Origin: a virus
IMG/VR virus record: IMGVR_UViG_3300034142_000033
Span: 1 to 51,570 of that record
Direction: 5' to 3' (one strand)
DNA length: 51,570 bases
A program made the translations under genes and the position numbers. Position 1 is the stretch's first letter; every line of letters begins with the position of its first letter. The notes below the pieces were generated by a model that saw only the letters and a list, made by a program, of their open reading frames with translations, made no database searches and was not told the origin of the DNA. Below are positions 1-51,570 of the stretch, piece by piece.

Positions 1-60
1 GCGCGACCCTCCGACCCTCTCGGTGTAAACGAGATGCTCTACCAACTGAGCTAAGCGCCC
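1..60 (-). tRNA. tRNA-Val(TAC), partial, runs off the window
   Basis: Read on the minus strand from 60, the sequence gives the acceptor 5' strand GGGCGCT, the D arm GCTC/GAGC, the anticodon stem TCTCG/CGAGA and the loop TTTACAC, so the anticodon is TAC (valine). The 3' end lies beyond base 1. The visible T arm is odd: where a T-loop TTCGA is expected the bases read GTCGC, changing two normally invariant positions. This may mean a decayed gene, or sequence error at a contig edge. The prophage lies upstream of the gene, so its promoter would now be phage DNA. Confidence 0.75.
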
Positions 61-65
61 GCGCC
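23..65. repeat. attL core, 43-bp direct repeat
   Basis: It is identical to 49762-49804 and runs from the anticodon loop of tRNA-Val through its 5' end to five bases upstream. Flanking bases differ at both ends, which defines the repeat. The left side continues into the 3' half of the tRNA, so this is the chromosome-left junction. The core covers the 5' half of the tRNA rather than the usual 3' half. Confidence 0.92.
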
Positions 66-191
66 GCGGGAAAGCTGGCTTTTGAGGCGGATATGGGGCC
101 CGGTCAAGCCTCGCTTCGTGGAACGCAAGGGAAACGGAGCGACCCTCGCGGACATAGGAGTCCCGGACTATCCCCGAACTCGCTTCAGCCC

Positions 192-497
192 CTACCGCCG
201 CCGCTCCCGCGCCGCCTTCATCGCGTGGAGGAAGCTCACCGTCGGTTCCCAGCCGAACTCGCGGCAGATGCCGTTGAGCGCCGCCCGCGCCGTCGTGCCG
301 CGGCAGACCTTGGTCAGATATTCGCCGTCGTCCGGGCGGGTCGCGGCCTTCCAGAAGTCGCGGTACAGCCACAATTTGTCGGGGTCGGCGCCGGTCGCCT
401 CGTAGAGCCAGGCGAGCGCGAAGCGCAGCAGCAGCGACCGTTCGGCGGGCGCGGCGCCGCAGGTCTCGGCGATCTCGTCCAGCGCCATCAGCGCCAT
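192..497 (-). CDS. Hypothetical prophage protein next to attL
   Basis: This is a 101-residue protein of unknown function. The ATG at 497 is chosen because the extra 26 residues of the longer frame (to 575) are proline- and arginine-rich and look untranslated. The longer start cannot be excluded, since neither has a strong Shine-Dalgarno. The body is predicted mostly helical, with the cluster LLLRFALAWLYEATG and conserved-looking aromatic residues. No signal peptide or membrane span is seen. It is the last minus-strand gene before attL and follows the HTH-nuclease gene by about 140 bp, which suggests an accessory rather than a structural role. Confidence 0.5.
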   Translation of the reverse strand: MALMALDEIAETCGAAPAERSLLLRFALAWLYEATGADPDKLWLYRDFWKAATRPDDGEYLTKVCRGTTARAALNGICREFGWEPTVSFLHAMKAARERRR

Positions 498-635
498 ATA
501 GCCGAGCCGGTCGCCGCCGGCCGCTGAGGCGTGCACTGGCCGTCGCCGCGGCGCCGAGGGAGGAGGGAATCGCACGGGAACGGATATGGAACATCAGCCG
601 TGCGGCGGCAACGTCGAGCGCCAGCTTTGGCCGGA

Positions 636-1124
636 TTAGCGCTCCGAAGGAGCAGGGCCCTGCCGGGCGAGCAGGCCCCGCTCGACCGCGTCGCAGAACA
701 GCCTGATGGCCGGCTCGCCTTGAAGCGCGATCACGTTGGGGGCGCGGCTCATCTGCTCGGCGATGCGATCGCTGTGGAAGCGCTTGACCTCGATCGCGAC
801 GCCATGCTGCGGCAGGTAGAAGTCGAGCCCGGTCGCCGTGCCGCCGCCCTGGTCGGTCTCATACTCGACGCCGGCGCGCTGCAGCGCCCGCTCGACCAGC
901 TGCTCCATCGGGTCGCGCGTCCTGAGCGGCGCGTCGACCGGATAGGGATCCGGGATGCTCTCGCTGCAAAGGGTGGAGATCGCCATCGCGGTCCTCGGCT
1001 TGATCGGCGCGACGCCGCGCTCCATCTGGCCGATATAGTCGCGGCTGAGGCCGAGCCGCTCGGCCAGCTCGCTTTGCGACAGGCCCAGCGACCGGCGCGT
1101 CTCTCTTAGCTGTGCGGCGTCCAT
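636..1124 (-). CDS. XRE helix-turn-helix protein fused to a PD-(D/E)XK nuclease-like domain
   Basis: The protein has 162 residues. Residues 5-58 form an XRE/Cro HTH (LGLSQSELAERLGLSRDYIGQ). Residues 73-140 carry a restriction-nuclease-like core: D101 before a strand, then IEVK with E112 and K114, matching D-(x)10-ExK. The ATG at 1124 is preceded by GGAGG five bases upstream; an upstream TTG at 1136 lacks this. The fusion suggests sequence-guided binding by the HTH and metal-dependent cleavage, or an inactive nuclease fold used for binding. Function in defence, immunity or regulation is inference. A 10-bp hairpin (1144-1172) lies just upstream. Confidence 0.7.
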   Translation of the reverse strand: MDAAQLRETRRSLGLSQSELAERLGLSRDYIGQMERGVAPIKPRTAMAISTLCSESIPDPYPVDAPLRTRDPMEQLVERALQRAGVEYETDQGGGTATGLDFYLPQHGVAIEVKRFHSDRIAEQMSRAPNVIALQGEPAIRLFCDAVERGLLARQGPAPSER

Positions 1125-1780
1125 CGCGGCCTCCAAGCCGAAAGGAGAGGCGGGGGTGGAAGCCGCCTCTCCAGTGGTTCAGAAGATCTTCACTGAGAGG
1201 TGGAACCTCAGCCTGATCCTCATTTTGAACCGGAAGAAGATTTTCATCTTCTGTCTCCCGGTTATCGGGGCGGACTATTCCGTTCCCGATAGAGCCCTTG
1301 TACGCACTTACTGCGTATCCGTCAACGGAAATCGACAGCTTCCCGCGCCATCGTCAACGGTTCGTCGCAAATTGGAAGCGGCCCGACTCCATCCGCGAGT
1401 CGAAGCGGGCGCCACGCTGGCCTCGCGGGTTAGCCGCAAATGGGCTGGCTATTGCCAGCGGGTCGCTTAATATAAGAACTCGCTGGTGATTCTGGCTTGA
1501 CAAGTTGGATTTGGCGTCCCTACCCGTCCCGGCCGGGGCCCATAGCGATTTCAGCTTCTTTGTCAACATTGACAAAAGCTCAAATCGGCACATTTTTCAA
1601 CCACTCGTCGCATTTGTCGTTGCCTAAGTCTTATTTTTGGCGTTATCACCGCGCATATAAATCCATGCGGCGGTCGCGGTGGGTTTCCCGCTGGTGAACA
1701 TAGAGAGAACGCCCTTAATCGTTCGGTTACGGTTCAGGCGTACTCGCTTAGAGAGAACGAGGTAGGTTGTGGAGGTTGAT
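1125..1780. other. Structured non-coding region between divergent accessory genes
   Basis: No convincing gene is seen in about 650 bases. Three dyads are present. The first is a perfect 10-bp stem (1144-1153 with 1163-1172) directly upstream of the HTH-nuclease gene. The second is a two-part hairpin at 1228-1263 (outer AACCGG/CCGGTT, inner AGAAGAT/ATCTTCT with loop TTTC). The third is TACGCA/TGCGTA at 1301-1317. Base composition drops in GC from about 1460 onward, continuing into the plus-strand gene pair. It probably holds divergent promoters and operators for both sides. Confidence 0.5.
1559..1576. promoter_or_regulatory. Operator-like dyad TTTGTCAA-CA-TTGACAAA
   Basis: Two perfect 8-bp arms are separated by two bases, and the right arm contains TTGACA, a -35-like hexamer (1569-1574). 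No good -10 is visible at the right spacing, so promoter assignment is tentative. The dyad lies about 200 bp upstream of the plus-strand gene at 1781. It is unlike the GTTAGA operators of the main repressor, so another regulator would bind it. Confidence 0.4.
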
Positions 1781-2017
1781 ATGTCGGAGCACGAGAAAGG
1801 ACACGTCGATTGCCCCTTCTCAGGGCACGACGAGACGTTGATCAATGTTAAGTTTTTCCGGGGTAGCCGGAACGACGTGATCACGGCTGCGGAGATCAAG
1901 GAGCAGGCCCGTTCGGCCGCCCTCCAGCGGAAGCTGGGTACGGCAGCCGTGTCGAGTCGCGCGCCCGTGAGTCCGCATCCTGTCATCAATGTCAGGGAGT
2001 TTGTTGCAAACCTCTGA
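1781..2017 (+). CDS. Small hypothetical protein, lower-GC accessory gene
   Basis: This gene encodes 78 residues. The ATG at 1781 has GGAGG six bases upstream, so it is preferred over the GTG at 1769. No known domain is recognised. The N-terminal part contains a Cys and several His residues (HEKGHVDCPFSGHDE), possibly metal-binding; the C-terminal part is helical then strand-like. Codon use is less GC-rich than in phage core genes. It runs opposite to the late operon and is followed by an intrinsic terminator, then the ImmA/IrrE-like gene, so the two form a separately expressed cassette. Confidence 0.55.
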   Translation: MSEHEKGHVDCPFSGHDETLINVKFFRGSRNDVITAAEIKEQARSAALQRKLGTAAVSSRAPVSPHPVINVREFVANL

Positions 2018-2045
2018 CAGTTCGTCTAGGTTCTGAGAAATAGGA

Positions 2046-2075
2046 GGGCCTATGGAGTGATCCATAGGCCCTTTT
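2046..2075 (+). terminator. Intrinsic terminator or attenuator upstream of the ImmA-like gene
   Basis: A perfect 11-bp stem (2046-2056 with 2061-2071) with loop GTGA is followed by TTTT. It ends 13 bases before the ATG of the next gene. It terminates transcripts from 1781-2017 and, because the next gene has no room for its own promoter after it, may act as an attenuator. Confidence 0.85.
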
Positions 2076-2088
2076 AGTGCAGGACATT

Positions 2089-2700
2089 ATGGACACAGCA
2101 CAACTTATCGAGCACTTCTCTCGCCAAGAGAGCCTGCCTGTCGATGTGAACGACGTGCTTGAGTTGCTAAAAAACAACGGCTTTGATGATGATATCGAGT
2201 TCATTGGTGTCGAGTTCGACGTTGATATTCTGCAAGGCCAGATCAAGTGGGCGCATGGTCACCCTCGGCCATACGCTGACCCGATTCGTTACGTAAATAT
2301 ATATTATCACAAGGGCCACGATTCGGACTGGCAAAGATACATTTGCTGCAAGGAGCTGCTTCACCTTCTTGATCCGGAAAGCGCGCGTACCACTACAGCG
2401 GCCGACATTGATCTCCTGGCCGAGAAGATCGGCCTACCGCCGGAAATGCAAGATCCTCTGAACGACGGATTGGCAACGAATGTGGATCGGGCGGCTGAGT
2501 TTAGGGCGGCGGCTGTGCTTCTCCCCTTCGCTGCCCGCGAAACTCTCCTCCCCTTGTATCCTGATCGACTGTCTATCGATGACATTGCTAGGATGGCGGA
2601 CATCCCTCGCCGGTATGCGGCGTATGTAATGAGCCCATTTTGGCCGACAGTGCATGCTGTGCTGCTGGGAAAGCCCTTGAATCTACACAAACCGGAATAG
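2089..2700 (+). CDS. Degenerate ImmA/IrrE-like (DUF955-type) protein
   Basis: This is a 203-residue protein. Around 88-92 it reads KELLH where ImmA/IrrE metallopeptidases have HExxH, so the first zinc ligand His is Lys while Glu and the second His remain. E137 in the stretch AEFRAAAVLLP matches the place of the third ligand. The following segment with LSIDDIARMADIPRRYAAYV resembles the family's C-terminal HTH-like part. ImmA cleaves phage and ICE repressors; loss of one ligand suggests a binding-only or altered role. Start at 2089 is set by AGGA five bases upstream. Base composition is below that of neighbouring phage genes. The family call is inference from motif spacing. Confidence 0.5.
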   Translation: MDTAQLIEHFSRQESLPVDVNDVLELLKNNGFDDDIEFIGVEFDVDILQGQIKWAHGHPRPYADPIRYVNIYYHKGHDSDWQRYICCKELLHLLDPESARTTTAADIDLLAEKIGLPPEMQDPLNDGLATNVDRAAEFRAAAVLLPFAARETLLPLYPDRLSIDDIARMADIPRRYAAYVMSPFWPTVHAVLLGKPLNLHKPE

Positions 2701-2725
2701 AACGGGCCTGAGAACACGCCCCCCC

Positions 2726-2839
2726 CTATCGCTCCCGCGCCTGATCCAGCAGCCACGCCGTCGCGATGCAGACCAGCGCGAGCAGCACGACCAGCTTCCA
2801 GAATAGGTCCGCCGCCCGCCGGCGCGCCCTGCGCCGCAT
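2726..2839 (-). CDS. 37-residue single-span membrane protein, lysis-associated
   Basis: The ATG at 2839 shares bases with the stop of the upstream lipoprotein gene (TGATG), so it is translationally coupled. The product has a strongly basic N-terminus (MRRRARRRAADLF), one hydrophobic span (WKLVVLLALVCIATAWLL) and a short charged tail. Its place at the end of the lysis operon suggests a role in lysis, such as an antiholin or a spanin-like partner of the lipoprotein. This is inference from context and size. Confidence 0.55.
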   Translation of the reverse strand: MRRRARRRAADLFWKLVVLLALVCIATAWLLDQARER

Positions 2840-3150
2840 CAGATCACCAGCTCCGCAGCCGGCGCCGGCTCTTGCGGCGGCTCGGGCGCCGCGCCGATGC
2901 CGCAGACCGCGTCCGTCTCGGCTCGGGCGGCGGCGATGCTCCGGCGCTGCTCGTCGCTGAGCCTCGCCGCCAGCGCCGCGTCGTGCCCGGCGCGCAGGCC
3001 GAGCAGCGCCACCGTCTCGAGCACGCCGTTCGGGCAGCGGAACCGCGTCGCCGTCTCCACCCCCACGACCAGGGCGACGTCCGCGCCGCTCCCGGCGCAA
3101 CCGGACGCAAGCGCAAGCGGCAGCGCCGCCGCCATCAGCAGCTTCTTCAT
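2839..3150 (-). CDS. Secreted lipoprotein, candidate lysis accessory (outer-membrane spanin-like)
   Basis: The product has 103 residues with a signal peptide (MKKLLMAAALPLALASGC) and a lipobox LASGC, so Cys18 should be lipidated. The second ATG, at 3150, is chosen because GAGGAG lies seven bases upstream; the ATG at 3156 overlaps that site. The mature part holds two further Cys residues (CPNG and VCGIG) that could form a disulfide, and a proline-rich C-terminus. The position after holin and muramidase and overlap with a small membrane protein fit a two-component spanin, but no homology is claimed. Confidence 0.65.
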   Translation of the reverse strand: MKKLLMAAALPLALASGCAGSGADVALVVGVETATRFRCPNGVLETVALLGLRAGHDAALAARLSDEQRRSIAAARAETDAVCGIGAAPEPPQEPAPAAELVI

Positions 3151-3178
3151 CTCCATGCTCCTCGTTGAAATCAGGGCC

Positions 3179-3203
3179 CCCGCCGAAGCACCGCTTCGGT
3201 GGG
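3179..3203. repeat. Palindromic hairpin, AAGCACCGCTT variant
   Basis: Two 11-bp arms (CCCGCCGAAGC and GCTTCGGTGGG) with one G-U pair enclose ACC. The centre is the family's AAGT-ACC-ACTT with a compensated T-A to C-G change. It sits between the HEXXH gene stop and the lipoprotein start. Confidence 0.75.
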
Positions 3204-3210
3204 CAAATCC

Positions 3211-3639
3211 TCAGCCGTCCAGCTTGGCCAGCGCGTATCGCTTGATCTCGTCCCAATCGACGCCGCCGATGATCGGCCGCTCGTTCGCCCGCAGCCAGCG
3301 CTGCAGCGCCTGCGCCGCCAGCTCCTCGTAGACAGCCTCCAGCGGCGCTACCGGCTGCCCATGGGCGAGACCCCAAAGGATGGCGCTGGGACGGCCGCGG
3401 AGAGCCTCCTCGGCGATCAGGTGGCAAACCTCATGCTCGCGGCAATAAGCGAGCAGGTCGTCGCCATAGCCCGTCCTGTGCGCGATCACGGCATAATGGT
3501 GGGTGTCGTGCGGCAGCGCTCCGAAGCTGGCGCCGTCGTCGAAGCGGGTGACGCACCCCTCGGCCGTATATTCGACCGTCGCGAAGCAGAGGGATATCCG
3601 CCGAACTGGTACTTCGGCGGAGGCGGGGCTGCGGATCAT
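3211..3639 (-). CDS. Putative HEXXH metalloprotein of the lysis module
   Basis: A 142-residue protein, start coupled to the holin-like gene by ATGA. Residues 69-73 read HEVCH, a zincin-type HEXXH motif within YCREHEVCHLIAEE, and further His residues lie at 44-48 and 54. No signal peptide is seen, so it would act in the cytoplasm unless released by the holin. A peptidase role is possible, but the motif also occurs by chance; a structural zinc site is the alternative. One copy of the palindromic hairpin family (3597-3621) lies inside the first 15 codons. Confidence 0.6.
   Translation of the reverse strand: MIRSPASAEVPVRRISLCFATVEYTAEGCVTRFDDGASFGALPHDTHHYAVIAHRTGYGDDLLAYCREHEVCHLIAEEALRGRPSAILWGLAHGQPVAPLEAVYEELAAQALQRWLRANERPIIGGVDWDEIKRYALAKLDG
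3597..3621. repeat. Palindromic hairpin inside the start of the HEXXH gene
   Basis: Arms TCCGCCGAA and TTCGGCGGA (9 bp, perfect) enclose CTGGTAC. It lies 18 bases downstream of the gene's start codon on the minus strand and is translated as part of its N-terminus. Confidence 0.75.
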
Positions 3640-3908
3640 GGTTCCTCCGCCCGCCTCAGCCCCGCATCGGCCGCCTTACGGCCCGCCGGCGAGGAGCCGA
3701 ACTCATAGCCGATCACCGTCGAGCCCCAGCCGAGCACCAGGCCAAGCGCGAGCAGCAGCGGCTCGCGATTGCCTTCGGGGATCGGCACGAAATAGAGGCC
3801 GGCGAGGCCAAGCAGGCCGCCGACCATCGCCACCAGCCCGAGCGCGGCCCGGAAGATCGAGCCTTCGCGCGGCGGCGAGGCGGCCAGCGCTTCCTTGTCG
3901 AGGCTCAT
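3636..3908 (-). CDS. Holin-like small membrane protein
   Basis: A 90-residue protein with two hydrophobic segments (about 22-42, ALGLVAMVGGLLGLAGLYFV, and 50-68) joined by a short loop, and a charged C-terminus with YEFGSSPAGRKAAD. The GSS-x-G-x-K tail after the last span is typical of phage holins of the three-span type. The start overlaps the muramidase stop by four bases. It would form the inner-membrane lesion that releases the muramidase. Confidence 0.65.
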   Translation of the reverse strand: MSLDKEALAASPPREGSIFRAALGLVAMVGGLLGLAGLYFVPIPEGNREPLLLALGLVLGWGSTVIGYEFGSSPAGRKAADAGLRRAEEP

Positions 3909-4591
3909 TTGCCGAGCCTGCGCGCATAGGCGGCGGCGAGCCGCTCGTCATAGCGGTTCACCCGGTAGGCGGTGCCGTTATAGCCCTTGGCGAAGGCCGC
4001 CCAGTCGCCTCGCCGCAGCGCCGGCGCCAGCCCGCGCCCCTCGACGAACGACACGAACGCGGCCAGCTGGTCGCCCTCGCTCTGCGCCTGCCGCCAGGCG
4101 AAGGCGTAAGGGGAGGGTGCGTCGCACACCGCATAATTCTCGCCGAGGATCTGGAAGCCGCCATAGCTGGCCGAGGCGAAGCCCGCGTCGACGTTCAGGC
4201 CCACCGCGGTCAGCAGCTGCTCATAGCGGCCGAGCTGGTGGCGCGGATATTTCTTCGGGGTCCAGCTCGGATAGGAGACGGTGGGATGGCTCCCGTCGAA
4301 CCGGTGCCGGGTGGCGCGGCTGAATCGGTGCGGCTCGAACAGGATGGTCGGCCGCCCGTCGATGAACGGGCTGCCGCTCGATTCGACCTCGTAGACCGCC
4401 CACACCTTGGCCGGGTTGACCTGCAGCCGGTCCGCCGCCTCGAGCGCATCGTCCTCGCTAAGTCGTAGATCCGGGCCGTCGCTCATCACCTTGAACACAC
4501 CCCGGCGCGTCATCGGGCCGTAGATCCCGTCGATCGTGCCGCCATAGCAGCCGACCGCCGCCAGCCGCCGCTGGAGCGTGAAGATGTCCAT
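3905..4591 (-). CDS. Endolysin: peptidoglycan-binding domain plus N-acetylmuramidase (DUF3380)
   Basis: The endolysin is 228 residues long. Residues 3-38 resemble a PG-binding type 1 domain (LQRRLAAVGCYGGTIDGIYG). From residue 55 the fold matches the N-acetylmuramidase family, with the catalytic glutamate in VYEVESSG (E68 or E70) and the family signature GRPTILFEPHRFS (79-91). It cleaves the glycan strand of peptidoglycan at lysis. There is no signal peptide, so export depends on the holin-like neighbour. Confidence 0.9.
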   Translation of the reverse strand: MDIFTLQRRLAAVGCYGGTIDGIYGPMTRRGVFKVMSDGPDLRLSEDDALEAADRLQVNPAKVWAVYEVESSGSPFIDGRPTILFEPHRFSRATRHRFDGSHPTVSYPSWTPKKYPRHQLGRYEQLLTAVGLNVDAGFASASYGGFQILGENYAVCDAPSPYAFAWRQAQSEGDQLAAFVSFVEGRGLAPALRRGDWAAFAKGYNGTAYRVNRYDERLAAAYARRLGK

Positions 4592-4615
4592 CGCTTTTCT
4601 CTCCGTTGATTTAGG

Positions 4616-5248
4616 CTAGGGCTGTCCGTCGATCACCCGCTCGGCGGCGGACTCGATGGAGGCCATCTGCCGCGCGTGCCCTGCCGCGTCGGCCATGTCC
4701 GGATCGTTCTTCCGGTAGCAATAGCCCTCATAAACCAGCTCGCCGTCCCGGCCCATCGCCGCCAGTTTGATGACGTGCATCTCGGGCAACATCGGGTGAA
4801 ACTGGATGAGGGTGCTATGAGGAGCGCCGTCCCGCGCCAGCGCGATCTGGTCGAGACGTTCGATCTCAGCGACGGCATGGGGATCCAGCTTGTCCAGCTC
4901 GGCGAAGGTTTTTCCCTCTACGTCCTCGCGCGCGTAGCCGAGCGGACCAAAGATCGTGAAGAGCGCCTTCGCGTTCAGCCATGTGATCCGCTTGTGCGTA
5001 TCCTTCGTCCATCGGGCGATCTGGCTATCCTGCGCCTGCTCCATCGCCAGCACGCGCTTCCCCATTGCGGCCAGCGCTGCGTGGCATTCCTTGTCGCGCT
5101 GGCGGAGCGCGTCCACGTCGACACGAAGCCGCCCTATCTCGCTCTCTTCGCGGACAGCCTTCCGGTCCCGCCAACTCGTCATGAAAGCCCACACGCCGCC
5201 CCCGCCCAAGAGCGGGCCGGCAACGGCCATAATCGTCACCGCGTCCAT
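4616..5248 (-). CDS. Membrane-anchored coiled-coil protein with a PAS-like domain
   Basis: A 210-residue protein. Residues 4-25 form one membrane span with short Gly-rich turn (AVAGPLLGGGGVWAFM). Residues 30-75 are charged and helical, likely a coiled coil. Residues 85-190 resemble a PAS fold, with an initial segment like LFTIFGPLGYAREDVEGKTF and the closing strands IKLAAMGRDGELVYEGYCY. PAS domains sense ligands or redox state or mediate dimers. The first part alone looks like phage spanin or holin-associated proteins. Start at 5248 overlaps the stop of the upstream gene (TGATG). The PAS call is inference by pattern. Confidence 0.5.
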   Translation of the reverse strand: MDAVTIMAVAGPLLGGGGVWAFMTSWRDRKAVREESEIGRLRVDVDALRQRDKECHAALAAMGKRVLAMEQAQDSQIARWTKDTHKRITWLNAKALFTIFGPLGYAREDVEGKTFAELDKLDPHAVAEIERLDQIALARDGAPHSTLIQFHPMLPEMHVIKLAAMGRDGELVYEGYCYRKNDPDMADAAGHARQMASIESAAERVIDGQP

Positions 5249-5802
5249 CAATCCGCTCCCCCCGGCTCCGGCGCCAGTAGCGCCTCCCAATCGACCACCG
5301 CCGCCGCCGCCTTCGCGGGCGCATCGGCTGCCGCGGTCACCGCCCGCTTCGCCCCGATCCGCGCGCCCTCGATCGCACTGCCGATCGCCGCCCACATTTC
5401 GGCGGCGGCAATGATCGCCGCCGCGGCATCGCCCGGCGCCGACCCCGTCGCCGCGGCTTCGGCGGCCAAGAAGGGATAGTCGGCGAGATCCGGCGCCTCG
5501 ACCGTCACCCAGGCCCAAGCCTCGGCCTCCTTGCGTTGATAGGTCAGCTCCTGCCCGGGCACCGCGGTGATGAACCGGGTTCGGAACGCGCCGGCCTCCG
5601 CATCGATTCGCGCGTGTAGATCGGCCTCCACGCCCGCCAGCCATGCCGGGTCCGCGACGATCGCCGTCCCGTCCCAGACTGCGCGTTCTGGGCTCAGGCC
5701 CTCTGGCAGCACGCCGAGCTGCTCGATCGCGGCCGGATCGTAGCCGTCGAGCGACAGGACCCACTGCATGGCGCCGGTCGCCCGCTCCCGGATCAGGATC
5801 AT
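5248..5802 (-). CDS. Tail fibre assembly-like protein (DUF4376-type)
   Basis: A 184-residue protein. The N-terminal part begins MILIRERATGAMQWVLSLDGY, and residues about 85-160 (YQRKEAEAWAWV, YPFLAAEAAATG, then an alanine-rich helix) resemble the DUF4376 region found in tail-fibre assembly proteins and tail appendages. Its gene overlaps the tail hub gene by four bases, and it lies between that gene and lysis genes, the usual place for such chaperones. The alanine-rich C-terminus is low in complexity. Assignment is moderate. Confidence 0.55.
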   Translation of the reverse strand: MILIRERATGAMQWVLSLDGYDPAAIEQLGVLPEGLSPERAVWDGTAIVADPAWLAGVEADLHARIDAEAGAFRTRFITAVPGQELTYQRKEAEAWAWVTVEAPDLADYPFLAAEAAATGSAPGDAAAAIIAAAEMWAAIGSAIEGARIGAKRAVTAAADAPAKAAAAVVDWEALLAPEPGGAD

Positions 5803-8372
5803 TCCACCTGCTCCACGTAAAGCTTAAGGCTGAGGTTCTGGGTCGTCGTCGCGCTGCCCGACGACTTCCTGTCGACGATCCGGAACTCGTAGGAGGTAGA
5901 GGCGGTGAGCCCGGAAAGCGTCACCGAAGCGACGTTCAGGCTGCCGGGGATGTTCACCGTCGGCGCCCCCGCTTCGCTCTCCCAGCTCGCCTGGCTCCCC
6001 GTGCGCTCGCTTCCCGGCACATCGGCCCAGACGCCGCTCCCGGTCGTCCGGTACTGGACCTTGAATTGGCAGGTGATCGTCTCCGGCTCGGGCGCATAAT
6101 AGCGCCCGCTAAGGCTGACCTTGATTTTACCGGTGGCGGACGAGCTCAGCGCCACCGACGTGCCGTGCACTGTATAGCTCGTGTAGTTGATCTGCGAACT
6201 GACCGTGCGCGCCGCCGAGACCGTGCCGGCCCCGCCTTCTACCGAGGTCGAGAAGGTGAGCTTCCCCGAACTCGACTGGCCGCCGGCAACGACCGTGTAG
6301 CGGATCTCGCCGGCGTCGGCGCTGATCACATTGAGCAGGATCGAATTGCCCGAGACCGAGGCGGTGCAGCCGATCGTCGAGGTGATCGTGATCGAGGTGA
6401 GGGCGATTGCCCCCGCGCCCTGCTGCGCGGTGAACTTGAACTGCTTCGGCAACTCGCCTGGCTTCGGATCGCCGGCCGCGTCGCATTGCACCTGGTGCGT
6501 GGCGGGGGAGGCCGTCACGAGCACCGGAGACACGCCGTCGTCGCCGGCCGTCCCCGCGGGGCCGAACGCGATGTCGACGAGCTCGGCCGGCACCGCCTGC
6601 AGGATCATGTCGAGCGCCAGCCGGATTCCAGTCGCGACCGTGCGGGCGGCGATCAGCGGCACCCCGTTCTTGAGGTACCGCACGCGGCGGCCGTCATAAT
6701 GGACGGTGAAAAGGTCCGCGGTCGTATAGGTGGTGACGCTCGCCGCCACGATCACGTTGCTCTCGCGGATGTCGACGGTGCCGTCGAACTTCAGGAAAAA
6801 CGAATAGTCGATCCTCGAGGTGCCCAGCGCTCCCGCCGGGGGCGGGTCGCTGTTCAGGCCGAAATAGACGTTGCGGTTGGTCTGCGCCGCCCGGCAGGAG
6901 GCAAAGGCGCCCCCCGTGAACGCCTCCTGGCTGTAGACCGCGGTGTCGGAATAGCTGGTCGCGCCGCTGAGCTTCTTGGCGCTGGTCGGCGACGGCGATC
7001 GCGTGTTCGTGTTCGCGTGCAGGAGCGTGAACTGGCCGGCGCCGCCTTGCACGAACACCCGCCACCAGGCGTTGCTGGTCGCGGGAAGCCCCGGCGGCGC
7101 GTTCCCGGCCGAGGGCGCCGTGTTGACGTAGAGCCAGCTCCAGCCCTGGTCCTGGACGATATGCCCTTCGCGGTAGGTCTCGGCGACATTGTAGGCGCCG
7201 CGGTCGACCAGCGGCGCGGTGAAGGCCACGTCCTGAAGTCCGTGGACGAACCAGCTCGGCTCCGACCCGATCGCCAGCCGCCAGAACGGCGCGTCGACCG
7301 CAACCTGCTCGAACGGCGCCGTAGGGGGCAGGGAAGCCCCCGTGGCGTCGAGCGTCACCGAAGCGGCGTTGATGCCTATCGGAGCCACGAACAACCGTCC
7401 CAGCCAGTCCACACCGGCCACCGCGTTGACGCTCGCAGCGATGCGCTGGATCAGCATCCGGGCGGTCGTCTGGTCGGCAACGTGCAGCGAGATCGGCCAC
7501 GGCCGCGCGGCGTCGAGCGCGTCCATCGAGGCTTCGTCGAACCGGCCGGCGCCGCCGGCGAGCAGCGCGATCCGCTTGATCGTGGCGCCCGGCAGCCGGG
7601 TCCAGCCGTCCGGCCCGGCCTTGTCGCCCTTCACATGGTAGGTGAGCGGCGGCACGGGCGCCGCGCCATGCCTGAGCAGCCCTGCCGCCAGGCACGTTCC
7701 CCACGCGCCGGCCGGGATCGTCGCCGCCACCAAAGCGGCGTAGCTGGCGAAATCGCCGGCCGAGGCCCCGAACCGCACCACTCGTTCGAACGCCGTCTCC
7801 ACCGCATCGATCGCGCCATAGGCCGAAAGCTGCAGGACATTGTTGACGCTGTCGACCATGATGCCGGGGACGAACCGCGGCGCGCCGAGCGCAAGCGGCT
7901 TCGGCTGGCCCTTCTGCCCGGCCTCGCCCTCGGCGCCGCCCGTGCCGGCATAGGTGGCGAGCAGGGGAGCATCGAGCCAGCGATCGTCCACCGCGAACGG
8001 TATCTCGGCCACCCCTTCGGCGAGGTTCGGCTGCGCCAGCACCCTGCCGTCGAACCGGAGCGTGAACCCGCCCCACGCGTCTCCTGCCTTGCCCGTCCAG
8101 ATCCTGAGGCGGGCGTCGGCAAGGATGAACCGGCCGAAGTTAGGCCACGGCTCGGCCGCGATCGACACCGCCGAATCCGGCGTCACGATCCCGCCGGCGA
8201 AGGCGCCCTCGAAGAACTCGTAGCGCAGCGCCGGGAGCTGCGCGATCGCCGGCCACCAGGTCTGCCCGTCGAGATGGCAGACGCGCTCGTCGTCGACGCT
8301 CGAGGCGCGCAGGCTCACCGCCGCGGCCGCGACCGGGTCGTAGCCGTCGATCTGTACGAGGACAGCCGTCAT
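5799..8372 (-). CDS. Tail hub/tip protein with C-terminal fibronectin-like domain
   Basis: An 857-residue protein. The N-terminal 250 residues look like a baseplate hub or tail tip core (Arg-Leu-rich strands, QTWWPAIAQLPALRYEFFEG). The middle (about 400-600) resembles a lectin-like or concanavalin-type jelly-roll (FASCRAAQTNRNVYF, YSFFLKFDGTVDIRE). The last 100 residues have a fibronectin type III pattern ending in SLTLSGL-like and TSYEFRIVDRKS stretches. It probably carries host recognition. The large plus-strand open frame opposite it is a GC-driven shadow. Confidence 0.7.
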   Translation of the reverse strand: MTAVLVQIDGYDPVAAAAVSLRASSVDDERVCHLDGQTWWPAIAQLPALRYEFFEGAFAGGIVTPDSAVSIAAEPWPNFGRFILADARLRIWTGKAGDAWGGFTLRFDGRVLAQPNLAEGVAEIPFAVDDRWLDAPLLATYAGTGGAEGEAGQKGQPKPLALGAPRFVPGIMVDSVNNVLQLSAYGAIDAVETAFERVVRFGASAGDFASYAALVAATIPAGAWGTCLAAGLLRHGAAPVPPLTYHVKGDKAGPDGWTRLPGATIKRIALLAGGAGRFDEASMDALDAARPWPISLHVADQTTARMLIQRIAASVNAVAGVDWLGRLFVAPIGINAASVTLDATGASLPPTAPFEQVAVDAPFWRLAIGSEPSWFVHGLQDVAFTAPLVDRGAYNVAETYREGHIVQDQGWSWLYVNTAPSAGNAPPGLPATSNAWWRVFVQGGAGQFTLLHANTNTRSPSPTSAKKLSGATSYSDTAVYSQEAFTGGAFASCRAAQTNRNVYFGLNSDPPPAGALGTSRIDYSFFLKFDGTVDIRESNVIVAASVTTYTTADLFTVHYDGRRVRYLKNGVPLIAARTVATGIRLALDMILQAVPAELVDIAFGPAGTAGDDGVSPVLVTASPATHQVQCDAAGDPKPGELPKQFKFTAQQGAGAIALTSITITSTIGCTASVSGNSILLNVISADAGEIRYTVVAGGQSSSGKLTFSTSVEGGAGTVSAARTVSSQINYTSYTVHGTSVALSSSATGKIKVSLSGRYYAPEPETITCQFKVQYRTTGSGVWADVPGSERTGSQASWESEAGAPTVNIPGSLNVASVTLSGLTASTSYEFRIVDRKSSGSATTTQNLSLKLYVEQVE

Positions 8373-8376
8373 CGCC

Positions 8377-9189
8377 CTAGCCGGCCCGCGGGATCGTGAT
8401 CAGGTCGACGAGGCTCGCGCGCCACTCATAGGCGCTTGCGTTCCTCCGCACGGTGCCGAGGTCGCCGGTCAGCGGCCCGAAATAGCAGCGCCGCTGCCGC
8501 ATCGCGTCCGCGGCCGGGTCGGTCACCAGCGCGATCGGCTCCTGCGAGCCGACCAGCTCGATCAGCGGCTGCACCTTGGCCTCCACCTCGTCCTCTCGGA
8601 CATGGGCGAAGCTGAGGCCGACCGTGCGGAGCTTGGCCGCGCGACGGCGCAGCATCACGCCCTGGGCCGAAAAGTCGACGGCGCCGAGGTCGCGCAGCCC
8701 GAAACCGGCCCCGAAGCCGAAGTTGCGCTCGAGGGTGAGGCGATTGCCCAGCACGATGCGGCCGACCGTCGCCGCATCCGTGCCGAGCCCGGCGATGGTG
8801 AAGCGCCAGTAGCGGCGGTTCGCCGTGGTGGTCGCCGACTCCCACCAGCCGACGCCGCGGCCGTGCGTCGGCATTGTCTCCCCGGCGAGGAACGGAATCG
8901 TCCCGGATGACCAGATGCTGGTGGTCGTCGCCGAATCGGTGGACCCCTCCACAAGCAGCGTCCAGGCGGAAGTCGCGCCCGTGCACCCGAACAGCAAAGC
9001 CGTGTCCGGAGCCGCTTGGTTGCCGGCTCCGAGATCGATCGTGATGCGGCGAAAGCTGAGGCCGGTCGCGCTCTTCCATACGACACCGCTATAGTCGTTG
9101 GCGACGTTCATCGGGTCGTAACCCGCGGCGGTCGACGTCGCGCTCGCCGCCGCGATCGGCAGCGGGCGCAGCACCCAGGCATTGGCCAT
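8377..9189 (-). CDS. Minor tail protein
   Basis: A 270-residue protein. Residues 20-150 form a strand-rich domain resembling discoidin-like carbohydrate-binding folds (SFRRITIDLGAG, WTLLVEGSTDS, RRYWRFTIAGLG). The C-terminal half carries LRTVGLSFAHVREDEVEAKVQPLIELVG, like the tail tip domains of siphophages. Position between the tape measure and the tail hub supports a distal tail or tip role. Confidence 0.6.
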   Translation of the reverse strand: MANAWVLRPLPIAAASATSTAAGYDPMNVANDYSGVVWKSATGLSFRRITIDLGAGNQAAPDTALLFGCTGATSAWTLLVEGSTDSATTTSIWSSGTIPFLAGETMPTHGRGVGWWESATTTANRRYWRFTIAGLGTDAATVGRIVLGNRLTLERNFGFGAGFGLRDLGAVDFSAQGVMLRRRAAKLRTVGLSFAHVREDEVEAKVQPLIELVGSQEPIALVTDPAADAMRQRRCYFGPLTGDLGTVRRNASAYEWRASLVDLITIPRAG

Positions 9190-9198
9190 ATGGAGCCC

Positions 9199-9561
9199 CT
9201 ATCCGAAAAGTTCGTAGGTGGTGGTCTCGTCCTCAAGGCTGAGCTCGATCTTGGCGGCCAGGAAGGTGCCGGCGACATTCTGTTCCGGGTCGGTCGCCGC
9301 GACGCTCGGCACCCCGGACAACGGGTCCGGCCAGACGATCTCGCCGGCCACGGCTGTCAGCCGCCGCCGCTCCACCCCGATCAGCGCCGCCCGCTGCGCG
9401 AGCGCCGCCGCCGCGTCGGCCGCGAGGTCGAACATGCCTTCGGCCGGCGCACCCTCGCCGTCGCGGGCGTTCGGGTACCGGCTCTTGATGGCGGCATTCG
9501 ACCACGTCTCGATGCGGGCGGGGCGGGTCGCGGCCCCGATGTCGGCCGGCAGCGCGGGCAT
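9199..9561 (-). CDS. Small tail protein, hypothetical
   Basis: A 120-residue protein (the upstream 18 residues of the longer frame overlap the tape measure end and are excluded; ATG at 9561 starts two bases before the tape-measure stop at 9563-9565). It begins MPALPADIGAATRPARIETW and contains the pattern RYPNARDGEGAPAEGMFDLAADA. No recognised fold. It lies just after the tape measure, where distal tail proteins sit. It may be a distal tail connector. Confidence 0.6.
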   Translation of the reverse strand: MPALPADIGAATRPARIETWSNAAIKSRYPNARDGEGAPAEGMFDLAADAAAALAQRAALIGVERRRLTAVAGEIVWPDPLSGVPSVAATDPEQNVAGTFLAAKIELSLEDETTTYELFG

Positions 9562-9562
9562 C

Positions 9563-12500
9563 TCAGCCGCTCCTCGCGAAGCCGCGGTTGGCGCCGATGA
9601 ACGCCCCACCGCCACCGCCGCCGCCCAGGAGCGCGGACATGGTCCGGTTCAGCACGTCGAGCTGATTGCTCACCTGGTTGAGCAGCTCGTTCGCGCCCGC
9701 GGTGTTCTTCGCGGTCGCTTCGGTGAACGGGTCCCTCGGCTTGGAGATCGGCACCGCTTTGTCGATCTTGTCAATCGCCTGGCCGGTGGCATCCTGGATG
9801 AGGTCCATGCCCTCGAAGAACTTGCCGGTCGAGCCGTAAAGCTGCCGCTCGATGTCGAGCCAGAGCTGGGCCGCCTCCTGATACTTCGCTTGGTCGATAT
9901 TGTCGCCGGCCGCGATCTTGTCGAGGAACGGATCGAGCGCCGCCCACGCCTTCGCTTCCTGGTCGCGCAGCGAGTGCGGGCTGGCCGGCCCGAAATCGAG
10001 GCTCTTGAGGAAGTCCTTGAGCCCCTGCGACGCCGCCGGGATGTTCTCTTTGATCTCCTCGAGCTGGATATTGTAGAGCTTCTGGGCGTCGGCCATTTCC
10101 GCGGCGCTCGCGCTCCCCTCCTTCAGCGCCGCCACCGTCTTGGCCCAGTCGGCGTTGAGCTCGTCGATCGCCGCGCCGACAGGATCGAAATGCGCCTTGA
10201 GCAGCTTCGGCACTGCCTGCACCCGCAGCACCTTGTCGATCTGCGCATCGATGTCCTTGCCGGCCTGCAGCAGTCGCTTCTGGGTGGCGTTGAGCCCCCC
10301 GATCACGCCGTCCCGGATAGCCTCCTCGATGGCGTAGCGGATCGCCGCCTCCTGGTCCTCGCCGAAGTCGATCGCGCCCCTCTTGCGCTTGGTTATCCCT
10401 TGCCCGGTCGGGTCCACGCGCCAGTCGCCGTCGCGCACGCCGATCGAGACCGAGCCGCGCCCGGTCACGATACCGCCGAGCGCCTCCGCGATCCGGTTCA
10501 AGGTATCGGCAACCGTTCCCATCGCCCCGCTGGCCGCCGTCACGCTCTTGCCGCTGTTGCCGGCCGTCCATCCGACGCCGAGCGAGCCGCCGCCCGCGCC
10601 CAGCGTCGCGCTCCCTTTTTTATCGCCCAGCACCGCATTCGCGAGCAGTGTCCCGACCGGCCCGAGGAACTGGCCGAGGATGCCGCCGCGCTGCTTTATC
10701 CCGAGCACGTCGTGCATCACGTCGCTCGCCATCATCGCCGCGCCCAGATAGGGCATAGCCGAGCCGATGCTCCCGAGCATCCCGGCCGCCCCGCCGGCGG
10801 CGGCGCCGCCCGGGCCCGAGGCCGCCACCCCCATCCCGGCCAGCATTTCGTCGAGCGACGCGCCGCCGCCATAGGCGATGTCGTGCCCGTTCCCGGAGCC
10901 CCACGTCGGCAGCGGGAAACCGCCGCTGGCGCCGCCGGCTTGACCCTGCCCAGCACCGAGCAGCCAGCTCAGCGGGTTGCCGCCTCCCTGGCCGGCCGGC
11001 GCGTTGTTGATCTGGCCGAGGATGCTGCCAAGGCTCGTCGACTGCCCTGACAGCAGCGCGATCGCCCATTGCGCCGCCAGCTCGGCGATGGCGCGGCGGC
11101 CCATCTTCTCGAAGTCGTCCCAGATCGAATCGCCGCCGCTCTCGAACGCGTCCTCGAAGAAATCGGCGAGGCCGTCGACGCGGTCCTCATATTCCTTTTG
11201 CTGATCCTCCCAGAACTGCTCCTGCTGCTCCATCGCCTCGGCGGCGCGGTCCTGCATCTCTTTCCACCGCCGCTCGCCCTCACGCGTGATTTCGAGCCCG
11301 TCTTTCTGCGCCTGGCTTATCTTCGCCTCGGCGCGGGCAACGGCCTCGGTAGCGGCGGCGCGTTCACTGAGCGTCTTGGTGAGGTCCTCAGCGATGCCGA
11401 GCTGCGCCACCATCGCCGCATAGGCTTGCTGGCGCTCCTGCCGCTCGGCTGCCGTGAGGTCGCTCGCCTCGCCGGCCATGCCGACCATCTCCGCATAGGC
11501 GGCGGCCAGCCGGTCGAAGGTCGCCAGTTGCGCCGTCACTTCGGCGCTGACAGCCGATTCGGCTTTTCGCCGGTCCTCAGGCAGTTTCGCCAGCTGCTCT
11601 TCGGTCTGTGCGCGGATCTGGGCGATTTGCTTTTCGGCCGCTGCCTCGGCCTCAAGGCCCTCGACGCGAAGATGTGTGGCGTCGAGGCTCGCGACCTGCT
11701 TCTCGAACGTGTCCGACACGGCGTCTGTGACGTCCCGCTGGACCTGCTCCAGCCGCTCGGCAGCCGCGACTTGAGCCTGAATCGCCTGCTCGCCGGCCGC
11801 GAGCGCATCTGTGGGGAAGACGCCCTTGGTAGGGTCCACCGACTTGGCGCCTTGCCGCACCTCATAGTGCAGATGCGGCCCCGTGCTGTTCCCGGCGCCG
11901 GGAGCGCCCTTGGCGCCACCACTATAGCCGATCACCTGCCCCTGCTCGACCCATTGTCCTGGTTCGACAGCAAAGCGGCTGAGGTGCGCATAACGCGTGC
12001 TGGTGCCCCGCCCGTGGCCCATCTCGATGAGATTGCCGAACGCCCCCCGCTCCGCGGCGATCTCGACGATACCGGCCGCCGCCGCGCGTATGGCGGTGCC
12101 GACTTCGGTTTTGATGTCGATGCCGGCGTGACGGTGCCCGGGCCGGGGCTCATTGTAACGCCCGGTAATCCCACCCTCGACGGGGCTGACGAACTGGGTG
12201 AGGTCACCGTCCGGCCGGGACTTCTTTCGGCCCTCGCGCTCGGCGTCCCGTGCAGCTTTGACCTCGGCGTCCCGAGTCCTGGTGATCTTTTCCAGCTCGG
12301 CCTTATACTCGCTGTCGTCGATCTGCTTCGCGCGCCGCTGCAGCCTCAGACGCTTTTGAGCCTCGGCGAAGCGGTCGGTCGCCGCCGCCGCCGCGTCGAG
12401 GCCGGCCGCGACTTCCCGGTCGAGGATCGGGAGCTTGAAGGTATTCGCCGCCCCAGCCGCTTTGACGATGGCCCTATCGAGCGTCTCGATGTTGGCCTCG

Positions 12501-13600
12501 GTCTGAGCCATCTGACGCTGAAGCTCAGGCAGCCTGAAAGCGGCTGCGTCGCTGTTCGCCGAGGCGCTGGTCGCCCGCGTGATCTGCGCGCGCAGTTGGC
12601 TCCGCTGATCCTCGAGCCGGGCCCTGGTGACGTTCCTCGTCTGGATCGCGAGCGTTCCAAGCTGCACCGCTTCGGCATAGGCCGCTTTCTCGCGGTCGGC
12701 CGCCGTCTCAAGCTGCTTTCGCGAAACCCTGTCCAGCTCGTTGATCGCCTCCACCAGGCCGGGGATCGTCCGCTTCCAGCGCTCCTTCGCCTCCCTCGTG
12801 GCGTCGGCCTGCTTGGCCTGCTTCTCCATCGCGGCCGTGGCGTCGTCGACCGCATTTTCCGTCTCGAACAGCTTGGGGATGAACATGCCCAGCACCATGC
12901 CGCCGCCGAGGATGGCGGCTCCCCACGGGCCGGAAAGGGTCGCGGCAATCTTCCCGGCCGTGCCGCCCATGCCCTGCATGACGTAGCTCATCTGGCTCGC
13001 TTGCTGGGCGAACGCGACCATCGGATTTACGCCGCCCTGGACTTGGATCAGGAAATCCTGGACCTGCTGGGAGCCTTGGACGAACGCCATGTTTGACCCG
13101 CGGACGGCCGGCGTGAGAGCGCGGGTCCCAGTAACCACTGATCCCTGCGCCACCGCGACCTGGTTGAGCTCGGTCTGGAGCCGCTCCAGCGCGTTCGCCT
13201 GCTGGTTTGCCGCGCGGGCCTGCCCTTCCGCCTCGATCGCCGCTGCGCGGGCCGCTTGCACGTAGAGGCGGGTGGCCTCGCTGTCGTCGCTGTTCGCCTT
13301 GGCCGCGGCTGCGGCGGCGGCGGCGACCTGCCGCAGCGCCGCCGCCTGCTGATCGGCCGCTGCCGCCGCCTCCCTGGCCGCGCCGACATTGACGTCGAGC
13401 CCGCCTTGCGCCGTCTTCGGCAGCGTCAGCGCCTTCGCGGCAATCTGCTGCACCTCGCGGAAGCTGGTTTCGAAGTGGCTGCGGGTGCGCGAGGCGGCGT
13501 CTCGCGCCTGCGTCTCCATTTCGCCGAACAGCCGTGCATTCTCCGAGGAGAAGCGCTGGCCGTTCATCACCAGGCGGGCGACGATTTCAGGTCCGTTCAA
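9563..13600 (-). CDS. Tail tape measure protein with embedded M23 peptidase domain
   Basis: The tape measure is 1345 residues, mostly helical with long Ala/Glu/Gln-rich coiled coil. About residues 470-595 form an M23 (LytM-type) metallopeptidase, with HRHAGID supplying the first ligand region and HLHYE the HxH ligand pair. Residues 300 and 1000 contain Gly-rich membrane-like stretches (IAATLSGPWGAAILGGGMVLGMF). It sets tail length and would cut cell-wall peptides during DNA entry. The frame starts at a TTG at 13600 with GGGGAGG five to eleven bases upstream. Confidence 0.93.
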   Translation of the reverse strand: MNGPEIVARLVMNGQRFSSENARLFGEMETQARDAASRTRSHFETSFREVQQIAAKALTLPKTAQGGLDVNVGAAREAAAAADQQAAALRQVAAAAAAAAKANSDDSEATRLYVQAARAAAIEAEGQARAANQQANALERLQTELNQVAVAQGSVVTGTRALTPAVRGSNMAFVQGSQQVQDFLIQVQGGVNPMVAFAQQASQMSYVMQGMGGTAGKIAATLSGPWGAAILGGGMVLGMFIPKLFETENAVDDATAAMEKQAKQADATREAKERWKRTIPGLVEAINELDRVSRKQLETAADREKAAYAEAVQLGTLAIQTRNVTRARLEDQRSQLRAQITRATSASANSDAAAFRLPELQRQMAQTEANIETLDRAIVKAAGAANTFKLPILDREVAAGLDAAAAATDRFAEAQKRLRLQRRAKQIDDSEYKAELEKITRTRDAEVKAARDAEREGRKKSRPDGDLTQFVSPVEGGITGRYNEPRPGHRHAGIDIKTEVGTAIRAAAAGIVEIAAERGAFGNLIEMGHGRGTSTRYAHLSRFAVEPGQWVEQGQVIGYSGGAKGAPGAGNSTGPHLHYEVRQGAKSVDPTKGVFPTDALAAGEQAIQAQVAAAERLEQVQRDVTDAVSDTFEKQVASLDATHLRVEGLEAEAAAEKQIAQIRAQTEEQLAKLPEDRRKAESAVSAEVTAQLATFDRLAAAYAEMVGMAGEASDLTAAERQERQQAYAAMVAQLGIAEDLTKTLSERAAATEAVARAEAKISQAQKDGLEITREGERRWKEMQDRAAEAMEQQEQFWEDQQKEYEDRVDGLADFFEDAFESGGDSIWDDFEKMGRRAIAELAAQWAIALLSGQSTSLGSILGQINNAPAGQGGGNPLSWLLGAGQGQAGGASGGFPLPTWGSGNGHDIAYGGGASLDEMLAGMGVAASGPGGAAAGGAAGMLGSIGSAMPYLGAAMMASDVMHDVLGIKQRGGILGQFLGPVGTLLANAVLGDKKGSATLGAGGGSLGVGWTAGNSGKSVTAASGAMGTVADTLNRIAEALGGIVTGRGSVSIGVRDGDWRVDPTGQGITKRKRGAIDFGEDQEAAIRYAIEEAIRDGVIGGLNATQKRLLQAGKDIDAQIDKVLRVQAVPKLLKAHFDPVGAAIDELNADWAKTVAALKEGSASAAEMADAQKLYNIQLEEIKENIPAASQGLKDFLKSLDFGPASPHSLRDQEAKAWAALDPFLDKIAAGDNIDQAKYQEAAQLWLDIERQLYGSTGKFFEGMDLIQDATGQAIDKIDKAVPISKPRDPFTEATAKNTAGANELLNQVSNQLDVLNRTMSALLGGGGGGGAFIGANRGFARSG

Positions 13601-13699
13601 CCTCGCCTCCCCAAAATGAGAAAGGGCGACCCCTGCGGACCGCCCGGAAAAACCATAAAAGTGTCCGCCTGACGCCCGCGCGGCAGTCGTCGCCCGCCG

Positions 13700-14359
13700 T
13701 CACAGCCTCCGGACCCGCGCTACAAAATCATCGTCCAGCCGTGACGCCGATCGCTCCGCGATCGGCTCGACTGCGAACGAATTGGCGAACGACACCTGCG
13801 GCACCAGCACGAAGATCGGCACGGTCTGGGCGCCGCGTACGAACCCGCGCCGATCGTCGGCCTTCGTCCGGGCGCGGGTGATCGGGCGAAACGTGCCGCC
13901 CCGCCCGGTCGTCCCCATGTCCGCGACCAGCAGCGACGCCCGCCCCGGCCGGTAGACGAACCGCAGCCGCCGTCCGGTCTGGCGCTCCCACTCGCCCGGC
14001 GACAGATCCCGGCCGCGCCCGCGGGTGCCAGCGGCGGGCAGAGGGATGGCGAGGAAGAAGCCGTCCTTGTTCTTGATTCGGCCCGCGCGGGTGTGGAACA
14101 CCATAGCGCCCTGCGAACGGCTTTTGCCGCTAACAAAGACTTCGCCGACCGGGTTCTGCGCGATCCTGCCCCCGCCCGGATAGACTTCGCTCCGCCACGC
14201 CCGCCACAGCCGGCCGCGCACCGCGGAGCGGGTCGCATCCTCCAGGTCGCGCTCGAGCCGCTTGGTGGCGTCCCCGATCGCGCCCTTGGCCGCGCCCAGC
14301 ACCGCCCGCGTCAACGCATCGACCTTGGCGGCATGGTCGTCGAGCGTGAACTCGATCAT
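13700..14359 (-). CDS. DUF6441 family minor tail protein
   Basis: A 219-residue protein. It starts MIEFTLDDHAAKVDALTRAV and has the family's basic central part (GRLWRAWRSEVYP, YPGGGRIAQNP) and the C-terminal IFVLVPQVSFANSFAVEPIAE-type region. Such proteins sit between the tail chaperone and tape measure in siphophages. Its start ATG directly follows the stop of the tail chaperone fusion (TAGATG), so it is translationally coupled to frameshifted ribosomes. Confidence 0.75.
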   Translation of the reverse strand: MIEFTLDDHAAKVDALTRAVLGAAKGAIGDATKRLERDLEDATRSAVRGRLWRAWRSEVYPGGGRIAQNPVGEVFVSGKSRSQGAMVFHTRAGRIKNKDGFFLAIPLPAAGTRGRGRDLSPGEWERQTGRRLRFVYRPGRASLLVADMGTTGRGGTFRPITRARTKADDRRGFVRGAQTVPIFVLVPQVSFANSFAVEPIAERSASRLDDDFVARVRRL

Positions 14360-15249
14360 CTACTCCGCCTCCTTCGCCCACATCTCGAACATGCCGAACG
14401 CATCCATCAGCGCCGCCGGCTGCTCGCCCGCCCCGCCGACGCAAGGCAGGATTGAGCCTCCCGTCATCCGGATGGCGCCGCCCATCGTGGCGACTTCAGT
14501 TGACCCGCTCAGCCGCCGGCAGACGCGCCAGAGGTCAACGACGGCGAAGACTTCGGGCTCGATCGCGAGGAGCGGGTTTTCGAGCCAGACTTCGTCGCCG
14601 ATGAACCAGCCTTGCCCGTCGCCCCCGAAGGCGAAGTCTCCTGGGCGCTGTCGCGCTGTCCAGGCAGCGCGGAGGCGTTTTTTTCCACACCCCCACCGTA
14701 CAGCAACTGATAGGCGAAGAAGCCGCCCGCCTGCACCGTCAGCGCGTCCAGCGCGCCCATGGCGTCGAGCGTGACGGTGCCATCGATCGCCTTCGTGAAC
14801 GGCGGCAGGTCATTGCCCTCCCAGCCGACGCAGAAGCGGCGGAACGCGACGACCGGCGCCAGCGCCTTCCGGCGTTCCAGCCGGCCGAGCAGCGCCTTGT
14901 AGGGCGGCCAGTGCTCCGCCAGCGCCTCGCGGGCCCCAGCGAGCGAGGCGGCCTCTTCGTCCGGCAGCTTCTCATTGCCGACCAGCGCGGCTTCCGCGCG
15001 CGCCCACTCGACGAGCTGGTTGGCGCCGTCCTGGTTGTCCGAGAGCAGCGCCTTCACGCCCTCCTCGAACGCCGCGCTGAGCTCGAAGTCGAACACGCGG
15101 CCGGCCCGATGCTCGCCGGCCAGCTCCGCCTCCAGCCCCGCCCGCTCGACGACCGTGCCCGCGCGGAAAAGGAAGCGCGGCCGCTCGCCGGATGCCGCAA
15201 GCCATTCCGGCGACCATGCGACCGGCTCCCTGTTCGACAACGCGATCAT
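14360..15249 (-). CDS. Tail assembly chaperone, -1 frameshift (G-T type) fusion product
   Basis: Ribosomes that slip back one base on A AAA AAC at 14683-14677 leave the 246-residue frame and read on to a TAG at 14362-14360, giving a 296-residue product. The post-slip 105 residues have normal protein composition (FAFGGDGQGWFIGDEVWLENP, then FEMWAKEAE at the end), whereas the unslipped frame beyond this point is Ser/Thr/Lys-rich and low in complexity. This matches the conserved gpG/gpGT arrangement that loads the tape measure in long-tailed phages. The fusion stop abuts the next start codon. Confidence 0.85.
14509..15249 (-). CDS. Tail assembly chaperone, unshifted (G-type) product
   Basis: A 246-residue protein starting MIALSNREPVAW at 15249, with AAGGGG as Shine-Dalgarno; upstream in-frame codons overlap the tail tube gene and are excluded. 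The N-terminal 190 residues are a compact helical domain (AFRRFCVGWEGNDLPPFTKA) typical of tail chaperones. After codon 191 (the slippery AAC) the frame turns into a Ser-rich tail of about 55 residues. It lies between tail tube and DUF6441 genes, the canonical position. Confidence 0.8.
   Translation of the reverse strand: MIALSNREPVAWSPEWLAASGERPRFLFRAGTVVERAGLEAELAGEHRAGRVFDFELSAAFEEGVKALLSDNQDGANQLVEWARAEAALVGNEKLPDEEAASLAGAREALAEHWPPYKALLGRLERRKALAPVVAFRRFCVGWEGNDLPPFTKAIDGTVTLDAMGALDALTVQAGGFFAYQLLYGGGVEKNASALPGQRDSAQETSPSGATGKAGSSATKSGSKTRSSRSSPKSSPSLTSGASAGG
14677..14683 (-). promoter_or_regulatory. Programmed -1 ribosomal frameshift site A AAA AAC
   Basis: The heptamer is in the X XXY YYZ phase of the chaperone frame (GAA AAA AAC). 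Seven consecutive A residues on the minus strand follow GG. A GC-rich stretch downstream could form a stimulatory stem. The shifted frame stays open for 105 codons. Confidence 0.85.
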
Positions 15250-15274
15250 AAATGCCCCTTTTTGAACGTGGAAA

Positions 15275-16522
15275 TCAGTAGAAGGTGACATACCTGTCGC
15301 CGTCGCGATCCTGCGAGTCCCGGCCGGCCGACGTCGCCCGGAACGTCAGGTCGAACGAGCGCAGCCGGCCGCGCATGCCGGCCTCGCGGCTGACCGGCTG
15401 GACGCGGGGGTGGAGCAGCGCCCATTGGTTGCCCACAGCGGTGCCGAACCGCAGCACAGCCGGATATTGGGTGAAATTCTTGATGTCGTTGAGCGTGTTG
15501 CGAACCGAGACGAGGGTTGCCAGCGGATCGCAGGTAAACTCGGGGGCGCGGTCGGCGAGCTGCCCGGCCCCGAACCCATATTCCGTGTTCGGATCGTCGG
15601 GCGATTCGATCCCGCCGCCGGTGCGGCTGGCCCAGCGCGCGATCGGCAGCAGTTTGCGCCCGATCACGACCGCCGGCGCCACCCCGCCGCCCTTGTTCAG
15701 CAGCGGCGCCGAATGGTTGGCGACGACCAGGTCCGCCGGCACCGCCGCGTCCGTGCCGGTGCCGACATAGGTGCCGCTGAACTCGAACACCGCGAAGCCG
15801 GGCCGCGACGAATCTCCCTCGAAGTCGCAGATACCCCGGCAATTCACCCACTGGTGGAGCACGCCATCCTCGAAAAGGTAGATCGTCGCGGCGGGATGGT
15901 CGGTACCGCGCGCCGCGGCGTCACGCGGGCTGGTTCCGGCATAGGTCCAGTTCGCCGGCAGCGCCGCCAAGGTCGAGACGGTGAGGTTCGCGCCGAGCAG
16001 CGTCTGGAAGTCGTCGGACAGGGTCGCCACCTTGGCCGAGGTATAGTTGATGATCAGCGGCTGGTGGCCCGGCACGCCGATCGGCAATCCCGAAAGGATC
16101 AGGGGCATGCCGCGATAGAGCTGCGCCGTGCCGCTGTAGCTGGCACCCAGCGTGATGGTGGACGGGCCGCCCGCGGCCAGCGCTTCGGCTGCGACGGCCG
16201 CCGTGAACTGCCCGCGCATGCCGCAGGCCTGGAACGCCTGGTGCAGCGGCGGCTTGTTGTTCACCGTCACCGTCGCATTCGGGCCCTTGACGCGGCTCCG
16301 GAAGCGCACCGTGGAGGGCTGGCCGACCACCAGCGGCGAGCCGGTGACGAGGCTGCCGTTCGTCTCGTTCGCGGCCTCGGCGCGGAACGGGCCGGTATAG
16401 CTGATGCTGTCCACCTCGACGGGCAGGGCATCGGTGCCGGCGGCCGGAACGGCGGCGACGTCTTCGGCGGTCTGCAGCTTCAGCAGCAGCGCGCTGTTCG
16501 CCGGGCGGATGACAGGATCCAT
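15275..16522 (-). CDS. Tail tube protein
   Basis: The product has 415 residues, long for a tube protein, with a strand-rich composition. The N-terminal region has repeated Val/Thr/Ala strands (VEVDSISYTGPFRAEAANET, STVRFRSRVKG), then SGTYVG and LVSVRNTLNDIKNFTQ segments, ending RSFDLTFRATSAGRD. It sits just upstream of the tail chaperone gene. It would polymerise into the tail tube around the tape measure. Function is assigned mainly from position and fold pattern. Confidence 0.75.
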   Translation of the reverse strand: MDPVIRPANSALLLKLQTAEDVAAVPAAGTDALPVEVDSISYTGPFRAEAANETNGSLVTGSPLVVGQPSTVRFRSRVKGPNATVTVNNKPPLHQAFQACGMRGQFTAAVAAEALAAGGPSTITLGASYSGTAQLYRGMPLILSGLPIGVPGHQPLIINYTSAKVATLSDDFQTLLGANLTVSTLAALPANWTYAGTSPRDAAARGTDHPAATIYLFEDGVLHQWVNCRGICDFEGDSSRPGFAVFEFSGTYVGTGTDAAVPADLVVANHSAPLLNKGGGVAPAVVIGRKLLPIARWASRTGGGIESPDDPNTEYGFGAGQLADRAPEFTCDPLATLVSVRNTLNDIKNFTQYPAVLRFGTAVGNQWALLHPRVQPVSREAGMRGRLRSFDLTFRATSAGRDSQDRDGDRYVTFY

Positions 16523-16536
16523 GTCTTAGTCTCCCT

Positions 16537-16968
16537 TCAGGAAAGCACCGTCGGGTCGCCCCGCGGCGTGGAATATTGAATGATGAAGTCCTGGGCGAAG
16601 CCCTGGCGGCGCTTGCTGGCGAGCTCCGCGATATCGCGGCGCAGCTCGCCGGTTTCCTCGATCAGCTCTGCTAGTCCGCCCAACGTCGGATCGGAAGTCA
16701 GCGCCTTGACGGTGCGAGCGTGGAGGCCGTTGAGCTCGGCGCGCGCCGACACGCCCGAGCCGCCCTCGACATAGCCCTCGACCCGAAACGACAGCTCGTA
16801 TCGTGTCGACCCGGCCTCGCGTTCGATCTCGCGCTGGCCTTGGTCGTAAGACGCGAGCGCAGGGAATGCGCCGGGATCGGCGATGGCTTCGGCTTCATAC
16901 TCCTCGACGCCGTCGATCGCGCCGAGGATCGTGTCGACTGCGGACAGCAGCTGCTCACGCGCGCTCAT
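16537..16968 (-). CDS. Tail terminator/completion-type protein
   Basis: A 143-residue protein starting at the ATG at 16968, overlapping the upstream gene by four bases. It opens with a helix (REQLLSAVDTILGAIDGVEEYE), then strands with YELSFRVEGYV and a helical LHARTVKALTSDPTL, and DFIIQYSTPRGDP near the end. This helix-strand pattern and the place just before the tube gene fit the lambda gpU-like tail terminator class. Confidence 0.65.
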   Translation of the reverse strand: MSAREQLLSAVDTILGAIDGVEEYEAEAIADPGAFPALASYDQGQREIEREAGSTRYELSFRVEGYVEGGSGVSARAELNGLHARTVKALTSDPTLGGLAELIEETGELRRDIAELASKRRQGFAQDFIIQYSTPRGDPTVLS

Positions 16969-17267
16969 GCTTCGATCACGATCAGCCGCCAGGCGCCGAC
17001 ATCGTCGCGCCGCACGACCTCGCTGACGTTCCAGCTGCCGGTCGCATCGTCGATCCCGTCGCCCTTGCGCGGCCGCTCCGGAAGGTCCGCCTGGCGCACC
17101 TCGTAGCTCACCTGCCGCATCGTCTCGCCCGCGCCCTGGAATGGATCGGCCCCGACGTCGAACCGCACCGCCAGCACCGCGCCGCCGACGAGCCCGGCCC
17201 CGGTATAGGAAACGGGCTCGGCGAATTCGGCGTGAATGTCGGCGGCCTCCGCGGCACCCCAGTTCAC
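16965..17267 (-). CDS. Head-tail joining protein
   Basis: A 100-residue protein that overlaps neighbours on both sides (four bases each). The composition is strand-rich (VSYTGAGLVGGAVLAVRFDV, MRQVSYEVRQADLP), close to head-tail joining or stopper proteins of the gpFII class. The order capsid, unknowns, joiner, terminator, tube is the usual one. Confidence 0.6.
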   Translation of the reverse strand: MNWGAAEAADIHAEFAEPVSYTGAGLVGGAVLAVRFDVGADPFQGAGETMRQVSYEVRQADLPERPRKGDGIDDATGSWNVSEVVRRDDVGAWRLIVIEA

Positions 17268-17527
17268 GTGGACTGCCCGGCCTCGGTCGCACCGTCCACG
17301 GGATTGGCAGCGCCGCCTTCGTCGCTCCCGGCATCTTCGGCGGCCTGCTCGTCAGCGGCCGCGGCGGTAGCCGACGCAGCGCCGCCGCGGCCGATCAGCT
17401 CCTGGGCGCGCTCGAGCGAAATGGTTTTCGCCTTCGCGGCCTTGCCGATCGTGAGCTCGGCGCCCGCGTCGCGATAGTGGCCGGCATTGTCGGTAGCCGG
17501 CCCGTAGAGCACGATCTTCTTCAGCAT
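17264..17527 (-). CDS. Hypothetical head-tail module protein
   Basis: An 87-residue protein. The first 45 residues (MLKKIVLYGPATDNAGHYRD) look folded, with a strand and a helix (ISLERAQELIGRGGA). The remainder is an acidic Ala/Glu/Gly tail, probably disordered. It is coupled to the joiner gene by ATGA. A short hairpin lies 28 bases upstream of its start. Confidence 0.55.
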   Translation of the reverse strand: MLKKIVLYGPATDNAGHYRDAGAELTIGKAAKAKTISLERAQELIGRGGAASATAAAADEQAAEDAGSDEGGAANPVDGATEAGQST

Positions 17528-17554
17528 GGGTTTCGCTCCGCTGGGATGAAGTGA

Positions 17555-17574
17555 GGCCGAGCCGAAGCTCGGCC
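17555..17574. repeat. Intergenic hairpin GGCCGAGC-CGAA-GCTCGGCC
   Basis: Perfect 8-bp arms around a CGAA loop, between the 17600 gene stop and the next start. No T-run follows on the minus strand. It could slow decay of the upstream mRNA. Confidence 0.6.
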
Positions 17575-17599
17575 AGGAGAATGGTCGATGGGGCGGGCG

Positions 17600-18109
17600 T
17601 TAGGTCGCAGAAGCGCGTGCGCCCGCCAGCGCCAGCGCCAGCGCCGGCTTGTTGGCATCGCTCTCATAGGGCACCTGCAGCTTGTCGAGCTCGGCCTTGA
17701 TCGCTTTGACTTCCATCGACCGTTCGATTTCGACGGTCGCCACGGCGAGCGCCGGCGGATGCTCATGCTCGAGCGCGAGCTTCATCAGGTCCGGCGCGCT
17801 CGCCCCTTCGGGATAGGCGACGCCCGCATCGTCGAGGACTTTCCGCATCGCGTCGATCGACAGGCCCTCAAACTCGGTGCCGGTCGTGCCGGGCAGCGTC
17901 TGCCCGTCGGGCAGCCGATCCGTGATCGAAAGCGCCTGCTGCGCGACAAGGTCGCCGGCCTTGGCGAGCCGCTCCGCATCTTCGTCGGTGATGCCGAGCT
18001 TCTTTCGAACCTCCGCGTCGACGACGCTGCCGCCGCGGGCGGTGAACGGCTTGTCCTTGGTGCCGCCCACCAGGTCGTGGGCGGCGACGAAAATCGGCTG
18101 CCTGGCCAT
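17600..18109 (-). CDS. Head-module protein with two HeH/LEM-like helical repeats
   Basis: A 169-residue protein. The N-terminus (MARQPIFVAAHDLVGGTKDKPF) is followed by a helical region and two similar helix-extension-helix stretches: SIDAMRKVLDDAGVAYPEGA (about 94-115) and VKAIKAELDKLQVPYESDA (133-151), resembling HeH/LEM motifs that bind DNA or protein in phage head genes. It lies downstream of the major capsid gene and could be a head completion protein. Confidence 0.6.
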   Translation of the reverse strand: MARQPIFVAAHDLVGGTKDKPFTARGGSVVDAEVRKKLGITDEDAERLAKAGDLVAQQALSITDRLPDGQTLPGTTGTEFEGLSIDAMRKVLDDAGVAYPEGASAPDLMKLALEHEHPPALAVATVEIERSMEVKAIKAELDKLQVPYESDANKPALALALAGARASAT

Positions 18110-18137
18110 GTCTATCTTCTCCTGTCTCTGAATCGGG

Positions 18138-18186
18138 CCGGCGGCGGCAAGGGGAGCCGCCGCCGGGGTCCCGCGCGAGGCGCGGG
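18138..18186. repeat. Two GC-rich hairpins after the major capsid gene
   Basis: Stem one: 11 bp perfect (18138-18148 with 18156-18166). Stem two: CCCGCGC/GCGCGGG (18170-18176 with 18180-18186). They sit in the 117-bp gap downstream of the capsid gene and upstream of 17600-18109. No U-tract follows, so they look like mRNA 3' stabilisers rather than terminators. Confidence 0.6.
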
Positions 18187-18226
18187 GTGTCGCGTGGGTT
18201 GTGGCTTAGTGTTTCGCGAGGATCGC

Positions 18227-19258
18227 TTAGCGGACCGTCACCGCCAGCGAGGCATCGACCCGGCGCGGCGCGACGATCGGCGCCGATTGGGTCATCACGA
18301 ACTCGCCCGCCGGATCCTGGTCGATCCAGTTCTTGGCGAAGTAGCGTGCCGCGCCATAGTCGTTCATCGGGTCGAGGATGGCGCCGAACAGCTGCGCGCC
18401 CTCGATCCCGCCCTGGGCGCCGATGATCACACTGTGGTCGGGGATCAGCTTCTGGATCGCGCCCGCATCGTCCTCGTAAACGTCGTTATAGACGTAGAAT
18501 TCGACGTCGCCGATCCGGCCCTTGAACACCGGCGAGCCGGGCAGGTTGGCGGTAAGCCCGAGGCTGATCGCCGCCGTCTGGCCGAGATTGCGATCCAGCG
18601 CCTTCTGGGTCTTCGGGTCGGCGGAGAAATAGCGCCAGGCGAACTTGTCCATCACGACGATGTTCGGCGCCGCGCCCGATGCCGAGGCGACCTCGTCGAT
18701 CCAGCCTTCGACGTCGTCGAACGGCGACACGCCGGCCTCGCCCCAGCGCGCCGTGGTGAGCAACGTCTTGGTCAGCGACGCGGTGCGGTTGAAGTTGACC
18801 GTGACGGCGGGATAATCGTCGCCGGCGATGGTGACGGCGCCGGTCCGCAGCACCGAGCTCGCCATCCATTCCAGGCGCCGCTCGATCCGCTGGCGCTGGT
18901 TGAACAGATAATCGAACATGATCCGGTCGCGCCGCTCCGCCGGGCTCAATTCGCCGCCGAACCGCTCGCCGGGCAGGCGCTTCAGCACCTCCCTCCCGGT
19001 GATCGGGTTCTTCGGCTTGATATAGGCCGGGATCAGCGTCTCGGTCTGGTAGCCCTTCGGCTGCTGGACCTTGCCGGGCGACAGCGGCGACACGAACGGC
19101 GCCAGGCGGCGATCGGGAACGATGCGGTCGAAATGGACCTCCTCGCTCTCGAACTCGAACACTTCGGGGAAGAAGGCCCGGAGCAGGAAATTGCCCGGGA
19201 TGAACAGAGATTCCACCATCGGCAGCATCTCGTCGGTGCTGTAAAGGTCACGTGCCAT
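18227..19258 (-). CDS. Major capsid protein (lambda gpE family)
   Basis: A 343-residue protein of the typical length. It starts MARDLYSTDEMLPMVESLF, with the family's N-arm (FFPEVFEFESEEVHFD), IVPDRRLAPFVSP, the E-loop region with KRLPGER and DRIMFDYLFNQRQRIERR, and the C-terminal SVIIGAQGGIEGAQLFG and APIVAPRRVDAS stretches of the gpE family. It forms the icosahedral shell; decoration protein D is encoded directly upstream. The leader contains two palindromic hairpins (19342-19360, 19418-19444). Confidence 0.93.
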   Translation of the reverse strand: MARDLYSTDEMLPMVESLFIPGNFLLRAFFPEVFEFESEEVHFDRIVPDRRLAPFVSPLSPGKVQQPKGYQTETLIPAYIKPKNPITGREVLKRLPGERFGGELSPAERRDRIMFDYLFNQRQRIERRLEWMASSVLRTGAVTIAGDDYPAVTVNFNRTASLTKTLLTTARWGEAGVSPFDDVEGWIDEVASASGAAPNIVVMDKFAWRYFSADPKTQKALDRNLGQTAAISLGLTANLPGSPVFKGRIGDVEFYVYNDVYEDDAGAIQKLIPDHSVIIGAQGGIEGAQLFGAILDPMNDYGAARYFAKNWIDQDPAGEFVMTQSAPIVAPRRVDASLAVTVR

Positions 19259-19341
19259 CGAAAAGTCCTCCTGAATCGAACGGCGGCCCCGGACGTGGGT
19301 CCGAAGCCGCCGCCGCCCCGCTCAGGGCGTGTCTGGCAGGC

Positions 19342-19360
19342 CGCGACGTGGTACTTCGCG
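19342..19360. repeat. Palindromic hairpin upstream of major capsid gene, weak copy
   Basis: Arms CGCGA and TCGCG enclose a loop with the family's GTGGTACT core. It lies 84 bases upstream of the capsid start. Confidence 0.5.
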
Positions 19361-19417
19361 CCTGTTCCCGGCCCGGAGGACCGGCATTGATCCCGATGCC
19401 GCCGCAAGGCCGCATCC

Positions 19418-19444
19418 CCGGGCCGAAGTACCACTTCGGCCCGG
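19418..19444. repeat. Palindromic hairpin, 12-bp stem, between D and E genes
   Basis: Perfect 12-bp arms ending AAGT and beginning ACTT enclose ACC. It starts immediately after the stop codon of the decoration gene on the minus strand. It is the strongest stem of the AAGT-NNN-ACTT family in the window. Confidence 0.85.
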
Positions 19445-19448
19445 CTGA

Positions 19449-19817
19449 TTAGTCGTCGATCTTGACGCCCTTGCCGCGCAGCCCCTCGCGGATGCTCGCC
19501 ACGCTGTGGCCGGCGCCGATCGTCAGCGCGGTGGCAACGACGGTGACGGTCTCGTAGGCGATCGCCTCGCGGTCCCCTGCTGTCGCGTCGCAATCCTCCG
19601 CCAGCACCAGGTCCGGCTCCTCCGATCCGTTGCCGGCGGCGGAGGCCGAAAGGACATATTTGCCGCTGGCCGTGATCTTGCCGATCACCGCGCCGGCCTT
19701 GAGGTTCTGCCCCGAAAGGATGGTCACCTTGCGGGTCGTGATGTCGTCGTCATTCGCGAGCAGATGCTTGGCCTGGTAGCCGTCGCCCTGGGTATATCCC
19801 GCACGTTCGTAAGCCAT
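19449..19817 (-). CDS. Head decoration protein (lambda gpD family)
   Basis: A 122-residue protein. The ATG at 19817 has GGGAG seven bases upstream and replaces the longer frame's start at 19835. The sequence has the gpD pattern ITTRKVTILSGQNLKAGAVIGKIT followed by short strands ending TVVATALTIGAG. It trimerises on the capsid at threefold positions and stabilises the packaged head. Confidence 0.88.
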   Translation of the reverse strand: MAYERAGYTQGDGYQAKHLLANDDDITTRKVTILSGQNLKAGAVIGKITASGKYVLSASAAGNGSEEPDLVLAEDCDATAGDREAIAYETVTVVATALTIGAGHSVASIREGLRGKGVKIDD

Positions 19818-19885
19818 CTCGGCTCTCCCTTTCATCGCGGGGGTGGCGGATGCCGCCCCTCGGTTCCTTGGTCAGGCTTGCCGGC

Positions 19886-20257
19886 TCAGCCGGCGGCGGG
19901 CAGCCCCTGATGGCGGCCGCGCAAGCGGGCGACGGCGGCCTCGCCACGGTTGGGCGCCGCGGTCGACGCCGCAGCGTCGGCGCGCTTGTCCGGCACCTTG
20001 TCCGGCTTCACGGCGTCCGAGCGGGCGCCCTGCAGCGCCGCCGCCTGCTGCTCCTTGGAGGCGCAGGCGAGCTGGATCGCATAGTCGCCGGCGCTGGTGC
20101 CCTCCTCGATCGCCGCCGTGAGAGCGGACGAGACGTTGCTCTCGGCGTCGACCTTGATCAGCTGGCCGATCCGCTGCCGCTCCGCCGCAACGGCTTCGGT
20201 GCGGGCGGTGGCGACCGCAGCTTCCTGCGTCGCCTGGGTGAATTCCGGGTCCTTCAT
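19886..20257 (-). CDS. Nested scaffold protein (Nu3-like)
   Basis: An in-frame ATG at 20257 within the protease gene has AGGAG six bases upstream and would give a 123-residue helical protein (MKDPEFTQATQEAAVATA). It matches the C/Nu3 nested design of lambda, where the C-terminal part of the protease is made separately as scaffold. The preceding linker is Gly/Ala/Pro-rich, as expected between domains. Confidence 0.75.
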   Translation of the reverse strand: MKDPEFTQATQEAAVATARTEAVAAERQRIGQLIKVDAESNVSSALTAAIEEGTSAGDYAIQLACASKEQQAAALQGARSDAVKPDKVPDKRADAAASTAAPNRGEAAVARLRGRHQGLPAAG

Positions 20258-21280
20258 CTTCGTCTCCTGGCTGGATCGCGCACCGGGCGCGGGCGGGGCG
20301 GCGCCGCCTTCGTCGAAATCTTCGCCGCCTCCGGTCTGCGTGCCGGAACCGTTTACCTTGGCCGTGAACTCGTCGATGGAGTCGGCCCAGCTCATCACCT
20401 TGTCGGCAAGCCCCGCCGCGACCGCTTCCTCGCCTCGATAGGTAAGCGCCTGCTGGGACCGAACCGCGTCTTCCGTCAGCCCGCGCGCCTCGGCCACGTG
20501 CGCGATGAAGCGGTCGTTCGCGCTCGTCACCATCTGCGCGATCCGGTCCCTCACATCCTCGGGCAGCGGCTCGAACGGATTGCCGTCGACCTTGTGGTCG
20601 CCCGCGGCGATCAGCGTCACCTTGACGCCGTCCTTGGCCAGCTTGCCCGAGAAGTCCGCGTGCATCGCGATCGTGCCGACCGACCCGCCGATGCCGAGCG
20701 GGTGGATCGTGATTTCGCCGGGATCGGCGCACACCGCGACCGCGCAGGCGGCGCTGGCGCCGATGCCGCGGATCACCGCCCGCGTCGGCTTCGCCCCCCG
20801 TCGCGCCATCAGCACCTTGGTGAGCTCATAGAGCCCCGCCACCTCGCCCCCCGGGGAGTCGATGTCGAGGACGATGCCCTTCACATTGTCGTCCGCGTCG
20901 GCCGCGAGCACCTGGGCACGGATCCCGTCATAGCCGGTGAACCCCGACATGGGCCCGATGCCGTTCTCAGCCACCAATTCGCCGCGGATTTCCACGAAGC
21001 CGACGCCGCTGACGACCCGCATCAGATTGCTCGCCGGCGCGAACGGCGCCACCTGGTCGGTACCGGCGCGTGCCTCAATCTCCACGCGCGCGGTGGCCGC
21101 GCCTTCCTCCAGCTCGGCGAGGGCGATCGTGCGGCCTTCGGCGGCGACGAACAATTGCGCGACGTCGAAGCGTTCGCCGATCGCTCCGAGCACGATGCTC
21201 GCGGTCTCCGGCATCACCTGCAACGGCGTATTGAACAGCCGCTGGGTGATCGCGGCGCGGCTATAGGCGCGCATGCTCAT
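19886..21280 (-). CDS. S49 family capsid maturation protease (lambda gpC type)
   Basis: A 464-residue protein. The Clp/S49 fold covers about residues 90-290, with GIVLDIDSPGGEVAGLYEL, the catalytic serine in GIGASAACAVAVCAD and the IGGSVGTIAMHADFSGKLAKDG stretch supplying the basic residue. The C-terminal 123 residues form the scaffold (alanine-rich helices), also made from an internal start. It cleaves scaffold and portal during head assembly. Its start overlaps the portal stop by four bases. Confidence 0.9.
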   Translation of the reverse strand: MSMRAYSRAAITQRLFNTPLQVMPETASIVLGAIGERFDVAQLFVAAEGRTIALAELEEGAATARVEIEARAGTDQVAPFAPASNLMRVVSGVGFVEIRGELVAENGIGPMSGFTGYDGIRAQVLAADADDNVKGIVLDIDSPGGEVAGLYELTKVLMARRGAKPTRAVIRGIGASAACAVAVCADPGEITIHPLGIGGSVGTIAMHADFSGKLAKDGVKVTLIAAGDHKVDGNPFEPLPEDVRDRIAQMVTSANDRFIAHVAEARGLTEDAVRSQQALTYRGEEAVAAGLADKVMSWADSIDEFTAKVNGSGTQTGGGEDFDEGGAAPPAPGARSSQETKMKDPEFTQATQEAAVATARTEAVAAERQRIGQLIKVDAESNVSSALTAAIEEGTSAGDYAIQLACASKEQQAAALQGARSDAVKPDKVPDKRADAAASTAAPNRGEAAVARLRGRHQGLPAAG

Positions 21281-23007
21281 TCCGTTTCCTCCCGCTCGCG
21301 ATGCGCTTCCGCCGGCTCCGATCCGCCGCCCTTGGCGTTCGGGATCGGCAACCCCCCGGCGACGAACCTTTGATGCTCGCCGATCCGGCGCCGGACGTTG
21401 GCGTCATAGTCGCCGCCATTGAGCTCGGCCGTGATCTCGGCGCCGGTGCTCCAGGCATGCGCCTCCTGCACCTCGAGCGCCTTGGCTTCCCGCGCCGGAT
21501 CGAGCGAGATCTTGCCGTCGCCGCGGAACCGCACGTTCGACCAGCGCTCGCGCATCTCCGCATTGGTCAAAAATCCGTGCATCCGGTACCGCCCCTTGGC
21601 CACCTGCTCGAACAGCCAGGCGCGGTACACCGGCGAGCACCAATGCGATGCCAGCCAGCCGCGGCGCTTGCGCACCGAAAGGTAGAACACTTCGAGCGCG
21701 CCGCGGCTCGCCGAATAGCTGGCGGTGAAGCTCAGCATCAGCACCTCGAACGGCACGTCGATTGCCGCCGCGATCTGCTTCGCCAGCGCCACGAAGAACG
21801 GGTCGAACGCGGGGTTCGGCCGCCCCGGCGACTTCATCTCGGCGCCGGCGTCGCTGTCGATTTCGAGCACCGTGCCCGACTCCAGCCGGTAGTCGGCGAG
21901 CGGCCGGGCGCCGTCCGACTGGCCGCGCGCTGCCTCGGCCGTTCCCGCTTCGCCGTAATCGGGCTCGGGCATCGCCTGCGCGCCGGGCGACTTGTAGATG
22001 ATCGCCACCATCGCCTGCATCACTGCGGCAAACAGCTCCGCCTCGGTGAGGTCCGATACCTGCTTCAGCGTCTCCAGCACCGGCGCGAGTATCGACACGC
22101 CCCGGAATTGCTCCGGCCGCCGCTTGGCCATCACGTGCACCACGCTCGGCAGGTCAGTCGCGTCGCCCCAGGCTTCGATCCGAACGGTGTCGCCTTCGGT
22201 CCGCGCCATCCGCGTAAGTCCGCCGAAGCTGTCCGGCGCGCGCTTCAGCAGATGATAGGCGACGGGCGCCCCATAGCTGTCGACTTCGACGCCGCCGGCG
22301 CAGATATTGCCCTGCTCCTCGCCGCGGCCGTCTCGCCCGCCTGCGGTAGCCAGCCTCCCGCCCTCATGGTGCGCCGCCGGCGACAGGATGCGGTCGGCCT
22401 CGACCAGCTTCCACGCTGTTTCGTGACGCCGCCCCGGCTGATCCTCCGGCATTACCCGCAGCGCGGCGATGTCGCCGCTTTCGAGCACGCCGCGCAGCAC
22501 GATCTCCTGCTGGTCGTACCCGGTGGCGGTCCGCTCCGCATCGGGGTCGGTCGAGGCCATGTAATTGTCGAAATCGGCGGCGATCGTCGAGGACAGCGCC
22601 AGCGCCTCGTCCTCGCTGATGCCGAGCTCCGCCGGCTTCAGGTCCGGGATCGCCATCAGGCCCGTGCCGACCGTGAACGTGATCGGTCGCTCGACCGCCG
22701 CCGTCGCCAATGGCATGTTCATCGCCGCGTCGCGCGAACGGGCGATCAGCGTCTTCTGGTCGCCCAGCACGTCGCCATTCGCTGACCGCGACCGGGCGAA
22801 CCACCCGCGCGTCTGGCGGCGGTCCTTGTGCCCGCCCTTATAGCCGCCCCGGCCCCAGATTTTCCCGCCGGGCTCAACCGGCGAACGGCCCGCCGTCATC
22901 GAAGTCGCCGCCACCAGGCTCGCCCGCGCCGCGACCCGCTTCAGCCCCCGCTCCGGCGAGAAGGCCGACACCATCCGGTCCATGATCGTCGGGCGCACTT
23001 CAATCAT
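21277..23007 (-). CDS. Portal protein (lambda gpB family)
   Basis: A 576-residue protein of the family's usual size. It starts MIEVRPTIMDRMVSAFSPE, with GYKGGHKDRRQTRGWF, LIARSRDAAMNMPLATAAVERP and the core VLMLSFTASYSASRGALEVFYLSVRKRR. The start at 23007 has AGGAG seven bases upstream. It forms the dodecameric ring for DNA entry and joins head to tail. A leader frame (23000-23080) overlaps the start, and its first seven codons are a near-copy of the portal's first codons. Confidence 0.93.
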   Translation of the reverse strand: MIEVRPTIMDRMVSAFSPERGLKRVAARASLVAATSMTAGRSPVEPGGKIWGRGGYKGGHKDRRQTRGWFARSRSANGDVLGDQKTLIARSRDAAMNMPLATAAVERPITFTVGTGLMAIPDLKPAELGISEDEALALSSTIAADFDNYMASTDPDAERTATGYDQQEIVLRGVLESGDIAALRVMPEDQPGRRHETAWKLVEADRILSPAAHHEGGRLATAGGRDGRGEEQGNICAGGVEVDSYGAPVAYHLLKRAPDSFGGLTRMARTEGDTVRIEAWGDATDLPSVVHVMAKRRPEQFRGVSILAPVLETLKQVSDLTEAELFAAVMQAMVAIIYKSPGAQAMPEPDYGEAGTAEAARGQSDGARPLADYRLESGTVLEIDSDAGAEMKSPGRPNPAFDPFFVALAKQIAAAIDVPFEVLMLSFTASYSASRGALEVFYLSVRKRRGWLASHWCSPVYRAWLFEQVAKGRYRMHGFLTNAEMRERWSNVRFRGDGKISLDPAREAKALEVQEAHAWSTGAEITAELNGGDYDANVRRRIGEHQRFVAGGLPIPNAKGGGSEPAEAHREREETE

Positions 23008-23080
23008 GAAACTGCTCCTGCGCTCGGAGGCTCCGGGGGAGCTTCCGAAGACGATCATTGGTCGGGCGCACTTCGATCAT
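23000..23080 (-). CDS. 26-codon leader frame overlapping the portal start
   Basis: The ATG at 23080 shares bases with the gpW-like stop (TGATG). It encodes MIEVRPTNDRLRKLPRSLRA followed by QEQFHD, and stops at 23002-23000, five bases past the portal start codon. The first seven residues repeat the portal N-terminus in a different phase, and the DNA 23063-23080 nearly repeats 22990-23007. It may couple gpW-like and portal translation. It may also be a remnant of a duplication. Confidence 0.45.
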   Translation of the reverse strand: MIEVRPTNDRLRKLPRSLRAQEQFHD

Positions 23081-23313
23081 CAGAGCAGCACCCCGCGGCG
23101 GGCCCGGCCACGCGTCAGCGGCACTCCGGAGGCCGACGCGATCTCGTTCCGCAGATCGGCGATGCCCTTTCGGATCTCGCCGAGATGCGCCCGCGTTACG
23201 CTCCGCCCGTCGGGCAGGGTCGCGCTTTGGTTGCGCAGCGCCGCGGCTTCAGCCTCGAGATATCGCGCCAGCCGCGCCTCAAGGTCCGCGATCTGCGCTG
23301 CCGAATAGGCCAT
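23080..23313 (-). CDS. gpW-like head-tail connector protein
   Basis: A 77-residue protein starting MAYSAAQIADLEARLARYLE at 23313, downstream of AGAGGA. The pattern of a start helix, two short strands around SVTRAHLGEIRKGIADL and a basic C-terminus is that of lambda gpW-like proteins, and it lies between terminase and portal as gpW does. It joins portal and tail stopper in the mature head. Confidence 0.75.
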   Translation of the reverse strand: MAYSAAQIADLEARLARYLEAEAAALRNQSATLPDGRSVTRAHLGEIRKGIADLRNEIASASGVPLTRGRARRGVLL

Positions 23314-23364
23314 TGCCCGCTGTTCCTCTGTCAGAAGAGCGCGCCGGCCACCTCGTTGGGCAAC

Positions 23365-23397
23365 AAAAAACCCGCCGCCGGGTCGTCCGGGGCGGGT
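23365..23397 (-). terminator. Intrinsic terminator after the XRE gene
   Basis: On the minus strand ACCCGCC pairs with GGCGGGT across an 11-13-base loop, followed by a run of T residues (complement of AAAAA at 23365-23369). It lies 52 bases past the XRE gene, and would partly isolate gpW-portal-capsid genes from terminase transcription. Confidence 0.7.
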
Positions 23398-23448
23398 CTG
23401 GGTGCCGGGGTTTCTTCCGGGCACGGCGCGTCTATGTTTCCGGCTATG

Positions 23449-23754
23449 TCAAGAAAACGATTTCCGGTCAAGCCGGGGCCGCCCGGCGCGGCTTCGGCGG
23501 GGAATGTAATCTTCTAGCAGATGTAAACTCATACCCGTGCCCGGCTCGCATCTCAGCTTTTCGCAGATCAAAGCATATTGGTGAAGAACGGGCCGCTGCT
23601 TACCTAGCTCGATGCTGGTAATCGATCCCGCCGACAGGCCAACCAAGTCTCCGAGCTGCTTTCGGGACAGCTGCATGGATGTGCGCTTCCTCCTCACCCA
23701 TGCGCCAAAGTCGGCATAGAATACAACTTCGCCATCATCCATAACCCTGAACAT
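23449..23754 (-). CDS. XRE family transcriptional regulator inside the packaging module
   Basis: A 101-residue protein. Residues 15-70 form an XRE HTH (RRKRTSMQLSRKQLGDLVG, then LSAGSITSIELGKQRP). The N-terminal 14 residues and basic C-terminus (RRSRAGRPRLDRKSF) are unlike phage repressors. It sits between terminase and gpW-like genes, with a terminator behind it, and its DNA is less GC-rich (CTTCTAGCAGATGTAAACTC at 23513 region on plus strand). It looks like a moron inserted in the late operon. Confidence 0.8.
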   Translation of the reverse strand: MFRVMDDGEVVFYADFGAWVRRKRTSMQLSRKQLGDLVGLSAGSITSIELGKQRPVLHQYALICEKLRCEPGTGMSLHLLEDYIPRRSRAGRPRLDRKSFS

Positions 23755-23757
23755 GAC

Positions 23758-25926
23758 CTATCCCGCTCTTACTATTCTTACCCTTGATCGACCGGCCGCC
23801 TGCAAACGCGCGGGGGAGCCCGTCAGGAGAGGCTCAGGAGGCGGCGGTGCCGCCTCACCATGCGCCTCGCGCAGCGCTGCGGCTTCCGCGGTGGCGGCGG
23901 CGGACGCCGGTGCCGGTGCCACCTTCGGCGGCCGCGCCCAGCCCGGCACCCAATCGAGGCTTTGGTCGCCCCCGCCGAACCGCAGCAGCACGGTCAGCGC
24001 CATCATGTAGAGGTCCCACGTCTCGTTCGCCGATCGCGCTGGCCGCTCCCATATTTCGCCGACCTTCGTCTCCACGCGCATCTCCGCGATATACTTGGCG
24101 ACAACCAGCTCGCCATGCTGGTCGACGTCGCCGGGAAAAAAGATCGATCCCGGCCCCCCGTCGCTACGACGAAGGCGCGTGTCTGCAATGTCCTTCAGGC
24201 GATTTACGTTCGGCATGAATAGCTCGCATTGCGGCGCGCCCCGGATCTGGCGCTTCGCATCCACGGTAGGCGGCGGAAGCAGCCTGCCACGCGGATTGTT
24301 GCCGCCCTTGAAGAGCGTGATCGCCGTCGGAGGCACGGGGGGACGGCCAGAACCCACATCCCCTTTGACCATGGCATGCCACCACGCGAACGCGTTGTCG
24401 GTCGCCCCATCCATGCCCCCGGTGTCGAGCACCAGCCCCAGCGGCTTCACCAGCGCATCAGGGGCGCCAGCAACAGGGTAGCGCCGGGAGAGGACGCGCT
24501 CATAGAGCACTCCGAAATGTTCCGGCCGCGTGAAGGGGCGGACCGGTTCGCCGTTCCACTGATCGATAGCAAAGCGGTGCACCAGCCAGGCGCGGTAGCT
24601 GGCCCCGAACGCCCAGGCCGCAACCTCGAATCGATTGACCTGCTGGTCGACGCACAGGATCAGGCACCGCGCCTCCGGAGGCACCTCTCCCAGTCGCCAG
24701 GGCGATGATCGCGCGCGTCGCACCAGCTCATCCTCCGAGGCGCCGGGTTCGCCCGTGCCCCTCGCCGTGTAGTTCTTACCCACGACGGTCTGGAAGAACG
24801 CCTTGAGGGGGCCCTCATCCTGTTCGACCTCGAAGGCGAGCTCGGCCTTTCGATACTGCTCCGCTATCTCCGACCAGCGGCGGAAGCCCATCAACCCGTC
24901 CCACCGCTGCGAGAGACGGGAGTTCGGCGCGAGCTCGCCTATTTTGCCGTCGGCGCACTCAGCGCGGCCGACAGCCTGCTCACCATGGCCTACCCAACGT
25001 CCCGACCGCATCAGCGCCGACTTGTCCGCTTGCTTGTGCACGCCGCCGCAATCAGGGCAGACCACGCAGGCGGATCCGGCCGCGTCCAGCGGCGATGCCG
25101 TCCGATCGAACTCCAGCACCGCCTCGGTGTCGAGGATGAACGGCTCGTCGCAGGCGAGGCAGTCGACATACCAGCGCTCGTCCGTGCCTGCGGCGACCAG
25201 CGCCTCGATCCCACGCTTCTTCCCGAGCTTTGGCGTCGAGTTCACATAGGCCTTGGTTCCCCCATAGGCTGAGAAGCTGCCCATGCGGCCGACCATCAGC
25301 GACAGGGCGTCGCCCTGGTCGCCGATATCCTGCGGAATGTCGTCATAGTCGTCGAGCCGGCCGCGCGAGATCGGCTTCGATCGGAAGGCTGGGCCGGTCG
25401 GCCATAGGAAATGGAAGGCGCAGCCGCGGAACTGCTTGAGATTGATATTGTCCGACGACGGCCCGTCGAGCTGGCGCTCGCGCAGGGGTTTCGATTGGTC
25501 GTCGGCCCCGTCGACCGAAGCGCGCGTCTCGTCGAGCATCTTCGCCCATTGCGTAGTGACGTAGGAGCTGATCGAGGTCCGGTCCGGCATCACGAACAGC
25601 ATGTCGGCGGGGTCGTAGAGGATCGTGTGGAGCTGCCAGTTGTTGCCGACCTCCGACTTCCCGGTCTGCGTCGGGCCCATCACCACCACTTCGCGGTAAG
25701 GCGACTCCGCTCCGAGCGCGTCCATCGCCCGCTCCAGGAACCGCACGTCGTGCGGGCTGTCGCGCCACGGCCCGGAATAGGCTCCCGGATTGGCCAGCAT
25801 CCGGTGACGCTTGGCCGCTTCGGACACTGCGAGACGCTCCGGGAAGCGCATCTCGGCCAGGGCGCCGGCGACGATCGGCGCCGCGGCGGCGAAAGCGGGA
25901 GGTTCAAGGTCGGCCTGGAGCAGCAT
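23758..25926 (-). CDS. Terminase large subunit (lambda gpA family)
   Basis: A 722-residue protein starting MLLQADLEPPAFAAAAP at 25926, overlapping the small-subunit stop. The ATPase Walker A is VVVMGPTQTGKSEVGNN, the family's NINLKQFRGCAFHFLWPTGP and SRPISRGRLDDYDDIP-like region follows, and a zinc-ribbon-like CLACDE...CPDCGG occurs mid-protein. The nuclease part has LGLVLDTGGMDGATD. It cuts and packages DNA. gpA-type enzymes make cohesive ends. Confidence 0.93.
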   Translation of the reverse strand: MLLQADLEPPAFAAAAPIVAGALAEMRFPERLAVSEAAKRHRMLANPGAYSGPWRDSPHDVRFLERAMDALGAESPYREVVVMGPTQTGKSEVGNNWQLHTILYDPADMLFVMPDRTSISSYVTTQWAKMLDETRASVDGADDQSKPLRERQLDGPSSDNINLKQFRGCAFHFLWPTGPAFRSKPISRGRLDDYDDIPQDIGDQGDALSLMVGRMGSFSAYGGTKAYVNSTPKLGKKRGIEALVAAGTDERWYVDCLACDEPFILDTEAVLEFDRTASPLDAAGSACVVCPDCGGVHKQADKSALMRSGRWVGHGEQAVGRAECADGKIGELAPNSRLSQRWDGLMGFRRWSEIAEQYRKAELAFEVEQDEGPLKAFFQTVVGKNYTARGTGEPGASEDELVRRARSSPWRLGEVPPEARCLILCVDQQVNRFEVAAWAFGASYRAWLVHRFAIDQWNGEPVRPFTRPEHFGVLYERVLSRRYPVAGAPDALVKPLGLVLDTGGMDGATDNAFAWWHAMVKGDVGSGRPPVPPTAITLFKGGNNPRGRLLPPPTVDAKRQIRGAPQCELFMPNVNRLKDIADTRLRRSDGGPGSIFFPGDVDQHGELVVAKYIAEMRVETKVGEIWERPARSANETWDLYMMALTVLLRFGGGDQSLDWVPGWARPPKVAPAPASAAATAEAAALREAHGEAAPPPPEPLLTGSPARLQAAGRSRVRIVRAG

Positions 25927-26504
25927 CAACCCTCTCCGTCGAACGCGCCGGGCGCGCAGATTGCCGCGACGAAGGCGTCGACGCTGCGCTCGATCATCCC
26001 CTCCAGCTGGCGCTGCTGCTCGGCCGTCAGGCCGACGGCGATGCCGAACTCCGCGGGGATCCTCTGCAAGCGGCGGCGATGGTCGACCGCGATATGGCTC
26101 AGCACCCGCTCCAACTCTGCCGTATCGACCAGTTGCTTCAGCAGCTTGCGATATTTGATCGCCTCGAGCGCAGCGCCATATTCTTCCCGCCGCTGCCGGC
26201 CCGACAGCGACAGCGCTTCGGCCTGCTCGGCTGTGTCGCCGACCAGCTCGAGCCGCATCTGCTGCAGCTGAGCTCGGCGGGCTTCGTCGGCCTGGTCGTC
26301 GGCGTCGCGCTTTGCCTGCCACCAGCCGATCCCACCTTCGGCCTCGATCTTGTACGCGCGCCCGCGCTCGCCTCGCTCGATCAGCCAGGCCGGCTGCGGC
26401 GTCCCGTCCTTCAGCAGCTCCCGCAGATGGACCCGCATCGTCTCGGCCGTGACGCCCGCCAGCTCCGCGAACTCATCGAGGCTCACAATCAGCTCGCCGC
26501 TCAC
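25926..26504 (-). CDS. Terminase small subunit
   Basis: A 192-residue protein starting at a GTG at 26504 with GGAG upstream. The N-terminus carries a winged-helix-like DNA-binding region (VSLDEFAELAGVTAETMRVH, then LRELLKDGT), followed by long helices with DEARRAQLQQMRLELVGDTAE. The layout (HTH then coiled coil) matches Nu1-type subunits, and its stop overlaps gpA. It binds the packaging site and recruits the large subunit. Confidence 0.85.
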   Translation of the reverse strand: MSGELIVSLDEFAELAGVTAETMRVHLRELLKDGTPQPAWLIERGERGRAYKIEAEGGIGWWQAKRDADDQADEARRAQLQQMRLELVGDTAEQAEALSLSGRQRREEYGAALEAIKYRKLLKQLVDTAELERVLSHIAVDHRRRLQRIPAEFGIAVGLTAEQQRQLEGMIERSVDAFVAAICAPGAFDGEG

Positions 26505-26511
26505 AGCTCCG

Positions 26512-26730
26512 CCTCCGCCATGCGCCCGAGGCGAACACCCGCCGGCGATCTCGCCGCACGCCACCGCGTCGCCAAGCGTGAAACCGCCAGGCGACCACCC
26601 TCAGGCAGACCAAAAGGCGAAACAAAAACACGAGGGATCAAACACTTGACCAAACTCGCGCGCGACGCGCCTTCGGCACCCGCATAGGGGCTGGGCCGCC
26701 GGGAGGACCCGGAGGGGGGTACCCCCTGCC
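26512..26730. other. Candidate packaging (cos) region
   Basis: There is no gene in about 220 bases directly upstream of terminase. It contains a perfect 12-bp GC-rich palindrome GGGGGTACCCCC (26715-26726), an IHF-like site with one mismatch (ATCAA-ACAC-TTG, 26637-26648) in an A-rich stretch, and flanking GC-rich direct repeats. Lambda cos sites also sit beside the small terminase gene, with IHF sites. The assignment is inference. Confidence 0.4.
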
Positions 26731-27531
26731 TCACGACGCCGCTCCCTCCGAGGTCCACGGCTCCAGCGGCGCCGACGGCCGCAGAACGGTGAACCCCAGC
26801 GCCCGCAGCGACAGCCGCCATGCCAGCTGGTCGAGCCCCTCCCACCATGTCAGATAGGCGATCCGCCGCCGCGCCAGCTCCGAGCGCGTCACCGTCGGGA
26901 TGATCCGGCAGAAGCGCGGGCTGTTGCCGCGCCCGGTCCGCTCCCACTGCCCCTCTTCGCCATATTTGACCCAGACCACCGGACGCCACCACCGCACAGG
27001 CTCGGCCCAGCCTTCGGGCCGTACGCCGAGCCGCCCGTAGGAGCGGACCAGATCGCCGCCCTCGACCTCGCCGCACGCCACCGCCACCGCCTCCGCCGCG
27101 GGATGGACTAGGTCGCGCACCAGCCCGACCCGCCGGTCGATGCGGCAGCCGAGATGCTCGATATCGGCGAGCGCGGCGCATCCGTCGGCCGAGCGCCCGC
27201 CCGGCTCCAGCCCTTCTACCTCGGCTTCAATCCGGTGCAGCCCGACCCCGGCATGCCGATCCGCTTTCTGGTCGCGAAGCGCCCACGTCACGAGCCGTTC
27301 GACATCGATCGACCCTTCCGGCTCCCACGGCCTCGCCCCCGGCGCCGCCTGCCGAGGCAGCGCGTCGGCAGGATCAACCGTTATGCGCCCGCCCCGGCTC
27401 ACGATCGGCCGGCCCAGCCCCTTCGCCCGCCTCGGCGGCAGCCAGGTCACTAGGACCTCATCCGCATCGACCCTTCCACCCACGGAAGCATCGCTCCCAA
27501 CCCTTCCATCCTCACCCATCTTACAAGACAT
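26731..27531 (-). CDS. Hypothetical phage protein
   Basis: A 266-residue protein starting MSCKMGEDGRVGSDASVG at 27531, with AGAGGA nine bases upstream; upstream in-frame codons look untranslated. It has a C-terminal part rich in aromatic residues (VVWVKYGEEGQWERTG, LTWWEGLDQLAWRLSL). No known domain recognised. It sits between the primase and terminase, at the border of early and late genes, where phages often encode HNH or regulatory proteins, but no such motif is seen. Confidence 0.6.
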   Translation of the reverse strand: MSCKMGEDGRVGSDASVGGRVDADEVLVTWLPPRRAKGLGRPIVSRGGRITVDPADALPRQAAPGARPWEPEGSIDVERLVTWALRDQKADRHAGVGLHRIEAEVEGLEPGGRSADGCAALADIEHLGCRIDRRVGLVRDLVHPAAEAVAVACGEVEGGDLVRSYGRLGVRPEGWAEPVRWWRPVVWVKYGEEGQWERTGRGNSPRFCRIIPTVTRSELARRRIAYLTWWEGLDQLAWRLSLRALGFTVLRPSAPLEPWTSEGAAS

Positions 27532-27724
27532 TGTAACTGTTCCTCTTCTTTTCACTCTCGGAAGGGTTGGAAGGATTGGAAGGATATCCAACTCCACGCA
27601 TGCGCACCCGCCCGCGCACCCGCGCCCATGCCTGCGCTAGCTCCGCCGCAAAGCTTCCAACCCTTCCGAAGGCGCGCAAATCCGCCCTTTCCCCCTTCCG
27701 CCAACCGTTCCGCCACCCTTCCAC
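27521..27724 (-). CDS. Possible small basic protein between primase and 26731 genes
   Basis: A 67-codon frame starts at GTG 27724, nine bases after the primase stop, and ends in TAA overlapping the ATG of the next gene. This coupling supports translation. However, the DNA holds repeated GGAAGG-like units and their inverted copies, so the composition (Arg, Gly, Ser-Asn-Pro repeat) may reflect the repeats rather than selection. A competing frame starts at ATG 27726. Confidence 0.3.
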   Translation of the reverse strand: MEGWRNGWRKGERADLRAFGRVGSFAAELAQAWARVRGRVRMRGVGYPSNPSNPSESEKKRNSYNVL

Positions 27725-27733
27725 ATGGAAGGA

Positions 27734-30700
27734 TCAGGGTTCGTCGTAAGCATCGCCAATCTCCTGCTGCGAGGGGTATGGGGGCGGAGGCTCGGCAGGC
27801 CGGCTGTCGGCCGCGCCCTCGACCAGCGCATCGAGGTTCCGCACCCGGCCCTCGCTATCGACGAAGTCGAACGGCTCCCGCGTCGTCCTGAGGCCGAGCC
27901 AGTGCACCCCGTTCGACGTCTTGCTGGCCAACCCCTTCGCCTTCAGCGCCTGGCTGAACCCCTTCTGCTTCCACTCGGTCTCGCCCGCCGCTTTCGCCCA
28001 GGCACAGAACAATTCGTAGAGATGCGACGATTGCACCCGCCCTTCCGGGTCCGGCGCCGTGCAGGTCCGCAGGAAGCTGGAGATCGGGTCGCTGTCCTGC
28101 TTATAGTCGGCCGACGCCAGCTGCACCGATTCCGGCTCGACGAAGCCATGCTCCATCCAGTCGACGAGGCCGCGCACCATCCAGGCGAGAATGCCGGCAT
28201 ATTCGGCCGCGAGCTTGTCCGGCAGGCCGCGGTCGCGCTCATGCTCTTCGAGATGCTGTTCCCACGGCATCACCTTGACGCGCCGCCAGATGCCCGCCGT
28301 GCCGCGCGGGATCGGGGGCAGCTCGTTGCACCACAAGGTGAATTTGAACGTCGGCAGGAAGCGGAAAAAGCTGCGGAAATTGTCGCGCGCCAACAACTGG
28401 TCGCCGCCGGTGAGACTGTTGATCAGCGCCTCGTTGATGGCGACGCCCGACTTCGGCTCGCCGGCGGTGAGGAAGCGAACCCCGGGAAGCCGCACCAGCG
28501 CCGGCGTCGCGGCATCGCCGCCTTTCTGGGCGCCGGTATCGAGGAAGGTCTCGACCTTGCCGGCATCGCCATAGTCGCCGATCGCGTCGCGGCAGGCATT
28601 TCCGACCGTCGATTTGCCGTTGGCGGCGAGCGGCCCGAACCAGATATGGAAGATCTGTTCGCCGACGTCGCCGGTGAGATTGTAGCCGAGCCACTGCCGC
28701 AGGTAGCGCCGCCGCTCCTTTTGCGGCTGCGCCCATCGCACCAGCTTCTGAAAATGCGGCGCCGCCGCCTCCGGATCATAGGCGCAGGCGGCGATCTTGG
28801 TCAGCCGGTCGGCGCGGTCGTGCGGCCGCAATTCGACCCGCGCCGACGAGCCCGGCCCGGCTTCCGATCCGGGCTCGGCGCGGTGGAAGCGCAGCGTCCC
28901 GTTCATGCAGTTCAAGAGCATCGGATCGGTGTCGAAGTCGGTGAGCTCGACCGTCACCCAGCGCTTGGCGAGGTTGGCGATGCAGCCGATCCGCCCCGAC
29001 GATTCGGAGGCCACGCCCCAGGCCGCGAGCTTCGCCGACAACCGCTCGGCTTTCTTGCCGCCCCGGATCAGCACGTCCATGCCGCCGGGCCGGCGCGGGT
29101 CGTCGTCGAACAGATCCTCGTCCAGATCCTCGTCTTCCGGCCACCCGCTGTCGCGCACCGCATGGCCTTCGCGCTGGATCGCCCGCACCGTCTCGAACAC
29201 GCTGCCGAGCACTTCGGCGGGGGTGACGTCCTTCTCCTGGTTGAGCACCCGGTAGCGCCGCCCGTCCCAGCCCAGCCAACCCTTGGCGGTGGTATAGAGA
29301 TAATCCTGCCCCCATCGCTCGCGCCAGCGCTCGGCATTGCCCATGTCGGTGCGCGCGAAGCCGGCGCAGCGCAGGTCGGTCAGCAGCGGCCCGACATTGA
29401 AGCCGCGCGCGAAGCCTATCTCGAACGACCGGTCGAAATCGTCGGGATCGGCGCCGGGGTGCGCCTCGGCCAGCTCCCGCCGCACCGCCGCGATCGCATC
29501 CTCGCCATGCTCCGGATCGACCAGCCCGGCCGCCGCCCGCCGTCCCAAATCCCAGGCCCATCGCCCGGCCTGCTTCGGGCTGATCGCGGCATCGGCGGCG
29601 CTGCGTTCGATCCACGCCGCCGTCATGCTTTCGATCCGCGCCCGCTCCTCCTCGCCGAGGCCGAAAGGGTCCGTCACCCTTCCATCTGGAACCATATCGG
29701 CTTCGGTCAAACCGGGGGGTAGCGGGGGAAAGCTTCGGTCGAAGCGTGCGCGCCACTCCGCCCCATATTGCGACCGGGTTTCGGCGTCCCGCACCGTCTC
29801 GGCCAGCCCGGCCAGCCGCACCCACAGCGCTGCCCGCCCTTCCGGGCTGTCCGGCTCCGCCTCCGCCAGCGCCGCCTCCCAGACGAACGCCGCCAGCGGC
29901 CGCGCCGCCGCCGCCGCTTGCTCGATCCGCTCGCGTCCGCGCTCGATGGTCTCGCTCGCTCGAATGAGGCTGTCCGGATCCTCCCCTTCGGGCAGCAGCG
30001 CCACCGCCAGCGACCGGCCCGGCCCCACCAGCGGCAATGCCCGCTCGCAGGCGCGCATCGCCGCCTTGCGGCCCGCCGCGTCGCCGTCGAACAGGAGGAT
30101 CGGGCAATGCGCCGCGCGCCAGGCGCGCTCGAGCTGACGCTCGGTCAGCGCCGTCCCCATCGGCGCCGCCACTTCCTCGATTCCGGCGGCGTCGACGGCG
30201 ACCGCGTCGAGCTGCCCTTCGACGATCAGCAGCCGCCGGTTCGATCGCGCCGCGGGCGCCGCGCGGTGCAGGTTGAACAGCAGGTCGCCTTTGTCGAAAT
30301 GGCCGCTGTCCGGCGAGTTGATATACTTGGGTGATCGGGCGGAAGTATTACTTCCACCCGGGGAAGAAGAACTTGGATCCAGCAGCCGGCCGGCGAAGCC
30401 GACCGCGCGGCCGCGCGCATCGTGGATCGGGATGGTGATGCGGCCGCGGAAGCGGTCGTACCATAGCCCCTCCGCCTGGCCCTCGGCGGCGATCAGCAGC
30501 CCGGCGGCGGCCAGGGCTTCCGGCACGGCGCCACAGCCTGCCACCGATCGCTTGGACGGCGCAAAGCCGATCCCGAACCGCGCGATCGCCTCCGCGCCGA
30601 TCCCGCGCGCGGCCAGCGCCGTCTGCGCCTTGGCGCCGCCCGCGAGCTGCTCGCGATACCAGGCTGCCGCCCGCTCGATCGTCTCGGCGACGCCGGCCAG

Positions 30701-31024
30701 CTCCTCCTCGCGCCGCGCGTCCCCGGCCGACCGCGCCGGCATCTCGATCCCGGCGCCGGCGGCGAGCTCGCGCACCGCGTCGATGAAGCCGAGCCCGCGC
30801 GCATCGATCAGCCACCGTATCGCGTCGCCATGCGCCTGACAGCTAAAACAATGGTAGAAGGCCTTCTCGTCGTTGACGTAGAAGCTCGGCGTCTTTTCGG
30901 CGTGGAACGGGCAGCACCCCTTATGCTCCCGCCCCGCCTTGGCGAGCTTCACGTCGCGGCCGACCAGCGCCGACAGCGTCGTCCGCGACCTGATCTCGTC
31001 GAGGAATTGAACTGACAGGCTCAT
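27734..31024 (-). CDS. Primase-helicase: CHC2 zinc finger, TOPRIM primase, SF3 (D5-like) helicase
   Basis: The protein has 1096 residues. Residues 35-70 form the CHC2 zinc finger (CPFHAEKTPSF, HCFSC). The TOPRIM primase centre follows (LLIVEGQLDAVAVDAAG, ILLFDGDAAGRKA). The C-terminal third is a phage-type helicase with GPLAANGKSTVG as Walker A and TLWCNELPPIPRGTAGIWRR. One hairpin copy (30336-30360) makes an in-frame insertion (about 15 residues, Ser/Gly-rich) just before PKYINSPDSG. The ATG at 31024 lacks a good Shine-Dalgarno, and the hairpin 31034-31052 lies ten bases upstream. Confidence 0.9.
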   Translation of the reverse strand: MSLSVQFLDEIRSRTTLSALVGRDVKLAKAGREHKGCCPFHAEKTPSFYVNDEKAFYHCFSCQAHGDAIRWLIDARGLGFIDAVRELAAGAGIEMPARSAGDARREEELAGVAETIERAAAWYREQLAGGAKAQTALAARGIGAEAIARFGIGFAPSKRSVAGCGAVPEALAAAGLLIAAEGQAEGLWYDRFRGRITIPIHDARGRAVGFAGRLLDPSSSSPGGSNTSARSPKYINSPDSGHFDKGDLLFNLHRAAPAARSNRRLLIVEGQLDAVAVDAAGIEEVAAPMGTALTERQLERAWRAAHCPILLFDGDAAGRKAAMRACERALPLVGPGRSLAVALLPEGEDPDSLIRASETIERGRERIEQAAAAARPLAAFVWEAALAEAEPDSPEGRAALWVRLAGLAETVRDAETRSQYGAEWRARFDRSFPPLPPGLTEADMVPDGRVTDPFGLGEEERARIESMTAAWIERSAADAAISPKQAGRWAWDLGRRAAAGLVDPEHGEDAIAAVRRELAEAHPGADPDDFDRSFEIGFARGFNVGPLLTDLRCAGFARTDMGNAERWRERWGQDYLYTTAKGWLGWDGRRYRVLNQEKDVTPAEVLGSVFETVRAIQREGHAVRDSGWPEDEDLDEDLFDDDPRRPGGMDVLIRGGKKAERLSAKLAAWGVASESSGRIGCIANLAKRWVTVELTDFDTDPMLLNCMNGTLRFHRAEPGSEAGPGSSARVELRPHDRADRLTKIAACAYDPEAAAPHFQKLVRWAQPQKERRRYLRQWLGYNLTGDVGEQIFHIWFGPLAANGKSTVGNACRDAIGDYGDAGKVETFLDTGAQKGGDAATPALVRLPGVRFLTAGEPKSGVAINEALINSLTGGDQLLARDNFRSFFRFLPTFKFTLWCNELPPIPRGTAGIWRRVKVMPWEQHLEEHERDRGLPDKLAAEYAGILAWMVRGLVDWMEHGFVEPESVQLASADYKQDSDPISSFLRTCTAPDPEGRVQSSHLYELFCAWAKAAGETEWKQKGFSQALKAKGLASKTSNGVHWLGLRTTREPFDFVDSEGRVRNLDALVEGAADSRPAEPPPPYPSQQEIGDAYDEP
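30336..30360. repeat. Palindromic hairpin inserted in frame in the primase
   Basis: Two 12-bp arms with one wobble pair, centre AAGTATTACTT. It encodes part of the Ser/Gly-rich insert in the TOPRIM N region that typical DnaG proteins lack. Confidence 0.8.
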
Positions 31025-31033
31025 GACGATCGT

Positions 31034-31052
31034 CCGCAAGTGGTACTTGCGG
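31034..31052. repeat. Palindromic hairpin just upstream of the primase start
   Basis: Arms CCGCAAGT and ACTTGCGG enclose GGT, ten bases before the ATG. Its 3' arm carries the only purine-rich stretch (GCGGAC) near the start codon, so folding would hide it. Confidence 0.8.
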
Positions 31053-31073
31053 CCGGGGAGGACACGGGACCGA

Positions 31074-31916
31074 TCACGCGGCCTCTCCCGCGCACCACAG
31101 GCCGCACTCCGCATCAAATTCCTCGGTCGGGTCGTCCGGCCCGAACATATCGGGGGAGCGGGCCACGTCCTCGGCGAGCTGGGCGTAGCGCGTTCGACGG
31201 TCGAAGAGCCGCCCGTCCTGCTCCTTCTCCACCCACCAAGGCGACAGGGCTGGGCGCGCCCGCATCAGCGAAGCTCGAAGCCGAGCGCCTTTCATGAAGC
31301 AAAGGTCGCAGTTGCCCTCCCCCGGCTCTAGCCCAAGGTCGAAAGGCTGTTCGGACCAGAAGGCCATCACATCGCGCCGAGTGACGCCAGCGCGGGACAG
31401 CGGAGCAAGGCACGTCCGGTTCTCGTCGGCATTGCGACCGATCATCTTGGCGACGCGCCACGGCTCATCGGCGCGGAGACCAACGACCTCGGAATAGGCG
31501 GTCAGCCCCTGAGCGCGCATGTAGGCGAACATGACCAGCACCTTGAGGAAGCTGGTACACCACCGGGCCTGCCAGTTCGGGAGCGCCTGCTTGCGGGCGA
31601 TCAGGAGATCGAACGGTTCCCCTCGCCGCGAGGCCGTGTCGAATCCGACTTCCTCGAAATCGACGGTATGGCCTCGGTGGCTCCGATATTCGAGCCAGTG
31701 AACCCGCACCCCCCAGCGGGTCTCGCACTCGTGAACGAAGCGCAGCGTCTCCTCGCGCTCCTTGCCGGTGTTGGCGAAGCAGACGTGAACGTCATCGGGC
31801 AGCTTGCCGTGATAGGCGCCGAGGATGTGCCTGAGCATGTAACCCGAGGTTCGGCCGCCGCTGAAGCTGATGAGCGCAGGCCCATCTATCCTGTACGGGT
31901 TCGGGTCATCCGCCAC
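31074..31916 (-). CDS. PAPS reductase/PP-loop ATP pyrophosphatase-like protein
   Basis: A 280-residue protein. The PP-loop signature is SFSGGRTSGYMLRHIL (residues 17-32), followed by VHVCFANTGKEREETLRFV, the usual family strand-helix, and a C-terminal cysteine pair (CDLCFMKG, CGLWC). The family activates ATP for sulfation or thiolation chemistry; phage members have no fixed role. It sits among DNA-methyltransferase genes, so base or backbone modification of phage DNA is possible. The GTG start overlaps the preceding gene. Confidence 0.8.
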   Translation of the reverse strand: MADDPNPYRIDGPALISFSGGRTSGYMLRHILGAYHGKLPDDVHVCFANTGKEREETLRFVHECETRWGVRVHWLEYRSHRGHTVDFEEVGFDTASRRGEPFDLLIARKQALPNWQARWCTSFLKVLVMFAYMRAQGLTAYSEVVGLRADEPWRVAKMIGRNADENRTCLAPLSRAGVTRRDVMAFWSEQPFDLGLEPGEGNCDLCFMKGARLRASLMRARPALSPWWVEKEQDGRLFDRRTRYAQLAEDVARSPDMFGPDDPTEEFDAECGLWCAGEAA

Positions 31917-32115
31917 GCTCGCCCCGCCCCTTCACGCTTACACGCCCCGCCAGGGCCTCCTGCTGCGCCGCCACGATCGCGCGCAGCGAGCGCAGCACGG
32001 TCTCGGACGGCGCCTCGCCCCGGCGCACCTTGTCGGCCGTCGCGCGCAGCCCGTCGGCGTCATATTGCTCGGCGAGGATCTGCCGCGGCGTCCGCAGGGG
32101 GCGGAGACTTCTCAC
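31906..32115 (-). CDS. Small helical hypothetical protein
   Basis: A 69-residue protein starting at GTG 32115 (GTGA overlap with the previous stop). It is highly charged with a helix LAEQYDADGLRATADKVRRG, then LRSLRAIVAAQQEALAG. No domain recognised. It is overlapped at its end by the PAPS reductase-like gene by about ten bases. It could be a small DNA-binding or regulatory protein. Confidence 0.55.
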   Translation of the reverse strand: MRSLRPLRTPRQILAEQYDADGLRATADKVRRGEAPSETVLRSLRAIVAAQQEALAGRVSVKGRGERGG

Positions 32116-32411
32116 CACACCGCCTTAAAGTAGTACTTTGAGGCGAAAAAAAGCGCTCCGGCCGGCAAGCCTATCCGGCCGGAGCCTGGTCCGCTCGACG
32201 CACTCCACATCCCACTGGCGGCAGCGGGGCAACCCGGGTGGCCGGCAACGCCGCGGCCGAAGCCGCGCCGACGACGGATGGTGGCAGCCGGCCCGCATGT
32301 GCCATTGGGCCGGCCCCGCGCGCGCTTTTCACCAGGTCCGGACCGCGACCGCCGCCGCCCCCATAGCAGAACCCATCCGTCTTTGCTCCAAAATGGATGA
32401 AGGCCGATCAT
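32112..32411 (-). CDS. Hypothetical small protein
   Basis: A 99-codon frame linked to its neighbours by ATGA (32408-32411) and GTGA (32112-32115) overlaps, which supports translation. The product starts MIGLHPFWSKDGWVLLWG and continues Arg/Gly-rich, ending FFASKYYFKAVW, the last part encoded by hairpin 32121-32145. Low complexity in the middle weakens the call. Confidence 0.45.
   Translation of the reverse strand: MIGLHPFWSKDGWVLLWGRRRSRSGPGEKRARGRPNGTCGPAATIRRRRGFGRGVAGHPGCPAAASGMWSASSGPGSGRIGLPAGALFFASKYYFKAVW
32121..32145. repeat. Palindromic hairpin before the GTG of 31906-32115
   Basis: Twelve-bp arms with a single G-U pair (CGCCTTAAAGTA and TACTTTGAGGCG), centre AAGTAGTACTT. On the minus strand it ends six bases before the GTG start of the next gene and covers its AAGG. 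Confidence 0.8.
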
Positions 32412-32929
32412 TCGACCAACCCAGCGCGGATCGATGCGGCGAGGCCGCGCAGCGCCACGGCCAGCGGCCCCCTCGTCTCAGGCGAATATTGCAGCCCGTT
32501 GGGGTCGAGCGGCAGCTCCGGCCGCTCGATCATCAGGGCGTAGCCCTCGACGAAGTCGGCGATCTCGAAGTCGCGCTCGGCCCGAACCTCCTCGAACGCC
32601 TTCGGCCGCTGCGCGGGCGGCTCGCCCGCCGCCTTGGCATCGCGGTAGCTGACGAACTCGAACCAGATTTCCTTCTCGGGGCCGCAATGGCGGGTCAGCG
32701 CATAGGCTTCGGGCAGCGGCACCATGCCGGCCTCGGTCTTGCGGTTGGTATAGCCGCCCCCAGCCGAGCGCCCGTCGACACCGCGCCGCCAATAAGCGAG
32801 ATGCTCTTCCGACCAGATCCTGACCAGCGCATGCTCATAATTGTCGACCTTCTCCGGCGCGCGCTGAAACATCCTCAGCGAGCGCGCCTGGTACGTCTTG
32901 AACTGCGCTGGCCGGCGGTAGTGCCTCAC
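32408..32929 (-). CDS. Hypothetical phage protein
   Basis: A 173-residue protein starting GTG 32929 (GTGA overlap). It starts VRHYRRPAQFKTYQARSLRM, then FQRAPEKVDNYEHALVRIWSEEHLAYWRRG and YALTRHCGPEKEIWFEFVSYRD. No domain known to me. The large upstream in-frame extension overlaps two other genes and is not translated. It is a member of the tightly coupled early cluster. Confidence 0.6.
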   Translation of the reverse strand: MRHYRRPAQFKTYQARSLRMFQRAPEKVDNYEHALVRIWSEEHLAYWRRGVDGRSAGGGYTNRKTEAGMVPLPEAYALTRHCGPEKEIWFEFVSYRDAKAAGEPPAQRPKAFEEVRAERDFEIADFVEGYALMIERPELPLDPNGLQYSPETRGPLAVALRGLAASIRAGLVE

Positions 32930-33165
32930 GGGGCCTCCCCCAGCCGCCGGGCGGCCTCCTGGGCGGGCGAATGCGCGCTCAGCCACTGGGCCGCCTCGAT
33001 CGCGAGCTGGGAGGCGATGTGCGGCGTCGCCTTCGCCTCGGCGATCGCGCGCCTCTTGTCCCACGGCAGCCGCCGCCAGCAGCGCAGGCAGAATCGTTGC
33101 CACCGCTCGAGCGGTGCTCCGCAGCCCCGCGCCAGGCAGACGTGGCGATGGCGCCGGTGCGTCAC
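32926..33165 (-). CDS. Small Cys/His-rich protein, likely zinc-binding
   Basis: A 79-residue protein from GTG 33165 (GTGA overlap). It has CLARGCGAPLERWQRFCLRCW, with C-x4-C and C-x2-C spacing that fits a zinc ribbon or finger, preceded by HRRHRH. Zinc fingers of this sort appear in small phage regulators and nuclease inhibitors. No function is proposed. Confidence 0.6.
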   Translation of the reverse strand: MTHRRHRHVCLARGCGAPLERWQRFCLRCWRRLPWDKRRAIAEAKATPHIASQLAIEAAQWLSAHSPAQEAARRLGEAP

Positions 33166-33413
33166 TCGACCGCCTCCGTCGTGAGGAAGGCGCGCACGAC
33201 TTCTCCGCCGTCCCAATGCCCGGTGAGGATGCCGCGCCGGGCGCTGAACCCGGCCTGGTAGCGCCGTGCGGCGATCAGCCTCGCCCGCCTAAGCGCGGGG
33301 TCGATTCCGCGCAGCGGCCGGAACCGCGGCAGCGTCATGGGCCCGCGCGAGATCGCGGCGCGTGTTAGGGACGGAACCGACGGGACATCGCAGGAATCGG
33401 GGGCGCCGCTCAC
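33162..33413 (-). CDS. Small basic hypothetical protein
   Basis: An 83-residue protein from GTG 33413 (GTGA overlap with the methyltransferase stop). It is basic with RPLRGIDPALRRARLIAARR and an acidic C-terminus. A start at ATG 33338 is an alternative. The coupling to both neighbours suggests it is translated. No domain recognised. Confidence 0.5.
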   Translation of the reverse strand: MSGAPDSCDVPSVPSLTRAAISRGPMTLPRFRPLRGIDPALRRARLIAARRYQAGFSARRGILTGHWDGGEVVRAFLTTEAVE

Positions 33414-34102
33414 TTGCCCGCCTCCATCCTGTCGAGCAGGCCGCGCTCGCTGCGCCAGCCGAACCGGTGCGCGTCTTCAGCCGTGCTCAGCCGCGCCTTG
33501 CTACCGGGCGGAATGCCGCGAAGCGGCTGCGGCGCCGCGCCCTTCATCCAGAAGAACCAGGCATAGGCCGTGGCGCTGGACGCCGCCGGGTCCCAGCGCC
33601 CGAGCGTCATCGGCACCCGCTCGGCGAACGGGCAGCACAAGGTCAGCGGCTGCGGGCCGTGGAGCAGGCGGTACCGCGCCGTCCCTTCGAGGAAGGCGAG
33701 CCGCAGCAGCAAGGCGACCCCGCGCCGCGCCCGCGTCAGGCCGAGGCGAAGGAACTCGGCCGCGGTCCGGAACGGCGGGTTGGTGACGATCCAGTCGGCA
33801 TAGAAGCCGTCGTCCTGCACCGCGTAATCCGGCCCGGCCTCGGCGAGAAAGTCGTAAGGGGCGCCATAGCCGAACGGATGAATGTCGCTTCCAAACACGA
33901 CGAACCGCTCACCGAGCGCCGCCGCCATATGCCCCTCGCCGCAGGCCGGCTCCCACACGCTGCGGGCTTGCGGGTCGAGCAGCGCCAGCACTTCGCCCCC
34001 GGCCCGCGCGGCCCAGGGCGGCGTCGGGAAATAATCGAGCTCGCGCCACAGCGCGGTACGCTCACCGTCGCCCACGACCTCGCCCACAGCCCGTCCAGCC
34101 AT
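33410..34102 (-). CDS. N6-adenine DNA methyltransferase
   Basis: A 230-residue protein. The SAM-binding region has VWEPACGEGHMAAALGERF, and the catalytic motif IV is TNPPF (in DWIVTNPPFRTAAEFLRL). The family has NPPF-type motifs and methylates adenine N6. The ATG at 34102 is the best start: upstream residues in the longer frame come from the compound hairpin (34147-34214) and flanking noncoding DNA. It follows 34219-34521 in the operon. It likely protects against host restriction. Confidence 0.82.
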   Translation of the reverse strand: MAGRAVGEVVGDGERTALWRELDYFPTPPWAARAGGEVLALLDPQARSVWEPACGEGHMAAALGERFVVFGSDIHPFGYGAPYDFLAEAGPDYAVQDDGFYADWIVTNPPFRTAAEFLRLGLTRARRGVALLLRLAFLEGTARYRLLHGPQPLTLCCPFAERVPMTLGRWDPAASSATAYAWFFWMKGAAPQPLRGIPPGSKARLSTAEDAHRFGWRSERGLLDRMEAGK

Positions 34103-34146
34103 CACCGCGCCGGCACCCTCGGGACGAAGCGGGCTCACCGAGGCCC

Positions 34147-34214
34147 GGCCCAAAGTAATGGCGGAGCCTCCATCGCCACGCCTGGGGGACGAGGCAGCTC
34201 CGCCATTTTGGGCC
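34147..34214. repeat. Compound palindromic element upstream of the methyltransferase
   Basis: Outer stem GGCCCAAA/TTTGGGCC, a three-base bulge (GTA), inner stem ATGGCGGAGC/GCTCCGCCAT. On the minus strand the loop runs TGCC...GGCGATGGAG, shared with the element at 38752-38821. It lies just upstream of 33410-34102 and encodes no clear gene. Confidence 0.75.
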
Positions 34215-34218
34215 GAAT

Positions 34219-34521
34219 TCACAGCATCCTCCACTGCGGCGGCAGGCCCAGAGTGCGCGCGATCGCGTCGTCGGCGCGCTTGCGGATTTCGCACAGCTCG
34301 ATCCGCTCCCACGCCTCGCGGAGGGCCTGCTCATAGGCTTCGATCAGTTCGAGTGCGGCGGGGTCGTAGCGGCAGTCCTCGCACGGGCCGAGCCGCTTCA
34401 GGATAGTGTCGCGAAGGTTGCTCGCCGACTGCCGCTTCCGGCTCTTTCCCCGGGCCCGCACGCAGCGCAGGTGCACGGCTTCGTAACCAGCCTCCTGGAA
34501 CACTTCGGGAGGCGTACCCAT
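34219..34521 (-). CDS. Small hypothetical protein with CxxC
   Basis: A 100-residue protein starting MGTPPEVFQEAGYEAVHLRC at 34521 (ATGA overlap with the adenine methylase). It contains ILKRLGPCEDCRYDPAALEL with a CxxC pair and ends in helix RKRADDAIARTLGLPPQWR. No family assigned. It lies between two methyltransferase genes. Confidence 0.6.
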   Translation of the reverse strand: MGTPPEVFQEAGYEAVHLRCVRARGKSRKRQSASNLRDTILKRLGPCEDCRYDPAALELIEAYEQALREAWERIELCEIRKRADDAIARTLGLPPQWRML

Positions 34522-35423
34522 CACAGCAGCCCCCTTTGCGGGCAGGCGTCGGCGGCGGCCGGGTTGAGCCACAGCACCTCGCGCCGCTCGCGCGCGCCGT
34601 CGGCCAGCGCCTTGCGCTCGACCCGCCGCCACGCGCCGTTCGGGTCGCTGGCAAGGGCGCCGTCGTAAAGCTCCGACGGATAGCCCGACAGCACCACCAT
34701 GCCCTTCAGCGTCTTGAGGAAGGCGAGCAGCTCGACATGGTCGGCGTCGGTGAGCTCGTGGCGGTACGTGCCGCCGCCGGGTTGACGGTTGGTCCGCGAC
34801 CGCGTCGTGATCAGATAAGGTGGGTCGACGAAGTTGAGAGTGCTGGGCGCGTCATGAGCCGCCATCAGCTCGAGGGCGTCGCGGTTCTCGATGACGACGC
34901 CCCTCAGCCGTTCGACAACAGCGGCGAGAGCAGCGGGATAGCCGGCCCACTCCCTGGCGACGGATGTCGTGTCGGACTTGCTCGAGCTTGCGCGAAAGCC
35001 GGTCCGGTACGGACTCAGCCCGCCGTCCGAACCATGGCCCAGCCAAGAACGGGTGAGCCACCGCCGCGCATCCTCTACCGGATCTGAGCTCGGCTCATAT
35101 GCCCGATAGAATTCGCTTCGCGCGAACGGCGTCAGTTCGAGCGAGCGAATTAGCCGATCGGAAGCCTTCGGATCGCGGAGCATGGCGAACAAAGCGACAA
35201 GCCGGTCGTCCTTGTCGTTGTAGATCTCCCGGTGGGAGCGTGGCTTGAGCAGCCCGACCGACCAGGCCCCGCCATAAGGCTCGACGTAGCAGCGATGCTC
35301 GCCGAAGAAGCTGATGATCCACGGCGCCAGCAGCCACTTGCCGCCGTGCCAGCGCAGCACCGGCCGGGTGACTCGTCCCAAAGTGCTACTTTGGGACGGG
35401 GAGGGGGAGAGGAGCGCGGTCAC
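34521..35423 (-). CDS. Dam-type (D12 class) N6-adenine DNA methyltransferase
   Basis: A 300-residue protein. It has the D12 class signatures LRWHGGKWLLAPWI (motif X/I), VEPYGGAWSVG and motif IV DPPY (FVDPPYLI). The GTG at 35423 overlaps the DUF5131 stop (GTGA). The hairpin 35374-35398 encodes residues within the first 20 codons. An alternative GTG further on (codon 22, before LRWHGGK) would leave the hairpin upstream of translation. It probably gives resistance to host restriction or marks phage DNA. Confidence 0.88.
   Translation of the reverse strand: MTALLSPSPSQSSTLGRVTRPVLRWHGGKWLLAPWIISFFGEHRCYVEPYGGAWSVGLLKPRSHREIYNDKDDRLVALFAMLRDPKASDRLIRSLELTPFARSEFYRAYEPSSDPVEDARRWLTRSWLGHGSDGGLSPYRTGFRASSSKSDTTSVAREWAGYPAALAAVVERLRGVVIENRDALELMAAHDAPSTLNFVDPPYLITTRSRTNRQPGGGTYRHELTDADHVELLAFLKTLKGMVVLSGYPSELYDGALASDPNGAWRRVERKALADGARERREVLWLNPAAADACPQRGLL
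35374..35398. repeat. Palindromic hairpin at the 5' end of the Dam-type gene
   Basis: Perfect 11-bp arms CGTCCCAAAGT and ACTTTGGGACG enclose GCT. It codes SSTLG in the N-terminus if the GTG at 35423 is used. Confidence 0.82.
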
Positions 35424-36441
35424 GCCGGCGCCACCGGCCTTGCGGCGATGGCGGGCATCGCGTCATGGGTCCAGCCATCGAGCAGCCGCCCGGCTGCCTT
35501 TTTGCCGATCGACCAAAGCTGATCATCGGGATCGAAGCGGTGGAAGTCCTCCTGAGCGCCGGCTGCGTCGAACCACCAATCCTGATGCGCCGCGCCGACC
35601 CACCCTGCGAAAGCGGGGCGGCGCCCACTCACCATGGGGCCAAGCGAGACCTGCCCCGCAGGCCCCCATTGACCCATTGCTTGAAGAAGAAGGCGATGCC
35701 GTGCGCGGCGCAGAAATCTCGGGTGTCGCGGTGCCAGTCGGGATGCGACGGCCGCGCCCTCGGGCCGGATTCCCCGCCCGAGATGATCTGCTGGACGAAC
35801 TCCCAACCCGACCAGTCGACCGGCTCAAGGGCAGGCTCGTAGCTGACGAACTTCACCGCAGCCGGGACGGCGCGGAAATCCTCTCGCCGTTCGTCGGCCG
35901 CCGCCTGATCCTCGACCGAGGTGCCGAGCCAGACATTAGGGAGAGGAAAACCTGCCGCGATGATCGACTGCTGGCTGTCTGCGTAGCCGTCGACCACCTC
36001 TAGCGCCGCGAGAACCCACGCGACGTCGCGGTGGGCGGCGGCGAGATAAGCCCGCATACGGTCGGGACGCTTCGTGAGCAGCTGGAAGCTGTGCTGCGAA
36101 GCGAGCGCCATCACGGCGAAGACGCGGTCGAGCATCTCGTCGGTGACGAAGTCGGCGAACAGGTCGGTCATCGACCCGACGAAGATCCGCCGCGGCCGCT
36201 TCCACTTGAGCGGCAGCAGCAGCATGTCCGGGTCGAGCAGGATTTCGACGTCCTCGGGGACGTGGCCGGGCTTGTAGGGCAGCTTGGTGCCGAGCCGGAG
36301 GTTGAAGCTTTCGGCGTAGCAGTTCCGGCACCCGTCGGACTTGTGGACGCAATGCCATCCGAGCCGCCCCGTCGCCCGATTGCGCGCGCGGATCGGGTTC
36401 CAGCTCGCATCCGTCCACTCAATTGCCGAACGATCAGACAC
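35420..36441 (-). pseudogene. DUF5131 (Gp37/Gp68-type) gene with a -1 base frameshift
   Basis: The 270-residue open frame (to 35629) starts at GTG 36441 and carries the family's IEWTDASWNP, CRNCYAESF, IFVGSMTDLFADF and FQLLTKRPDRM. Its end after AFFFKQW is nonsense. Adding one G at about 35673-35675 restores reading into GQWGPAGQ and on to WSIGKKAAGRLLDGWTHDAMP, the family's true C-terminus, stopping at 35420. So a single-base deletion (or sequencing error) splits one gene. Four Cys residues may bind metal. Role in phages is unknown. Confidence 0.82.
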
Positions 36442-36913
36442 CGGTGTGCCTCCGTTCGCGCCGCAGCTTCTCCAGATTGAGGCGATTCAGCTCGACGGCC
36501 GAGATCCCAAGCCGCACGCGCGGCAGCTCGATCGGTGTGCGCGCCCAGACCGGCAGCTGCGTCCGATTGGCGAGCGCCAGCAGCACGTCGCCGTGACAGG
36601 GCTTGCCGTCGAGCGCGCACCAGCAGGCGAGGTCGCGGCCTTCGAGGGCGCCAATGGAGCGGCGGACGCGGCGATAATAAGTCATCTGCTCGTCGACCGG
36701 GAGCCTCCCCCCGAGATCGATGAAGCCCACCGCCAGTTGCCCGAACATCGCGACGCACTGCTCGCGCGTCCCGTCGCGGCCGACGATGAATGGATTGCCC
36801 CAGCGTCCGGGCCGGGCGACGTTGACCGCCCCTTCGGGCAGCCGCCATCCCTTTGCGCGCGAAAGGCGGATGCGGCGAGGCCCTGTCCTGAGCGGGGTCG
36901 AAGGCTCAGCCAT
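36434..36913 (-). CDS. DUF4326 family protein
   Basis: A 159-residue protein. The family pattern is clear: RIRLSRAKGWRLPEGAVNVA, RPGRWGNPFIVGRDG, ALEGRDLACWCALDG, KPCHGDVLLALAN. Cys and His residues (CWC, CHG) suggest a metal site. DUF4326 members are frequent in phage and plasmids; their function is not known. The first residues PSTPLRTGP are encoded by a host-type repeat. Ends overlap both neighbours. Confidence 0.8.
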   Translation of the reverse strand: MAEPSTPLRTGPRRIRLSRAKGWRLPEGAVNVARPGRWGNPFIVGRDGTREQCVAMFGQLAVGFIDLGGRLPVDEQMTYYRRVRRSIGALEGRDLACWCALDGKPCHGDVLLALANRTQLPVWARTPIELPRVRLGISAVELNRLNLEKLRRERRHTGV

Positions 36914-37151
36914 CGGCGCACTCCCCGGCCGTCAGCCACTCTTCGTTGCGGGTGCGGAGGAAGGGGACGCAGTCGGCGCCCTCATATTTCATGGCGTCGG
37001 ACGATCGCGCCTCCATCACCCGGAACCGGGTGCCGGCCGGCAGATGGCGCTGGGCATCTGCGACAGCCTCGTCACGGCTGTCATGGCAGCCGGCCCAGCC
37101 CCCATGCTCGTCGTCGCCCTCGGCGAGCCACCACCATGCCCAAGGCGTCAT
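36906..37151 (-). CDS. Small hypothetical protein
   Basis: An 81-residue protein starting MTPWAWWWLAEGDDEHGGWA at 37151 (overlap with the stop of 37148). It is Trp-rich at the N-terminus and contains HLPAGTRFRVMEARS and FLRTRNEEWLTAGE. No family assigned. Coupling on both sides supports it. Confidence 0.6.
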   Translation of the reverse strand: MTPWAWWWLAEGDDEHGGWAGCHDSRDEAVADAQRHLPAGTRFRVMEARSSDAMKYEGADCVPFLRTRNEEWLTAGECADG

Positions 37152-38023
37152 CGCAGCACCTCCGTCCCGGCCGTCAGCAGATGCGGTCCCTCGGCCTCCA
37201 TCGCCGTCAGACCCCGCTCGATAGCATCGTAAAGCGCCGTCGCGGGCAGCATGCCCATCGCCCGGCCGAGCGCGACCGCGCGCGCCCACAGCGGCGGATG
37301 GCGCCGGTGCACGGCTTTGATCAGGTCGGCCGGGGTCTCCGCCAGCGCCGTCTGGATTCGCTCGGCGAGGCTCGCCGGGGCCGCCGCGTCGAGCACCGAA
37401 CACACCGTCCCTGTGCTCTGCGCCAGCCGCCGCCGCGCCGACGAAAGCTCCGCCTCCCGCCGCACCGTCTCGCTCAGCGGCTGCGCATCGGCGCCCGCGC
37501 CTTTCGCCACCACCCGCGCATCGGCGGCCCGGCTTCGGCCGACCCTGTGCCGGCCGCTCCGCCTCCGCGCGTGGGCGAGCCCGGCCGCGCCGGTGCGGTT
37601 ATGCGCCTCGCCGGTCGGCGGGAGCGCGCGCCGTTCCGCGGCGCCCCCGCTTCCCGTCTCGGGATACGGGCCCGAGCCTCCGGCCATGGACGCCGCCGGA
37701 TGCTGCATCTTTTTGGGCGCGGCCCCGCCGCCCGCTCCGCCTGGGGGGGCAGTAGCGGCAACGGGCGGCAAAGCCGCGCCCTCGGCCGGCGCCGCGCCGG
37801 CGGGGCTACCCGCCAGCCGCAGCCGGTCGAACTCGATATGTCCCTTCCAGCGCAGCCGCTGCTCGCTGGCTTTGAGTTCGTCGGCGCTGCATCCCAGCGC
37901 GCGGCGAAGCTCGCGCCGCAGCGCCGCCTCGGCCGGCCGTGACCAGCTTCCGGCCGCGCCCTCATTGGCACCGCCCTGCCGCTCGCGCAGCGCCGCCAGC
38001 AGCCTGCGGTCGAGCGCCTTCAT
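37148..38023 (-). CDS. Hypothetical early protein with low-complexity centre
   Basis: A 291-residue protein starting MKALDRRLLAALRERQGGAN at 38023. A hairpin (38032-38050) lies nine bases upstream and its 3' arm contains GGGGACGAG, the likely Shine-Dalgarno. The N-terminal 80 residues look like a small HTH-type domain (ALRRELRRALGCSADELKAS). The centre is Pro/Ala/Gly-rich. The C-terminal 90 residues are helical (LAERIQTALAETPADLIKAV). A replication accessory or regulatory role is possible. Confidence 0.5.
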   Translation of the reverse strand: MKALDRRLLAALRERQGGANEGAAGSWSRPAEAALRRELRRALGCSADELKASEQRLRWKGHIEFDRLRLAGSPAGAAPAEGAALPPVAATAPPGGAGGGAAPKKMQHPAASMAGGSGPYPETGSGGAAERRALPPTGEAHNRTGAAGLAHARRRSGRHRVGRSRAADARVVAKGAGADAQPLSETVRREAELSSARRRLAQSTGTVCSVLDAAAPASLAERIQTALAETPADLIKAVHRRHPPLWARAVALGRAMGMLPATALYDAIERGLTAMEAEGPHLLTAGTEVLR

Positions 38024-38031
38024 GATCTCGT

Positions 38032-38050
38032 CCCCAAGTGAAGCTTGGGG
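38032..38050. repeat. Palindromic hairpin upstream of 37148-38023
   Basis: Arms CCCCAAG and CTTGGGG enclose TGAAG. It lies nine bases before the ATG on the minus strand. Confidence 0.7.
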
Positions 38051-38084
38051 CCGGGGCAGGCAGGAAGGGCAGAAACCGAGCCCG

Positions 38085-38285
38085 TCATTTTCGGGCCCTC
38101 CGGTGCTTGCGGCGGACGCGCTTGGAGATGTGGAGCCGGTTGGGCCGCTTCTTCGGGGGCGATGACCGGCGCTTGCCTCGGCCGCTTTTTGCCGGAGGTT
38201 CCTCCGGCGCGAGATCAACCCGAGGGGAGAAGTTCGACAGATCGAGCGAAGCGCCAATCGCCGCCAGATAGGACAACCACTTCAT
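38085..38285 (-). CDS. Small basic protein
   Basis: A 66-residue protein (ATGA overlap with the next upstream gene). It has a hydrophobic N-terminus (MKWLSYLAAIGASLDL) and a strongly basic C-terminus (KRPNRLHISKRVRRKHRRAR). It could be a nucleic-acid-binding protein. Unknown family. Confidence 0.5.
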   Translation of the reverse strand: MKWLSYLAAIGASLDLSNFSPRVDLAPEEPPAKSGRGKRRSSPPKKRPNRLHISKRVRRKHRRARK

Positions 38286-38623
38286 GCCGCTCCCCTCCGC
38301 GCCGCGCCGGGATTGAACAGCGCCCGCGCTTGCTCGTGAAGGCCGGCGCGCCGCGGCCGCCCGGCGCCGGCCGGGCGCGAGCTGCGCACCGCCAGATAGT
38401 CGAAGCCGCCGCGCTCGCGGCGTTGCTGGACCAGGTAGAGCATGCCGCGCGCCTCATGCCGGCGCAGCCGCTCGAGCAGCGCGTGCCCCGCGTCGCCGGC
38501 ATGATAGCCGACATGGTAAAGCAGCCGCGCTCTCGGCTGCGCCGCCGCCACCCAGGCGTCGAGCCGCGCCGCGTCGAGCGGCTTGCCCCCGCTCGCGCCT
38601 GCCGGAATGTGCTGCTGCTCCAT
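38282..38623 (-). CDS. Hypothetical early protein
   Basis: A 113-residue protein starting MEQQHIPAGASGGKPLDAAR at 38623, with AAGGGG five bases upstream, so the longer frame is rejected. It contains RLDAWVAAAQPRARLLYHVG and MLYLVQQRRERGGFDYLAVR. No family assigned. Confidence 0.55.
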   Translation of the reverse strand: MEQQHIPAGASGGKPLDAARLDAWVAAAQPRARLLYHVGYHAGDAGHALLERLRRHEARGMLYLVQQRRERGGFDYLAVRSSRPAGAGRPRRAGLHEQARALFNPGAARRGAA

Positions 38624-38751
38624 CTTTACCCCTTGGCCCATCACACCGGGCCCGTTCCGGTCCGCTTCACTCGGGGTTACGCCCCCTTCGCCGCCTGCCG
38701 GCCTCAGCTGGTGTCGCCGGCCGCCATTCCTTCGAGGCCCATCACCGGGTT

Positions 38752-38821
38752 CCCTTCAAAATGATGTTGGAGCTGCCGCTTCGCCCCGAAGCGGCGATGG
38801 AGGCTCCAACATTTTGAAGGG
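38752..38821. repeat. Compound palindromic element upstream of 38282-38623
   Basis: Outer stem CCCTTCAAAAT/ATTTTGAAGGG, a three-base bulge (GAT), inner stem GTTGGAGC/GCTCCAAC, and a loop that has its own stem CCGCTTCG/CGAAGCGG. The loop shares TGCC...GGCGATGGAG with the element at 34147-34214, in the opposite strand. No gene here. Confidence 0.75.
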
Positions 38822-38827
38822 GTCCCA

Positions 38828-39334
38828 TCAAATCCAGCCCTCGGCTCGCGCTTCGAGCCCCTTCTCGATCTCCACCGCGACCTGGACGAGCTCGCGAGCC
38901 TTGCCGAGCAGCTCGGCGGCCCGGCCGCGCGACACATCCTTGTCTTCGGCCAGCCCCTCGCAGAGCCCGGCGACCAAGCTCCCCGCCTCGTGCGAAAGCC
39001 GCGCCGCATAGGCGCTCCAGGCGGCGAGCGACGCGTCGCCGCCGGCCGCGTCGGTCCGGACCGGCACGAACACACCGCCCTGGCGGCTGCACAATGCCTG
39101 GGTGACGTGCGGCCAGCCCGGCTGTCCGACCGTCACGTCCTCCAGCGCCGCGACCTCGTCGATGCGGAGGAAGTCGGGCGTGTTCGGCAGGCCGCAGTCG
39201 CTGATCCGTTGCTGGCGCGTTCCGCACACCTTGGCCGCCGGCACGGTTCCCTGGGCCGCACCGACCAGCCCGCGTGTGGCGACCTTCAGCATCAGCCGGT
39301 CCGGCAGGTGCACGATGGCGCGCCGGTCGTTCAC
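38828..39334 (-). CDS. CII-like phage regulatory protein
   Basis: A 168-residue protein from GTG 39334 (GTGA overlap with the Cro-like gene). It has LMLKVATRGLVGAAQGTVPA, then a helix pair with KVCGTRQQRISDCGLPNTPD, matching the HTH of small phage CII-type activators, and FLRIDEVAALEDVTVGQPGW. It is the second gene of the leftward early operon, as lambda CII or Cox partners are. Confidence 0.6.
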   Translation of the reverse strand: MNDRRAIVHLPDRLMLKVATRGLVGAAQGTVPAAKVCGTRQQRISDCGLPNTPDFLRIDEVAALEDVTVGQPGWPHVTQALCSRQGGVFVPVRTDAAGGDASLAAWSAYAARLSHEAGSLVAGLCEGLAEDKDVSRGRAAELLGKARELVQVAVEIEKGLEARAEGWI

Positions 39335-39864
39335 GGTTTCGTCCCGATCTGATCGCCGGTGACGGAGCGTGCGGTAAATTCACCGGCATTACCGCCCGAC
39401 GCCTCGGCATCGGCGGTTACATTGCTCACCGCCATGCCAAGCCCTTGCACCAGCGCTCTACCGCCCATCGCGGCCTCCCCAGTCGAACAGGCTGGGCTCA
39501 GCGTGGTGACGGAAGGCGCGCGGGGGAGGGGGCACGTGCTGGAAGAGGTCGCAGAGAAAGGGCGCGGCGAGGGTCCCTCCGAGACCCTCGAAGCGACTTT
39601 GATGGAGCTCCCACCGCTGAGGTCAACCGACTGCTCAGACGGTCCCGGCTCCGCGACCGCGTCTCTCAGCTTCGCGTCATGCTCGGCCATGAAGGAGGCG
39701 AGGCGGTTCAGCGTGTCGAGATTAGGCGAGCGCCCGTCCCGGATCGACGTCACCAGATTGGGTTCGCCGGTCGCGTCGCGGCCGAGCCGGGAAGGCGCCA
39801 TGCCATGGCGATGAAGGAAGCTGTCGATGCGCTCGACGAGCTGGGCGCGCGTGGGAATGTCCAT
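39331..39864 (-). CDS. Cro-like XRE regulator
   Basis: A 177-residue protein starting MDIPTRAQLVERIDSFLHRH at 39864, right next to operator O1. Residues 5-60 form an HTH (SRLGRDATGEPNLVTSIRDG, RSPNLDTLNRLASFM). The remainder is low-complexity (Ser, Pro, Ala). Opposite direction and shared operators with the S24 repressor fit a Cro role. The tail may be dispensable. Confidence 0.7.
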   Translation of the reverse strand: MDIPTRAQLVERIDSFLHRHGMAPSRLGRDATGEPNLVTSIRDGRSPNLDTLNRLASFMAEHDAKLRDAVAEPGPSEQSVDLSGGSSIKVASRVSEGPSPRPFSATSSSTCPLPRAPSVTTLSPACSTGEAAMGGRALVQGLGMAVSNVTADAEASGGNAGEFTARSVTGDQIGTKP

Positions 39865-39879
39865 GCCGCGCTTTGTGCC

Positions 39880-39961
39880 GTTAGATCAATCTAACAGTCA
39901 AGCAGAAATGTTAGACCACTCTAACATTGATCAGCGACTGCCGCTGTTAGATATTTCTTAC
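39880..39961. promoter_or_regulatory. Three-operator array O1-O3 between Cro-like and repressor genes
   Basis: Three copies of the dyad GTTAGAnnnnTCTAAC at 39880-39895 and 39910-39925 (both perfect) and 39946-39961 (GTTAGATATTTCTTAC, one mismatch). Spacings centre to centre are 30 and 36 bp. Promoters for both sides must overlap them. O3 ends three bases before the repressor ATG, with no Shine-Dalgarno, so its mRNA may be leaderless. Confidence 0.9.
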
Positions 39962-39964
39962 AGC

Positions 39965-40687
39965 ATGGCCGAAGCCGCCGATCCTCCCATCTACACCGCC
40001 TTGGTGCGCGTTAAGCCGGAGGGGCTGACCCTCGGCGGGTGGGCCACCAAGGCCGGCCTTGCGCGCAACGCCTTCAACGATATCAGGCGCCACGGCAATC
40101 CTAAGAACGAAACGCTGGAGAAGCTGCTCGACGCCGTCGGGATCAGCTGGGCCCAGTTCGACGCCGGGCGCGCGCCGGTCCGCACCGAAGTGGCCGGCGC
40201 CGGCGTGGTGGGAGCGATGGATGTCCACCGCGCCTTCTACGGCGAGGCTCCCCTGCCCGATTTGCCGGTGCTCGGCACCGCCTTGGGCGGCGAACTCGCC
40301 CCGGGCGACGACGTCGATCCGCACATCGAGATGACCGAGCTTCACCTCGGCGAGGTGCTCGAATATCTCACCCGTCCGGCTTCGCTGGCCGGCGACAAGG
40401 ATGCCTATGCGCTCACCATCGTCGGAGATTCGATGGCCCCGCGCTTCGAGCCCGGCGAGCGCGCCGCAGTCAGCCCGCGCTACCCCGTCGCGATCGGTGA
40501 CGACGTCATCGTTCAGCTGCGCGGCCTCGAGGGCGAGGATGAGCGCATCAAGATGGTGCTGATCAAGCGCCTGGTGCGCCGCACCGCCACATATGTCGAG
40601 CTCCGCCAGTTCAATCCCGACATCACCTTTCGCATCGAGGCTAGCCGCGTCGCCGCGTTGCACAAGGTCACCGGCCGCCTGTTCTAA
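39965..40687 (+). CDS. S24 family CI-type repressor
   Basis: A 240-residue protein. Residues 15-65 form an HTH (LTLGGWATKAGLARNAFNDI, RRHGNPKNETLEKLLDAVG). The C-terminal peptidase part carries the catalytic pair: S156 in VGDSMAPRFEPGE and K201 in LIKRLVRR. It would bind the GTTAGA operators, autocleave after RecA activation, and induce the phage. The gene is followed after ten bases by a secreted-protein gene. Confidence 0.93.
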   Translation: MAEAADPPIYTALVRVKPEGLTLGGWATKAGLARNAFNDIRRHGNPKNETLEKLLDAVGISWAQFDAGRAPVRTEVAGAGVVGAMDVHRAFYGEAPLPDLPVLGTALGGELAPGDDVDPHIEMTELHLGEVLEYLTRPASLAGDKDAYALTIVGDSMAPRFEPGERAAVSPRYPVAIGDDVIVQLRGLEGEDERIKMVLIKRLVRRTATYVELRQFNPDITFRIEASRVAALHKVTGRLF

Positions 40688-40697
40688 AGGAGGGTTC

Positions 40698-41477
40698 ATG
40701 CTCGCGTTGGTCATACTTGCTCTTGCTGCCCCCCAGGCTGCCGCCCCGCCCGCGGTTGCCGCCGTGCCGGAAGCAGGCCCTTGCGCACCGATCACGACCT
40801 GCGAAGCGCGTCTGGGCTATGAGGCGCTTAGGCTGCAGACCGCATGGGATGTCGGCTCTGCGACCGAGCGCGCGAAGATACGCGAGGCGATCGCGGCCCA
40901 TACCGCAGCCGGTAAGACGGACTGGAACAAGGCTTCGGACCAGTATTTCGAATGGTGGGGGACACGCCATGCCGAGAAAATGTACGCGGAGCCGAACTGG
41001 GGGGAGCCGGACTGGGGGGCTATGCGGCGCGCTGCGGAAGCCTCCGTCCGCGCCCGTCTGATCGATCCCGAATCGGCTCGCTTCGAATGGCCGAAGGGCT
41101 TCGCGTTCGGCTATTGGAAGCCGTTCCTGAGCAAGCGGATCACCGGCTATTACACGTGCGGCCTGGTCAACTCTCGCAACAGGATGGGCGGCTATGTCGG
41201 CGCCACCGCCTTCGCCGTCGTGGTCGACGAGGGGCAGGTGAAATTCACCGACATCGGAACCGGCCGCAACTATGATTTCACCAGCTCAGCCTGCGCCAAG
41301 ACGATGACGAACCTTCCGGTCCCGCAGCCGGGCATGCTCGACGCAGCGCCCTCGGCAACGGCCGCAGGACCCTCGATCGCCGACGAGATCGCCAAACTCG
41401 CTCAGTTGCGCGATCGGGGCGTGCTGACCCAGCAGGAATTCGACGAGCAGAAGGCGGCGCTGTTGAGGCGGCGCTAG
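40698..41477 (+). CDS. Secreted SHOCT-domain protein co-transcribed with the repressor
   Basis: A 259-residue protein starting MLALVILALAAPQAAA at 40698 with AAAGGAGGG five bases upstream, a signal peptide likely cleaved after AAA. The centre holds WNKASDQYFEWWGTRHAEKM and two Cys pairs (CAPITTC, YTCG...SACAK). The C-terminus is a SHOCT motif (IADEIAKLAQLRDRGVLTQQ, EFDEQKAALL). Expression from the repressor operon in a lysogen suggests lysogenic conversion, for example altered surface or superinfection exclusion. The stop overlaps a convergent pseudogene stop. Confidence 0.75.
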   Translation: MLALVILALAAPQAAAPPAVAAVPEAGPCAPITTCEARLGYEALRLQTAWDVGSATERAKIREAIAAHTAAGKTDWNKASDQYFEWWGTRHAEKMYAEPNWGEPDWGAMRRAAEASVRARLIDPESARFEWPKGFAFGYWKPFLSKRITGYYTCGLVNSRNRMGGYVGATAFAVVVDEGQVKFTDIGTGRNYDFTSSACAKTMTNLPVPQPGMLDAAPSATAAGPSIADEIAKLAQLRDRGVLTQQEFDEQKAALLRRR

Positions 41478-41752
41478 CGCTTGAAGTTCAGCACCGAATA
41501 TTTGGCTATCTCGTCGACCGCCTTATCGACGCCCGACAGCGAGGAGCCGCCGAAGAAGCCGCCGCGCACCTCGCCCTGGGCGCGGATCCGGGCGAGCATC
41601 TTGCCGGCCGGATCGACGAAGTCCGCCTCGATCGTCATGTACGAGCCGCCGGCGAGGCCGCCCGTCGCCCAGCGGCCGACCCGGCTGCCTTCGTTATAGC
41701 CGATGAAGCGGTAGCGGATCGTCAGCTCATTGCCGCGTGCGAAGGCGGAAAG
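41474..41752 (-). pseudogene. 5'-truncated DUF4410-type lipoprotein gene
   Basis: A frame of 92 codons preceded by an in-frame TAG (41755-41753) and lacking any normal start near its 5' end. It reads NELTIRYRFIGYNEGSRVGR, then LAGGSYMTIEADFVDPAGKM, and SLSGVDKAVDEIAKYSVLNF, the C-terminal pattern of DUF4410 lipoproteins. The signal peptide and N-terminal half are absent. Its TAG overlaps the convergent SHOCT gene TAG in CTAG. It looks like a piece of host DNA captured by the phage. Confidence 0.75.
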
Positions 41753-41772
41753 CTATCTGCGCGACAATGATC

Positions 41773-42126
41773 TCACTGCCACGGCTCGAGCTTCTCTTCC
41801 TCGCCCGGCAGGAACCAGATCGCCCGCACGATCGCTCCGGCGATGCCGAGCATCAGCGCCACCTGGAGCGCGCCGGCGCCGCCCGCCAGCAGCCAGAAGC
41901 GAAGCGCCGCCTTGCCGCCGTCGACGCCCGTCACCTGGCCAAGGATGTCGCGCTCGACCGGGTCCACGATCATTCCGAAGAACAGCACCAGCGCGCCCAG
42001 GCCGGCCAAGGTCCCCGCGCCAACGATCAGCATGCCCCCATCCGGACGGCGGAACGTCCGCCGGGACGGATGCCCCGCCGCGGTCGGTCTGGCGACGGGT
42101 CCTTCGCTCGGTTCGCTGTCGCTCAT
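41773..42126 (-). CDS. Two-span membrane protein in the immunity region
   Basis: A 117-residue protein starting MSDSEPSEGPVARPTAAG at 42126. Two hydrophobic spans: MLIVGAGTLAGLGALVLFFG (about 33-52) and ALRFWLLAGGAGALQVALML (about 75-95), the latter continuing into GIAGAIVRAIWFLPGEE. The gene diverges from the rightward operon, and operator O4 (42174-42189) is in its upstream region. Expression from the lysogen would suggest superinfection exclusion; this is inference. Confidence 0.65.
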   Translation of the reverse strand: MSDSEPSEGPVARPTAAGHPSRRTFRRPDGGMLIVGAGTLAGLGALVLFFGMIVDPVERDILGQVTGVDGGKAALRFWLLAGGAGALQVALMLGIAGAIVRAIWFLPGEEEKLEPWQ

Positions 42127-42173
42127 GCTTTGCCTCCGGCACAAGGCTATCGCCCCTTAGCCGCTCCTGTCAT

Positions 42174-42219
42174 TGTTAGAAGCATCTAACACCCCTCTTG
42201 ACCTGTTAGATTGATCTAA
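42174..42219. promoter_or_regulatory. Operators O4 and O5 with the rightward promoter
   Basis: Two perfect GTTAGAnnnnTCTAAC dyads at 42174-42189 and 42204-42219. A -35-like TTGACC (42197-42202) directly precedes O5, so O5 fills the -35/-10 spacer; the -10 (about 42220-42225) is poor. The same repressor should control the operon starting at 42256 and perhaps the divergent membrane protein gene. Confidence 0.88.
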
Positions 42220-42255
42220 CGTACTCACCTTCTCCGACAGACAGCGGAGGACCAG

Positions 42256-42660
42256 ATGCTCAAGACACCCACTCCATACCCCCAGGTCGGCAGCTACGGG
42301 CTCGTCGATCACGAAGGCGAGCTGCGGCTCGCTCGTATCATTGCTCGCGACGGGGAGCGGGCAACGATCGCGCTGCCGACCCGGTTCGGCGCCGGCGGCA
42401 ACCTCACCCTCGACCTCGCACAGGTCCAGGACGGCACCTCCCTCAGCGACCAAGAGCAGGCCGAATATGCCGAGCTTGAACGCAGGCTCGCCGGCGCCGC
42501 CCGTCCGCGCAAGGCGGACCTCGCCCGCTTCGAAGCCCTCCGCCTCCGCTCGATCCGCAGCGACACGCTGGCCAGCAAGATGCGGCAGGCAGGAGTGACG
42601 GGCTCGCCCGACAGCGCGCTCCGCTCTGCTCTGCCGGGCGCGGAAAGGAAATTCGCATGA
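42256..42660 (+). CDS. Hypothetical rightward early protein
   Basis: A 134-residue protein, first gene of the rightward operon. It has YGLVDHEGELRLARIIARDG and ATIALPTRFGAGGNLTLDLA then helices (LSDQEQAEYAELERRLAGAA). It ends in GCATGATC coupling to the next gene (ATGA). No known family. Confidence 0.6.
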   Translation: MLKTPTPYPQVGSYGLVDHEGELRLARIIARDGERATIALPTRFGAGGNLTLDLAQVQDGTSLSDQEQAEYAELERRLAGAARPRKADLARFEALRLRSIRSDTLASKMRQAGVTGSPDSALRSALPGAERKFA

Positions 42661-43478
42661 TCGATGCGACCGAAAGCGTCCAGCGGATCAGCGATATCCT
42701 CACGATCAAGGGAGAGATGGCGGGCCTGTCTTGGCGCACCGACACCCCCCGCATCATGGAGCTCTGCGGCGCGATCGACGCGCTGGAACCGTTCCGGAGG
42801 CCGCGCGACGGGGAAGAAGCGCGGGGCCTCTACCGGGGCTGCGAGGATTTCTGCTCCGTCTGGCTGCCCGGACACCTTGAGCCGCTGCCGTTTCTGTGGG
42901 CGGCTGCCGACCTGATCGCGCGCGAAGTCGTGCAGGAGTTCACAACCCCCGAGGTTCTCAACAGCTTGGGTTTCGCTCACCTGTTCGGCGCCGATGGGGT
43001 TTGCGCCTTGCTCGCCGTGCTTCGGGCATCCGCGCCTTCGTTCGAGCTGCAGCACCGGCGCATGGAGCGGGTCGACGAAGACGGTGAGGGGCGGGCGACA
43101 GCCACTCGGATCGCCCCCATCGGAACCGACGATCCGGACTTCGACGAATCCCCGATCGTATGCTGCGGCGCGGACGATGAACATGCGGCCCCCGTGACCT
43201 TCATCGACCTCGACGACGAGAGCTATGGCGAGCTCCGGAATCTGATCGAGAAGAAGTCCGAGACCGCGAAGCGCGCCTATCTCCGGCCGCCACCGCCCAC
43301 CGACCCACTGGGCTATGTGCTCAACGCACTCGATGGCTTCAGGCGCGACCCTGCGACCACCGACTATCAGAGCGGTTTCCGGGCGGGGCTGGAGATCGTC
43401 GCGAGGGAGGCGTTCGGGGTGGACCCCTCGGCGGAGCCGACCCCGGGCAAAGTACCCACTTTGGCCGGAAATCTCTGA
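42657..43478 (+). CDS. Hypothetical rightward early protein
   Basis: A 273-residue protein (ATGA start). It has a helical N-terminus (VQRISDILTIKGEMAGLSWR), FWAAADLIAREVVQEFTTP-like helices, and an acidic middle (DEDGEGRATATRIAPIGTDD). Ends LGYVLNALDGFRRDPATTDY with FRAGLEIVAREAFG. The last codons overlap hairpin 43447-43462. Unknown family. Confidence 0.6.
   Translation: MIDATESVQRISDILTIKGEMAGLSWRTDTPRIMELCGAIDALEPFRRPRDGEEARGLYRGCEDFCSVWLPGHLEPLPFLWAAADLIAREVVQEFTTPEVLNSLGFAHLFGADGVCALLAVLRASAPSFELQHRRMERVDEDGEGRATATRIAPIGTDDPDFDESPIVCCGADDEHAAPVTFIDLDDESYGELRNLIEKKSETAKRAYLRPPPPTDPLGYVLNALDGFRRDPATTDYQSGFRAGLEIVAREAFGVDPSAEPTPGKVPTLAGNL
43447..43462. repeat. Palindromic hairpin upstream of 43478
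   Basis: CAAAGT and ACTTTG around ACCC, with further GG/CC pairing. It lies 16 bases before the ATG of 43478-43738, just upstream of the purine stretch GGAAA. Confidence 0.6.
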
Positions 43479-43738
43479 TGGGCATGATCCACAAGCGGGG
43501 CCGCAACCACTGGCATTCGGACGGGCGGCCCGTCGGATTTGGCCTTCCGCTGCTCAAGGAAGGCCAAAGCCTGCCCCGGACCCGATCCGGGGGAATGCCG
43601 CTCGAGGGCCGCCGCCGCACCGCGCTGGAGCAGCTCAGCCGCTGGAGCGGCATCGCCATCTCCGCCTTCGTCACCCTCTATTTCGCCGGCCAGATGCTGA
43701 GGCCCGTTCTCCGCTGGCTGCAGGAGTGGGCGCTGTGA
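43478..43738 (+). CDS. Single-span membrane protein
   Basis: An 86-residue protein starting MGMIHKRGRNHWHSDGRPVG. One span at residues 60-80 (IAISAFVTLYFAGQMLRPVL). An insert-like LPRTRSGGMP is encoded by a host-type palindrome CCCCGGA/TCCGGGG (43574-43592). The start overlaps the previous stop. Unknown function. Confidence 0.55.
   Translation: MGMIHKRGRNHWHSDGRPVGFGLPLLKEGQSLPRTRSGGMPLEGRRRTALEQLSRWSGIAISAFVTLYFAGQMLRPVLRWLQEWAL
43574..43592. repeat. Host-type palindrome CCCCGGA-CCCGA-TCCGGGG inside a phage gene
   Basis: Seven-bp arms, five-base loop. Similar palindromes occur at 46760-46778 and at 50180-50196 in the flank (with one change), and they are translated here. Confidence 0.6.
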
Positions 43739-43902
43739 GGCACGTTCTCGAGCTTTCGGCCGAGGAAGCCGACGATCTGCGGCAGCTGATCCGGAACGGC
43801 CTGGCCCGAGCCCAGCGCCCATCCATGCTCTCACCGGCTGCGAGGTATCGCCACGCACGAAGGCAGTGGCGCCTGACCCTCCTGCTGGGGCGGCTTTCGT
43901 GA
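43735..43902 (+). CDS. Small helical protein
   Basis: A 55-residue protein from GTG 43735 (GTGA overlap). VRHVLELSAEEADDLRQLIR and RYRHARRQWRLTLLLGRLS. The basic C-terminus suggests nucleic acid or membrane binding. The stop overlaps the GTG of the methyltransferase (GTGA). Confidence 0.55.
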   Translation: MRHVLELSAEEADDLRQLIRNGLARAQRPSMLSPAARYRHARRQWRLTLLLGRLS

Positions 43903-46022
43903 TAGCTCCTCGCGAAGCGATCCCCGCCCAAAGTACCACTTTGGGCGGCCTGATCGTAGACAACTTCGCCGGGGGAGGGGGCGCTTCGACCGGGATCGAG
44001 CAGGCGCTTGGCCGCGCCGTCGACATCGCCATCAACCATGACGAGCAGGCGCTCCGCATGCATGAGGTCAACCACCCCTCGACACGGCACATCCGCAACA
44101 ACATCTGGCAGATCGACCCGGTCGAGGTGACCGGCGGCAACCCCGTCTCGCTCGCCTGGTTCAGCCCCGACTGCAAGCATTTCTCGAAGGCCAAGGGCGG
44201 CAAGCCGCGCGAAAAGAGCATTCGCGACCTCGCCTGGGTGGTGGTGCTTTGGGGCAAGCGCGTGAAGCCAGACGTCATCCTGCTTGAGAATGTCGAGGAG
44301 TTCCGCACCTGGGGACCGCTCGACGATCAGGGCAGCCCGATCAAGGCGCGCGCCGGCGAGACGTTTGACAAATGGTGCCGCGAGCTTCGCCGCCTCGGTT
44401 ACAAGCTCCAGTTCCGCGAGCTTCGCGCCTGCGACTATGGCGCGCCGACCATCCGCAAGCGCTTCTTCATGATCGCCCGCCGCGACGGCCGCCCGATCGT
44501 GTGGCCCGCGCCGACCCACGGCAAGCCCGCCAGCCCCGGCGTGGTCGCCGGGACGCTGCGGCCGTGGCGCACCGCGGCTGAAATCATCGACTGGTCCATT
44601 CCCTGCCCGTCCATCTTCGAGCGCAAGAAGGAACTGGCGGAGAAGACGAAGCGCCGCATCGCCCACGGCACGGTCAAATTCGTGCTGCGCAACCCCGCGC
44701 CGTTTATCGTCCCGGTCAAGACTTGGGGAGGGGGCGGCAACAACCCTAGATCCAGTGACGAACCGATGCGGACCACCACGACGTCAAAGGGTGGTGAACA
44801 CGCCGTCGTCACCCCTTTCGTCGCACCGGTCACCCATGGCGGCAGCCAGGAACGCTCCTACTCTCCGACGCAGCCCCTGCACACAGTTACCGGCGCGAAT
44901 CGGGGCGAGATCGCGGCTGTCGCCCCCTTGTTCGCGCGTACCGCCCACGGCGACGTCGACCGCAAGGGCAAGCGGCGGGGTCAGGGCGCACACTCGACCG
45001 AGGAACCCTTCCCCACCATCGCGACGAGCCAGGACAGCGCCCTCGTTGCCGCCCACATCACCAAGTTCCGCAGCGGCGCCACCGGCCATGCCGCGGACGA
45101 GCCGCTCGCCACCGTCACCGCCAACAGCTTCATCAAGCGCCCCGGTGGCTCAGCGCCGCTCGGCGCCGTGGCGGCGCACCTCGAGCGAATGCACGGCAAG
45201 AGCAGGGGTGCCGCGGCCGACGAGCCGGCGCCCACGATCACCGCAGGCGGCGGCGGCAAGACGGCGGCGGTCGCCACTTTCCTCTCCCCCTATTACGGCG
45301 ACAATGATGGCGGGCGGGTGCGTTCCGGCAATCCAGCCGACGAGCCGTTGCGGACGTCCACCGTAGAAAATCGCTTCGGCGCCGTCGCCGCCTTCCTGTC
45401 GCATCAATATGGCTCCGCCACTAACGGCGGCCAGGGCGATCCGGAGCGGCCGCTCAAGACGATCACCACCGGCGGGCACCACGCCATCGTCTGCGCGCAT
45501 ATCGAGCAGGCGAACGGCAGTCCGGAGGGGGAGAAGCCGCTGCCGGGGCGAAAGGCCGACGACCCGCTCTCCACGATCGTCGCCAAGGGCTGCACCCAGC
45601 GGGTGATCGAGACCACGCTGGTCGGTCCCGACGCGCTGCCGCCCGACCTGCTCGGCCGCGCCGTCCGCACCGCCGCCTTCCTGATCAAATACTACGGCAA
45701 TGAGAGCGACGGCCACGGTCTCGACGCGCCGATCGGCACCGTCACCGTTCAGGACCGCTTCGCCGTCGTCATGGTGCTGATCGACGCCGAGACCTATATC
45801 CTCGTTGACATCGGCGTGCGGATGCTGACGCCGCGCGAGCTGTTCAATGCGCAGGGCTTCCCGCCCGATTACATCATCGACCGCGACGCCGAGGGCCGGC
45901 CGATCACCAAGACGGCGCAGGTCGCGAAGTGCGGCAACAGCGTCTGCCCGCCCGTCGCCGCCGCCTTGGTCCGAGCCAATTTCGGCAGCGCCCTCCTGGC
46001 GGCTGAGGTCGAAGCGGCATGA
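43899..46022 (+). CDS. C5-cytosine DNA methyltransferase with repeat-rich target region
   Basis: A 707-residue protein from GTG 43899. Motif I is IVDNFAGGGGASTGIEQALG; motif IV has PDC in place of PCQ (SPDCKHFSKAKGG); motif VI is LENVEEF; the C-terminal part has LTPRELFNAQGFPPDYII and the GNSVCPPVAAALVRANF motif X. Between (about residues 283-620) are nine degenerate repeats of about 35 residues, each with DEPLxTIT then HAxVAAFL-type sequence. This zone probably is the DNA-target region. One palindrome (43924-43948) is in codons 9-17. Confidence 0.88.
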   Translation: MIAPREAIPAQSTTLGGLIVDNFAGGGGASTGIEQALGRAVDIAINHDEQALRMHEVNHPSTRHIRNNIWQIDPVEVTGGNPVSLAWFSPDCKHFSKAKGGKPREKSIRDLAWVVVLWGKRVKPDVILLENVEEFRTWGPLDDQGSPIKARAGETFDKWCRELRRLGYKLQFRELRACDYGAPTIRKRFFMIARRDGRPIVWPAPTHGKPASPGVVAGTLRPWRTAAEIIDWSIPCPSIFERKKELAEKTKRRIAHGTVKFVLRNPAPFIVPVKTWGGGGNNPRSSDEPMRTTTTSKGGEHAVVTPFVAPVTHGGSQERSYSPTQPLHTVTGANRGEIAAVAPLFARTAHGDVDRKGKRRGQGAHSTEEPFPTIATSQDSALVAAHITKFRSGATGHAADEPLATVTANSFIKRPGGSAPLGAVAAHLERMHGKSRGAAADEPAPTITAGGGGKTAAVATFLSPYYGDNDGGRVRSGNPADEPLRTSTVENRFGAVAAFLSHQYGSATNGGQGDPERPLKTITTGGHHAIVCAHIEQANGSPEGEKPLPGRKADDPLSTIVAKGCTQRVIETTLVGPDALPPDLLGRAVRTAAFLIKYYGNESDGHGLDAPIGTVTVQDRFAVVMVLIDAETYILVDIGVRMLTPRELFNAQGFPPDYIIDRDAEGRPITKTAQVAKCGNSVCPPVAAALVRANFGSALLAAEVEAA
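43924..43948. repeat. Palindromic hairpin inside the C5-methyltransferase start
   Basis: Perfect 11-bp arms CCGCCCAAAGT and ACTTTGGGCGG enclose ACC. Encodes QSTTLG in the N-terminus, in the same reading phase as the Dam-type gene's copy. Confidence 0.85.
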
Positions 46023-46378
46023 AGAAAACGTGCACCGGCGCATCCGCTGTCGCTCCTTCTGCTCCGGTGCCCGGGCAGGAGAATGATCCGCTCGCGATCC
46101 TGAGCGACTACCCGCCCGACGACTGCTGCTGCGACCAATGCCGCTTCGTGCATCGCGAGCTCAGCGCCTTCTACAAGCGCTGCGACAAGGCGGGCATCAA
46201 GCCGTTCAACATCGGCATCGTAACGGCCCGATTTCTCGGCCAGTTCGCAGGATATCACACCGTCCCGGGCAAACTGGACCGCCTGACCGACGGCCTCACC
46301 TCGGTGATCATCTACCGCGCCCTCCAAGGTGAAAAGGAGGGCGCTGCATATGACGCCGCCGAGGAGACGAGGCAGTGA
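46019..46378 (+). CDS. Small Cys-rich protein
   Basis: A 119-residue protein from ATG 46019 (ATGA overlap). Four Cys in PPDDCCCDQCRFVHRELSAF suggest a metal site, followed by FNIGIVTARFLGQFAGYHTV and a helix ending RALQGEKEGA. Unknown family. Confidence 0.6.
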   Translation: MKKTCTGASAVAPSAPVPGQENDPLAILSDYPPDDCCCDQCRFVHRELSAFYKRCDKAGIKPFNIGIVTARFLGQFAGYHTVPGKLDRLTDGLTSVIIYRALQGEKEGAAYDAAEETRQ

Positions 46379-46740
46379 TGGCCACCGGCTATCCGCCCAT
46401 CCACCTCGCCGAGGCATCCGCGCGCGAGCGGGACGTCCGTGCCAAGCATTATCCCAAGCGGATCGCGGCGGGGGAGACGGCGGAGCCGCTGGAGGCGGAC
46501 TGGCAGACATGGGTCGCGATCGCGCACTGGTGCGCCGGCCAGCGCATCCCGTTCGACATCGACTGGGCGAGCATGGAAGCCGCCGCCGCCGACGCGCTCG
46601 CCCGCCGCGCCCAGGCCTGCCGCGCCGACCCGGACGACGCCGCGCTCGCCGCCATCCACGCCCACGTCCGCGACCAGCGTCAGCTGATCGATGAGCTCAA
46701 CCAGCGGCTCCGCCAGCAGGCGGGCAGGGAGGCGGCATGA
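46375..46740 (+). CDS. Hypothetical helical protein
   Basis: A 121-residue protein from GTG 46375 (GTGA overlap). MMATGYPPIHLAEASARERD, then DWQTWVAIAHWCAGQRIPFD and long helices (AAADALARRAQACRADPDDA, HVRDQRQLIDELNQRLRQQA). No family assigned. Confidence 0.6.
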   Translation: MMATGYPPIHLAEASARERDVRAKHYPKRIAAGETAEPLEADWQTWVAIAHWCAGQRIPFDIDWASMEAAAADALARRAQACRADPDDAALAAIHAHVRDQRQLIDELNQRLRQQAGREAA

Positions 46741-46749
46741 CCCCATCGT

Positions 46750-46791
46750 CTGCGAGCGCCCCCGGATCACGTCCGGGGTCTGCTCTCGCAG
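46750..46791. repeat. Intergenic nested hairpin (host-type repeat)
   Basis: Outer stem CTGCGAG/CTCGCAG; inner stem CCCCGGA/TCCGGGG with loop TCACG. It separates 46375-46740 from the leader gene, and ends 15 bases before its ATG. No U-tract. Confidence 0.65.
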
Positions 46792-46805
46792 CCGGAGGAG
46801 GCTGC

Positions 46806-46847
46806 ATGAACATCTCCGCCCCACACGGGAGCTTGAAGCATGGCTGA
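46806..46847 (+). CDS. 13-residue leader peptide
   Basis: ATG 46806 follows GGAGGAGG at four bases; it encodes MNISAPHGSLKHG and stops at 46845-46847, eight bases beyond the start of the next gene. It has a stronger Shine-Dalgarno than the real gene, so it may couple or control translation. It has no own function evident. Confidence 0.5.
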   Translation: MNISAPHGSLKHG

Positions 46848-47202
46848 CGCCCTGAACATCCGTCCGTACATGGACGCGCTCCGCGAACATAGCGGCCCGT
46901 GGGGGTACCGCTGGGACACCCGGGCCGGGGGAGGCCGCACTGTCCAGGTGCAATGCCTGTTCCGGGGCAATCTGCGCGTGGCGGCAGGCTTGGCCAAGGC
47001 CGGAGACAGGTTCCTGCGGGTGCAGCTCTGCGATGATGGCCAGCACTTGGCCGATCATATGCTGGTGACGCGAGACGGCCCGGTGTCGGATCAGGGCCCC
47101 CGCTTCATGCGAGGCACGACGCATCCGACGCCTTTCTCGACACCAGCTGAGATGCTGGCGGCGATCCGCACCGAGCAAACGAGGGGGGATCACAAGCCAT
47201 GA
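46840..47202 (+). CDS. Hypothetical phage protein
   Basis: A 120-residue protein from ATG 46840, with GGGAG eight bases upstream. Starts MADALNIRPYMDALREHSGP and contains strands VQVQCLFRGNLRVAAGLAKA and LRVQLCDDGQHLADHMLVTR. Overlaps the leader peptide and is coupled by ATGA to the next gene. Unknown family. Confidence 0.6.
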   Translation: MADALNIRPYMDALREHSGPWGYRWDTRAGGGRTVQVQCLFRGNLRVAAGLAKAGDRFLRVQLCDDGQHLADHMLVTRDGPVSDQGPRFMRGTTHPTPFSTPAEMLAAIRTEQTRGDHKP

Positions 47203-47618
47203 GCACCACACACGGGGAGCGGGGCTTGTCGGGCAGCATCGACGCGCCGAACCAAGATCAGTTAGCGCCGCCTTCCGGTGGAAAAATCCGGTCGGGACAG
47301 GATGGCGCTAGGGGTGACGATAGCGGGACCCCGCCCGTGCCTGACCCGTCGCCCCAACCTTTGCCGGACAGCATCGACGAGATCGCGCACGGGCTGACTC
47401 CGGCTGAGCGGGGCTTCGTGAAGATGCCCCTCTATAGCGCCTTCTCGGAGGGGATCACGGCTGCTTGGTTTCACGCCACGGGCTACGAACCAGCCCGGCG
47501 TCTGGCGAAGAAGGGTCTGTGCGAGCGCCGCAGGATCGCGCCCGGATACTTCGCCAGCATTCCCACCCCTCTCGGCCTTCAAGTCCGCGAACACCTCCAA
47601 AAAGGCCCCCAGCCATGA
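47199..47618 (+). CDS. Hypothetical phage protein
   Basis: A 139-residue protein from ATG 47199 (ATGA overlap). The first 65 residues are disordered (Gly, Pro, Asp-rich), then a folded C-terminal half: LTPAERGFVKMPLYSAFSEG and ARRLAKKGLCERRRIAPGYF, LGLQVREHLQK, resembling a small winged helix. A regulatory role is possible. Confidence 0.55.
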   Translation: MSTTHGERGLSGSIDAPNQDQLAPPSGGKIRSGQDGARGDDSGTPPVPDPSPQPLPDSIDEIAHGLTPAERGFVKMPLYSAFSEGITAAWFHATGYEPARRLAKKGLCERRRIAPGYFASIPTPLGLQVREHLQKGPQP

Positions 47619-48451
47619 CCGACGATCGCAAGATCAGCGCCCCGACGCGCCGCATGGAAAAGATACTCGACGCGCCATTCGTGCCGAGAGAGCAAAGGAC
47701 TTCGACCGTGAGAGAAGATGTGGAGCGGCTGAGCTTTCAGGACCGCGTTCGGCCTTGGATGATGGCCTGCTTCGGGCCGGAGATCAGCGCCGATCGCATG
47801 GAGCGCAATCACCGCTTTTTCGAGGAAGCCGGGGAGCTGGTTCAGTCGCTCGGCATGACCGAAGACGAAGCACATCAGCTTGTCAGCTATACATGGGGGC
47901 GGCCGGCCGGCGAGCCATTCCAGGAAAGCGGCGGGGTCAGCGTCACACATGCGGCGCTCTGCCTCGCAGCTGGCATAGATCAGGACGAAGCCGCCGAAGC
48001 CGAACTCGCCCGCATCTGGACGAAGGTGGAGCAGATCAGGGCCAAGCAGGCTGCCAAGCCGAAGCACTCGCCGCTCCCCGCCTCCCCCTCTCCCATAGGG
48101 GACGATGGGGTCGAACGGGCACTGGACGCCGCCTTGGCCGAAATCTGCGTCGTGATGGCGTTTTGCGGGCGCGGCCCCGGCGGCACCAACAACGCCGACC
48201 CGGCGAAATGGGCGGAGATGTGTTCGCAGCTTGGAGATCGCCTCGCTCCGGTTGAACGGCAGGTTCGCGCCGCCATCGCTGCCCTCGCCTCACATCCCAA
48301 GCCCTCAGTACAAGAAGAGGTGGTGGACAAAGCCGCGCTGGCTTGGGAGCGATACCCTGACGTGAGCATTCGCGATATCTCCCGTCGCGAGGCTTTCTGC
48401 GAAGGCTTCCGTGCAGCTCTCACCCGTATTGGGGAGGTGGATGGTGGCTGA
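47615..48451 (+). CDS. MazG-like NTP pyrophosphohydrolase-type protein
   Basis: A 278-residue protein from ATG 47615. Residues 55-150 fit a MazG-like helical bundle: MERNHRFFEEAGELVQSLGM with acidic EEAGE, then TEDEAHQLVSYTWGRPAGEP and GVSVTHAALCLAAGIDQDEA, ELARIWTKVEQIRAKQAAKP. The C-terminal part (helices around FRAALTRIGE) is unlike MazG. Phage MazG proteins act on (d)NTPs or alarmones; this one's substrate is unknown. It overlaps the excisionase start. Confidence 0.7.
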   Translation: MTDDRKISAPTRRMEKILDAPFVPREQRTSTVREDVERLSFQDRVRPWMMACFGPEISADRMERNHRFFEEAGELVQSLGMTEDEAHQLVSYTWGRPAGEPFQESGGVSVTHAALCLAAGIDQDEAAEAELARIWTKVEQIRAKQAAKPKHSPLPASPSPIGDDGVERALDAALAEICVVMAFCGRGPGGTNNADPAKWAEMCSQLGDRLAPVERQVRAAIAALASHPKPSVQEEVVDKAALAWERYPDVSIRDISRREAFCEGFRAALTRIGEVDGG

Positions 48452-48731
48452 CCTGCTCACCTCGGCCGAGGCCGCCCGGCGCATCCGGGTCAGCACCAAG
48501 ACGCTGCGGCAGCTGCGGCGCGCGGGACATATCCGCTATGTCGCCGTGACCGAGCGAAAGCTGCTATATCGTCCCGAAGATTGCGACGACTTCATCGAAT
48601 CGCGCGCCAGGAAGGACGTGCCGTGTCCGTCTACAAACCGAAGAACTCGCCCTACTTCCAGTTCGACTTCGTATGGAAAGGTCGTCGCGTTTACGGCTCG
48701 ACAGGCTGCCGGAACCGGCGCGACGCGCTAG
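48441..48731 (+). CDS. Excisionase/MerR-like HTH DNA-binding protein
   Basis: A 96-residue protein from ATG 48441 with GGGGAGG four bases upstream. Residues 4-55 form the excisionase HTH (LLTSAEAARRIRVSTKTLRQ, LRRAGHIRYVAVTERKLLYR). The tail after residue 60 overlaps the integrase start by about 109 bases in another frame and is Ser/Thr-rich, so functional part may end earlier. Position before integrase fits Xis. Confidence 0.78.
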   Translation: MVADLLTSAEAARRIRVSTKTLRQLRRAGHIRYVAVTERKLLYRPEDCDDFIESRARKDVPCPSTNRRTRPTSSSTSYGKVVAFTARQAAGTGATR

Positions 48732-49726
48732 CCTATGAGGCGCGCGAGCGTCACAAGCTGCTGCTCCCGGCGAAGGAGCGCCCGCCGATCACCGTCGATG
48801 AAGCCTGCGGCCTCTATCAGGACAAGGTCGGCGACCAACCGAGCTGGCCGACCACGCGCTACATGCTCCAGTCGCTGATCGACGGCCTCGGCGCCGGCCG
48901 CCTGCTGTCCGACGTCGGCCAGCGCGACCTCTTGCATTTCTTCTCGCGCCGCCGCGCCGGGCCGGGCGGACGCATCCGCTCCAACGCCACCATCAACCGC
49001 GAGATCGAGAATGCCCGCGCCGTCTGGCGCTGGGCGGCCAGCGCGCGCTACGACGTCGGCGAGATGCCCGATTGGGGCGCGCTGATGCTGAAGGTGCCGG
49101 CCAAGGCCCCCCGCGAGCTCAGCGCGGCCGAGGAGCCCCGCCTGTTCGAGGAGATCCGCGAGGACCTGGTCGACTTCTGCCGCTTCGCGCTGAAAACCGG
49201 GTGGCGCAGGGCCGAGCTGCTCGGCCTGCGATGGGCCGACGTCGATTTCGGCGCAGCGATCGCTGAGACCCGGATCAAAGGCGGCGACATCGTCAAGCGG
49301 CCGCTCACGCCCGAGATGGTGGCGATCGTCGCTGGGCAGCCGCGCGTCGGTCCGTTCGTCTTCACCTATGTCTGCCGCGTGTCCAAAAGCCGCTATGTCG
49401 ACAGGCGAGGGCGCCTTCAGCCGGCTAGGCGCAAGGGCGAGCGTTATCCGCTGACCGCGACCGTGCTCCGCAAGCCGTGGGCCGCGGCCAAGGCCGCCGC
49501 CGGCGTCGAGGCCTTCCGGCTCCATGACCTGCGCCACACCCGCGGCACCCGGATCCTGCGCGCGACCGGCAATCTCGTAGCCGCCAAGGAGGCGCTGAAG
49601 CACCGCAGCATCAAGACGACGATGCGCTACGCCCACGCCTTTGACGACGACGTGCGCCGCGCGCTCGAGGTATCCGACTCCCGGTCTATTCCCGAAGCCG
49701 CTCCGGCCGACCGTCGAAAAGCCTAG
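48623..49726 (+). CDS. Tyrosine recombinase integrase
   Basis: A 367-residue protein from GTG 48623, with AGGAAGG upstream. The N-terminal SAM-like and core-binding part begins VSVYKPKNSPYFQFDFVWKG; the catalytic residues follow: R in TGWRRAELLGLRW, HxxR in LHDLRHTRGTRIL, H in LKHRSIKTT and the tyrosine in TTMRYAHAFD. Ends 35 bp before attR. It recombines phage and host at the tRNA-Val repeat. Confidence 0.95.
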   Translation: MSVYKPKNSPYFQFDFVWKGRRVYGSTGCRNRRDALAYEARERHKLLLPAKERPPITVDEACGLYQDKVGDQPSWPTTRYMLQSLIDGLGAGRLLSDVGQRDLLHFFSRRRAGPGGRIRSNATINREIENARAVWRWAASARYDVGEMPDWGALMLKVPAKAPRELSAAEEPRLFEEIREDLVDFCRFALKTGWRRAELLGLRWADVDFGAAIAETRIKGGDIVKRPLTPEMVAIVAGQPRVGPFVFTYVCRVSKSRYVDRRGRLQPARRKGERYPLTATVLRKPWAAAKAAAGVEAFRLHDLRHTRGTRILRATGNLVAAKEALKHRSIKTTMRYAHAFDDDVRRALEVSDSRSIPEAAPADRRKA

Positions 49727-49761
49727 CTTTTCCGCGCGTCTCGCGGGGTCAGCGCTCCCTC

Positions 49762-49804
49762 GTGTAAACGAGATGCTCTACCAACTGAGCTAAGCGCCCG
49801 CGCC
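49762..49804. repeat. attR core with tRNA-Val 5'-half fragment
   Basis: The 43 bases match 23-65. The tRNA part (49762-49799, minus strand) stops after the anticodon loop; the 3' side then reads phage DNA. It holds the original 5' end of the tRNA next to chromosomal upstream sequence. Confidence 0.93.
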
Positions 49805-49849
49805 AGGCGGTTCAGCGCCCCTGCCATGGGCCGGCGGCGCGGGCAAGCC

Positions 49850-49948
49850 TCAGAGCCAGCCGAGCACCGCCAGCAGGACCAACGTCGCCAGCACCGAGAT
49901 GAGGATCGAGCCGAGGCAGCCCAGGCGATTGGAGAAAAAGAAGAACAA
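49850..49948 (-). CDS. Small membrane protein of the host
   Basis: A 32-residue protein from a TTG at 49948 with GGGAG eight bases upstream. LFFFFSNRLGCLGSILISVL then a single span LATLVLLAVLGWL. The pattern is common among short host membrane proteins. The longer frame to 50038 seems untranslated. No stop problem. Confidence 0.5.
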   Translation of the reverse strand: MFFFFSNRLGCLGSILISVLATLVLLAVLGWL

Positions 49949-50042
49949 GGGCGTGCTCCCGCGGTGATCCGGACACAACGCAGGAGATGGGGTTCGTTCC
50001 AAGGCTGTAGCAGGAGAGTGATCAGTCGAACTGAACAATCCC

Positions 50043-50220
50043 GCTCATCCTGAGGAGGGACTGAGCCTTGGCGAAGGCCCGTCTCGAAGGACCTCGGTGC
50101 GTCCTTCGAGACGCCGGTTCGACAGGCTCACCGGCTCCTCAGGATGAGCGGCATGGTGCGTCCTTCGAGACGGGCCTTCCCCCGGATCAAGTCCGGCGTC
50201 AGTCCCTCCTCAGGATGAGC
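50043..50220. repeat. 178-bp inverted-repeat element in the chromosome
   Basis: The ends (50043-50064 and 50199-50220) are perfect 22-base inverted copies. Nested inside, two further units around CGTCTCGAAGGAC (50079-50091) and its complement (50160-50172) pair, and a third copy (50101-50113) is close. It has no gene. It looks like a MITE or REP type element of this host. Confidence 0.8.
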
Positions 50221-50254
50221 CGATTTTTCCAACGTAACCCGCTAAGCCCAACCC

Positions 50255-50818
50255 CTACAAATTCCGAATCAGCCTTGTGGCGACGGCGGCCCAGGCGGGG
50301 TCGGCCACCACGGTCTGGCGCTGGCCCGCGCCGAGCGGGAGGATGTGGAGCTTGCCCTCCTCGCGGCCGATCAGGCGGCCGAACACGAAGCGGCCGGCCG
50401 GGCGCGGGAGCAGCACGTCGCGGTTCATCGCCTGCGCGAACCCCTCGGGCCCGAGCCGGGTCGCCCAGATCTCGTCGCCGGCGCGATATTCGCCGACGCT
50501 GCCCTCGACCCGGATCGCGACCAGCCCGGGCTCGGCCTGCGGGGGGATCGCCACCCCCGGCCGGCGCGGCGCATGGGCGCCGTCATGGGCGAGCGTCGCG
50601 GCGACCGGCACGTCCTCGCGGTCGGGCAGGGTGACGAGATCGGACGCTTCCACGCCGAGCGCCTTGGCGATGCGGTTCAGCCAGCCGACCGAGACGGTGC
50701 GGGTGCCGGTCTCGAGCCGGCCGATCGTCTGCGGCGTGGTCGGCGGATCGCAGCGGTCGGCCACGTCCTGCAGGGTCATGCGCTTGGCGCGGCGGACGTC
50801 GCGGATGCGGGTGATCAT
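50255..50818 (-). CDS. XRE regulator with S24-like C-terminal part
   Basis: A 187-residue protein from ATG 50818. Residues 4-60 form the HTH (RIRDVRRAKRMTLQDVADRC, QTIGRLETGTRTVSVGWLNR). The C-terminal half resembles S24/LexA-like folds (GLVAIRVEGSVGEYRAGDEI, then RDVLLPRPAGRFVFGRL), but no catalytic Ser-Lys pair is clear. It is a host gene beside the prophage. An ordinary regulator. Confidence 0.75.
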   Translation of the reverse strand: MITRIRDVRRAKRMTLQDVADRCDPPTTPQTIGRLETGTRTVSVGWLNRIAKALGVEASDLVTLPDREDVPVAATLAHDGAHAPRRPGVAIPPQAEPGLVAIRVEGSVGEYRAGDEIWATRLGPEGFAQAMNRDVLLPRPAGRFVFGRLIGREEGKLHILPLGAGQRQTVVADPAWAAVATRLIRNL

Positions 50819-50914
50819 GGCTGAAGAATCCTGTACCATGCCGGTTATTTCACTTTCCTACATGCAATCCACAGTGGCAAGACATTTCTCCGGAGGGCGA
50901 CTCGGGGAAGGGTG

Positions 50915-51430
50915 ATGGGTGCGTTGAGGAGGAACCGGCTGCTGGCGGAGCGGCCGCTGCCGAGGGACGGGCAGGAACGGGCCCGGCCCGGCGGTCCCAA
51001 GCCGGCCGCGCGCGGCGCCAATGCGCGCTCGGTCACCGTCAACCTCGCCGAATCGCCGCTCGGCTGGCTGAAGTCGCGGGGGCTGGTCAGTGACCGGCAG
51101 CTGCAGGCCGGCGAGCGGCTCCGCGAGGATTGGGAGCGGGCGCAGCTCAGCCCGCGCGTGACCATGCAATGGGACGCGCCGCCGCTCGCCAAGGTGCGGC
51201 GCGGGCCGCCGGTGGACGTCGCGACCGACGCCCAGATGGCGGCCAAACGGCGCTTCGAGGCGGCGATGGCCGAAGTGGGGGCGGGGATGAGCGACGTGAT
51301 GTGGCGGATCGTGTGCGCGGGGGAAGGCATGCGCGACGCCGAGCGCGCGCTGGGCTGGCCGGCGCGGGCGGGCAAATTGGTGCTCGGCCTCGCGCTCGAC
51401 CGGTTGGCCGACCATTATCGCCTGCGCTGA
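50915..51430 (+). CDS. DUF6456 domain protein, host
   Basis: A 171-residue protein from ATG 50915 (GTG at 50912 is an alternative). Residues 35-70 read SVTVNLAESPLGWLKSRGLV, followed by the helical DUF6456 pattern LQAGERLREDWERAQLSPRV and FEAAMAEVGAGMSDVMWRIV with CAGEGMRDAERALGWPARAG. Found in sphingomonads and other alphaproteobacteria. Role is unknown. Divergent from the XRE gene upstream. Confidence 0.8.
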   Translation: MGALRRNRLLAERPLPRDGQERARPGGPKPAARGANARSVTVNLAESPLGWLKSRGLVSDRQLQAGERLREDWERAQLSPRVTMQWDAPPLAKVRRGPPVDVATDAQMAAKRRFEAAMAEVGAGMSDVMWRIVCAGEGMRDAERALGWPARAGKLVLGLALDRLADHYRLR

Positions 51431-51465
51431 CCCGCGAGCAGCGGAGTCGCCCGCAAGCGAGGGGC

Positions 51466-51570
51466 TCAGCCGGTCAGCGAACGGCCGGCGTGGTGAAAGA
51501 AGACCGGGCGATTGTTGCGGGTGTGGATCGCCGCGCCGCCGCGCGCGCTCGCGTCCTGGAGCGGCAAAGC
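51466..51570 (-). CDS. C-terminal end of a host gene, partial
   Basis: An open frame of 34 codons reads into the window from the right and stops with TGA at 51468-51466. It ends AAIHTRNNRPVFFHHAGRSL with TG as last residues. Not recognised. Confidence 0.55.
   Translation of the reverse strand, partial: ALPLQDASARGGAAIHTRNNRPVFFHHAGRSLTG

What the first reader, a model, noticed from the sequence alone, without database searches (positions are those of the whole stretch)
192..2700. Left-end accessory cassette: HTH-nuclease fusion, low-GC small gene, attenuator and degenerate ImmA-like protein
Four genes with no structural role lie between the lysis genes and attL. Two of them run against the late operon and have lower GC, with their own terminator. 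A nuclease-like regulator and a protease-like protein with lost metal ligand near an att site resemble defence or phage-competition loci. I do not recognise the combination.
Basis: inference. Interest (0 to 1): 0.6.

Follow-up and report, generated by a model that had tools for sequence, protein, structure and literature searches.

The report
Transposon-borne gene pair in a prophage
At one end of a bacterial virus genome sits a pair of genes that jumping DNA elements carry between bacteria; the pair belongs to no described family, and its layout suggests, without proof, a toxin with its antidote.

Summary
The four genes exist as described, between the lysis genes and attL of a ~49.8-kb prophage (43-bp exact att repeat), but they are not one cassette.

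Genes 1-2 (192-575; HTH-nuclease 636-1136) share the phage's GC and late-gene strand. HTH-nuclease relatives occur in other (pro)phages without genes 3-4.

Genes 3-4 (1781-2017, 2089-2700) are a separate, lower-GC two-gene module. The same adjacent pair, in the same order, occurs in all 14 loci where both genes could be read, one of them held out. In three it lies inside a complete IS1595-type transposon, in one inside a complete IS1-type element. The window keeps a scrap of IS1595 transposase beside it.

The 'degenerate' ImmA-like protein is not decayed: KExxH instead of HExxH stands in 12 of 13 aligned relatives, with an acidic residue at the presumed third-ligand position in all. The terminator between the genes recurs in 7 of 14 loci with different stems.

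Best reading (inferred): a toxin-antitoxin-like pair, with the small protein as antidote in excess and a metal-free ImmA-fold protein as effector. No family in Pfam, NCBIfam, PHROGs or PADLOC matches either gene.

The parts
23..65 (.). attL core, part of a tRNA-Val gene; exact copy at 49762-49804 (attR)
   Evidence: 43-bp exact repeat, integrase next to attR
192..575 (-). Phage accessory gene of unknown function (unit A, not part of the module)
   Evidence: GC 73%, strand of the late genes; no family; a relative (38% over 56 aa) lies near the lone nuclease in L003
636..1136 (-). HTH (residues ~7-57) fused to a PD-(D/E)XK-like nuclease domain (residues ~75-155) (unit A)
   Evidence: HTH_3 E 1e-11; D..E.K invariant in five relatives; same fusion in L006 and L014
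1144..1172 (-). GC-rich hairpin between leader peptide and HTH-nuclease gene
   Evidence: 10-bp perfect stem, -20.2 kcal/mol; hairpins at the same place in L006 and L014
1179..1247 (-). Short basic leader peptide ORF, MKIFFRFKMRIRLRFHLSVKIF
   Evidence: 29-aa counterparts with VKFHLSLKI upstream of the fusion genes in L006 and L014
1411..1470 (+). Remnant: C-terminal codons and stop of an IS1595/ISXO2-type transposase
   Evidence: 74% over 19 aa, E 0.008; 80% over 46 nt, E 7e-5; same position relative to the module as in L012
1781..2017 (+). Module gene 1: 78-aa small protein (presumed antidote); a GTG start at 1769 is possible
   Evidence: Paired with gene 2 in 14 of 14 loci; third codon positions diverged far more than positions 1-2
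2046..2075 (+). Intrinsic terminator-like hairpin between the two genes
   Evidence: 11-bp perfect stem + T4; counterparts in six other loci; 3 compensated pairs in four sequences
2089..2700 (+). Module gene 2: ImmA/IrrE-like protein, KExxH in place of HExxH, acidic D133 (presumed effector); a GTG start at 2077 is possible
   Evidence: KExxH and acidic position conserved; IrrE/PprI are the top PDB fold matches of a low-confidence model

Best explanation
The finding merges two unrelated things. Genes 192-575 and 636-1136 are phage accessory genes. Genes 1781-2017 and 2089-2700 are a two-gene cargo module of small DDE transposons (IS1595/ISXO2-type and IS1-type), most likely brought into this prophage by an IS1595 element that has since decayed. 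SHOWN: an adjacent pair in fixed order, conserved KExxH, a terminator between the genes in half of the loci, and transposon ends with target duplications around the pair in relatives. INFERRED mechanism: a toxin-antitoxin-like pair that stabilises its carrier. Transcription mostly stops at the internal terminator, so the small protein is made in excess; the second, metal-free ImmA/IrrE-fold protein is the effector, made only by read-through and held inactive by the small protein. Loss of the carrier, or a stress that changes the ratio, would free the effector.
For: Pair and order in 14 of 14 readable loci; a profile of gene 1 hits the same 6 of 385 genomes as gene 2, with no stand-alone copy; a held-out genome (G136) again shows the pair. 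KExxH in 12 of 13 aligned proteins at down to about 18% identity. Terminator with T-run in 7 of 14 loci, in every locus with a gap of 66 nt or more, stems compensated. Complete carriers: L012 (27-bp TIRs, duplication AGCGCTTC), L029 (GTCTTACG), L035 (contig ends are the TIRs), L060 (IS1-type, CGCTGGAC). Transposase scrap in the window. Phages with a related endolysin carry HicAB (L048) and a HigBA-like pair (L045) beyond their lysis genes. Precedents: an internal terminator sets the ratio in ToxIN (PMC5772629); TA pairs are recurrent cargo of Tn3 transposons (PMC7157771).
Against: No toxicity, neutralisation or binding was tested. Neither gene matches a known toxin or antitoxin family, and the small protein shows no DNA-binding domain. 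Half of the loci lack the terminator. The terminator in the window has only four T. No TIR was found around the window copy, so its carrier there rests on a short transposase scrap.
Confidence: 0.45

Rival explanations
1. Regulatory pair: gene 2 is a non-proteolytic ImmA-like anti-repressor or sensor that acts with the small protein to control the transposon or its host phage, not a toxin.
For: ImmA-type proteins act on repressors of mobile elements (PMC2701414); Rir of Streptococcus thermophilus inactivates its repressor without cleaving it (PMC7907104). IS1595-type carriers also encode a DUF6471 protein and a coiled-coil/HTH-like protein. The C-terminal part of gene 2 looks helix-turn-helix-like (my reading).
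Against: The pair also stands without any visible transposase (L013, L016, L017, L023, L034) and is carried by two different transposase families, as cargo would be. The small partner has no HTH hit, and no shared operator was found upstream.
Confidence: 0.27
2. Anti-phage or superinfection-exclusion cargo: the pair blocks other phages, with abortive infection as the outcome.
For: Patchy, mobile distribution on prophages and transposons; toxin-antitoxin pairs such as ToxIN act this way (PMC5772629).
Against: No PADLOC match; no clustering with known defence genes was seen in the loci read; not tested directly.
Confidence: 0.15
3. Neutral relic: the window copy is left-over transposon DNA without function in this prophage.
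For: The transposase is reduced to about 20 codons and no TIRs remain.
Against: Both ORFs are intact, with a perfect hairpin, and codon positions 1-2 are conserved against third positions in every pairwise comparison with relatives, including those with the window copy.
Confidence: 0.1
4. One reading: all four genes form one accessory cassette.
For: They are neighbours in this one prophage.
Against: Relatives of genes 3-4 lack genes 1-2 and relatives of gene 2 lack genes 3-4; GC is 70-73% against 53-60%.
Confidence: 0.03

Closest known systems
ImmA/IrrE (COG2856, peptidase M78) with Xre partners
   Same: Predicted fold (IrrE/PprI top PDB matches), Glu and second His of the motif, acidic residue at the presumed third-ligand position, two-gene operon on mobile elements
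   Different: First His is Lys throughout; no Pfam match; the partner is a small protein without a recognised HTH and lies upstream, mostly behind a terminator or a short gap
Type III toxin-antitoxin ToxIN
   Same: Short first element, intrinsic terminator, then the effector gene
   Different: The first element here is a conserved protein gene, not RNA repeats; gene 2 is not a ToxN-type RNase by any family match
Type II toxin-antitoxin pairs carried by Tn3 transposons
   Same: Two-gene pair as recurrent cargo of DDE transposons, apparently captured more than once
   Different: Other transposon families (IS1595, IS1) and no known toxin or antitoxin domain
IS1595-family elements with passenger genes (such as tISCpe8, MTnSag1)
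   Same: ISXO2-type transposase with zinc ribbon, terminal inverted repeats, 8-bp target duplication, passenger genes
   Different: The known examples named in the papers read carry resistance or mobilisation functions; this cargo pair was not found described

Membership tests
ImmA/IrrE (COG2856/M78) metalloprotease | HExxH metal-binding motif | tested here: not met
   KExxH in 12 of 13, KExxS in one
ImmA/IrrE (COG2856/M78) metalloprotease | Acidic third metal ligand | tested here: inconclusive
   D/E in all aligned proteins 13 residues before the LLP-type proline; assignment to the ligand rests on recall of the M78 motif
ImmA/IrrE (COG2856/M78) metalloprotease | Fold | tested here: inconclusive
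   Top matches IrrE/PprI, probability 1.00, but E 0.009, TM 0.49 and a low-confidence model
ImmA/IrrE (COG2856/M78) metalloprotease | Sequence match to the family profile | tested here: not met
   No Pfam or NCBIfam hit for the window protein and no M78 hit for five relatives at E<=1
ImmA/IrrE (COG2856/M78) metalloprotease | Xre-type repressor as partner | tested here: not met
   Gene 1 and four relatives have no HTH hit
Type II toxin-antitoxin system | Adjacent two-gene pair | tested here: met
   14 of 14 readable loci
Type II toxin-antitoxin system | Toxin neutralised by its antitoxin | not testable with these tools
   Needs expression experiments
Type II toxin-antitoxin system | Known toxin or antitoxin domain | tested here: not met
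   No Pfam, NCBIfam, PHROGs or PADLOC hit of weight
Type III toxin-antitoxin (ToxIN) | Terminator between first element and effector | tested here: met
   7 of 14 loci including the window
Type III toxin-antitoxin (ToxIN) | RNA-repeat antitoxin | tested here: not met
   First element is a protein gene with selection on codon positions 1-2
IS1595-family transposon (carrier, in L012) | DDE_Tnp_IS1595 transposase, terminal inverted repeats, 8-bp target duplication | tested here: met
   E 2e-38; 27-bp perfect TIRs; AGCGCTTC on both sides
IS1595-family transposon (carrier, in the window) | Terminal inverted repeats and target duplication | tested here: not met
   None found; only a transposase scrap
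PD-(D/E)XK nuclease (gene 636-1136, C-terminal domain) | D..(E)xK catalytic motif and fold | tested here: inconclusive
   Motif invariant in five relatives; PDB fold matches cover only the HTH; DpnII-MboI Pfam hit only E 0.1
Known anti-phage defence system | Match to a system-specific PADLOC model | tested here: not met
   Generic HTH hits for gene 2 only; otherwise E 0.01 or worse

The most novel reading that the evidence does not exclude
A new family of toxin-antitoxin-like modules spread by IS1- and IS1595-type transposons and phages, whose effector is a metal-free ImmA/IrrE fold in which a conserved Lys replaces the first zinc ligand (KExxH plus an acidic residue), with the ratio of the two proteins set by an internal terminator.
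Probability: 0.3. Interest if true: 0.72.

Novelty: new variant of a known kind. Interest (0 to 1): 0.55.

Why it matters
If the inference holds, an undescribed family of mobile gene pairs is carried by small transposons and phages of alphaproteobacteria. It reuses the fold of a stress-response protease (ImmA/IrrE) without its full zinc site, so it would show how a regulatory protease becomes a metal-free effector. It also offers a clean, testable case of why small insertion elements carry passenger pairs. The conserved order, motif and terminator make each step testable in ordinary laboratory strains.

Tried and rejected
Viral-contig scans with the single proteins of genes 3 and 4 found nothing, and searches of plasmids and phages found no relative of gene 4; genome searches around a Sphingomonas genome opened the case. 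Pfam, NCBIfam, PHROGs and PADLOC gave no name for genes 1, 3 or 4. Weak hits for the small protein (XPB_C 0.01, GajA 0.01) were judged chance: small stretch, none in relatives. A search for TIRs plus target duplication around the window module gave only GC-rich pairs of the kind expected by chance. A palindrome TTTGTCAA-CA-TTGACAAA upstream of the module looked like an operator but has no counterpart in relatives. PDB sequence searches found no relatives of either module gene. Rfam found only the att tRNA. A link to a Caulobacter GTA-related immune system was looked for in the paper and not found. The order-wide search around G403 gave no new member.

Full report
WHAT IS THERE. The window is a whole viral record of 51,570 bases holding a prophage. 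attL (23-65) and attR (49762-49804) are exact 43-bp copies of part of a tRNA-Val gene, and the integrase (48581-49726) abuts attR. GC falls from 70-73% in the first two to 59.5% and 53% in the last two, with 50% in the spacer before them.

NOT ONE CASSETTE. Relatives of the HTH-nuclease were found in Sphingomonas azotifigens (L006, same fusion, near an integrase and a tRNA-Arg), in a second genome (L014, same fusion, near an integrase and a tRNA-Ser) and as a lone nuclease domain in viral contigs L003, L004 and L005. None has genes 3-4 beside it. Genes 3-4 were found in 13 other loci, none of which showed genes 1-2. The title's combination is therefore a meeting of two units.

THE TWO-GENE MODULE. 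A search of 299 genomes with gene 4 gave a 62%-identical relative (G283) and a distant one (G264). In both, the ORF just upstream is a relative of gene 3 (66% and 25% identity; the distant one shares the motif IKFF and its place). Profiles from these found two viral contigs, five more genomes in a class-wide draw of 385, one more viral contig and genomes G805, G981 and G1006. G1006's copy is cut by a contig end and is not counted. In every locus where both could be read, gene 3 lies directly upstream of gene 4; in one of them (L032) gene 4 has an apparent early stop (my reading). A profile of gene 3 run on the same 385 genomes hit the same six genomes; two extra hits are weak and inside long ORFs. 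Recovery of the six is partly by construction, since those loci fed the profile; the absence of lone copies is not. G136, which fed no profile, again shows gene 3 upstream, KELMH and an acidic residue at the expected place. Codon positions 1 and 2 are far more conserved than position 3 in both genes, so both are real genes under selection.

CARRIERS. In G283 (L012) the module lies in a 4,308-bp element with perfect 27-bp terminal inverted repeats and the 8-bp target duplication AGCGCTTC, inserted between what read as the two parts of a comM/Mg-chelatase-like gene. It encodes an IS1595-type transposase with zinc ribbon, a DUF6471 protein, an unknown 293-aa ORF and a coiled-coil/winged-HTH-like protein. 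IS1595 elements usually make 8-bp duplications (PMC8101967). L029 has the same organisation with duplication GTCTTACG. L035 is a contig that begins and ends with the TIRs, as expected for a collapsed multicopy element. L033 looks like a 1.1-kb derivative with imperfect ends and target repeat that keeps the module and a DUF6471 fragment. A second carrier type has an IS1-type transposase downstream and a PKGPKGEKRPADIIG-type gene upstream: L030, L031 and G136. In G136 (L060) the ends GGTAGTGTCTCA(C/G)TTT and the duplication CGCTGGAC are intact. Elsewhere no transposase is visible: between prohead protease and capsid genes of a GTA-like cluster (L016), next to a terL (L034, L023), next to a serine recombinase (L017), beside tRNA-Arg (L013) and in L032. 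In the window, 1411-1470 matches the last codons of the L012 transposase at the corresponding position (74% of 19 aa; 80% of 46 nt, E 7e-5). The window copy therefore most likely arrived with an IS1595 element that has since decayed; no TIRs were found around it.

THE TERMINATOR. A perfect hairpin with a T run lies between the two genes (2046-2075). Counterparts stand in L012, L016, L017, L029, L034 and L035 with different stem sequences. In the four closest sequences three base pairs changed on both sides in some sequence while pairing was kept. All seven loci with a gap of 66 nt or more have it; the other seven have gaps of about 8-40 nt and no T-tailed hairpin. The T run in the window is short, so termination there may be partial; the tool's own terminator scan scored the hairpin on the minus strand only.

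THE IMMA-LIKE PROTEIN. No sequence family matches. The predicted structure has modest confidence (mean pLDDT 66, pTM 0.68), and its best PDB matches are IrrE/PprI (E 0.009). Among 12 aligned relatives the HExxH position reads KExxH in 11 and KExxS in one (L035); the thirteenth, held out, is KExxH. The residue 13 places before the proline of the LLP-type motif (D133 in the window), where M78 proteins have their third metal ligand as I recall the family, is D or E in all. The loss is thus specific and conserved: the first His is a Lys. A metal-free, binding-type protein is the simplest reading. ImmA-like proteins that work without cleavage are known (Rir, PMC7907104).

MECHANISM. Shown: the pair, its order, the motif, the terminator and the carriers. 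Inferred: the small protein is the antidote and the ImmA-fold protein the effector, with the terminator keeping the antidote in excess, as it does in ToxIN (PMC5772629). Circumstantial support: phages with a related endolysin carry HicAB (L048, E 3e-21 and 6e-16) and a HigBA-like pair (L045, both hits below the curated cut-off) beyond their lysis genes, and toxin-antitoxin pairs are recurrent cargo of Tn3 transposons (PMC7157771). The main rival is a regulatory, anti-repressor-type pair. I put about 0.9 on the anatomy and 0.45 on the toxin-antitoxin reading.

THE PHAGE-NATIVE GENES. The HTH-nuclease gene is preceded by a short basic peptide ORF (window 1179-1247; 29-aa counterparts containing VKFHLSLKI in L006 and L014) and a GC-rich hairpin. 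This second attenuator-like arrangement is seen in all three fusions known here. The nuclease relative in L015 lies beside an SRAP gene (E 4e-26), and L003 appears to have one too, which may point to a DNA-repair link.

Noticed in passing
window 1144-1247 (-); L006 ~5690-5806; L014 ~9440-9600: A conserved short basic leader peptide (..[VR]KFHLS[LV]KI..) and a GC-rich hairpin precede the HTH-nuclease gene in all three fusions found: a second attenuator-like arrangement.
   Followed up: partly
L015 6635-7625; L003 ~5084-6243: The lone PD-(D/E)XK-like domain lies beside an SRAP (SOS-response-associated peptidase, HMCES-like) gene in L015, and apparently in L003, which may point to a role in DNA repair.
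   Followed up: partly
L016 3454-4348; L034 6150-7051: The module sits inside or beside gene-transfer-agent-like clusters: between prohead protease and capsid genes (L016) and directly after a terL (L034).
   Followed up: no
L035 1-3850: A contig that is exactly one IS1595-type element from TIR to TIR, which suggests several copies in that genome and recent activity; its gene 2 has KExxS.
   Followed up: no
L012 10698-11129; L029 5862-6287; L035 (minus strand, inner right end): A coiled-coil/winged-HTH-like protein without a Pfam family is a regular companion at the right end of the IS1595-type carriers.
   Followed up: partly
window ~1559-1576: Perfect palindrome TTTGTCAA-CA-TTGACAAA about 210 bases upstream of the small gene; operator-like, but not seen in relatives.
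   Followed up: partly
window 31074-31916; L005 4385-5290: A PAPS-reductase-like gene (FSGGRTS motif, by reading the sequence) is in this phage and also lies just upstream of the lone nuclease in L005.
   Followed up: no
L019 912-1130; L020 ~914-1135; L059 2321-2512: A small PKGPKGEKRPADIIG...AEARW-type gene regularly precedes the module in the IS1-type carriers; no Pfam match.
   Followed up: partly
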